In this document: piece by piece, positions 1 to 39,230 of the stretch
Position numbering within the stretch: position 1 is the first letter of the stretch
Layout of the letters: each line of letters begins with the position of its first letter
DNA from: Eubacterium sp.
Lineage (GTDB): Bacteria > Bacillota > Clostridia > Oscillospirales > Acutalibacteraceae
Direction: 5' to 3'
Length of the DNA: 39,230 nt
Assembly (NCBI GenBank): GCA_029050995.1
Contig: JAIDLO010000062.1
Span: 1 to 39,230 of the forward strand
Notes under the pieces: model-generated
The model's input: only the letters and a program-made list of their open reading frames with translations
Told to the model about the DNA's origin: nothing
The model's database searches: none
Translations under genes and position numbers: made by a program

Positions 1-164
1 ATAAACATATTATCAATATTTAACAAAAATTTGAATTGAAAATCGTGTAATTTAAACAATGCCGAAAAGAGAAAAAATGGGGCAGAAAACGCCCAAAACA
101 TAAAACGCACGGCACAGCATAACAAAAACTTTTGGAAAATTCAGAAAATAATTTAATATTTTTC

Positions 165-196
165 TTGACATATTTCAAGTTAGATATTAATATAAT
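165..196 (+). promoter_or_regulatory. Probable promoter upstream of rpoB
   Basis: A perfect -35 box TTGACA at 165-170 is followed by an AT-rich stretch holding TAATAT at 188-193 (17-bp spacer) and TATAAT at 191-196 (20-bp spacer). Either could be the -10 box, and the first has the better spacing. The leader to the rpoB start would be about 135 nt and contains a short palindrome (GCGAA-TT-TTCGC, 228-239). Bases 1-160 are AT-rich and show no gene. No rplL lies in the window, so rpoB appears to have its own promoter. Confidence 0.55.
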
Positions 197-338
197 AGCA
201 CGCTAAAATGGATAATTCTTGTTTATTGCGAATTTTCGCTGTTTTCAAGGCGCCGAATATGCGTGGATTTCCCGCTTGATTTCAGCGCAGAAATATTCAT
301 TTTTCAGTAAAACATAAAGAAACGGAGTGATTACCGGT

Positions 339-3300
339 ATGGTAAATGTGAAGGATGTCCAGCTTGGTACAACCACACGAAAAAGTTTTGCAAAAATCAA
401 TGAGGTTATGCCTATGCCGAATCTTATTGAAGTGCAAAAGCAATCTTACCAATGGTTTCTTGATGAAGGTCTTGAAGAGGTTTTCCGTGATATCGGTTCA
501 ATAACTGATTACACAGGCAATCTTGTTCTTGATTTCATTGATTACACAATGGATGAAGATCCGAAATACACTATTGCACAGTGTAAAGCGCGTGATACTA
601 CTTATGCAAAGCCTTTAAAGGTCAGAGCTCGTCTTCAGAACAAGGAAACAGGCGAGGTTAAGGAAAATGTAATCTTTATGGGCGATTTCCCTTTGATGAC
701 AGATGCAGGTACATTTGTAATCAACGGTGCGGAAAGATGTATTGTATCTCAGCTTGTTCGTTCTCCGGGTGTTTATTACAATATGGAGCACGACAAAACA
801 GGTAAGGAATTATTTACAAACACTGTTATTCCAAACCGCGGTGCTTGGCTTGAATATGAAACAGATGCAAATGATCTTTTCTATGTGAGAATTGATAAAA
901 ACCGTAAGATTTTTATTACAACATTTCTTCGTGCACTCGGCCTTGGAAGCGATGATGAAATTCGTGAATTCTTCGGCGATGATGAAAGAATTGAAGCAAC
1001 AATTGATAAGGATGTAACAAAGAATCAGGAAGAAGCTCTTCTTGAGGTTTATAAAAAGCTTCGTCCGGGCGAGCCGCCAACACTTGAAACAGCACAGGCA
1101 CATCTTGATGGTTTGTTCTTTGATGCACATCGTTATGATTTATCAAAGGTTGGCCGTTATAAGTACAATAAAAAGCTTGCTATAAGCGACAGACTTACCG
1201 GTCAGAAATTATCTCAGCCTGTTATCTCCCCACAGGGCGAATTCCTTGCAGATGCAGGCGAGGTTATCACAGAAAAAAAAGCACTTGAAATCGAAAATGC
1301 CGGTGTTATGGTTGCCTTCGTTGATGTAGACGGCAAAGAGGTTAAAATCGTATCAAACGGTATGGTTGATGTAACAAAGTATGTTGGCTTTGACTGCAAA
1401 CCGCTTGGTATAACAGAAAAGGTTTCCTATCGTGTTCTTTCCGAAATTCTTGAAAGATGCGGCGATGATGAAGAAAAGCTCATTGAAGAGTTCAAAATTT
1501 ATCAGGATGATCTTGTTCCGAAGCACATTACAACGGATGATATTTTTGCAACCGTTTCTTATCTTATAAACCTTGCAAACGGTGTTGGCGTAACAGATGA
1601 TATCGACCACCTCGGCAACCGCCGTATCCGTGCAGTAGGCGAGCTTCTTCAGAATCAGTTCCGTATCGGCTTTACCCGTATGGAAAGAGTTATCCGTGAG
1701 CGTATGACACTTCAGGCTCAGGATGATGAAGAAGCGATTACACCGCAGGCATTGATTAATATCCGTCCTGTTGTTGCTGCAATCAGAGAGTTCTTTGGTT
1801 CCTCTCCGCTTTCTCAGTTTATGGACCAGAACAACCCGCTTGCTGAGCTTACACATAAAAGAAGACTCTCAGCTCTTGGTCCGGGCGGTCTTTCCCGTGA
1901 CCGTGCAGGCTTTGAGGTTCGAGATGTTCACTATACACATTACGGAAGAATGTGTCCTATCGAAACACCTGAAGGTCCGAACATCGGTCTTATCTCTTAT
2001 CTTGCTTGTTACAGCCGTTTGAATGAATATGGCTTTATTGAAGCGCCTTATCGTAAGGTTGATAAGGAAACAGGCGTTGTAACATCAGAGGTTGTTTATA
2101 TGACAGCTGATGTTGAGGATAATTTCGTTGTAGCACAGGCAAATGAACCGCTTGATGAAAACGGCAGATTTGCAAATAAGCGTGTTACCTGCCGTTGCAG
2201 AGATGAGTTTATGACCTGTGAACCTGAAAAGGTTGATTATATGGATGTATCTCCTAAGATGGTAGTTTCCGTTGCTACAGCAATGATTCCATTCCTTGAA
2301 AATGATGACGCAAACCGTGCTCTTATGGGTGCAAACATGCAGCGTCAGGCAGTTCCTCTTCTTAAAACAGAGGCTCCTGTAGTTGGTACAGGTATGGAAT
2401 ATAAAGCAGCTTACGACTCAGGCGTTGTTGTTGCAGCAAAGCGCGGCGGTACAGTTACTGCTGTTGATGCAGATACGATTGAAATTAAAACAAAGAGCGG
2501 CGAAATTGATAAGTATGAGCTTGTTAAGTTCAGCGGTTCCAACCAGGGCACATGCATTAATCAGCGTCCAATCGTTTCTCTTCATCAGATGGTTGAAGAC
2601 GGTCAGGTTATTGCTGACGGTCCTGCAACAAGCAACGGCGAAATTTCTCTTGGTAAAAATGCACTTATCGGCTTTATGACCTGGGAAGGTTATAACTACG
2701 AGGATGCTGTTCTTATCAACGAAAAAATGGTTCGTGATGATGTTTATACATCTATTCATATTGAAGAGCACGAGGTAGAAGCTCGTGATACAAAGCTTGG
2801 TCCTGAAGAGATTACGCGTGACATTCCGAATGTCGGCGAAGATGCACTTAAGGATCTTGATGAAGACGGTATTATCCGTGTTGGTGCTGAAGTACACAGC
2901 AGCTCAATCCTTGTTGGTAAGGTAACACCAAAGGGAGAAACAGAGCTTACAGCAGAAGAAAGACTTCTTCGTGCAATCTTCGGCGAAAAGGCAAGAGAAG
3001 TAAGAGATACTTCCATGCGTGTTCCGCACGGCGAATATGGTATCGTTGTTGATGTTAAGGTATTTACCCGTGCAAACAGTGATGAGCTTAACCCTGGTGT
3101 TAATAAAGTAGTAAGAGTTTATATTGCACAGAAGAGAAAGATTCAGGTCGGCGATAAAATGGCTGGTCGTCACGGAAACAAGGGTGTTGTATCCCGCGTA
3201 CTTCCGCAGGAAGATATGCCGTTCCTTCCGGATGGTCGTCCGCTTGATATCGTTCTTAACCCTCTTGGCGTACCTTCCCGTATGAATATCGGACAGGTAC

Positions 3301-4043
3301 TTGAGGTTCATCTTGGCTATGCCGCTATGGCACTTGGCTGGAAGATGTGCACCCCTGTATTTGACGGTGCGCACGAAGATGATATCCGTGAATGCCTCAA
3401 GCTTGCTGGTTTGTCTGAAGACGGTAAGACTGTTCTTACAGACGGCAGAACAGGCGAAAAGTTTGATAATCCGATTACAGTAGGTTATATGTATTACCTT
3501 AAGCTCCATCACCTTGTTGATGATAAGATTCATGCCCGTTCAACAGGTCCTTACAGCCTTGTAACGCAGCAGCCTCTCGGCGGTAAAGCGCAGTTCGGCG
3601 GCCAGCGTTTCGGCGAAATGGAGGTTTGGGCTCTTGAAGCTTACGGTGCTGCTTATACACTTCAGGAAATCATTACAGTTAAATCTGATGATGTTGTCGG
3701 CAGAGTTAAAACCTACGAAGCAATCGTAAAGGGCGAAAATATTCCAACAGCCGGCACACCTGAATCCTTCAAGGTTCTCTTTAAAGAGCTTCAGGCTCTC
3801 GGCCTTGATACGCGTCTTTATGACAGAGACGGCAACGAGGTTGAATTAAAGCAGGATATTGATGACGGCACAGGTATTCAGCCTATTGATGATAAAGCTT
3901 TCACTGAAGTTAACGACTTCGGCGATGTTGACGAAGGCTTCACTTTCCAGAATGCTGAGGGTGAAGACGAGGAAGCAGATCAGAATATCGGCGATGACGA
4001 TATGTTCTTGGATTTCGAAGATGATTATTCAGATGATGAATAA
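339..4043 (+). CDS. rpoB: RNA polymerase beta subunit
   Basis: This is the catalytic-core beta subunit of bacterial RNA polymerase. The ORF track opens at GTG 327, but GGAGTG at 324-329 is a ribosome binding site placed 9 nt before ATG 339, so 339 is preferred (1234 aa, normal for Clostridia). The rifampicin pocket is present at about residues 485-513 ([16 protein letters not shown], then THKRRLSAL). Asp496, His506 and Ser511 match E. coli D516, H526 and S531, so nothing visible predicts rifampicin resistance. The nearly invariant [15 protein letters not shown] block near the active site is intact. The C-terminus is a strongly acidic tail (EDDYSDDE). rpoC follows after 56 nt, so the two are surely co-transcribed. 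Confidence 0.99.
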
Positions 4044-4099
4044 TGCCGATTAAATGATTAACTATCCACATTACATTATATATAAAGGAGTGCTTCCAA

Positions 4100-7000
4100 A
4101 TGGAAAATGAAAATCAATTCAGTTCAATAAAAATCGGCCTTGCATCACCTGAACAGATCAGAGAATGGTCTTATGGCGAAGTAACAAAGCCGGAAACAAT
4201 AAACTACAGAACTCTCAAACCGGAAAGAGACGGTCTTTTCTGCGAAAGAATTTTCGGACCTATGAAGGACTGGGAATGCCACTGCGGAAAGTACAAAAGA
4301 GTTCGTTATAAGGGCAAGGTTTGCGAACGCTGCGGTGTTGAAATCACAAAAGCAAAGGTTCGTCGTGAGCGTATGGGACATATTGAGCTTGCTGCTCCTG
4401 TTTCCCATATCTGGTACTTCAAGGGTATCCCAAGCCGTCTTGGCCTTGTGCTTGATATAAGCCCTCGTTATCTTGAAAAGGTGCTTTATTTCGCACTTTA
4501 TATCGTAACAGATCCTGGCGATACACCGCTTGAAAAGATGCAGATTCTGAATGAAAAAGAATATGCAGAAATGCGTGAAAGATACGAAGACGATTTTGAA
4601 GCTGGCATGGGTGCCGAAGCTATCAAAAAGCTTCTTCAGGATATTGATGTTGAACAGCTTCGTGATGAGCTTGCTGCAGAGCTTGAAGATGCAACAGGTC
4701 AGAAGAGAGTTCGTATTCTTAAAAGACTTGATGTTGTTGATGCTTTCTGCAAGAGCGGCAATAAGCTTGAATGGATGATTATGGATGTTATCCCGGTTAT
4801 CCCTCCGGATATTCGTCCTATGGTTCAGCTTGACGGCGGCAGATTTGCAACATCAGATCTTAATGATCTTTACAGAAGAGTTATTAACAGAAACAACCGT
4901 CTTAAGAAATTACTTGAGCTCGGCGCACCTGATATCATTGTCAGAAACGAAAAGAGAATGCTTCAGGAAGCAGTTGACGCTCTTATTGATAACGGCAGAC
5001 GCGGCAGACCTGTAACAGGTCCGAACAACCGTCCTCTTAAATCTCTTTCAGACATGCTTAAAGGTAAGCAGGGACGCTTCCGTCAGAACCTTCTTGGTAA
5101 GCGTGTTGACTATTCAGGCCGTTCCGTTATCGTTGTTGGTCCTGAGCTTAAAATGCACCAGTGCGGTCTTCCTAAGGAAATGGCTATTGAGCTTTTCAAG
5201 CCTTTCGTTATGAAGCGTCTTGTTGCAACAGGTGCTGCTTCAAATATTAAATCAGCAAGAAAGAAAGTTGAGCGTGCTGATGAGCCTGCAGTATGGGATG
5301 CTCTTGAGGTTGTAATCAAGGATCACCCTGTAATGCTGAACCGTGCCCCCACACTTCACCGTCTTGGTATTCAGGCATTTGAGCCTGTTCTTGTTGAGGG
5401 TAGAGCTATTAAGCTTCATCCGCTTTCCTGTACAGCGTTTAACGCTGACTTTGACGGCGACCAGATGGCTGTTCATGTACCGCTTTCAGCAGAGGCACAG
5501 GCAGAAGCTCGTATGCTTATGCTTGCTGCAAACAACCTTCTTAAACCGTCAGATGGTAAGCCTGTTGCTGTTCCGACACAGGATATGGTAATCGGTTCAT
5601 ATTATCTTACAATGATTAAAGAGGGCGAGCCGGGCCAGCCTAAGTTCTTCAAGAATGAAGAAAGGACAGAGGAAATTTCCTTTGCTGAAGCTAAGGCTGC
5701 AGTTAACGGTGTGCTCTCAGATGCAGAAATTCTTTGCGATTGCGCAGACAGCAGACTTGCTGAAGAATTCGGTATTTATCGTTCCTTCAACCTTTACAGA
5801 GATAAGGACGAAGCTATGATGGCATATCAGGAGGGCTCTCTCGGTATGCATTCTCCTGCAAGAATCCGTGTATCTAAGGAAGAGGACGGCGTTACAAAGT
5901 CTGCAATTATCGTAACAACAATCGGTAGAATTATCTTCAACAATCCTGTTCCGCAGGATCTTGGATTTGTTGATCGTTCAAAGCCAGAAAACGAATTTGA
6001 ACTTGAAATCGGTTTCGTTGTTAAGAAGAAACAGCTTGGTCAGATTGCTGATAAGCTTATTTCAGTTCACGGTGTTGCAGTTGCTTCTGTTGCGCTTGAT
6101 GCAATTAAGGCACAGGGCTATAAATATTCAACAGTATCAGGTACAACCGTTGCTGTTTGCGATGCACTTATTCCTGATGCAAAGAAAGATTTTCTTGATG
6201 AAGCTGAAAAGCAGGTTGATGAAATCACACTTAACTACAATTATGGTCTTATTACAAATGAAGAGCGTTCTTCAGCTGTTATCAAGGCTTGGGAAGATTG
6301 TACAAATAAGGTTACAAATGAGCTTACATCAAACTTTGATGGTACGCATAACCCAATCCACATGATGGTAGATTCCGGTGCTCGTGGTAGTACAGCGCAG
6401 CTTCGTCAGCTTGCTGGTATGCGTGGTCTTATCGCAAACACAGCCGGTAAAACAATCGAAATTCCGATTCGTGCAAACTATCGTGAAGGTCTTAATATTC
6501 TTGAATACTTCATTTCTTCTCGTGGTGCGCGTAAAGGTCTTACAGATACAGCGCTTCGTACGGCTGACTCTGGTTACCTTACCCGTCGTCTTGTAGATGT
6601 ATCTCAGGATGTTATTATTCGTGATGATGATTGCGGATGCCATGAGGGTATCGTTGTAAAGGCTATTATGGATGGTAACCGTGAGCTTGAATCACTTCAT
6701 GAGCGTCTTGTTGGTAGATTCCCGCTTGAACCTGTTCTTCATCCCGAAACAGGCGAGGTTCTCGCTTCTCCGGATGAAATTATGACAAATAAAACTGCAG
6801 ACAAAATTGTTGCAGCAGGAATCAAAGAGGTTAAGATTCGTTCACTTATTACTTGTAAATCTCATCACGGTGTATGCCGCAAGTGCTACGGTTCAAACCT
6901 TGCATTCAATGAACCTGTTCAGGTTGGTGAAGCTGTTGGTATTATTGCTGCACAGTCAATCGGTGAGCCTGGTACACAGCTTACAATGAGAACCTTCCAT

Positions 7001-7852
7001 ACAGGTGGTATCGCAGGCGGAGAAGATATTACACAGGGTCTTCCTCGTGTAGAAGAATTGTTTGAGGCAAGAAAGCCAAAGCAGTATGCAATTCTTTCTG
7101 AAATCGCAGGTACAGTAAGATTTGAAGAAATCAAGAAATCAAATCATGTTGTTGTTACCGATCCTGAAACACTTGAGGAAAGAAAGTATCTTATCCCTTA
7201 CGGCTTCAGACTTCATGAAGATATTGTTGAGGGTGCACATGTTGAAAAGGGACAGGAATTAACCTACGGCTCAAAGAATCCGCATGATGTTCTTGCAATT
7301 CTCGGCGAAGAGGCTGTTTATAATTACCTTATCCGTGAAGTTCAGTTTGCTTATCGTACACAGGGTGTTGATGTTAACGATAAACATATTGAGGTAATCG
7401 TTCGTCAGATGCTTAAGAAATGTACTGTTGATGAGGCAGGAGATACAGATCTTGTTGCCGGCACAATGGTTGATGTTTCAGCTGTTGATGAAGCAAATGA
7501 AAAAATTGACAAGAGAATCGCTGCAGGCGAAACAAATCTTAAGCATGCAACTTATATCCCGATCCTTATGGGTATTACAAAAGCATCTCTTGCAACAGAT
7601 TCATTCCTTTCAGCTGCTTCCTTCCAGGAAACAACAAGAGTTCTTACAGATGCAGCAATCCGCGGAAAGAGCGATCCGCTTATCGGTCTTAAAGAAAATG
7701 TTATTATCGGTAAGCTTGTTCCTGCCGGAACAGGTATGGAAGTATTCCGTGATGTTGATATTGTTCCAAGCTATTTCTCAGCAGAAGGCGCTGAAGAAAT
7801 TATGAATTTAGAACAATTACAAAAACTGTTGACAAGTAGCACTGCAGAGTGA
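4100..7852 (+). CDS. rpoC: RNA polymerase beta' subunit
   Basis: This is the beta' subunit, which carries the catalytic magnesium site. The start is set by AAAGGAG at 4084-4090. The N-terminal zinc finger is visible at Cys60, Cys62, Cys75 and Cys78. The metal-binding NADFDGD motif lies at residues 448-454. A second cysteine cluster ([11 protein letters not shown]) occurs about two-thirds of the way along, and the trigger-loop region with [19 protein letters not shown] follows it. The length of 1250 aa fits Firmicutes without large lineage-specific inserts. It lies directly downstream of rpoB. The next gene, rpsL, is separated by a 204-nt leader rich in hairpins. Confidence 0.99.
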
Positions 7853-7892
7853 TATACTATTTCCTCGGCAAGAGAAAATTCTTGTCAAATTA

Positions 7893-8003
7893 ACCAAATT
7901 TATTGATAAATGTTTGGTAAATTGCACATAATATGGGGCGAGCATATCTTGCTTGCCCCCCGAATGTGCGTTTAAACAACAATTTAAGTGTTATTAAATT
8001 GTT
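7893..8003 (+). promoter_or_regulatory. Hairpin-rich leader between rpoC and rpsL
   Basis: The 204-nt gap holds three consecutive inverted repeats. H1 is ACCAAA (7893-7898) with TTTGGT (7913-7918), enclosing TTTAT/ATAAA. H2 has an outer GCACAT (7924-7929)/ATGTGC (7964-7969) and an inner GGGGCGAGC (7935-7943)/GCTTGCCCC (7951-7959) with one G-U pair. H3 is AACAATTTAA (7978-7987)/TTAAATTGTT (7994-8003). None is followed by a U tract, so they are not classic terminators. The core of H2 resembles the palindromic repeats elsewhere in the window. A role in attenuation, RNA processing or S12 autoregulation is inference. Confidence 0.5.
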
Positions 8004-8056
8004 ATTTATGCGTATATTCTATATGCAGAAAAATATTACAGAAAGGAGATAAACTA

Positions 8057-8479
8057 TTGCCTACCTTTAACCAATTAGTAAGAACAGGACGCAAGTCCCT
8101 TGAAAAGAAGGCTAAAGCACCAGCTCTTTTAAAGAGCCTCAACACGAAGAAGAATGTTATGAATGATAACAATTCTCCTCAGAAGCGCGGCGTTTGTACT
8201 GCTGTTAAAACAGCTACACCGAAGAAGCCGAACTCAGCTCTTCGTAAGATTGCCCGTGTACGCTTAACAAACGGTATGGAAGTTTCAGCTTACATCCCAG
8301 GTGTTGGCCACAATCTTCAGGAACACTCTGTTGTTATGGTTCGTGGCGGCCGTGTAAAGGACCTTCCTGGTGTGCGTTACCACATCATCCGCGGAACTCT
8401 TGATACACAGGGCGTAAACGGAAGAATGCAGAGCCGTTCTAAGTACGGTGCTAAAAGACCAAAGGCTGCCAAGAAGTAA
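8057..8479 (+). CDS. rpsL: 30S ribosomal protein S12 (TTG start)
   Basis: S12 is the decoding-site protein of the 30S subunit. The track starts the ORF at 7988, but the true start is almost certainly TTG 8057. AAAGGAGAT (8042-8050) is spaced 6 nt before it, and translation then begins [13 protein letters not shown], the usual S12 N-terminus. The protein is 140 aa, the normal Firmicutes length. The conserved [11 protein letters not shown] and [12 protein letters not shown] loops are intact, with wild-type lysines at the positions linked to streptomycin resistance (Lys57 and Lys101 here). It is the first ribosomal gene of the str cluster and is followed by rpsG. An L7Ae-family gene, common between rpoC and rpsL in Bacillus and many clostridia, is absent. 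Confidence 0.97.
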
Positions 8480-8614
8480 GCCACAAAAATTAAACTTCTT
8501 ATGGAAAAACAATAGTTTATACCTTATTTATATATGCGGTATAGCCTACTTGTTGACTCCACGGGAAAACTCGAGTACCTATGAACTCATAAATATGAAG
8601 GAGGGAAGCGAAAG

Positions 8615-9085
8615 ATGCCAAGAAGAGGCCAAATCGCTAAGCGTGATGTATTGCCTGATCCGCTTTACAATTCAAAGCTTGTAACTCGTCTTATCAACAA
8701 TGTTATGTATGATGGTAAGAAGGGTGTTGCGCAGAAAATTGTTTACGACGCATTTAACATCATTAATGAAAAAACAGGAAACGATCCATTAGAAACCTTC
8801 CAGGCTGCTATGGAAAATGTTATGCCTGTACTTGAGGTAAAGGCTCGCCGTATCGGTGGTGCTACTTACCAGGTTCCGCTTGAAGTTCGTCCTGAAAGAC
8901 GCCAGACACTCGGCTTACGCTGGATCACAGCATATGCTCGTCAGCGTTCAGAGAGAACTATGAGAGAACGCCTTGCTGCTGAAATTATGGACGCTGTTAA
9001 TAAAACAGGCGGCGCAGTTAAGAAGTGTGATGATACACACAAGATGGCAGAAGCAAACAAAGCATTTGCCCATTTCAGATATTAA
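8615..9085 (+). CDS. rpsG: 30S ribosomal protein S7
   Basis: S7 nucleates assembly of the 30S head and contacts the E site. The 156-aa product has the standard S7 sequence, from [28 protein letters not shown], through [17 protein letters not shown], to a C-terminus ending in AFAHFRY. The start follows an AAGGAGGG site at 8596-8603. The 135-nt gap after rpsL contains TATACC (8518-8523)/GGTATA (8538-8543), which could form a small hairpin. S7 is a translational autoregulator of the str operon in E. coli. Whether this leader plays such a part is unknown. Confidence 0.98.
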
Positions 9086-9112
9086 TCCGTTTGAAATTTT
9101 TAGGAGGATATT

Positions 9113-11206
9113 ATGCCAAGAAAAGTATCTCTTGAAATGACAAGAAATATTGGTATTATGGCGCATATCGATGCTGGTAAAACCACAACTACTGAGCGTA
9201 TCCTTTATTACACAGGTAAAACGCATAAGATTGGTGAAACCCACGATGGTGCAGCTACTATGGACTGGATGGAGCAAGAGCAGGAAAGAGGTATTACAAT
9301 TACTTCTGCTGCAACAACTTGCTTCTGGAAAGATCATAGAATTAATATCATTGATACACCTGGACACGTTGACTTTACTGTAGAAGTTCAGCGTTCACTT
9401 CGTGTACTTGACGGCTCTGTAACTGTTCTTTGTGCAAAAGGCGGCGTTGAGCCTCAGTCTGAAACTGTATGGCGTCAGGCTGATGATTACCATGTTCCGC
9501 GTATGATTTATGTAAATAAGATGGATATTATGGGTGCAGATTTCTATAATGTTCTTAACATGGTAAAAGAAAGATTTAAATGTAATGCAGTTCCAATTCA
9601 GCTTCCAATCGGTGCTGAAGATACCTTTAAGGGTATTGTAGACCTTATCAATATGGATGCTGAAATCTATTATGATGATATGGGTAATGATGTTCGTCAT
9701 GAGCCTATTCCTGATGATATGATAGAACTTGCTAATAAATACCACGAAGAGCTTATCGAAGCTGTTGCAGAACAGGATGAAGCTCTTATGGAAAAATACT
9801 TTGAGGGTGAAGAGCTTACACTTGATGAGATTAAAAAGACCATCAGAAAAGCTACTTGTGACGGTAATATGGTTCCGATTACTTGCGGAACATCTTACAG
9901 AAACAAGGGTGTTCAGCCTCTCCTTGATGCTATTGTTGATTATATGCCTGCTCCAACAGATGTAGAATCAATCAAGGGCGTTAATCCTGATACAGATGAA
10001 GAAGAATGCCGTCATTCATCAGACAGTGAGCCATTCTCAGCTCTTGCATTCAAGATCGCAACAGACCCGTTTGTTGGTAAGATCTGCTTCTTCCGTGTAT
10101 ATTCAGGAACGCTTAATGCAGGTACACAGGTTTATAACTCTGTTAAAGGTCATAGAGAAAGAATGGGTCGTATTCTTCAGATGCATTCAAACCACAGAGA
10201 AGATATTGACTGCGTATACGCTGGCGATATCGCTGCTGCTGTTGGTTTAAAGAATACAACAACTGGTGATACGCTTTGTGATGAAGATCATCCGGTAATT
10301 CTTGAATCCATGAACTTCCCGGAGCCTGTTATCCGTGTTGCTATTGAGCCTAAAACAAAGGCTGGCCAGGAAAAGATGGGTATTGCTCTTGCTAAGCTTG
10401 CAGAAGAAGACCCAACATTCAAGGCTTATACAGATGAAGAAACAGGCCAGACAATTATTGCCGGCATGGGCGAGCTTCATCTTGAAATTATCGTAGACCG
10501 TTTGCTTCGTGAATTTAAGGTTGAAGCAAATGTTGGTGCTCCTCAGGTAGCATATAAAGAAACAATTCAGCAGGAATCAATGTCTGATACTAAGTTTAAG
10601 CGTCAGTCAGGTGGTTCCGGTCAGTACGGTCATGTTAAAATCCGTATGTCACCAAACCTTGATGAAAATGGTATTGGTAAGGGCTATGAATTCGTTAACT
10701 CAATCGTTGGTGGTGCTATTCCTAAGGAATACATCCCTGCTGTTGATGCAGGTATCCAGGGCGCTATGAAGAGCGGTGTACTTGCAGGTTACCAGATGGT
10801 TGATATTAAAGTTGAGCTTTATGATGGATCATACCATGAGGTTGACTCATCTGAAATGGCATTCAAGATTGCCGGTTCTATGGCATTCAAGGATGCTGCT
10901 AAGAAAGCAAATCCTGCTATCCTTGAGCCTATGATGAAGGTAACAGTTATTGTTCCTGAAGAATACATGGGCGATGTTATCGGCGACCTTAACTCTCGTC
11001 GTGGTCAGATTCAGGGTATGGAAGACAGAACAGGTGCTAAGCAGATTAACTCCCGTGTTCCGCTTTCAGAAATGTTCGGCTATGTAAATGACCTTCGTTC
11101 CAAGACTCAGGGTCGTGGTCAGTACACAATGGAACCGGACGGATACGAGCAGGTTCCGAAGTCTATTTCAGAGGGAATTATCTCTGAAAGAGCTAAAAAA
11201 GACTAA
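9113..11206 (+). CDS. fusA: Translation elongation factor G
   Basis: EF-G is the GTPase that drives translocation of tRNA and mRNA on the ribosome. The GTP-binding motifs are intact: AHIDAGKT at residues 17-24, DTPGH at 81-85 and NKMD at 135-138. The downstream domains are full length (697 aa, the typical size), including [10 protein letters not shown] of domain IV and the C-terminal [10 protein letters not shown] region. The start ATG has TTAGGAGGA just upstream, 27 nt after rpsG. It looks like the canonical housekeeping EF-G rather than a tetracycline-protection or EF-G2 paralogue, because it sits in the str cluster. Confidence 0.98.
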
Positions 11207-11231
11207 TTGTCTATAAAATTATTAAAAACAC

Positions 11232-11263
11232 TTGATATTTTGTGTTTGCTTTGATAAAATATC
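11232..11263 (+). promoter_or_regulatory. Probable internal promoter for tuf
   Basis: TTGATA (11232-11237), a 17-bp spacer and TAAAAT (11255-11260) lie in the 100-bp gap before tuf, giving a leader of about 40 nt. The same bases contain a perfect 8-bp inverted repeat, GATATTTT (11234-11241) and AAAATATC (11256-11263), so the -35 and -10 boxes sit on opposite arms of a palindrome. A separate promoter would let EF-Tu exceed EF-G, as is usual. Confidence 0.5.
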
Positions 11264-11306
11264 ATTAACAATTTTTAGATTGTAAATTCTAAGGAGGAAA
11301 TTCCAA

Positions 11307-12503
11307 ATGGCTAAAGAAAAATTTAACCGTACCAAACCACATGTAAACATTGGTACAATCGGTCACGTTGACCACGGTAAGACAACTCTTACAGCAGCTA
11401 TCACAAAGTACCTTGCTAACAAGGGTTATGCTAAGTTCGAAGATTATGCTGATATCGATAAGGCTCCTGAAGAGAGAGAGCGTGGTATCACAATCAACAC
11501 TGCTCACGTTGAGTATGAAACAGACACTCGTCACTATGCACACGTTGACTGCCCAGGACATGCTGACTATATCAAGAACATGATTACTGGTGCTGCTCAG
11601 ATGGACGGTGCTATCCTTGTTATCGCTTCAACTGATGGTCCTATGGCTCAGACAAAAGAGCACCTTCTTCTTGCTCGTCAGGTTGGCGTACCTTACATCA
11701 TCGTATTCATGAATAAGGTTGACCAGGTAGACGATGAAGAGCTCCTTGAACTCGTTGAAATGGAAATCCGTGAAACTCTTGATGAGTATGAATTCCCAGG
11801 CGATGATACTCCTATCATCAAGGGTTCAGCTCTTAAAGCTCTTGAAGCTGCTTCAAATGATGATCCTGCTTGCGCTTGCATCCAGGAACTCATGGACGCT
11901 GTTGACAGCTATATCCCAACTCCTGATCGTAAGGCAGACCTTCCTTTCCTTATGCCTGTAGAAGATGTATTCACAATCACTGGTCGTGGTACAGTTGCTA
12001 CTGGTCGTGTAGAGCGTGGTCAGCTTAACATGGGTGAAGAAATTGAAATCGTTGGTCTTAAGGACGAAATCGACAAGACTGTTTGCACAGGTATCGAAAT
12101 GTTCCGTAAGCTCCTTGATTATGCTGAGGCTGGAGATAACATCGGTTGTCTTCTTCGTGGTGTTCAGAGATCTGACATCGAGCGTGGTCAGGTTCTTGCT
12201 AAGCCGGGTTCAATCCACCCACACACAAAGTTCTCAGGTCAGGTTTATGTATTAAGCAAGGATGAAGGCGGTCGTCATACTCCTTTCTTCAATAACTACA
12301 GACCTCAGTTCTATTTCAGAACAACAGACGTTACTGGTGTTATCACTCTTCCAGAAGGCACAGAAATGTGTATGCCTGGCGATAATGTAACTATGGACGT
12401 TGAACTCATCACTCCTATCGCTATCGAAGAAGGTCTTCGTTTCGCTATCCGTGAAGGCGGTAGAACAGTAGGTTCAGGCGTTGTTACAGCTATCAACGAG
12501 TAA
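11307..12503 (+). CDS. tuf: Translation elongation factor Tu
   Basis: EF-Tu delivers aminoacyl-tRNA to the ribosomal A site. The G-domain motifs are complete: GHVDHGKT at residues 19-26, DCPGH at 81-85 and NKVD at 136-139. Domains 2 and 3 follow in full, with the C-terminal [15 protein letters not shown] block. The length of 398 aa is standard. The start is set by AAGGAGGAA about 15 nt upstream. It is the last gene of the str cluster here and is closed by a strong terminator 22 nt after the stop. No second tuf copy is in the window. Confidence 0.99.
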
Positions 12504-12524
12504 TCTCTGATTTACTAAAAACTT

Positions 12525-12552
12525 AGAGCAGTCGCAAGACTGCTCTTTTTTT
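12525..12552 (+). terminator. Rho-independent terminator of the rpoBC-str cluster
   Basis: A perfect 9-bp stem, AGAGCAGTC (12525-12533) and GACTGCTCT (12538-12546), with a GCAA tetraloop is followed directly by a run of T residues to 12552. It marks the end of the long rpoB-to-tuf transcription region. Confidence 0.92.
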
Positions 12553-12584
12553 ATATCAGTTTATTCCTTTTCGCCTCCCGATTT

Positions 12585-12668
12585 GCCTCCCTTGTTAAAG
12601 GGAGGGGGACCGCTTGCGGTGGTGGGATTCTTAGGGAGGTGGCAACCTTTAGGTTGACGGAGGGATTC
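12585..12668. repeat. Modular palindromic repeat, two tandem units
   Basis: A lead hairpin CCTCCCTT (12586-12593)/AAGGGAGG (12598-12605) is followed by two related modules. Module 1 carries the palindrome ACCGCTTGCGGT (12609-12620) and ends in GGTGGTGGGATTC. Module 2 starts TTAGGGAGGTGG, carries CAACCTTTAGGTTG (12643-12656) and ends in ACGGAGGGATTC. Both modules follow the plan GGGAGG - variable self-complementary core - GGNGGGATTC. From memory, similar non-coding elements recur in gut Clostridia genomes. No ORF lies here. Confidence 0.75.
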
Positions 12669-12673
12669 ACATT

Positions 12674-12705
12674 TGTAGGGACGAGCATTGCTCGTCCGTT
12701 TTTAT
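12674..12705 (+). repeat. Palindromic repeat unit, class A (GTAGGG...CCGTTTT)
   Basis: The unit begins TGTAGGG, has a perfect 8-bp stem GGACGAGC (12679-12686)/GCTCGTCC (12690-12697) with loop ATT, and ends GTTTTTATT. It is nearly identical to the unit at 18797-18831 (one base differs in the stem). The T run makes it terminator-like on the plus strand. It directly abuts the 3' end of the XRE gene. Confidence 0.8.
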
Positions 12706-12908
12706 TCATCTATAAGTCCTAATATATAATCAGCCGAAACCTTATAATATTTGCAAAGCGCAATAATATGCCGAACAGGAATTTCATTTTCTCCCTTTTC
12801 ATATCGTGAATACACCTGCTGCGTTGTGCCAAGATAATCGGCAATCTGCTTTTGCGTTAAATCATTGTCTTCCCTTAAATCTTTTATAATCTCAACATAG
12901 CTTTTCAT
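12702..12908 (-). CDS. XRE-family HTH transcriptional regulator
   Basis: This 68-aa protein consists almost entirely of a Cro/CI-type helix-turn-helix domain. LTQKQIADYLGTTQQVYSRYEKGENEIP is the HTH core, followed by the typical ALCKYYKVSADYILGL. The start follows GGAGGAATTTTATG, an identical ribosome binding site and spacing to that of the divergent gene at 13031. It is transcribed away from the PUA-like/LRR operon across a 122-bp region with two palindromes, which suggests that it represses both directions. A weak promoter (TTGGTG-16-TATATG) overlaps the first palindrome. No toxin-like partner lies next to it on its own strand. The regulatory role is inferred from the layout. Confidence 0.85.
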   Translation of the reverse strand: MKSYVEIIKDLREDNDLTQKQIADYLGTTQQVYSRYEKGENEIPVRHIIALCKYYKVSADYILGLIDE

Positions 12909-12944
12909 AAAATTCCTCCATATTCTTCATATAAAAGAATTTTA

Positions 12945-12994
12945 CAATACACCAAATGTGGTGTATTGACTTTACACTATATGTGGTGTAAAAT
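12945..12994. promoter_or_regulatory. Divergent promoter with two palindromic operators
   Basis: Operator 1 is a perfect palindrome with 10-bp arms, CAATACACCA (12945-12954) and TGGTGTATTG (12959-12968), separated by AATG. Operator 2 is TTTACAC (12971-12977)/GTGTAAA (12986-12992) and shares the ACACNANATGTGGTGT core. Their centres lie 25 bp apart. The plus-strand promoter TTGACT (12966-12971)-17-TAAAAT (12989-12994) has operator 2 across its spacer and -10 box, and operator 1 touching its -35. Binding there would block RNA polymerase. The likely binder is the adjacent XRE protein. Confidence 0.75.
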
Positions 12995-13030
12995 GATATT
13001 TGTAATTTATTATGTGTGAGGAGGAATTTT

Positions 13031-13504
13031 ATGGCAAATGTTTATATTCTTAATTTAAAAGACAATAGAGAAAACCACGATAAAAATGATGATACAAAGT
13101 TTACAACCTGTATGCGAAATGGAATTATTTCAATCGGCTGGGGAAGCGAAGAATCAAGAGAAAGCTCAGCTTATAAGACAGCTATCAATAAATTCAATGA
13201 AATGAAAAAAGGCGATTTGGTTTGGACAAAGAATCCTAAAACGAAGAGCAAATTTTATCTTCTTGAAGTTGTTGATGATGAAGGCTATGATTATTTTGAA
13301 AATGAAAAAGAATATTATATTCACGAAGATAAAAGTTTCGCAAGAAGAATAAGGAAAATTGAAAGTTTTTCTGCTGAGAATTTGCCGAATGGACTAACGA
13401 AAAAAGATATTGTTGCAAGGCGTACTGCTGAACGAGTGCATAGGGAATTCCTTATAAATGCAACTTTGAAAATTGCCAAAAAAGAAAAGGAGAATAAAAA
13501 ATGA
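13031..13504 (+). CDS. PUA/EVE-like domain protein
   Basis: The product is 157 aa from ATG 13031. The GTG at 13016 in the track lies inside the ribosome binding site GAGGAGG, so it is rejected. The pattern MRNGIISIGWGSEE, then a helix, then MKKGDLVWTK, then KFYLLEVVDDEGYDYF and RRIRKIESF resembles the PUA-like/EVE fold. That fold occurs alone or at the N-terminus of restriction-type proteins that read modified bases (family knowledge; the match here is by eye). There is no signal peptide or membrane segment, so it should be cytosolic. Its stop overlaps the start of the LRR gene by 4 nt (ATGA). It is divergent from an XRE repressor with operator-like palindromes between. A defence or stress role is possible but unproven. 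Confidence 0.6.
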   Translation: MANVYILNLKDNRENHDKNDDTKFTTCMRNGIISIGWGSEESRESSAYKTAINKFNEMKKGDLVWTKNPKTKSKFYLLEVVDDEGYDYFENEKEYYIHEDKSFARRIRKIESFSAENLPNGLTKKDIVARRTAERVHREFLINATLKIAKKEKENKK

Positions 13505-14964
13505 AAAAAGTTATATCTGTATTTTTATCAATCATAATGCTCCTTGGCATTACTGCAGGCATAGACCTTTCTGCTTTTGCTGATGAGGATGAAGTTTTTA
13601 CAAGTGGAGATTTTGAATATGTGTATGGCTATTTGGAATTTCAAGACTATTGGCTTGTTCTTTGTCCTTCAACAGAGGCAATAACTATAAGAAAATATAA
13701 CGGTTCAGCATCAAATCTTACTATCCCAAGCTCAATTAATGGTAAAAAAGTAGCAAGCATTGGGAATTGTGCATTTATGGATTGCACAAGTTTAACAAGA
13801 GTAACAATACCAAATAGTGTAACAAGCATTGGGGATGGTGCATTTCATGGTTGCACAAGCTTAACAAGTGTATCAATACCAGATAGTGTAACAAGCATTG
13901 GGGATGGTGCATTTTATTACTGCACAAGCTTAACAAGTATATCCATACCAGATAGTGTAACAGAAATTGGGACGGCTGCATTTATGGGTTGCACAAGCTT
14001 ATTAACTATAACAATCCCAAGTCGTGTTAGGGAACTTGATATTGCATTTTATGAATGTACAAATTTGGCAAGTATAAAAATATTAAATAAGAATTGTGAA
14101 TTTTGCTCTGAGGAGGCACCTTGTATTCCGAAAACAGCAATAATTCACGGGTACAAAGGCTCTACAGCTGAAAGATTTGCTGAGACGAGACGGATAAAAT
14201 TTGTACCATTAGATGATGTGTGTTCTCATTCATGGGATAATGGCAGGGTAACTATAAAAGCAACTTGTACTGCAACGGGTGAAAGAGCATATATATGCAC
14301 GGCTTGCGGTGAAGTAAAAACAGAAACAATTGCAAAAACTGCACATACATACAAAACAACTAATACAAAAGCAACTACAAAGAAAAATGGTAGTGTTTTA
14401 AAGAAATGTTCTGTTTGCGGAGCAACAACAAAAACTACAATTTATTATCCGAAAACAATTACACTTTCAAAAACCTCTTATGTCTATAATGGCAAAGCAC
14501 AGAAGCCTACTGTAACAGTAAAGGACAGCAAAGGCAAGAAAATTGCCGCAAGCAACTATACTGTAAAATATACAAGCAATAAAAATGTTGGTAAGGCTAC
14601 TGTAACGATTACATTTAAAGGTAACTACAGCGGAACAGTTAAGAAAACATTTACCATTAAGCCAAAGGCAACAACACTTTCGAGTGTAACAGCCAAATCA
14701 AAAGGCTTTACTGCAAAGTGGAAGAAACTGACAACGCAGACAACAGGCTATGAAATTCAGTATTCAACAAGCAGTAAGTTCTCAAGTGCAAAAACTGTAA
14801 CAGTTTCAAAGAACAGCACAACATCAAAATCTGTTTCAAAGTTGAAAGCGAAGAAAAAGTATTATGTAAGAGTTCGTACTTACAAAACCGTAAAGGTAAA
14901 CGGTAAATCAACAAAGATTTATTCTGCTTGGAGTAAAGCAAAGGCCGTTACAACAAAAAAGTAG
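13501..14964 (+). CDS. Secreted BspA-like leucine-rich-repeat protein with C-terminal Ig/Fn3-like domains
   Basis: A 487-aa exported protein. Residues 1-27 are a signal peptide (MKKV, hydrophobic core, SAFA). About residues 85-185 hold BspA-type LRR_5 repeats (GAFxxCTSLTSVSIPDSVTSIG), 23 residues each. A Cys-containing stretch (CTACG, CSVCG) follows. Next comes an immunoglobulin-like module (YNGKAQKPTVTVKDSKGKKI), and a Thr/Ser/Lys-rich fibronectin type III-like domain runs to the end (YEIQYSTSSKFSSAKTV). No LPXTG motif or C-terminal anchor is seen. Such proteins bind host or matrix ligands in other bacteria, but the ligand here is unknown. It overlaps the PUA-like gene by 4 nt, with AAAGGAG upstream, so the two are translationally coupled. 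That pairing is unusual for a cytosolic and a secreted protein. Confidence 0.85.
   Translation: MKKVISVFLSIIMLLGITAGIDLSAFADEDEVFTSGDFEYVYGYLEFQDYWLVLCPSTEAITIRKYNGSASNLTIPSSINGKKVASIGNCAFMDCTSLTRVTIPNSVTSIGDGAFHGCTSLTSVSIPDSVTSIGDGAFYYCTSLTSISIPDSVTEIGTAAFMGCTSLLTITIPSRVRELDIAFYECTNLASIKILNKNCEFCSEEAPCIPKTAIIHGYKGSTAERFAETRRIKFVPLDDVCSHSWDNGRVTIKATCTATGERAYICTACGEVKTETIAKTAHTYKTTNTKATTKKNGSVLKKCSVCGATTKTTIYYPKTITLSKTSYVYNGKAQKPTVTVKDSKGKKIAASNYTVKYTSNKNVGKATVTITFKGNYSGTVKKTFTIKPKATTLSSVTAKSKGFTAKWKKLTTQTTGYEIQYSTSSKFSSAKTVTVSKNSTTSKSVSKLKAKKKYYVRVRTYKTVKVNGKSTKIYSAWSKAKAVTTKK
13771..14046 (+). repeat. Four tandem 69-bp repeats coding the LRR units
   Basis: Copies start at about 13771, 13840, 13909 and 13978. 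Units 2 and 3 are nearly identical in DNA (GTGTAACAAGCATTGGGGAT recurs), and unit 4 has drifted. The near-identity of synonymous sites points to recent duplication or homogenisation, so copy number may vary between strains. This is a coding repeat, not a CRISPR array. Confidence 0.85.
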
Positions 14965-14967
14965 AAT

Positions 14968-15000
14968 CGTAGGGGCGGAATCCATTTCCGACCGTTTTGC
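14968..15000 (+). repeat. Palindromic repeat unit, class A
   Basis: CGTAGGGG, a stem CGGAA/TTCCG with loop TCCAT or similar, then CCGTTTTGC. It begins 3 nt after the stop of the LRR gene. Together with the units at 12585-12705 it brackets the XRE/PUA/LRR island. The stem is less perfect than in other copies. Confidence 0.65.
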
Positions 15001-15034
15001 ATTGCTTAAATTTTAAGAAACTGTAAAATTCTCC

Positions 15035-15072
15035 AAAAGAGTGGAACTTTATTGTTCTGCTCTTTTATTTTT
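15035..15072 (+). terminator. Terminator after the LRR gene
   Basis: AAAAGAGTGGAAC (15035-15047) pairs with GTTCTGCTCTTTT (15054-15066) through a long stem with two adjacent G-U wobbles and loop TTTATT, followed by ATTTTT. It separates the accessory island from recD2. A TACAAT (15086-15091) lies just downstream as a possible recD2 -10 box, without a good -35. Confidence 0.8.
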
Positions 15073-15107
15073 GCTTTATTTATGGTACAATTGTTTAGGT
15101 GAAAATT

Positions 15108-17330
15108 ATGGCAGATATAGGGCTTGAAAACTTAATAGGTACGATTGAGGAAATAACCTATTTCAACAGTGAAAACGGCTATACGGTTATGGTTATTTCT
15201 TCTGAGGGCGAGCCTATCACGGTTGTAGGCAGCTTTCCTGAGCTTGCCGAGGGCGTAGAGGTGCGCCTTATGGGGGAATGGGTAAATCATTCAACCTACG
15301 GCAATCAGTTTAAGGCAAGCCTTATTGAGCAGACTCTGCCCGAAAACGAAGCAGGTATTCTGCGCTATCTTGCAAGCGGAATTATCAAAGGCATCAGAGA
15401 AGCTACTGCCGTTAAAATTGTTGAGGCATTCGGCAGAGAAGCCTTTGATGTTATTGAAAATGATGTGGATCGTCTTTCCTCTATCAAGGGAATCAGCAAG
15501 CCGAAGGCTCGTAAAATCCAGCAGGAATTCAAGGCTCAGTTTGCATCAAGAGAAACGATTCAGGCTTTAACAAAGATAGGTTTAAGTCAGGCGGAAGCCT
15601 TTCAGGCTTACAATATGTTTCAGTCTGCCGCTTATGATATTATTTCCGATAACCCCTTTGCCTTTGTTTGTGAAAACGGCTATTCGTTTGACAGGGCTGA
15701 AGAGATTGCGGACAACCTTGATTCGCCTGATTTATTTGATTACAGATGTCAGGCGTGTGTTGTATATATTGTTCGTCATAATCTGGATAACGGACACACC
15801 TGTTTGCCGAGAACGGCTGTTTTGAAATCAGCAATGAATTATCTTGAATGCAACGAAGATACGGCTGAAATCGCAATTGATAACGCTTTACAGGGACAGC
15901 AGCTTGTTTCCGCTGAAATAAACGGAAAAGAATTCCTTTTCACACCCGAAATCTATGATGCAGAAACTGCTGTTGCAGACAGAATCAAGGTTATGGTCAA
16001 TTATCCGCCAAGGCAGATTATGGTTGACCCAAGCGAGATTTTTACATTTGAGCAGTGCAATCATATAGAATTTGATGATAAGCAGAGAGCGGCTATTGAA
16101 ATTGCTGTTAACCAAGGTATGCTGATTTTAACAGGCGGACCGGGTACGGGTAAAACAACAACTGTTCGCGGCATTATAGCGCTTATGAAAAACAGGGGAA
16201 TGAATGTTGCCCTTGCCGCACCTACGGGCAGAGCCGCAAAAAGAATGAGCGAGCTTACGGGCTTTGAGGCAAAAACAATTCATCGTCTGCTTGAGGTTGA
16301 GTATAAGGACGGAGCAACAGAACCGTCGTTCGTTTATAACAGGAAGAATAAGCTTGATGTTGATGCCGTTATTATTGACGAGCTTTCTATGGTTGATATC
16401 AAGCTGTTTGACAGCTTTTTAGAGGCTTTGCCGATGAGCGCAAGGCTGATTATGGTTGGGGATAAAGACCAGCTTCCAGCAGTCGGTGCAGGCAATGTGC
16501 TGAAGGATTTAACGGAAAGCGGTTTGATTCCTGTTGTTGAGCTTGATAAAATTTTCAGGCAGGCAATGGAAAGCCTTATTGTAACGAATGCGCACGAGGT
16601 TGTAAGGGGCAATATGCCCGATATGTCGCATAACGATATCAGTTCCGATTTCTTTCTTCTTAGAGAAAATGCACCTTATAATGCTTCAAAAAAGATTGTA
16701 GACCTTGTTACACGCCGTCTGCCGACAGGCTACGGATATGATGTTTTAACGGATATTCAAGTGCTTTGTCCAAGCAGAAAGGGCGATGTAGGCACGGAGA
16801 ATCTTAATTTTCTTTTGCAGCAGAGGCTGAACCCTGCGTCAAGAGAAAAGGCGGAAATCAAGCATAACGGCTATGTGCTCCGTGAGGGCGACAAGGTTAT
16901 GCAGATTAAGAATAATTATGATGTTCCCTGGTTTAAATCGGGCGAAAACGGCACAGGTGTGTTCAACGGCGATATCGGAATATTAACAAGAATTGATAAA
17001 GCAAATGATATTCTGAATGTTATGTTTGAGGATAGGGAAGCGATGTACTCTCTTGAACACGCAAAGCAGCTTGAGCTTGCTTATGCAATGACTGTTCATA
17101 AGAGCCAGGGCTCAGAATTTGAAGCCGTTGTTATGCCTGTTCTTTCAACGCCGCAGAAGCTTTCATACAGAAACTTATTCTATACGGCATTAACAAGAGC
17201 AAAAAATCTTATTGTTCTTGTAGGCAATGAAAATTCGGTCAAAGCAATGGTTGAAAATGACAAGGAAACAAGGCGCTACAGTGCACTTCTGTACTTTTTA
17301 ACTGTTGACAATAATCCGTTCATGGAGTAA
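15108..17330 (+). CDS. recD2: RecD2-type ATP-dependent DNA helicase
   Basis: A 740-aa superfamily 1B 5'-3' DNA helicase of the RecD2/YrrC type, which acts without RecBC. The start is ATG 15108 (AGGTGA before it) rather than GTG 15099. The N-terminal region contains the tandem helix-hairpin-helix-like segment (DRLSSIKGISKPKARKIQQEF) typical of RecD2. The motor motifs are complete: Walker A GGPGTGKT at residues 343-350, Walker B IIDELS with Asp424-Glu425, GDKDQLPAVGAG (motif III), and near the C-terminus TVHKSQGSEF with YTALTRAK (motifs V-VI). Its role is DNA repair or replication-fork maintenance. mreB follows after 33 nt, so the two may share a transcript. Confidence 0.95.
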   Translation: MADIGLENLIGTIEEITYFNSENGYTVMVISSEGEPITVVGSFPELAEGVEVRLMGEWVNHSTYGNQFKASLIEQTLPENEAGILRYLASGIIKGIREATAVKIVEAFGREAFDVIENDVDRLSSIKGISKPKARKIQQEFKAQFASRETIQALTKIGLSQAEAFQAYNMFQSAAYDIISDNPFAFVCENGYSFDRAEEIADNLDSPDLFDYRCQACVVYIVRHNLDNGHTCLPRTAVLKSAMNYLECNEDTAEIAIDNALQGQQLVSAEINGKEFLFTPEIYDAETAVADRIKVMVNYPPRQIMVDPSEIFTFEQCNHIEFDDKQRAAIEIAVNQGMLILTGGPGTGKTTTVRGIIALMKNRGMNVALAAPTGRAAKRMSELTGFEAKTIHRLLEVEYKDGATEPSFVYNRKNKLDVDAVIIDELSMVDIKLFDSFLEALPMSARLIMVGDKDQLPAVGAGNVLKDLTESGLIPVVELDKIFRQAMESLIVTNAHEVVRGNMPDMSHNDISSDFFLLRENAPYNASKKIVDLVTRRLPTGYGYDVLTDIQVLCPSRKGDVGTENLNFLLQQRLNPASREKAEIKHNGYVLREGDKVMQIKNNYDVPWFKSGENGTGVFNGDIGILTRIDKANDILNVMFEDREAMYSLEHAKQLELAYAMTVHKSQGSEFEAVVMPVLSTPQKLSYRNLFYTALTRAKNLIVLVGNENSVKAMVENDKETRRYSALLYFLTVDNNPFME

Positions 17331-17363
17331 CATTTAGTTATATTATTTTAAGGAAATGAAATT

Positions 17364-18392
17364 ATGTTTGGTTATGATTTAGGTATAGACTTGGGCTCAA
17401 GCTCAATTGTTATAACAGTGCCGGGTAAAGGTGTTGTTGTAAATGAGCCGTCCTATGTTGCTTATGATACCGAAACTGAAAAAATATTATATGCAGGCAG
17501 ACGCGCGTATTATCTTGAGGGCAGAGAGCCCGACGGCGTAACTGTTATTCAGCCGATTGTTAACGGCGCTGTAACGAATTATTCCATTGCACAGCAGATG
17601 GTTAAATTCTTTATGGATAAGGTAATCGGAAAAAGCCTTTTTAAGCCGAGAGTGGTTGCATCCATATCTGCGCTTAGCACGGATGTTGAAAAAAGAACGC
17701 TTTTGTCTGTTATCATAACGGCAGGGGCAAGGTCTGTATGCCTTGTTGAGGAGGCACTTTGCGCCGCTTTGGGTGCAGGCGTTGATCCGCTTTTGCCTGC
17801 AGGTGTGTTTGTTATAGATATCGGCGGTGGCACAACGGATATGGCAGTTGTCAGCCAGGGTACGATGAATCAGGTTGAAACGCTTCGTCTTGCAGGAAAT
17901 CATTTTGATGATGAAATAACAAAGTATTTGCATGATGAATATGGTATTCTGATTGGTAAGCGTACTGCCGAAGAGGTTAAGAAAAATATCGGCGGTGCTG
18001 TTCCGCGTAATGAAGATGTTGTTATGCAGGTTAAGGGCAGAGATATGGTTACAGGTATGCCGGGCATTGCTGAAATAACAGGAAATGAGCTTTATAAATG
18101 CTTAAAGCCGCTTTTTGATCAGCTTGCGAATTCTGCTATTGCTTTGTTTGAAAGAACCTCTCCGCAGCTTATGGCGGATATAACATCGGGCGAGGTTATT
18201 ATAACAGGCGGCAGTTCTGAACTGTATGGCATTGATACAATGTTTTCAGAAGCGCTTAATCTTGAGGTTACGATTGCGCCAAGGGCAGAGCTTTGCGTTG
18301 CAAAAGGTGCAATGGTTGCTTTAAATAAAATGCATCTGCTGGATCAGTATGGCTATCGCTTCAGAACAAAGCAGGATGTAAGAATAAAATAG
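17364..18392 (+). CDS. mreB: MreB/Mbl-family actin-like protein
   Basis: A 342-aa bacterial actin homologue. The phosphate-1 loop is LGIDLGSSS near the N-terminus, phosphate 2 is VIDIGGGTTDMAV, and the adenosine motif is VIITGGSSELYGI. The overall length matches MreB, Mbl and MreBH. These proteins form membrane-bound filaments that guide elongasome cell-wall synthesis. No mreC, mreD, rodA or pbp gene is adjacent, so it may be a second paralogue (Mbl- or MreBH-like) rather than the main mreB, and the exact paralogue cannot be told from this window. The start has AAGGAAATGAAATT before it. A small membrane protein gene follows after 10 nt. Confidence 0.9.
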   Translation: MFGYDLGIDLGSSSIVITVPGKGVVVNEPSYVAYDTETEKILYAGRRAYYLEGREPDGVTVIQPIVNGAVTNYSIAQQMVKFFMDKVIGKSLFKPRVVASISALSTDVEKRTLLSVIITAGARSVCLVEEALCAALGAGVDPLLPAGVFVIDIGGGTTDMAVVSQGTMNQVETLRLAGNHFDDEITKYLHDEYGILIGKRTAEEVKKNIGGAVPRNEDVVMQVKGRDMVTGMPGIAEITGNELYKCLKPLFDQLANSAIALFERTSPQLMADITSGEVIITGGSSELYGIDTMFSEALNLEVTIAPRAELCVAKGAMVALNKMHLLDQYGYRFRTKQDVRIK

Positions 18393-18402
18393 GAGAAGCA
18401 GT

Positions 18403-18675
18403 ATGAAAAACAAAAATGAAAATGTGCTTGATAAGATTTCGCGCTTATCATTTACATCGGCTATTATCGGCGTTTGCACAATTGGAATCTGCCCTATATT
18501 CGGCGTTGCAGGCATTGTTGCTCCGTTGGTTATGAAGTGTAAAGGTGCAGAGCTTTCCAGCGATACTGCATTCAGAAATAAAAAAGCTTTTATAGCAGGT
18601 ATTGCAACACTTGTTATGTTTGTTCTTGATTTGATTATACTTGCTTATGCAAATTCAAAATTAGGTTGGTTTTAA
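18403..18675 (+). CDS. Small membrane protein, DUF4190-like
   Basis: A 90-aa protein with two hydrophobic segments (about residues 16-44 and 63-84) joined by a short polar loop. The glycine/proline-rich first segment (GICPIFGVAGIVAPLVMKCKG) recalls the DUF4190 family of small two-helix membrane proteins. AGGAGAAGC precedes the ATG, and the gene starts only 10 nt after mreB, so it is probably translated from the same mRNA. The function is unknown. Location beside an actin-like cytoskeletal gene is suggestive but not evidence of partnership. Confidence 0.7.
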   Translation: MKNKNENVLDKISRLSFTSAIIGVCTIGICPIFGVAGIVAPLVMKCKGAELSSDTAFRNKKAFIAGIATLVMFVLDLIILAYANSKLGWF

Positions 18676-18688
18676 TTGATATATGAAT

Positions 18689-18721
18689 GGAGGGGACGAT
18701 GCTCACATCGTCCCGTTTTGC
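18689..18721 (+). repeat. Palindromic repeat unit, class A (paired with 18740-18773)
   Basis: GGAGG, a perfect stem GGGACGAT (18693-18700)/ATCGTCCC (18707-18714) with loop GCTCAC, then GTTTTGC. Its core CGATGCTCACATCG differs by one base from the core of the neighbouring inverted unit. Confidence 0.8.
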
Positions 18722-18739
18722 ATTTCTTTAACTTTGTAT

Positions 18740-18773
18740 ATTCGGTGCGATGTGGGCATCGCACCCTACAATT
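18740..18773 (-). repeat. Palindromic repeat unit, class B (inverted)
   Basis: ATTCGGTGCG to CACCCTACAATT; read on the minus strand it begins TGTAGGGTGCG. The stem GGTGCGATG (18744-18752)/CATCGCACC (18757-18765) is a perfect 9 bp with loop TGGG. It points opposite to the class A unit 19 bp upstream, so the pair is bounded by GGAGGGG and CCCTAC. Confidence 0.8.
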
Positions 18774-18796
18774 CTTTTGAATCAATCAATTTCATA

Positions 18797-18831
18797 TCGT
18801 AGGGGCGAGCATTGCTCGTCCGTCTTTTTTT
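18797..18831 (+). repeat. Palindromic repeat unit, class A, acting as a terminator
   Basis: CGTAGG, a stem GGGCGAGC (18803-18810)/GCTCGTCC (18814-18821) with one G-U pair, then CCGTC and seven T residues. The T tract makes it a plausible rho-independent terminator for the recD2-mreB-DUF4190-like group. It is nearly identical to the unit at 12674-12705. Confidence 0.8.
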
Positions 18832-18864
18832 GTAATAAAATTCTCGAAAAATGATAAAATATTA

Positions 18865-18893
18865 TTGACAAACGATAATTTTCGTGCTATAAC
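18865..18893 (+). promoter_or_regulatory. Promoter of the DUF2975/YozG operon
   Basis: TTGACA (18865-18870), a 17-bp spacer and TATAAC (18888-18893) are close to consensus and lie 35 bp before the DUF2975 start codon. The spacer holds an imperfect inverted repeat (ACGATAATTTTCGT) that could be the binding site of the YozG-like regulator encoded two genes on. Confidence 0.7.
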
Positions 18894-18927
18894 AAGGTTG
18901 AAAATAATTCATTTGGAGGAATTCTTT

Positions 18928-19434
18928 ATGTGGAATAAAGAAAAATCAGTTAAGCTGACGCATTTTATGGTAAGGATATTTTATTTAATTTTAACGGTTG
19001 TTGCGGCGGCATCTGTTATTATTCCAATCGCAGTTGAGGATTATGGACCATTGGCATTTTATATTATTCCGTTTTATATTTCTGTTCCTGTGGGGTATAT
19101 AGCACTTGTGTGTCTTGATAAGCTTTTGATTCATATTAAAAAAGGAATTGTGTTTGATATCAAAAATGTTAAGCTGTTAAGACTGTTCAGCTGGCTTTGC
19201 TTTTTCGTAAGCGCAGTTACAATTCTGTTTGTTGCAATTGTTATTTTAAGAATGTATCTGGATACAGTTGGTGCAGTAAATGTACCATTCATAACGATTG
19301 CAGATTGGTATTATTCAATTTTTGCTTTTTGTGTTTCCGTTGCAGAATTGTTTGTCGGTGTAGTTGTAAGAGTTGTAAAAAATGTTTTTGAAGCCGCAAT
19401 AAAAATCAAAGAAGAAAATGAGTTAACTATATAA
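18928..19434 (+). CDS. DUF2975 membrane protein
   Basis: The product is 168 aa from ATG 18928, which follows TTGGAGGAATTC. The longer track ORF would start inside the promoter and is rejected. Four membrane segments alternate with short loops. The family signatures are clear: the KKGIVFDIKNVKLLRLFSWLCF loop in the middle and a C-terminus FEAAIKIKEENELTI, matching the DUF2975 pattern. DUF2975 proteins are regularly encoded next to a YozG-type HTH protein, as here (11 nt apart). The molecular function of the family is not established. A membrane sensor or partner of the regulator is the common suggestion. Confidence 0.88.
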   Translation: MWNKEKSVKLTHFMVRIFYLILTVVAAASVIIPIAVEDYGPLAFYIIPFYISVPVGYIALVCLDKLLIHIKKGIVFDIKNVKLLRLFSWLCFFVSAVTILFVAIVILRMYLDTVGAVNVPFITIADWYYSIFAFCVSVAELFVGVVVRVVKNVFEAAIKIKEENELTI

Positions 19435-19445
19435 AGGAGGGCAAT

Positions 19446-19652
19446 ATGAGCATTGTAGTAAATCTTGATGTTATGCTTGCAAGGCGTAAAATGTCCTCGC
19501 TTGAGCTGGCAGAGAAGATAGGCATTACGCCTGCGAATTTATCCATTTTAAAAACAGGCAAGGCAAAGGCTGTTCGCTTTTCAACGCTTGAAGCGATCTG
19601 CAAAGAGCTTGATTGCCAGCCGGGGGATATTCTTGAATTTGTTGAGGATTAG
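19446..19652 (+). CDS. YozG-type XRE-family transcriptional regulator
   Basis: A 68-aa Cro/CI-like HTH protein. The HTH core is MSSLELAEKIGITPANLSILKTGKAKAVRF, and the family tail ELDCQPGDILEFVED is typical of YozG-like regulators. AAAGGAGGGCAAT precedes the ATG. It is encoded directly after the DUF2975 protein and is probably the cytosolic output of that pair, with autoregulation at the upstream promoter plausible. The following gene starts 1 nt after its stop, so three genes share a message. Confidence 0.9.
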   Translation: MSIVVNLDVMLARRKMSSLELAEKIGITPANLSILKTGKAKAVRFSTLEAICKELDCQPGDILEFVED

Positions 19653-19653
19653 A

Positions 19654-20094
19654 ATGAAAAAAGTTATTTTGTCGATTGTTTTAATTATCGCCTTGTTGAT
19701 TGGCGGTTTGATAATATATGATCATTTACCGATATATATGAAAGATGAAGCAATTTTTAAGGGATATAGTGATTATGACGGCAGGGAATTTGTCGGCATA
19801 GATGCGGATATCTATTATGTTTTTCATTATAGTGAAGAGGATATTGAAAAATTTGCTGAAAGTGATTTATATAAAGAAGTGAATTATGCCAAGGATATGA
19901 CTCAATTAAAAGATGTTGTTAAAGATTTTGAATCTTACAGCTATGATTTTGAGCCGTTTTCACATTTAATCTCTACAGGAGATTATTATAAACTTAGAAT
20001 TTTTGGTTATGTATCAAGATACCAATATAATTTTGAACTTTATTTCTTTGATACGGATACGCAGAAATTGTATTACTTGTATCAAACTATGTAG
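19654..20094 (+). CDS. Unknown membrane-anchored protein
   Basis: I do not recognise this protein. From ATG 19654 it has 146 aa. The N-terminus MKKVILSIVLIIALLIGGLIIY is a signal anchor or uncleaved signal peptide, and the rest is an acidic, tyrosine-rich extracytoplasmic domain (FVGIDADIYYVFHYSEEDIEKF) ending LYFFDTDTQKLYYLYQTM. No cysteine, lipobox or catalytic motif was noticed. The ORF-track start at 19588 lies inside the yozG-like gene and is rejected. The start codon is 1 nt after the regulator stop, which implies translational coupling and a link to the DUF2975/HTH pair. A bidirectional terminator closes the operon. Confidence 0.7.
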   Translation: MKKVILSIVLIIALLIGGLIIYDHLPIYMKDEAIFKGYSDYDGREFVGIDADIYYVFHYSEEDIEKFAESDLYKEVNYAKDMTQLKDVVKDFESYSYDFEPFSHLISTGDYYKLRIFGYVSRYQYNFELYFFDTDTQKLYYLYQTM

Positions 20095-20102
20095 CAAGAA
20101 AA

Positions 20103-20131
20103 AAGCACTCTCATTTGAGAGTGCTTGAATT
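20103..20131. terminator. Bidirectional terminator between convergent operons
   Basis: A perfect 10-bp stem AAGCACTCTC (20103-20112)/GAGAGTGCTT (20117-20126) with loop ATTT. It is followed by TGAATTTTT on the plus strand, and on the minus strand by a run of T (plus-strand AAAAAA before the stem). It serves both the YozG operon and galE. Confidence 0.9.
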
Positions 20132-20139
20132 TTTATCTA

Positions 20140-21156
20140 TTAATCTGGATAACCGTTTGGATTCTGGCTCTGCCAACGCCAGCTGTCCTCACACATTTCC
20201 TCAATATCTCTTTCAGCCTTCCAGCCAAGCTCGTTTAATGCTTTGCTTGGGTCTGAGTAGCAGGTTGCGATATCGCCTGCTCGGCGCGGCATAATCTGAT
20301 AAGGAATTGTCTGGCCGGATGCTTTTTCAAATGCCTTAACAACATCAAGCACGCTGTAGCCCTTTCCTGTTCCGAGATTGTAAATGAAAAGTCCGTTTTC
20401 GCCGTCAACCTTTTCAACAGCTTTAACATGGCCGAGTGCAAGGTCAACAACATGGATGTAATCTCTAACGCCTGTTCCGTCGTGTGTATCATAATCATTT
20501 CCGAAAACGCCAAGCTGTTCTCTTTTGCCGATAGCAACCTGTGTTATGTATGGCATAAGGTTGTTTGGAATTCCGTTTGGATCTTCGCCCATTGTTCCGC
20601 TTTTGTGCGCACCGATTGGGTTGAAGTAACGAAGAAGGCAGATAGACCATTCTTTGTCTGATACATATAAATCCTGTAAGATACATTCAATCATAAACTT
20701 AGTTCTGCCGTATGGGTTTGTTACGCCGCCAACCTGCATATCCTCCGTAAGCGGAGAAACATTGTTCATACCGTAAACAGTTGCTGATGAAGAGAAAACG
20801 ATTTTCTTGCAGCCGTTGTTTCGCATAACATCAAGAAGAACAAGCGTTCCGTTTACATTGTTGTCAAAATACTCAAGCGGCTTCTGAACACTTTCGCCAA
20901 CAGCCTTTAAGCCTGCAAAATGGATAACCGAATCAATCTTTTCTTTTTTGAAGATTGCATCCATTCCCTCGTGGTCACGGATATCACATTCATACCATTT
21001 AAAATCTCTGCTTGTAAGAGCCTTGATTCTGTCTATGCTGGATTTTTTGCAGTTGTAAAAGTTATCAACAATTACAACATCAACGCCTGCATTAAGAAGC
21101 TCAACGCAGGTGTGGCTTCCAATATATCCTGCTCCGCCTGTAACTAATACTGCCAT
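20140..21156 (-). CDS. galE: UDP-glucose 4-epimerase
   Basis: A 338-aa extended short-chain dehydrogenase that interconverts UDP-glucose and UDP-galactose. The NAD-binding motif TGGAGYIGSH is at residues 6-15. The catalytic triad can be read as Ser124, Tyr149 and Lys153 (SSSATVYG, YGRTK), the same numbers as in the E. coli enzyme, and the length is also the same. The ATG follows GAAAGGAAAG. It lies 25 nt downstream of proS on the same strand, so it is probably expressed from the proS promoter. No galK or galT is present in the window, which suggests use in cell-surface polysaccharide precursor supply as much as in galactose use. Confidence 0.97.
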   Translation of the reverse strand: MAVLVTGGAGYIGSHTCVELLNAGVDVVIVDNFYNCKKSSIDRIKALTSRDFKWYECDIRDHEGMDAIFKKEKIDSVIHFAGLKAVGESVQKPLEYFDNNVNGTLVLLDVMRNNGCKKIVFSSSATVYGMNNVSPLTEDMQVGGVTNPYGRTKFMIECILQDLYVSDKEWSICLLRYFNPIGAHKSGTMGEDPNGIPNNLMPYITQVAIGKREQLGVFGNDYDTHDGTGVRDYIHVVDLALGHVKAVEKVDGENGLFIYNLGTGKGYSVLDVVKAFEKASGQTIPYQIMPRRAGDIATCYSDPSKALNELGWKAERDIEEMCEDSWRWQSQNPNGYPD

Positions 21157-21181
21157 AATGTAACTTTCCTTTCAAATATTA

Positions 21182-22621
21182 TTAATATGCTTTGCCCCAG
21201 TAGAGCATATGTTTAGCCGGCTTGCCGCAGCAAACACAGGTGTCTGCAAGCTGTTCCTGGTCAAGCGGAATACATCTTGAGCCAACGCCGGTAATTTCCT
21301 TAACCTTGTCTTCGCATTCTTCATCGCCGCACCACATTGCTTTAACGAATCCGTCGCCATTTTCTTCAAGCGCCTTTGTGATTTCATCAAGCGTTTTGCA
21401 GACATAGGTTCTGCGCTCTCTGTTTTCAAGAGCTGCATTGTAAATGCCGTCTCGAACCTCCTGAAGCTTCTGCGGAATAACTGCTTCAAGCTCGTCAAGA
21501 GAAACAAAAGTCTTTTCTCTGTTGTGGCGTGTTACGATAACGCACTGGTTGTTTTCAATATCTTTAGGGCCGATTTCAAGTCTGATTGGAACACCTTTCA
21601 TTTCATATTCAGCAAATTTCCAGCCCGGTGTGTTGTTTGACGCATCTATTTTAGCTCTGCAGATTTTCTTTAATCTGTCGCAAACCTCATTTGCCTTTTC
21701 AAGTACGCCTTCCTTGTGCTGTGCAACAGGAACAACGATAACTTGAATCGGCGCAACAGCAGGCGGAAGAACAAGACCATTGTTGTCGCCGTGTGTCATA
21801 ATGATTGCACCAATCAGGCGGGTTGTCATACCCCAAGAGGTCTGGTGCGGATAAACAAGCTTGTTTTCTTTATCTGAATACTGAATTTCAAATGCCTTTG
21901 CAAAGCCGTCTCCGAAATAATGGGATGTACCTGCCTGAAGCGCCTTACCGTCGTGCATTAAAGCTTCAATGCAGTAGGTTCTTTCAGCGCCTGCAAATTT
22001 GTCGCTTTCCGTTTTCATACCTTGAACAACAGGAATAGCAAGCTCTTTCTGGCAGAATTCCGTGTATACATTCAGCATCTTTTCTGTTTCTTCAATAGCT
22101 TCTTCTGCAGTAGCGTGAAGCGTGTGACCCTCCTGCCATAAGAATTCTCTTGAACGGAGGAAAGGTCTTGTTGTTTTTTCCCATCTTACAACGGAAACCC
22201 ACTGATTGTAAAGCTTAGGTAAATCTCTGTAGGACTGAACAACATTTTTGAAATGCTCGCAGAACAGTGTTTCTGATGTAGGACGAACGCAAAGACGCTC
22301 TTCAAGCTCTTCGCTTCCGCCGACAGTTACCCATGCACATTCGGGCGCAAAGCCTTCAACATGATCTTTTTCCTTCTGCAAAAGGCTTTCTGGTATAAAC
22401 ATAGGCATGCAAACATTTTCATGCCCGGTATCTTTAAACATGGAATCAAGGATTTTCTGAATATTCTCCCAGATTGCATAGCCGTATGGTCGTATTACCA
22501 TGCAGCCCTTAACGCTTGTGTATTCAACAAGCTCCGCTTTTTTGCAAATATCGGTATACCATTTTGCAAAATCTTCATCCATTGAGGTAATGTCCTCAAC
22601 CATTTTCTTTTGCTGTGCCAT
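21182..22621 (-). CDS. proS: Prolyl-tRNA synthetase, short (type 3) form
   Basis: A 479-aa class II synthetase that charges tRNA-Pro. Class II motif 2 is visible as [21 protein letters not shown], and motif 3 is in [20 protein letters not shown]. The anticodon-binding domain follows ([24 protein letters not shown]). The C-terminal domain carries cysteines (CGDEECE, CVCCGK) that fit the zinc-binding end of the archaeal/eukaryotic-like ProS type. There is no editing insertion, which makes it much shorter than the E. coli type. AAGGAGAT precedes the ATG. No T-box leader is seen in the short upstream region. galE follows. Confidence 0.97.
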
Positions 22622-22655
22622 AATAACACTATCTCCTTATAATTTGTACGAAAAT

Positions 22656-22684
22656 ATTATAAACTATTTGCTTAAATATGTAAA
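22656..22684 (-). promoter_or_regulatory. Promoter of proS-galE
   Basis: On the minus strand TTTACA (22679-22684), a 17-bp spacer and TATAAT (22656-22661) lie about 35 bp before the proS start codon. The short leader leaves no room for a T-box. The 311-bp gap between proS and atpB holds this promoter, the divergent atp promoter, and otherwise only AT-rich sequence in which I see nothing else. Confidence 0.75.
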
Positions 22685-22839
22685 TAAAAAAATCTGTTTT
22701 TATGCGTGTTCATTTTTTAATACATTCGTAGTAAACCATTTATATTTACTTGCAGTATATATTTGTGCTATTTGCCAAAAAAGCCCCTGCTGATTTTTGT
22801 ATATTTTACTTATTTTTTGTGATTTTACACTTAATTTTC

Positions 22840-22867
22840 TTGCAAAAAAAACTTATAATGCTATAAT
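22840..22867 (+). promoter_or_regulatory. Promoter of the atp operon
   Basis: TTGCAA (22840-22845), a 16-bp spacer and a consensus TATAAT (22862-22867) give a leader of about 60 nt before atpB. It is the best match in the AT-rich region between the divergent proS and atpB genes. Confidence 0.6.
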
Positions 22868-22932
22868 TATATAATAAAGTAAGATGATTTATGTTATCTG
22901 CTTTGTATTTAGATAGGATTGGAGGTATACGA

Positions 22933-23718
22933 ATGATATTTGCTCCTATCACAATGAAGCTGGACTTGCAGAAGGAACTCAATGAACAGCTTAATATTGA
23001 GGATGTTTTCAGCTTTAACATTGGCTCTTTCAAAGTGACATTTGATGAGGCAACTGTTGTATCGTGGATTATTATTGCTGCGTTAACTGTGCTTGCGATA
23101 TTGCTCACACGCAACTTTAAGGTTGAAGGCGAAATCAGCAGACGCCAGGCTTTTATGGAGCTTTGCTATGAAAAAGCAGAAAACTTTTTCAAGGGTATTA
23201 TGGGTCCTAAAGTGGAAAAGTATATTCCCTGGCTTATGAGCGTTGTATTGTTTATTGGTGTTTCAAATATTATTGGTTTGTTTGGATTTAAGCCACCAAC
23301 AAAGAGTATGCAGGTTACGGCAGCATTGGCAATCACAAGTATTGTTCTGATTGAATTTGCAGCGTTTAAAGAAAAGGGCATCGGCGGAAGGCTCAAAGCG
23401 TTTACAAAGCCGGTGTGGGTTATAACACCAATCAGTATTTTAGAGGTGTTTACAAAACCGTTATCCCTTTGTATGCGACTTTTCGGTAATGTAATCGCAG
23501 CATTTACAATTATGGAACTCATCAAAGCTATTCCTATTTTCAAGGTTGGTGTACCTGTTGTGTTCAGTCTGTATTTTGATTTATTTGACGGACTGCTGCA
23601 GGCATATATCTTCGTATTCTTAACAGCGTTATATTTACAGGAATCTGTTGAAGAAGAGGAAGAAGCCCCGAAAAAGGAAAAAAGAAAAAAATCAAGAAAA
23701 AACAAGCAGAGTGCTTAA
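22933..23718 (+). CDS. atpB: ATP synthase Fo subunit a
   Basis: Subunit a forms the ion half-channels against the c ring. The start is ATG 22933 after TTGGAGG, not ATG 22891 of the track, giving 261 aa. The essential arginine is Arg182 in LSLCMRLFGNVIAAF, and the last helix reads FDGLLQAYIFVFLTALYLQ. About five membrane helices are evident, as expected. After the last helix there is an unusual 25-residue charged tail: a run of Glu followed by a Lys/Arg-rich stretch (EEEEEAPKKEKRKKSRKNK). It is the first gene of the atp operon. No atpI precedes it. Confidence 0.97.
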   Translation: MIFAPITMKLDLQKELNEQLNIEDVFSFNIGSFKVTFDEATVVSWIIIAALTVLAILLTRNFKVEGEISRRQAFMELCYEKAENFFKGIMGPKVEKYIPWLMSVVLFIGVSNIIGLFGFKPPTKSMQVTAALAITSIVLIEFAAFKEKGIGGRLKAFTKPVWVITPISILEVFTKPLSLCMRLFGNVIAAFTIMELIKAIPIFKVGVPVVFSLYFDLFDGLLQAYIFVFLTALYLQESVEEEEEAPKKEKRKKSRKNKQSA

Positions 23719-23967
<249 letters not shown>

Positions 23968-23970
<3 letters not shown>

Positions 23971-24247
23971 CCAAACAAGAGTCGAACCCAATAGCCTAAA
24001 ATAATCAGCTTTTCGCACCTAACGCCATTTTTTGCCTTGATATACGGCAGTATACCTGCGTCAAAGAAATGACGCTATGCACAAAAATCTGATTATTTTA
24101 GGTGCTACGCAGTTTAGCTTTAGCAATTTTGTTCAAAGACAAGGCAAAAAACGCAGGAATACTTTGCGTATTCCGAGGCTTTTTAACGCAGTATTTGGGC
24201 ATAAATTGCAAAGCGAAACCTTATTTAGTTCAACTCTTATTTGGCTA
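23968..24247. mobile_element. MITE-like element inserted between atpE and atpF
   Basis: Twenty-base terminal inverted repeats, TAGCCAAACAAGAGTCGAAC (23968-23987) and its complement at 24228-24247, match at 18 of 20 positions. If the outer TA is the target duplication, the TIR proper begins GCCAAA. That pattern recalls TA-inserting IS630/mariner-type elements. Inside are further perfect inverted repeats: CCTAAAATAATCAG (23995-24008)/complement (24089-24102), TTTTTTGCCTTG (24028-24039)/complement (24140-24151), and hairpins TATAC-GGCA-GTATA (24041-24054), GCGTCA/TGACGC (24058-24075) and GGAATAC/GTATTCC (24156-24174). The 66-aa ORF inside looks spurious. No transposase is present, so mobility would need an enzyme in trans. 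Confidence 0.75.
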
Positions 24248-24281
24248 AGGACAAATTCTTTAATGAAAGGAATTTAATTAA

Positions 24282-24779
24282 ATGTTAAAGTTTAACATGA
24301 ATTTTGTCTTTATGCTTATTAATCTTGTTGTTTTGTTTTTGCTTATGAGAAGATTTCTTTTCAAGCCGATTAAAACAACAATGGATAAGCGTAAAGAATT
24401 AATAGAACAGCAATTTAAAACTGCCGAAGATGCAAACGCTGCTGCTGAGGCAAAAATGTCTGATTATGAAAACAGAATTGCAGGCGTTGAGCAGGAGGCT
24501 GAAACGATTATCAGCGATGCCAAGCAGTCTGCAAGAGCTGAATATGAAAAGATTATTGACAGGGCAGAGGCTGATGCCGAAAGCATAAAGGCTGCTGCAA
24601 GAAAGCAGTCTGAAGAGGCTTGCGAAAATCAGCTCAGAAAAGCAAAGGAAGATATTGCAAATCTTGCAATGGAAACTGCTGAAAAGGTTTTGGGCAAAAG
24701 CGTTTCTGCTGAAACAGACAGTGATATTTTCAATGAATTTTTAAATGAGGGCAGTGAAGAAAATGAATCTCAGAATTGA
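24282..24779 (+). CDS. atpF: ATP synthase Fo subunit b
   Basis: A 165-aa peripheral-stalk subunit. One N-terminal membrane helix ([20 protein letters not shown]) is followed by a long, charged, alanine-rich coiled coil ([27 protein letters not shown]), the usual b architecture and length. AAAGGAATT lies before the ATG, and a second ATG at 24297 is possible. The 34 nt just upstream, after the inserted element, are what would remain as the original atpE-atpF spacer. Its last 17 nt overlap the start of the delta-alpha fusion gene. Subunit b normally binds delta, which here is tethered to alpha. Confidence 0.95.
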
Positions 24780-26784
24780 TGATTATATGAATATGCTGCT
24801 TTCAAATGAAACCAGTGTATCAGAACTTGATAATGCAAAGAAAATTCTTTCTGCGTCTGATGAATTGATGCAGATTTTAAACAGCCCGTCTGTTTCAAAG
24901 GAAGAAAAGAAAAAGGTTGTTGATGAAATCTTTTCTCCGGCTGTTAAAGCTCTTGTTCTTTCTCTTGCAGAGGAATGCAAGGCTGATGAATTGGGCAGCG
25001 TTATGGATGCTTATTCAGCAGAGGTTGATAAGAAGAATAAGGTTGCAAGGGCAACGCTTTTCTGCGTAACCGAGCCGGATGAAAAGCAGCTTAAGGGCAT
25101 TGAAGAATTTGTTTGCAAAGAAGAAAAAGCAGGCTCTGCCAAAGTGGAAATTGTTAAGGATGAAAGCCTGATTGGCGGCTTTATTATCCAAATCGGCAAT
25201 AAGCAGTTTGACAGAAGCTTGAAAACAAAAATAAGCAGCATTAAAGAAAAGCTCGTTAATGATGCAAGAAAATCTTCTTCCGTTGATGCTGAGGGAATTA
25301 TTTCTATCCTCAGAAGTGAAGTTAAGGATTTTGATTTTGAAACAAACAGTGAAGAGGTTGGCTCTGTTATCAGAGTCGGCGACGGTATTGCAACAATTCA
25401 TGGACTTGATCATGTTATGTACGGCGAAATCGTTGTTTTCGACTGCGGTATTAAAGGCATGGTTCAGGATATCAAGCGTTCAACCGTTGGCTGTATCGTT
25501 TTCGGTAATGATAATGAAATCCATGAAGGCTCAAAGGTTCACAGAACACATAAAAATGCAGGTGTTCCTGTCGGCGAAGCTTTCATTGGAAGAATCGTAA
25601 ACTCTCTCGGCGAAGCAATAGACGGCAAGGGCGATATTGTTTCTGATGAATACAGGCTTATTGAAAATCCTGCTCCGTCCATTGTAGACAGAAAATCAGT
25701 ATCCGAGCCTCTTGAAACGGGAATTCTTGCAATAGACTCTATGTTCCCGATTGGTAGAGGACAGAGAGAACTTATTATCGGCGACAGACAAACGGGTAAA
25801 ACCTCTATCGCGATTGATACAATTATTAACCAGAAGGGCAAGGATTGTATCTGTATTTACAATGCAATCGGTCAGAAGGCATCAACTGTAGCAAAGCTTG
25901 TAAGCACGCTTGAAAAAAACGGTGCTATGGAATATACAATTATTGTTTGCTCAACTGCTTCTGATTCAGCATCCTTGCAGTATATTTCTCCGTATTCGGC
26001 AACGGCAATTGCGGAATACTTTATGCATAAGGGCAAGGATTGCCTTATCATTTATGATGATTTAAGTAAGCATGCTGTTGCGTATCGTGCGCTTTCACTT
26101 TTGCTTGAGCGTTCACCGGGCCGTGAGGCTTATCCGGGAGATGTATTCTATCTTCATTCAAGACTTTTAGAGCGTTCCTCCCGTCTTTCAGAAGAACTCG
26201 GCGGCGGCTCTATAACAGCGCTTCCGATTATAGAAACACAGGCAGGCGATGTATCTGCTTATATTCCTACAAATGTAATTTCAATTACAGACGGACAGAT
26301 TTTTCTTGAAAGCGATTTGTTCTTCAGCGGTCAGCGTCCGGCTGTTAATGTCGGCTTGTCCGTATCCCGTGTTGGTGGTGCAGCACAGACAAAGGCTATG
26401 AAGAAAGCAGCAGGCTCCCTTCGTGTTGATCTTGCGCAGTATCGTGAAATGGAAGTGTTTACGCAGTTTTCATCCGATCTTGATGAGGAAACAAAGGCAG
26501 GTCTTACTTACGGTAAAGGTCTTATGGAGCTTTTAAAGCAGCCGCTTACACATCCGCTTTCCCTTGCACAGCAGGTTATTACGCTTGTTGCGGCAATCGG
26601 TAAAAAGTTTGTTGATGTTCCTGTTCATGAAATTAAAAAGTATCAGGGCGAAATGCTTGAATATTTTGAAAATTCATATTTTGAAATTATCAGCGAAATA
26701 AATGATAAGAAAGTGCTTACTGATGAGCTTAAAGATAAAATTCTTGAGGCTGTTGATAATTTCAGAAAGGTAAAAAATGGCTAA
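24763..26784 (+). CDS. atpHA: ATP synthase F1 delta-alpha fusion protein
   Basis: A single continuous reading frame encodes both subunits. The start is taken as ATG 24763 ([12 protein letters not shown]), giving 673 aa. The upstream ATG 24745 would add only six residues. Residues 1 to about 167 match subunit delta (AtpH), ending with [30 protein letters not shown]. After a linker of about 10 residues ([11 protein letters not shown]) the alpha subunit (AtpA) begins with its normal N-terminal helix and [20 protein letters not shown]. Alpha is complete: Walker A GDRQTGKT at 340-347, the [16 protein letters not shown] arginine region, and a full C-terminal domain; its offset to E. coli alpha is about 171. 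No in-frame ATG lies at the junction. The gene overlaps atpF by 17 nt and atpG by 8 nt. Confidence 0.93.
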
Positions 26785-27658
26785 CGCAAGAGAAATTTTA
26801 GGCAGAATTAAGTCTATTAAAGACACGAAGAAAATAACAAATGCGATGTATATGGTTTCTTCTTCAAAGCTGCAGAAAGCAAAAAAGGATTTGCAGAATA
26901 CAGAGCCTTATTTCTTTGAGATACAGGAAAGCATGGCAAAAATGCTGAACTTTGCACCAGAGGTTGGCAGTAAGTTTTTTGACCAGAGGGAGCATAAAAA
27001 GGGAGCAGATAGACGAATCGGCTATCTTGTTATAACTGCGGATAAAGGACTTGCAGGTGCTTATAATCATAATGTTATTAAGCTTGCAGAGGAAATTGTG
27101 CTGAACGAAGAGGAGGATATGCTTTTTGTTGTCGGCCAGGTTGGCAGGCATTATTTTGAAAAGCAAAGTATTCCGATTGATATTAATTTCAATTATACAG
27201 CGCAGAATCCAACAATGAACCGTGCAAGGCATATAGCTGAAAAGCTGCTTGATATTTTTCTTGACGGTCAAATTGATGAGCTTTATGTCATTTATACAAG
27301 AATGGTTAATTCAATGACGGTTGAACCGGTGTCTACAAAAATTCTGCCGCTCAAGGAAATGAAATCTGAAGCGTCAGATCAGAATAATCATTATGAAAAT
27401 GCAAGGTTTGAACCGAATGTTCAAACAGTTTTTGATAGTATAGTTCCGAGTTATGTTGCAGGCTTTATTTATGGTGCATTGATTGAATCCTATTGCAGCG
27501 AGCATAATGCGCGTATGATGGCAATGCAAACTGCAACGGATGCTGCAACAGATATGATAAAGCAGCTCGGAATTCAGTATAACCGTGCAAGGCAGGCAGC
27601 AATAACGCAGGAAATAACCGAGGTTATTGCAGGCTCTAAGGCACAAAAAAATAAATAA
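26777..27658 (+). CDS. atpG: ATP synthase F1 subunit gamma
   Basis: A 293-aa central-stalk rotor subunit. The N-terminal helix carries the conserved [29 protein letters not shown]. The Rossmann-like middle includes [17 protein letters not shown], and the C-terminal helix is [33 protein letters not shown]. The length is normal. The start overlaps the end of the delta-alpha gene by 8 nt, with GAAAGG upstream, so it is translationally coupled. A small GC hairpin (CCGC-TTCT-GCGG) lies in the 41-nt gap before atpD. Confidence 0.97.
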
Positions 27659-27682
27659 TAAAAGCCGCTTCTGCGGTTTCTG

Positions 27683-27699
27683 TTAGGAGGAAATCCTAA
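27683..27699 (+). promoter_or_regulatory. Ribosome-binding-site hairpin before atpD
   Basis: TTAGGA (27683-27688) and TCCTAA (27694-27699) form a perfect 6-bp inverted repeat with loop GGAAA. It encloses the AGGAGG ribosome binding site and abuts the ATG at 27700. Folding would partly hide the site. A modulating effect on beta translation is inference, and the stem may be too weak to matter. Confidence 0.4.
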
Positions 27700-29085
<1,386 letters not shown>

Positions 29086-29098
29086 GAGGCGGTAAATT

Positions 29099-29512
29099 AT
29101 GAAAACTTTTAAACTAAAAATTGTTGCATCAAATAAAGTTTTCTATGATGGCGAATGTCAGAGCCTTACAATTCCGTATATAGACGGCGGTTCAATGTCT
29201 TTTCTTGCAAATCATGAGAATATTGTTATCCCTCTTGATAACGGCGAAATGAAGATAAAAACCGATAAGGATGAAATTATCGAAGCCTTTGTTGGCGATG
29301 GCTTTATCGAATTTCTGAACAATGAGGCGCTTATTGTGTGTGTTTCTGCCGAACTTCCGGAGGAAATTGATAAAAGGCGAGCAGAAGAAGCCAAAATCAG
29401 AGCGGAAGAAAAATTGCGCCAGAAGCAAAGCCAGATTGAATACAATGTTTCAAAGGCAAACCTTTCAAGAGCTATGGAAAGAATTAAGGTTAAAAACAGG
29501 CATGAAATATAA
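29099..29512 (+). CDS. atpC: ATP synthase F1 subunit epsilon
   Basis: A 137-aa subunit that links the rotor to the c ring and damps ATP hydrolysis. The N-terminal beta sandwich is recognisable (FKLKIVASNKVFYDGECQSLTIPYIDGGSMSFLANHENIVIPL). The C-terminal part is a helical hairpin rich in Glu, Lys and Arg (RRAEEAKIRAEEKLRQKQSQIEY). GAGGCGGTAAATT precedes the ATG. It is the last gene of the atp operon and is followed by a terminator-like hairpin. Confidence 0.95.
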   Translation: MKTFKLKIVASNKVFYDGECQSLTIPYIDGGSMSFLANHENIVIPLDNGEMKIKTDKDEIIEAFVGDGFIEFLNNEALIVCVSAELPEEIDKRRAEEAKIRAEEKLRQKQSQIEYNVSKANLSRAMERIKVKNRHEI

Positions 29513-29516
29513 AAAT

Positions 29517-29552
29517 AGGGAAGCATATTTTGTGCTTCCCTGATTGTTTATT
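29517..29552 (+). terminator. Terminator of the atp operon
   Basis: A perfect 9-bp stem AGGGAAGCA (29517-29525)/TGCTTCCCT (29533-29541) with loop TATTTTG is followed by GATTGTTTATTT. The U tract is broken, so some read-through into the HAD/DUF523 gene 16 nt further on is likely. Confidence 0.65.
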
Positions 29553-29567
29553 TAGGAGAAAACCAAA

Positions 29568-30836
29568 ATGATAAAACTTATTGCAATGGATTTAGACGGA
29601 ACGCTTATGGCTCCCGATCATATAACAGTAACGGAAAAAACAAAGGCTGCTTTGGAAAAAGCGCACGATATGGGCATCAAAACCGTTATTGCAACAGGCA
29701 GAACGCTGTCGGTTATCAATGATGTACTCAAACAGGTGCCTTTTGTTGATTATGTCATCTATTCTAATGGTGCTGTTGTGTATGATAGGTGTAAAGGCAA
29801 AAACATTTACACAAGCTGTATGCCTGCAAAGGTTGCAGAAAGGGTAGTTGATATTCTTGAAAGCTATCCTGTTTATTATGAGCTATATGCAAATGGTGTT
29901 TCAAACACGCAGGAAAGCAAAGCAGGCTTTTTCAAAAATAAGGATTTGCCGCCTGAATTTCTTGAATTCTATATGAAAAGCCTTGTAAACCACGATAATT
30001 TAAGCGAATTTGCAAAGCATAATGAAATTGAAAAGATTAATATGTTTTATTTTGATGGCGAATTCTATGATGAAATCAAGGAAAAATTGTTTGAAATCGA
30101 GGATATCGCAAAAACCTCTCCTGTTTCAGGCGATATTGAAATGACTTATAAAGGCGTAAATAAGGGCGTTGCATTGGAAAACATGTGTAAAGAATTATGC
30201 TTTACACCAGAAGAGGTTATGTCTTTCGGCGATGCAGACAATGATATCGAAATGCTGCAGTTTGCAGGCTACGGAATTGCTATGGGAAATGCCTCGGATG
30301 ATTGCAAAAAAGTTGCAAAATATGAAACACTCTCAAATGGAGAGGACGGAATTGCGGCAGCAATAGAAAAATTTATCTTCAATGCTTCAAAACCAAAGCT
30401 TCTTGTTTCTGCCTGCTTGCTTGGCGAGAATTGCAAATATAACGGCGGTAATAATTATACAGAAGAGGTTGCAAATTTAAAGGATAAGTTTGATTTGATT
30501 CCAATCTGCCCCGAATGCTTCGGCGGGCTACCGATTCCAAGAGTGCCAAATGAAATTATAAACGGCAGAGCGATTTCCAAAAACGGAGAGGATTTTACAG
30601 CCGAATATGAGGATGGCGCAGAAAAAACGCTTTATATCGCAAATGAATGCAATTGCGGCTATGCCGTTTTGAAAGAGAGAAGCCCCTCCTGCGGGTTCGG
30701 AAAAATTTATGACGGCTCGTTTACGGGTACGCTTGTAGACGGAAACGGCATTACTGCTGATTTGCTGGATCAAAATGATATTTGCATTTTTGGCGAAAGT
30801 CAAATTAATAAGCTTCTTGATCTGTTTGATTTTTAA
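29568..30836 (+). CDS. Cof-type HAD hydrolase fused to a DUF523 (TudS-like) domain
   Basis: A 422-aa two-domain protein. Residues 1 to about 275 are a Cof/YbjI-type HAD phosphatase: DLDGT with Asp8 and Asp10, ATGRT, and FGDADNDIEML. Residues about 280-422 are a complete DUF523 domain: VSACLLGENCKYNGG (Cys283, Cys289), CPECFGGLPIPRVP (Cys314), and LKERSPSCGFGKIYDGSF (Cys375). DUF523 includes TudS, a [4Fe-4S] thiouracil desulfidase, and the three conserved cysteines expected as cluster ligands are present. A phosphatase-desulfidase for thiolated nucleotides is a reasonable but untested idea. TAGGAGAAAACC precedes the ATG. The usual state is two separate genes, and the frame is continuous here. 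Confidence 0.9.
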   Translation: MIKLIAMDLDGTLMAPDHITVTEKTKAALEKAHDMGIKTVIATGRTLSVINDVLKQVPFVDYVIYSNGAVVYDRCKGKNIYTSCMPAKVAERVVDILESYPVYYELYANGVSNTQESKAGFFKNKDLPPEFLEFYMKSLVNHDNLSEFAKHNEIEKINMFYFDGEFYDEIKEKLFEIEDIAKTSPVSGDIEMTYKGVNKGVALENMCKELCFTPEEVMSFGDADNDIEMLQFAGYGIAMGNASDDCKKVAKYETLSNGEDGIAAAIEKFIFNASKPKLLVSACLLGENCKYNGGNNYTEEVANLKDKFDLIPICPECFGGLPIPRVPNEIINGRAISKNGEDFTAEYEDGAEKTLYIANECNCGYAVLKERSPSCGFGKIYDGSFTGTLVDGNGITADLLDQNDICIFGESQINKLLDLFDF

Positions 30837-30861
30837 TCTGATTTATTTCAACAGAAATCGT

Positions 30862-30898
30862 AAATAGGCATTGTTTACAGACAATGCCTATTTTTTTT
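30862..30898 (+). terminator. Strong terminator after the HAD/DUF523 gene
   Basis: AAATAGGCATTGT (30862-30874) and ACAATGCCTATTT (30881-30893) form a perfect 13-bp stem with loop TTACAG, followed by T residues to 30898. Confidence 0.95.
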
Positions 30899-30979
30899 AG
30901 CTATTATGTCAAGTGCTTTTTATCCAGCAATAATATATAATTTTTATGTTATATATTTTATATATTCGGAGGGATAAAT

Positions 30980-32452
30980 TTGGCTAATACAGATACAAAA
31001 GAAATACGCTATGTCGGCGTAAAAGAAAACCTTGCCTACGGCTTTGCAAATGCAGGGCAGGTTTTTGGTTATAATCTTGTTGCGGGCGGCTATCTTTCTT
31101 TGTTCTTTACAAAGGTATTCGGAATTCCGGCAGCGGCTGTTTCAACAATGATTTTGTTTTTAGGCTTTTGGGATGCAGTAAACGATCCGCTTATGGGAAG
31201 CATTATTGATAAAACAAGAACAAGATATGGAAAATTGCGTCCGTATCTTATCCTTGTTCCGCTTCCACTGGCAATTACAACGATATTGCTTTTTGCAGGT
31301 CCTGAAATTCTTGCAGATACAAAATCAACAACAATCAAAATCATATATATGTATATTTCCTATTTCATATGGGAATTTTTCTACACGCTTGGCGATGTTC
31401 CGTTCTGGAGCTTAAGTACGGCTATTTCGCCGAATCCTAATGACAGAACAAGAGCAATTTCTTCTGCAAGATTTATTTCAAGCATACTCGGCGGTTTGTC
31501 CACAACCTTCCTTGTTGTTATGATGGATTTAAGTAATAACGGCACATGGAAGCTTACGCTTTCTCAGGATTTTCTTATTCTTGCAGTTATAGCAGGCACC
31601 TTTGGTATGGGTCTGTTTTCTCTTGCAGGTTGGAAAACAAAGGAAAGAGTTGTTCAGACGGTTAAAGAGCCTTCCATTATAGACGGCTTTAAGGTGCTCT
31701 TTAAAAATAAACCGCTTATGCTTATAATCTGCTCTAATCTTATCGGCACACTCGGCGGTCTTGCAGGCGTTTTCCAAACCTATTATTATTCAGAGGTTTT
31801 GAATCTGAATTCAGCAGTAATCTGGATAAATCTTCCGGGAACAATTTTCGGCTTCCTTACATATCTTCTGATTCCAAAGCTGAAGAAAAAGTTTGATAAC
31901 AGGCAGATTGTTATTCTTAATCTGGTTTGCCGTATGGTAACAGCAGTTGTTGTATTTGTAGTTGGTCTGAAATTCTATAAGTCAAATGTATTGGTTGTTT
32001 CCATTCTTCTTATGATTCAGAACTTTATATTCAGCTTCTTTAACACTATTAATATGGTTATCCCAACAGAAATGATTGGCGATACAGTTGATTATATGGA
32101 ATGGAAAACAGGCGAAAGAAACGAGGGTGTAAGCTTCTCTGTTTTAACCTTCCTCGGTAAGCTTACTGGCTCTGTTTCAACCTCTATCGGAACGGCACTT
32201 CTTCCTGTTATCGGCTTAACCTTTGTTGAGGTTTCAGCAACAGAACGAATAGCTGTTAAAGGGGATTATACTGATTTGTGGATTTGGGCGCTTTATATCC
32301 TTGTGCCTCATATGCTGAGTCTGCTTTCGGTTGTACCGTATCTCTTCTATGATTTAAGAGGGGATAAGCTTGCTCAGATTCGTTCTGATTTAAAGAAAAG
32401 AAGAGAAGAGCTTTCAAAAGAAGTGTCAGAGGAGGTTGATGAAAATGAGTAA
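30980..32452 (+). CDS. GPH-family sugar:cation symporter
   Basis: A 490-aa, 12-helix major facilitator of the glycoside-pentoside-hexuronide family (relatives of MelB and xyloside transporters). The family motif is clear near the N-terminus: FWDAVNDPLMGSIIDKTRTRYGKLRPY, with the two aspartates that bind the coupling cation in MelB. A second family block is GDTVDYMEWKTGERNEGVSFS. The start is TTG 30980 with GGAGGG 6 nt upstream. A TATAAT lies at 30936-30941 without a convincing -35. The next gene overlaps by 8 nt and a GH43-like enzyme follows, so an oligosaccharide or glycoside substrate is likely, but which one cannot be told. Confidence 0.9.
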   Translation: MANTDTKEIRYVGVKENLAYGFANAGQVFGYNLVAGGYLSLFFTKVFGIPAAAVSTMILFLGFWDAVNDPLMGSIIDKTRTRYGKLRPYLILVPLPLAITTILLFAGPEILADTKSTTIKIIYMYISYFIWEFFYTLGDVPFWSLSTAISPNPNDRTRAISSARFISSILGGLSTTFLVVMMDLSNNGTWKLTLSQDFLILAVIAGTFGMGLFSLAGWKTKERVVQTVKEPSIIDGFKVLFKNKPLMLIICSNLIGTLGGLAGVFQTYYYSEVLNLNSAVIWINLPGTIFGFLTYLLIPKLKKKFDNRQIVILNLVCRMVTAVVVFVVGLKFYKSNVLVVSILLMIQNFIFSFFNTINMVIPTEMIGDTVDYMEWKTGERNEGVSFSVLTFLGKLTGSVSTSIGTALLPVIGLTFVEVSATERIAVKGDYTDLWIWALYILVPHMLSLLSVVPYLFYDLRGDKLAQIRSDLKKRREELSKEVSEEVDENE

Positions 32453-33056
32453 TTGCCCGAAATGTAATAAGAAAATAGGCGCATTCTATTTCAAACAGAC
32501 CTGCCCGCATTGCAATGCAAATTTAATGTATTATGATTTTGATAATAGATTAAAAGAGGATGCGGCAAAGGCTGAAAAGGAATGGAACGCTGTTGAAAAT
32601 TTTGGAAACGGAATTAAGAATTCAGCAATCGGCTCTCTGCCTGCAATCGCAAGATTGATTATGTTTATCGCGCCTATTGTTGCGCTTCTTATGCCAACCT
32701 TTAAAATTAATGATAGTACGATAAATCTTATTTCAATCATTAAGCAGGTAATCGCTTCTTCGTCTGATGTTTTCGGAAATAAGGCAATGCTGTTTGCATT
32801 TGTTACCTTTGCAGTGGCAATTGTTTTCACTCTTGTAAACCTCGTTATTTCTCTGCTTTCCTTTACGAAAAATGGATTGGTAAGAAATGTTGTTATCTCG
32901 GCAATCGGCTTAGTTGCTTTTGTTGGTGTTGGTATAGCGGCATCTGTTGCAGGCGCAGCAATCTGCCTGTTCGGCGGACTTTATGTTGCTACTGTATTAA
33001 TGGCAATAACAATTGCTCTTCATTTTGCAGTTAATAAAAAGTTTAAGGACAAATAA
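32445..33056 (+). CDS. Zinc-ribbon membrane protein, unknown function
   Basis: The product is 203 aa from ATG 32445, which sits 9 nt after GGAGG; TTG 32436 and ATG 32439 are too close to that site. The N-terminus is a short zinc ribbon (CPKCNKKIGAFYFKQTCPHC). A charged helix and four hydrophobic segments follow (about residues 65-85, 110-135, 145-165 and 170-195). I do not recognise a named family beyond this architecture. It overlaps the GPH transporter stop by 8 nt and ends 1 nt before the GH43-like gene, so all three are tightly coupled. A role in sensing or assembly for the transport operon is only suggested by position. Confidence 0.75.
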   Translation: MSNCPKCNKKIGAFYFKQTCPHCNANLMYYDFDNRLKEDAAKAEKEWNAVENFGNGIKNSAIGSLPAIARLIMFIAPIVALLMPTFKINDSTINLISIIKQVIASSSDVFGNKAMLFAFVTFAVAIVFTLVNLVISLLSFTKNGLVRNVVISAIGLVAFVGVGIAASVAGAAICLFGGLYVATVLMAITIALHFAVNKKFKDK

Positions 33057-33057
33057 T

Positions 33058-33909
33058 ATGAAGATAAGTGATATTAATATACGAGATCCGTTTGTGCTTT
33101 TTGAGGATAATAAGTATTATCTGTATGGTACAAGAGCAAGGGATTTCGGCTGTAAAACAGGCGGCTTTGATGTTTATACATCTGATGATCTTGTTGATTG
33201 GAGTAAACCGATAGAGTGCTTCAATTCTGCTGAAGCCGGCTTTGATAGAGAGGTAAACTGGGCGCCTGAGGTGCATAAGTATAAAAATGCTTATTATATG
33301 TTTGCAACCTTTACAAGAGAAAATGGTTTAAGAGGTACATTTTCTCTGAAAGCAGAAAGCCCGCTTGGTCCGTTTGTTCCGCATAGCCCAAAGGTGTTAA
33401 CGCCGGATGAATGGGAATGTCTGGACGGCACGCTTTATATTGATAAAAAGGGAAATCCTTATCTTGTTTTCTGCCACGAACATACGCAGATTATAGACGG
33501 TACGGTTTGCTATGTCCGCCTTAGTGATGATTTAACTGAAGCGGTTTCCGAACCTGTAACCTTGTTCAGCGGTTCATCGCCGTATTATATCGAAGAAAAG
33601 GCAGAGGGCGAGCATTATATAACGGACGGTCCGTTTATGTATAGAACATCGAACGGCGATTTGCTGATGATATGGTCAACCTTTATCAATCATCAGTATG
33701 CGCAGTGCCTTGCTAAATCTGATAACGGCGAAATTGATGGTAACTTTGTTCATCTTCCGCCGCTGATTACAAATGACGGCGGGCATGGAATGCTGTTTGA
33801 TAGTAAAGAAGGCTTGATGCTTACCTTCCATACACCGAACCAAACAAACTTTGAACGCCCAACCTTTAAGAAAATTAAAGATATCGGCAGTTCGATAGAA
33901 ATTGTATAA
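33058..33909 (+). CDS. Glycoside hydrolase family 43-like enzyme
   Basis: A five-bladed beta-propeller glycosidase-like protein of 283 aa from ATG 33058 (AAGGACAAATAAT before it). The first catalytic aspartate is Asp10 in NIRDPFVLF. The second acidic residue is likely Asp123 in CLDGTLYID. Where most GH43 enzymes have Glu-Gly-Pro, this one reads TDGPF with Asp190, so the general acid may be aspartate or differ; I have seen this DGP form in other GH43-like sequences (memory). There is no signal peptide, so it should act in the cytoplasm on imported oligosaccharides. It is the last gene of the transporter operon. Substrate and subfamily are unknown, with arabino- or xylo-oligosaccharide, or galactoside, possible. 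Confidence 0.85.
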   Translation: MKISDINIRDPFVLFEDNKYYLYGTRARDFGCKTGGFDVYTSDDLVDWSKPIECFNSAEAGFDREVNWAPEVHKYKNAYYMFATFTRENGLRGTFSLKAESPLGPFVPHSPKVLTPDEWECLDGTLYIDKKGNPYLVFCHEHTQIIDGTVCYVRLSDDLTEAVSEPVTLFSGSSPYYIEEKAEGEHYITDGPFMYRTSNGDLLMIWSTFINHQYAQCLAKSDNGEIDGNFVHLPPLITNDGGHGMLFDSKEGLMLTFHTPNQTNFERPTFKKIKDIGSSIEIV

Positions 33910-33914
33910 AATTT

Positions 33915-33943
33915 AAGGAGCAGCGTAAAGCTGCTCCTTTTTT
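33915..33943. terminator. Terminator between GH43-like gene and ABC operon
   Basis: AAGGAGCAGC (33915-33924) and GCTGCTCCTT (33930-33939) form a perfect 10-bp stem with loop GTAAA, with T residues to 33943 on the plus strand. On the minus strand the stem is followed by TAAATTTTA, so it may also end the convergent ABC operon. Confidence 0.9.
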
Positions 33944-35765
33944 AATTGATATAATACTTAGCTTGTGCGTTCCATAGTTCGTTGTATTTTCCGTTCTTTT
34001 CAATCAGCTGTTGATGTGTACCTGTTTCAACCAATTCAGCTTTGTCAAATACGGCAATATTGTTGCAGAACGCACAGCTTGATAATCTGTGTGAAATATA
34101 GATTGCAGTTTTATTTTCAACAAAGGAATTAAATCGGCTGTATATTTCATGTTCGGCAATCGGGTCAAGCGCAGCTGTTGGCTCGTCAAGAATAACAATC
34201 GGTGCATCCTTGTATAAGGCTCTTGCAAGTGCAAGTTTCTGTGCCTCGCCGCCTGAAATCTCAACACCTGCTTTGTCTAAATCTTTATAAAGATAAGTGC
34301 GTTCCTTGTTTTCCATTTTCAGCACTCTGTCTTTAATATTTGCCTCATCAAGCACCTTATAAAGCTTATTGTAATCGTATTCTTCGCCTGCTGAAATGTT
34401 TTGCGAAAGTGTTGTTGAAAAGATTTTGAAATCCTGAAAAACAACAGAATACAGGCGCATTATGCTTTCTTTTGAGTATTCCTTAATGTTGATGCCGTTA
34501 ATCAGTATTTCGCCGTCTGTAACATCATAGAGCCTGCAAAGCAGTTTGATAAATGTTGTTTTGCCGCTGCCGTTTCTGCCGACAACTGCAAGATTTTCGC
34601 CGTTATTTATTTTTATATTGATATTCTTTAAAGAATAGTTTTTGGCATTCGGATATTTAAAAGAAACATTTCGGAATTCTATTTCAAATTTATCTGTAAA
34701 GTCGATATCCTTTACACCATATTTCATATGATCCTGCGTATCAAGAATTTCAAAATAGCACTTAGCAAGCGGTATAATCTCCTGAAGCTTGCCAAATGTG
34801 TTTGCCATCATCATAATGCCGTTTATAATCTGCATAAATGAACCGCAGTACAGCACAAGCGAGCCGATACTGAAAAGCCCGAGCAAGCCTTTAATACCGA
34901 TAAACAGATAAACACCAAAGCCAACTACTGCACCAAGTATCGCAACAAAGGAGCTTGCCTTTGCCGTGTGCATAGAAATTTTACGGAGTGTTTTTTCGCC
35001 GTCTGTTAAAATCTTGCTTGTTGCAATGCTGTCTATTAAATTCTGCTCCTTGTAAATTCTGATTTCCTTGCCTGTTCTGTAATCTCCGAAAATATCAAGA
35101 AAGGAATAGAAAATCCTGTCCAGCTCAGCGTAGCTTTCATTTGCCTTTAAATAAGATTTGTTTATGTTTACCGCAACAAGAAGAATGATAACCGCCATTG
35201 CGAGGATTGCACTGATTATTGTAATCAGGAAAATCGGCTTTTCAAAAAAGGTATCTCCTGTTCTGGTAAACCCAACTTTAAGAAGCGGGAAGATGATAAT
35301 AACGGAAATAATTAAAGTAAATAAGCCGTTTAAAAATCTGTATGTTGTCCACACAAAATAGGGGAAGCGGGACCATCTGCTTTTTTCGGCTTCCTCGTGC
35401 TTGTGGATAAGCTCTTTATATTCGCTGTTTTCAAGCTTCTGATATTCTGTTTTGAATAGCTTGGATGCAACCTTTTTGTTTTCCTTGTTCAGCAAAAGAT
35501 TTCTTAAATTCTGGCTGTATTCATCCAGAAAGCTGCCAAGGAAAAACAGGATAAAGTTTATTGCAACGGCAATCGTTATGTAGAGCATAACGGTTTTGAA
35601 ATCCTTGCCGTCACTTAACAGATTTATAATTTTAGCTGTAAACAATATGTTTATAAATGGTTTGAGTGATGAAACGATTGACTGGATGGTTACAGCCGGT
35701 AAAACCTTTTTTTCAAGGCTTTGAATTTCCTTGTAGATTTTAAAAACTGTTTTCATATTACGCAT
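33942..35765 (-). CDS. ABC exporter half-transporter (TMD-NBD), second gene
   Basis: A 607-aa protein with an N-terminal six-helix exporter domain (to about residue 330) and a C-terminal ATPase. The ATPase motifs are Walker A GRNGSGKTT, signature ISGGEAQKLALARAL, Walker B IVILDEPTAALDP with the catalytic glutamate, and an H-loop in ISHRLSS. The signature reads SGGE instead of the usual SGGQ. The start ATG lies 9 nt after GGAGG, and the gene overlaps the upstream half-transporter by 8 nt, so the two surely form a heterodimer. The substrate is unknown (drug, lipid or peptide). No peptidase domain or peptide precursor gene was seen nearby. Confidence 0.9.
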   Translation of the reverse strand: MRNMKTVFKIYKEIQSLEKKVLPAVTIQSIVSSLKPFINILFTAKIINLLSDGKDFKTVMLYITIAVAINFILFFLGSFLDEYSQNLRNLLLNKENKKVASKLFKTEYQKLENSEYKELIHKHEEAEKSRWSRFPYFVWTTYRFLNGLFTLIISVIIIFPLLKVGFTRTGDTFFEKPIFLITIISAILAMAVIILLVAVNINKSYLKANESYAELDRIFYSFLDIFGDYRTGKEIRIYKEQNLIDSIATSKILTDGEKTLRKISMHTAKASSFVAILGAVVGFGVYLFIGIKGLLGLFSIGSLVLYCGSFMQIINGIMMMANTFGKLQEIIPLAKCYFEILDTQDHMKYGVKDIDFTDKFEIEFRNVSFKYPNAKNYSLKNINIKINNGENLAVVGRNGSGKTTFIKLLCRLYDVTDGEILINGINIKEYSKESIMRLYSVVFQDFKIFSTTLSQNISAGEEYDYNKLYKVLDEANIKDRVLKMENKERTYLYKDLDKAGVEISGGEAQKLALARALYKDAPIVILDEPTAALDPIAEHEIYSRFNSFVENKTAIYISHRLSSCAFCNNIAVFDKAELVETGTHQQLIEKNGKYNELWNAQAKYYIN

Positions 35766-37536
35766 TCACAGCCACCTCCGTTTCCTTATAGTAGTAGCTC
35801 TGAATCTGATACATTCTGTAATATGCACCCTTTTGTGCCATAAGCTCATCGTGTGTTCCGCTCTCAGCAATTCTGCCGTCTTTAATGAATAAAATTCTGT
35901 TGCAGAAGCGTGTTGAAGAAAGCCTGTGCGAAATGAAAAAGGAAATCTTGTTTTCCGTTAATTCATTATATTTCAGATAAAGCTCATTCTCTGAAATCGG
36001 ATCAAGCGCTGCTGTCGGTTCATCAAGAATGAGAACAGGCGCATTTTTGTAAACAGCCTTTGCAAGAAGCAATTTCTGCTTTTCTCCGCCGGAAAAATCA
36101 ACTGCGTTTTTGTAAACATTCTTATCCATCAGTGCGTTTTCCTTATCCGGCAAAGCATTTATCTTTTCCAAAATGCCTGCTTTCTTAAATGCAGAATAAA
36201 GCTTTTCCTTGTCATATTCTTTCTCGGCGCTGATGTTTTCAGCAATCGTCATCGGCATAAAGAAATAGTCCTGAAAAACAGCAGAAAACAAATCAAAGTA
36301 ACTTTCGCTTGAAAAATCTCTGCTGCTTTTGCCGTTAATCAGTATATCGCCGTTTGTAGGATAGTAAAGACCGCAGAGCAGTTTTATTGCCGTTGTTTTG
36401 CCTGCTCCGTTTTCGCCAACGATTGCAATGTTTTCGCCTTTGTTTACTTTAAAGGACATATTGTTGATTGTGCTTTTTTCAGCAGACGGATATGTAAATG
36501 AAACATCTTTGAATTCAATAGATTCAATCTCACTGAAATCAACATCTGGCTTATCCTTGCTCTCGTTTTCGCTTTCAATATATTTGCGGAAAACTTCGCA
36601 GTCGTTCGCACTGCGTTCAATTTTTGAATAGGAAAAAACAAGGTTAACAATCCAGTTTGAAAAGCCTGTTATAATTCCAAAATAAAAAACAAATTCGGAA
36701 ACGGTTAATCTGCCGTTTGTTACAAGATAAATCAGATATACATACGCAATAAGCTGGCGGATCAGATTTAATACGGCTCTTATTCCGCTTACTGCCGCAC
36801 TTTGATTTGTGTATTTTGCAATAATCCTTTCAATATCGGCTGTAATTTTAGCAACTGTATAAATAAAATAATCCTGAAAGCCGTATAATTTAATATCCTT
36901 GGATGCGTCACTGCTTTTGCTCAATTTATAAAAATAATCAAGCTTTGATGAAAGCTTTGAACTGTCGTCAAGCGTTGCTTTCTGCTTTTTATTTAAAACC
37001 TTTAATATGATAAATTCGCCAACGCAGGTTAAAAGAATAAGCAGAATCATAAAAATATTGATTTTATAAATCAAAACGGCAGATGCAATAACGCCGATTA
37101 TGCAAACAAGAAAATCGTTGCATTCTTCAATGAAATCTGCACCCGAAGAAAAACGAGCGTTATAAAAGGCTTCTGCTCTTTTGTGCAGTTCTCTGCCCTC
37201 AAGGCTTTCTATATTTACATAATCAGTCGAAAGATTTTTGCGGAATGCCATAACAGCATAGCGCATTCTTACAATTCTTGCGCCGCCTCTGATAAGCTCC
37301 TTCATAAACGGATCCATCCATATGGTAAAGGTTAAGAGCAGGCTTAAAAGTGCAACAACAAGAATTAACCGCTCTGTTGTAACGCCCTTTTCAATGCAGT
37401 CTATCATAGCCTTTGGTATGTATGCTGTTACAATCGGCTGAAGAACAAGAGCTGGCACTCTTACCAGAAAGTATAAAATACTTTTCCTGTCCCATGCTAT
37501 CCAATTGGAAAGCATGTATTTTATGTTTTTAATCAT
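35758..37536 (-). CDS. ABC exporter half-transporter (TMD-NBD), first gene
   Basis: A 592-aa partner of the downstream half-transporter, with the same layout of membrane domain then ATPase. Walker A is GENGAGKTT, the signature is DFSGGEKQKLLLAKAV (again SGGE), and Walker B is VLILDEPTAALDP followed by ISHRLSS. Both partners keep the Walker B glutamate, unlike many heterodimeric exporters with one degenerate site. GAGGG lies 7 nt before the ATG. A near-consensus promoter and a 15-bp palindrome lie upstream. The gene ends VAVNA-stop inside the start of the second gene. The substrate is unknown. Confidence 0.9.
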   Translation of the reverse strand: MIKNIKYMLSNWIAWDRKSILYFLVRVPALVLQPIVTAYIPKAMIDCIEKGVTTERLILVVALLSLLLTFTIWMDPFMKELIRGGARIVRMRYAVMAFRKNLSTDYVNIESLEGRELHKRAEAFYNARFSSGADFIEECNDFLVCIIGVIASAVLIYKINIFMILLILLTCVGEFIILKVLNKKQKATLDDSSKLSSKLDYFYKLSKSSDASKDIKLYGFQDYFIYTVAKITADIERIIAKYTNQSAAVSGIRAVLNLIRQLIAYVYLIYLVTNGRLTVSEFVFYFGIITGFSNWIVNLVFSYSKIERSANDCEVFRKYIESENESKDKPDVDFSEIESIEFKDVSFTYPSAEKSTINNMSFKVNKGENIAIVGENGAGKTTAIKLLCGLYYPTNGDILINGKSSRDFSSESYFDLFSAVFQDYFFMPMTIAENISAEKEYDKEKLYSAFKKAGILEKINALPDKENALMDKNVYKNAVDFSGGEKQKLLLAKAVYKNAPVLILDEPTAALDPISENELYLKYNELTENKISFFISHRLSSTRFCNRILFIKDGRIAESGTHDELMAQKGAYYRMYQIQSYYYKETEVAVNA

Positions 37537-37565
37537 GATTTTACCCTCAGTTAAGTTTTACTGTT

Positions 37566-37580
37566 TGTTTACGATAAACA
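37566..37580. promoter_or_regulatory. Palindrome in the ABC exporter leader
   Basis: TGTTTA-CGA-TAAACA is a perfect 6-bp inverted repeat with a 3-bp centre, placed 30-44 bp before the start codon and just downstream of the inferred transcription start. It could be a repressor operator. No regulator gene lies next to it. Confidence 0.45.
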
Positions 37581-37609
37581 GAGGGGGAGCTGTTCATCAT
37601 CACAATATC

Positions 37610-37638
37610 ATCATACATAACATTTATCTGCTTGTCAA
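37610..37638 (-). promoter_or_regulatory. Promoter of the ABC exporter operon
   Basis: On the minus strand a perfect TTGACA (37633-37638), a 17-bp spacer and TATGAT (37610-37615) precede the first ABC gene, with a leader of about 65 nt. Confidence 0.75.
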
Positions 37639-37710
37639 TGTATGTCCCGAATATATTCTTGGCTTTACGGATGAACCGCTTCCCTTAAAAAAAATTAAAT
37701 TTTTGTTTAT

Positions 37711-37748
37711 ATAAAAATAGGTCACAGGTTAATTCCTGTGACCTATTT
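37711..37748 (-). terminator. Terminator of the metallophosphoesterase gene
   Basis: AAATAGGTCACAGG (37715-37728) and CCTGTGACCTATTT (37735-37748) make a perfect 14-bp stem with loop TTAATT. On the minus strand it continues into TTTTTAT, so it most likely ends the phosphoesterase transcript, about 100 bp after its stop and beyond two palindromic repeats. Confidence 0.85.
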
Positions 37749-37782
37749 ATTCGGTGCGTCGGGGACGCCGCACCCTACGAAT
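37749..37782 (-). repeat. Palindromic repeat unit, class B (inverted)
   Basis: ATTCGGTGCG to CACCCTACGAAT; on the minus strand it begins ATTCGTAGGGTGCG. The core GCGTC-GGG-GACGC with flanking GTGC and GCAC forms the stem. It has the same borders as the unit at 18740-18773 but a different core, which matches that of its own partner 29 bp away. Confidence 0.8.
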
Positions 37783-37810
37783 ATTAAAATATACTTAATG
37801 ATATGGATTA

Positions 37811-37845
37811 TCGTAGGGGATGGCGTCCTCGACATCCCGTTTTGC
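37811..37845 (+). repeat. Palindromic repeat unit, class A (paired with 37749-37782)
   Basis: TCGTAGG, a stem GGATG/CATCC around GCGTCCTCGA, then CGTTTTGC. The core GGCGTCCTCGAC differs by one base from that of the class B unit beside it. The unit ends 5 nt before the phosphoesterase stop codon. Confidence 0.8.
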
Positions 37846-37850
37846 TTTAA

Positions 37851-39104
37851 TTATTTATTTCTCTTTTTCTTTTTTACAACTGCGGTAATAATTCCTGCGG
37901 CTGCAACGAGTACAACTGCACCGATACTGCCGCCGATTACGCCTGGTAAAAACTTATGCGTGTATTCATAATAGCCGTGCTTATCCTTATAGGTCGGCTT
38001 AACCTGATAGCCAAGTATATCCTCAGCTTTCAAAACTTGCGTGCTGAAATTTTTTAAATCATTTTCGCGCAGGGTAATTGTTCTTGCTCCGTGATTCCAG
38101 CCGTAGCTGTAATAGCCTGCAGCAGGCACAGCGCCAAGATAAATTCCGTCTACCATTCCAAGATAATCATTCGGATGATCGTGGCCGAAGAATGCGCCGA
38201 TAATATCGCCCTGTTCTTTCCATGATGTAAACTGATCATGCTGAACATCAGCAGGGCAGGGACCTTCTTCAAAGCTTCCCTGTATAACATCCGATGAAGC
38301 TTTCCAGTATTTATCTTTGAACATTGCAGTGTTGCCGTGAACATAGCCTGATGTTGGCTTGTCAACAGATTCTGCAAGCTGATAAACCTCAGGCACTGCA
38401 ATATGCTGGAAAAGTAATGCAGGAAGCGGTGTACCGCCGTTTGCTTTCTTAAGCTGGTTTGATGTTTTTATGTACCATTCCTGCTGGTCCGGCTGAACAA
38501 AGCCGTAGCCGTCTGCATAATAAGGGTTTGAATCCATAAGCCAAAGGTTGAAAATGTCTTTTTCACCTTTGCTGTCCTTAATCAAAAGGTTGTATGTTCC
38601 ACCGCCTGTAAGCTCATCGCGCTCAATAGCAAGGCAGTTTGGGAATTCCTGATAAACGGAAAGCATATATTCCTTTGCTTCCTCTTCCGTCATCTTGTTG
38701 TTTTCATCGCAAAGCCCCTCGTGGTCGTGGTTGCCGTAAACCATAGCAAACGGAATGCCTCTTTGTGCAACAGGCTCAATAATCTTTCGGATTGCTGTTG
38801 CAGTTTTTTCTTTTGTAACACCCTTGAACCAACAAGTGTTGTCCCCAAGGAAGATAACTAAATCCGGGTTTTCTCTGTTCAGGCTGTTGTTGATGATTTC
38901 AAGCATTTCATTTTGCGGCTCGTCTGTATCCTGCGTATCTGAAATACAAAGAATTTTAAATTCGCCGCTTTCGTTAAATTTAAGCATTTGGCTTACCTCC
39001 GTGCTTCTCGGTGTTGGTGCTGCAAGTGCGGTAATCGGAAGTGCCGCTGCTGCAAGCATTGTGCAACTCATAAGTATGGCTGCCGTCTTTTTAAAAAGGT
39101 TCAT
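37851..39104 (-). CDS. Exported, membrane-anchored calcineurin-like phosphoesterase
   Basis: A 417-aa protein. The N-terminus is a signal peptide (MNLFKKTAAILMSCTMLAAAALPITALAA, cleavage near residue 29). The metallophosphoesterase core has ISDTQ (Asp56, Gln58), LGDN (87-89), GNHDHE (124-129), a QH motif (LLFQHIAVPE) and GHDH, all metal-ligand blocks of the family. Near the C-terminus a hydrophobic helix (GVIGGSIGAVVLVAAAGIITAVV) is followed by KKKKRNK, so the enzyme should be held on the outer face of the membrane. It probably hydrolyses phosphate esters outside the cell; the substrate is unknown. GGAGG lies before the ATG. The gene has its own promoter and terminator. Confidence 0.9.
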   Translation of the reverse strand: MNLFKKTAAILMSCTMLAAAALPITALAAPTPRSTEVSQMLKFNESGEFKILCISDTQDTDEPQNEMLEIINNSLNRENPDLVIFLGDNTCWFKGVTKEKTATAIRKIIEPVAQRGIPFAMVYGNHDHEGLCDENNKMTEEEAKEYMLSVYQEFPNCLAIERDELTGGGTYNLLIKDSKGEKDIFNLWLMDSNPYYADGYGFVQPDQQEWYIKTSNQLKKANGGTPLPALLFQHIAVPEVYQLAESVDKPTSGYVHGNTAMFKDKYWKASSDVIQGSFEEGPCPADVQHDQFTSWKEQGDIIGAFFGHDHPNDYLGMVDGIYLGAVPAAGYYSYGWNHGARTITLRENDLKNFSTQVLKAEDILGYQVKPTYKDKHGYYEYTHKFLPGVIGGSIGAVVLVAAAGIITAVVKKKKRNK

Positions 39105-39137
39105 ATATTTCCTCCTGCAGTATGATACTTTAACTAC

Positions 39138-39166
39138 ATTTTATATGATTTTGTGTTTTTAAGCAA
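39138..39166 (-). promoter_or_regulatory. Probable promoter of the phosphoesterase gene
   Basis: On the minus strand TTGCTT (39161-39166), a 17-bp spacer and TAAAAT (39138-39143) lie about 35 bp before the start codon. Confidence 0.5.
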
Positions 39167-39223
39167 TAAGAATTATAGAAATTGTTTTGATAATATGTTA
39201 AAATGATAGCAGGCGGTGATTGT

Positions 39224-39230
39224 ATGAAAC
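39224..39230 (+). CDS. Possible start of a gene running off the window
   Basis: ATGAAAC at the right edge is preceded by GGCGGTGATTGT, a moderate ribosome binding site, and by a possible TAAAAT -10 at 39199-39204. Only two codons are visible, so nothing can be said about the product. Confidence 0.35.

Follow-up and report, generated by a model that had tools for sequence, protein, structure and literature searches.

We found that palindromic repeats of a gut bacterium share their inner core more often than expected by shuffling where two units stand head-to-head (HH, GTAG outside) and only at the shuffled level where they stand tail-to-tail (TT, GTAG inside), and that a family of transposase genes carries the same kind of repeat twice in frame, head-to-head and with matched cores. 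Over two gene sets, the 99 genes with two sites had matched cores at a similarity of 0.90-0.92, as compared to 0.43-0.44 for shuffled pairs. The best explanation, which we consider likely, is that both ends of an HH dimer must suit the same transposase. Both arrangements occur in the window, by which we mean the whole stretch of 39,230 nucleotides analysed here (Table 1), and the genome is a 97%-complete draft MAG of 1.80 Mb from the Oscillospirales.

REP units in the window and in the genome

The units are real; they are small mobile hairpins (REPs) of an ordinary kind, from a gut bacterium, and belong to the GTAG superfamily of REPs: a GTAG (or near) foot lies directly 5' of a palindrome of 20-40 bp, and the copies are many, dispersed and probably mostly extragenic, both window loci lying between ORFs. 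Their layout is GTAGGG-arm(3)-core-arm'(3)-CCG over 24-27 bp, with an 8-9 bp hairpin and a loop of 3-4 nt. Of two covariance models, run at E ≤ 0.5 on the 1.80-Mb genome, one matched 75 units and the other 57, and merging of both sets gave about 127 places. Typed by patterns of our own definition, the units fell into the core types GGCGTCC (n = 41), CGAGCATTG (n = 30), GATGNCCACATC (n = 25), ACGGGTT (n = 10), GGATATTATCC (n = 7) and a few smaller types. In the REP alignment 93% of the stem cells were paired, the stem covariation score was 0.533 against 0.189 when shuffled, and double changes occurred in 6/9 pairs. An Rfam search of the REP units matched no family.

Table 1. REP units and spacers in the window.
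Feature	Position	Strand	Remarks
Single REP unit, 24 bp	12675..12698	+	CGAGC core
Single REP unit, 26 bp, then TTTTGC	14969..14994	+	GGAATC core
REP unit, left half of HH dimer (locus 1)	18689..18715	+	GATG core, arm GAC ('class A'), foot GGAG
HH spacer, 27 nt, TTTTGCATTTCTTTAACTTTGTATATT	18716..18742	.	homologous to spacers in nine other HH dimers of the genome
REP unit, right half of HH dimer (locus 1)	18743..18769	-	GATG core, arm TGC ('class B')
REP unit, 24 bp, GTAGGGGCGAGCATTGCTCGTCCG	18799..18822	+	TT relative to unit 18743..18769
REP unit, left half of TT pair (locus 2)	37752..37778	-	GGCGTCC core, arm TGC ('class B')
TT-pair spacer, 34 nt	37779..37812	.	other TT pairs of same composition have unlike spacers, 9 and 10 nt
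REP unit, right half of TT pair (locus 2)	37813..37839	+	GGCGTCC core, arm GAT ('class A')

The first-pass annotation had described two inverted palindromic units with particular cores at each of two loci, and these are present at both. The arrangement differs: 18689-18769 is head-to-head and is one HH dimer of the GATG-core type, while 37752-37839 is tail-to-tail and is a neighbour pair of the common GGCGTCC type. Several features ascribed to the two unit classes, A and B, need correction. The GTAG foot expected of class A is GGAG at 18689, and only 3 exact GTAGGG...CCGTTTTGC units exist genome-wide, so that CCGTTTTGC is no fixed class A end. A loop base said to follow class (T in A, C in B) is unit position 15 in locus 1 and position 17 in locus 2, and it varies within arm types genome-wide (GAT arms, T 8 and C 3; TTC arms, T 7 and C 4). 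A and C both occur with GAC arms and with TGC arms in the GATG family. Among GGCG-like pairs inside the transposase genes described below, the position-17 difference recurs in either order (C then T in L208, L209, L210 and L217; T then C in L236 and L237) and is therefore tolerated variation.

Core matching in HH and TT pairs

Neighbouring units at most 60 bp apart were paired and then shuffled, in shuffles that ignore phylogeny. HH pairs of the own genome had a common core type in 10/16 cases against 4.3 expected by shuffling (p = 0.0012), with a graded core similarity of 0.722 against 0.522 (p = 0.0003), whereas TT pairs had one in 6/22 against 6.6 expected (p = 0.72), with a graded similarity of 0.502 against 0.516 (p = 0.58). 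The earlier expectation of within-pair core identity above chance genome-wide is thus borne out for HH pairs and not for TT pairs. The core match at 37752-37839 is unremarkable, because GGCGTCC is the commonest core and TT matching is at chance level. TT pairs were also considered as the mobile unit and rejected, there being no core excess and the spacers being largely unlike.

Three TT pairs (C107, C191:8265 and C231:37752) are all composed of TGC-GGCGTCCCC / GAT-GGCGTCCTC; their spacers are unlike (9, 10 and 34 nt), and such pairs are more frequent than their rarity suggests. Hybrid HH dimers also occur, GATG with CGAGC at C168:15406 and GGCTA with CGAGC on C15 and C43. Genome G065 holds spacerless GATG dimers, in which the units abut, at C65:6483-6536 and C270:23703-23756; their arms are unlike (AAC with TGC or TGT).

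The spacers of ten HH dimers, 24-30 nt long, form one family whose consensus is close to TTTTCATTGTTTAAACCTTGTACATT; their mean pairwise identity is 0.66, as compared to 0.45 (at most 0.478) when shuffled. Identity is still 0.63 between dimers without a common core type; cores therefore changed while the borders stayed. At its two ends this HH spacer supplies the TTTT(G)C that follows 'class A' and the AAT that follows 'class B', and these ends are the supposed fixed borders TTTTGC and AAT. The proposal of matched cores within fixed borders stands for HH dimers, with their homologous spacers, and falls for the TT pair at 37.8 kb, TT matching being equal to the shuffled level. Locus 1 is one of 10 inverted dimers that recur at unrelated places and keep a conserved spacer, as expected of a REPIN, and locus 2, in TT arrangement and without core excess, is not of this kind.

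A transposase gene with in-frame REPs

A REP-type (Y1) transposase, which the first-pass annotation had suggested looking for, was found in the same genome. A PF01797 search of the own genome gave no match, the family having diverged too far from that model, and only a family profile revealed the gene. This profile was built from six weakly matching Y1 proteins of about 160-175 aa in relatives, whose genes hold two in-frame REPs. It matched 47/118 relatives, some only via weak matches to other Y1 proteins, and the own genome as well, where the REPs again lie inside the ORF. The own intact gene is a 170-codon ORF around C26:1582-2055 (-) with GTAGGGGCGAGCATTGCTCGTCCG at both sites, placed head-to-head around the HUH codons. 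A second own copy, cut by the end of contig C83, has GTAGGGTTCGGCGTCCTCGACGAACCG at site 2 (GGCGTCC type). The core types of the C26 and C83 genes are the two commonest in the genome. Window unit 18799..18822 is letter-identical to both in-gene REPs of the C26 gene, and unit 37813..37839 to in-gene REP site 1 of a transposase gene of Chakrabartyella piscis (L330).

The C26 protein has the motifs NHIH, WQ and YIENNP. It matched NCBIfam REP_Tyr_transpos (E = 1.9e-17) at 63.5 bits, under the curated cut-off of 80, and TnpAREP 4er8 by PDB profile (E = 6e-11), which is also the best fold match of its AlphaFold model (pLDDT 86). We therefore regard it as a TnpAREP-like product, a putative TnpAREP/RAYT-like HUH transposase of predicted TnpAREP-related HUH-Y1 fold. 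The REP-encoded residues (about 39-47 and 93-102) are in two predicted loops of the model, one between strands 35-38 and 48-51 and the other between strand 83-90 and helix 103-118. In its motifs and in-frame REP insertions the protein agrees with TnpAREP subclass 2.4. It is not a RAYT in the sense of Nunvar 2010, that is, a gene flanked by two inverted REPs, for REPs lay at most 400 bp outside in few of 51 genes.

Two other groups of relatives' proteins were dropped as cognate enzymes, Y1 proteins of 240-296 aa (in-gene REPs in 0/13) and IS200-type TnpA (0/27). Hardly any REPs of GTAG type were found beside the longer Y1 genes inspected. These longer proteins (L182-L193 and L199; 240-296 aa, no in-gene REPs) gave up to 8 matches per genome (G051) and could be counterparts of subclass 2.1, which lacks REPs.

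Matched cores inside the gene

Both in-ORF units were present in 48/51 family genes of relatives, a few weak units being placed by hand from the sequence, and the opposite arrangement was found in none of the 51. Forty-four distinct in-gene pairs had a core similarity of 0.903 against 0.429 when shuffled (maximum 0.542; 0/10,000). A second set, from a separate scan of the collection, consisted of 80 genes from named genomes, a few of which may share species with the first set. It was mostly Oscillospirales, with Anaerosolibacter, Geosporobacter, Fonticella, Gemmiger, Flavonifractor and a few MAGs of Spirochaetes, Synergistaceae and Chitinispirillales. At least one in-ORF unit was found in 69/80 of the named genes and both in 51/80, a detectable in-ORF REP being absent from 11/80. 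Relative to the MPNH codon, the sites in this set are fixed at −123 and +44 nt (interquartile ranges −124.5 to −120 and 40 to 59 nt), and the in-gene core similarity was 0.917 against 0.441 shuffled.

Relative to the REP, the coding strand at one site is opposite to that at the other, and the same DNA core therefore yields different peptides, VGASIARPS and DGRAMLAPT for the two GTAGGGGCGAGCATTGCTCGTCCG units of the C26 gene. The match is thus a property of the DNA and not of the peptide. The idea that HH dimers are internal deletions of the gene was unsupported, the dimer spacer being by eye unlike the gene segment between the units.

Two family genes depart from this layout. The ORF of L250 (G031:C73, - strand, about 9600-10440) has its site-1 REP amplified in tandem, with five identical units at a 42-nt period that keeps the frame, and four further units at a 45-nt period lie just downstream. 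L230 (G033:C8), the sole family gene of the relatives without an in-gene REP, is closely flanked on both sides by several REPs of two other types, in the manner of classical REPtrons.

Gene and genomic repeats

The gene was present in 19/23 genomes with at least 10 R1 hits and in 13/95 others (Fisher 4e-10; counts tallied by hand from listings). By core type, a CGAGC gene occurred in 3/7 genomes with at least 5 CGAGC units and in 0/111 others (p = 1e-4), and the same comparison for GATG units gave a GATG gene in 2/6 as compared to 1/112 genomes (p = 0.006). All 26 listed GATG units of G031 carry the arms of its own gene. Of the 123 extragenic units in the own genome, 77 share their exact inner core with a gene-borne unit, and 37 of these 77 match cores of the own two genes. 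In short sampled stretches of G007 and G031 there was no exact match of genomic cores to the own in-gene cores.

No cognate gene for the GATG core of locus 1 was found in the own assembly; one is present in G002, G029, G031 and L340/L350. Other genomes are rich in units as well, with no GATG gene detected beside 27 and 31 GATG units in G057 and G065, and no family gene beside 22 and 17 CGAGC units in G074 and G116. Gene loss after spread, or assembly gaps, would explain such genomes.

A second, double-hairpin repeat (GCCTCCCTTGTTAAAGGGAGG...CCGCTTGCGGTGG..GGATTCAA) adjoins TTC/GGCGTCC REP units at G000 C16:5875-5939 and C120:11560-11619 (L018, L006) and at 16 more fetched loci. Its exact core was found at 18 fetched loci, some overlapping, and the repeat may be part of a composite element in which one end is a REP.

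Why the cores match

The mechanism that we favour would run as follows. REPs would move as inverted pairs in HH orientation (REPINs), driven by HUH-tyrosine transposases of TnpAREP/RAYT type, a single enzyme binding the hairpins at both ends of the mobile dimer. Because one enzyme must bind both ends, the inner core (stem core and loop) would have to be the same at both, with more freedom in the spacer and in the three outermost base pairs of the stem. Each transposase lineage carries its own REP type twice in its ORF, head-to-head, one copy before and one after the HUH codons; this pair follows the same rule and may serve as a reference copy. Cores would then be matched and change in concert both in dimers and in the gene, and adjacent TT units would be mere neighbours whose cores match by chance only. 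We infer that the C26 protein binds and moves the units and that this shared binding is the reason for the matched cores, and the in-gene pairs suggest why both hairpins of a mobile pair match. Counting against this reading are the lack of a cognate gene for the GATG core of locus 1 in the own assembly, the unit-rich genomes with no gene detected, the samples of G007 and G031 with no exact core match, the 11/80 named genes with no detectable in-ORF REP, and the weak correlation of protein identity with core similarity (Mantel r = 0.19, p = 0.001).

The strongest alternative, which we nevertheless judge unlikely, is that each inverted unit can serve as template for the other, through gene conversion or fold-back template switching, with no part for protein recognition. 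The inverted palindromes in the genes are about 143 nt apart, a setting that suits such copying, and three genes with mixed in-gene pairs (L246, ACCACCGGT/AGCATTGCT; L245, AGCATTGCT/ACCATTGGT; L281, ACCATTGGT/AGCATTGCT) look like half-way states. Copying should, however, homogenise the arms as well, yet none of the 16 close matched dimers has identical outer arms (against 3.6 expected, P = 0.013), and the arms differ in 14/50 in-gene 27-mer pairs whose cores largely agree. Close TT pairs would be subject to such copying too, but their cores do not match. In arm identity, close dimers and in-gene pairs are unlike (Fisher 3e-10); whole-unit identity in close dimers shows no significant deficit (0 against 0.9), so the avoidance of identical arms is a trend only. 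On the reading that one enzyme suits both ends, matching may be kept up by selection alone or by selection helped by template switching between the inverted copies.

Somewhat less probable still is a passive origin, in which HH families descend from one symmetric ancestral dimer and in-gene pairs from one insertion, with neither selection nor exchange. HH dimers are indeed homologous across the spacer and related genes often have a common core. Plain descent would, however, let the two sites drift apart, whereas the in-gene cores fall into 25 clusters, for which a tree of 96 genes, built with the REP residues masked, requires 39 changes or more; both sites therefore changed together many times. 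Genes that are 63-70% identical outside the REPs have different yet internally matched cores, and HH dimers with the same spacer carry different cores. Least probable, and quite doubtful in our view, is that the units are transcribed hairpins (terminators or mRNA-stability elements) matched by RNA-level selection for one long hairpin: both loci are intergenic, the stems covary and locus 2 is predicted to fold in that way, but the HH dimer of locus 1 is predicted to fold into two separate hairpins, the arms are unlike in all close matched dimers, the in-gene pairs keep the same design within ORFs and no Rfam family matches.

Beyond the demand that both dimer ends suit one enzyme, we put forward more tentatively, as a proposal that could well be wrong, that the in-frame hairpin pair is a DNA address tag, matched at the DNA level whatever peptides it encodes. 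It would make enzyme and target inseparable, and target switches would be concerted at both gene sites and then reach the dimers. These results address how REPs gain new recognition sequences and why both ends of a REP dimer match. Genes with both hairpins at fixed in-frame sites make the pairing of enzyme and target readable from sequence in about a hundred genes of many lineages, and how the enzyme recognises its target, how targets are switched and how the two are inherited together become directly testable in gut Clostridia, for which we found almost nothing in the literature on such a REP-transposase system.

Comparison with known systems

TnpAREP recognises the GTAG foot and the hairpin (PMC8266576), and the association of REPs with transposases and their proposed coevolution are established themes (PMC2817692; PMC3116915), enzyme and REP co-evolving (PMC2817692). 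GTAG REPs and their HH, TT and HT dimers, both hetero- and homodimers, were described by Di Nocera et al. 2013 (PMC3733652). The present units resemble that superfamily in the GTAG foot, the stem of about 8-9 bp, the short loop and the complementary changes between sub-families, and in the rule that HH spacers are conserved and TT spacers variable. The GTAG list of that study covers Proteobacteria, Cyanobacteria, Chloroflexi and the PVC group, whereas the units here are from Clostridia (Oscillospirales); its main text has no separate treatment of core and arms and states no core matching confined to HH pairs, both of which are described here. With REPINs and RAYTs (Nunvar 2010, PMC2817692; Bertels and Rainey 2011, PMC3116915) the system shares an inverted REP pair and a cognate Y1 transposase, but there the inverted REPs flank the rayt gene and here they are within the reading frame, on either side of the HUH codons.

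The closest likeness is to TnpAREP subclass 2.4 (Quentin et al. 2018, PMC6006769), for which the main text describes in-frame REPs within tnpAREP genes, generally between HuH and Y; the motifs NH[IFV]H, WQ and YI..NP and the in-frame REPs are common to both. The main text of that paper places the site between HuH and Y only, whereas a second fixed site lies before HuH here; it describes neither matched cores nor an HH orientation, nor the different reading frames seen in the present genes. The main texts of the literature, supplements apart, gave no earlier account of two fixed sites around HuH, of their HH orientation and matched cores, or of the HH/TT core contrast.
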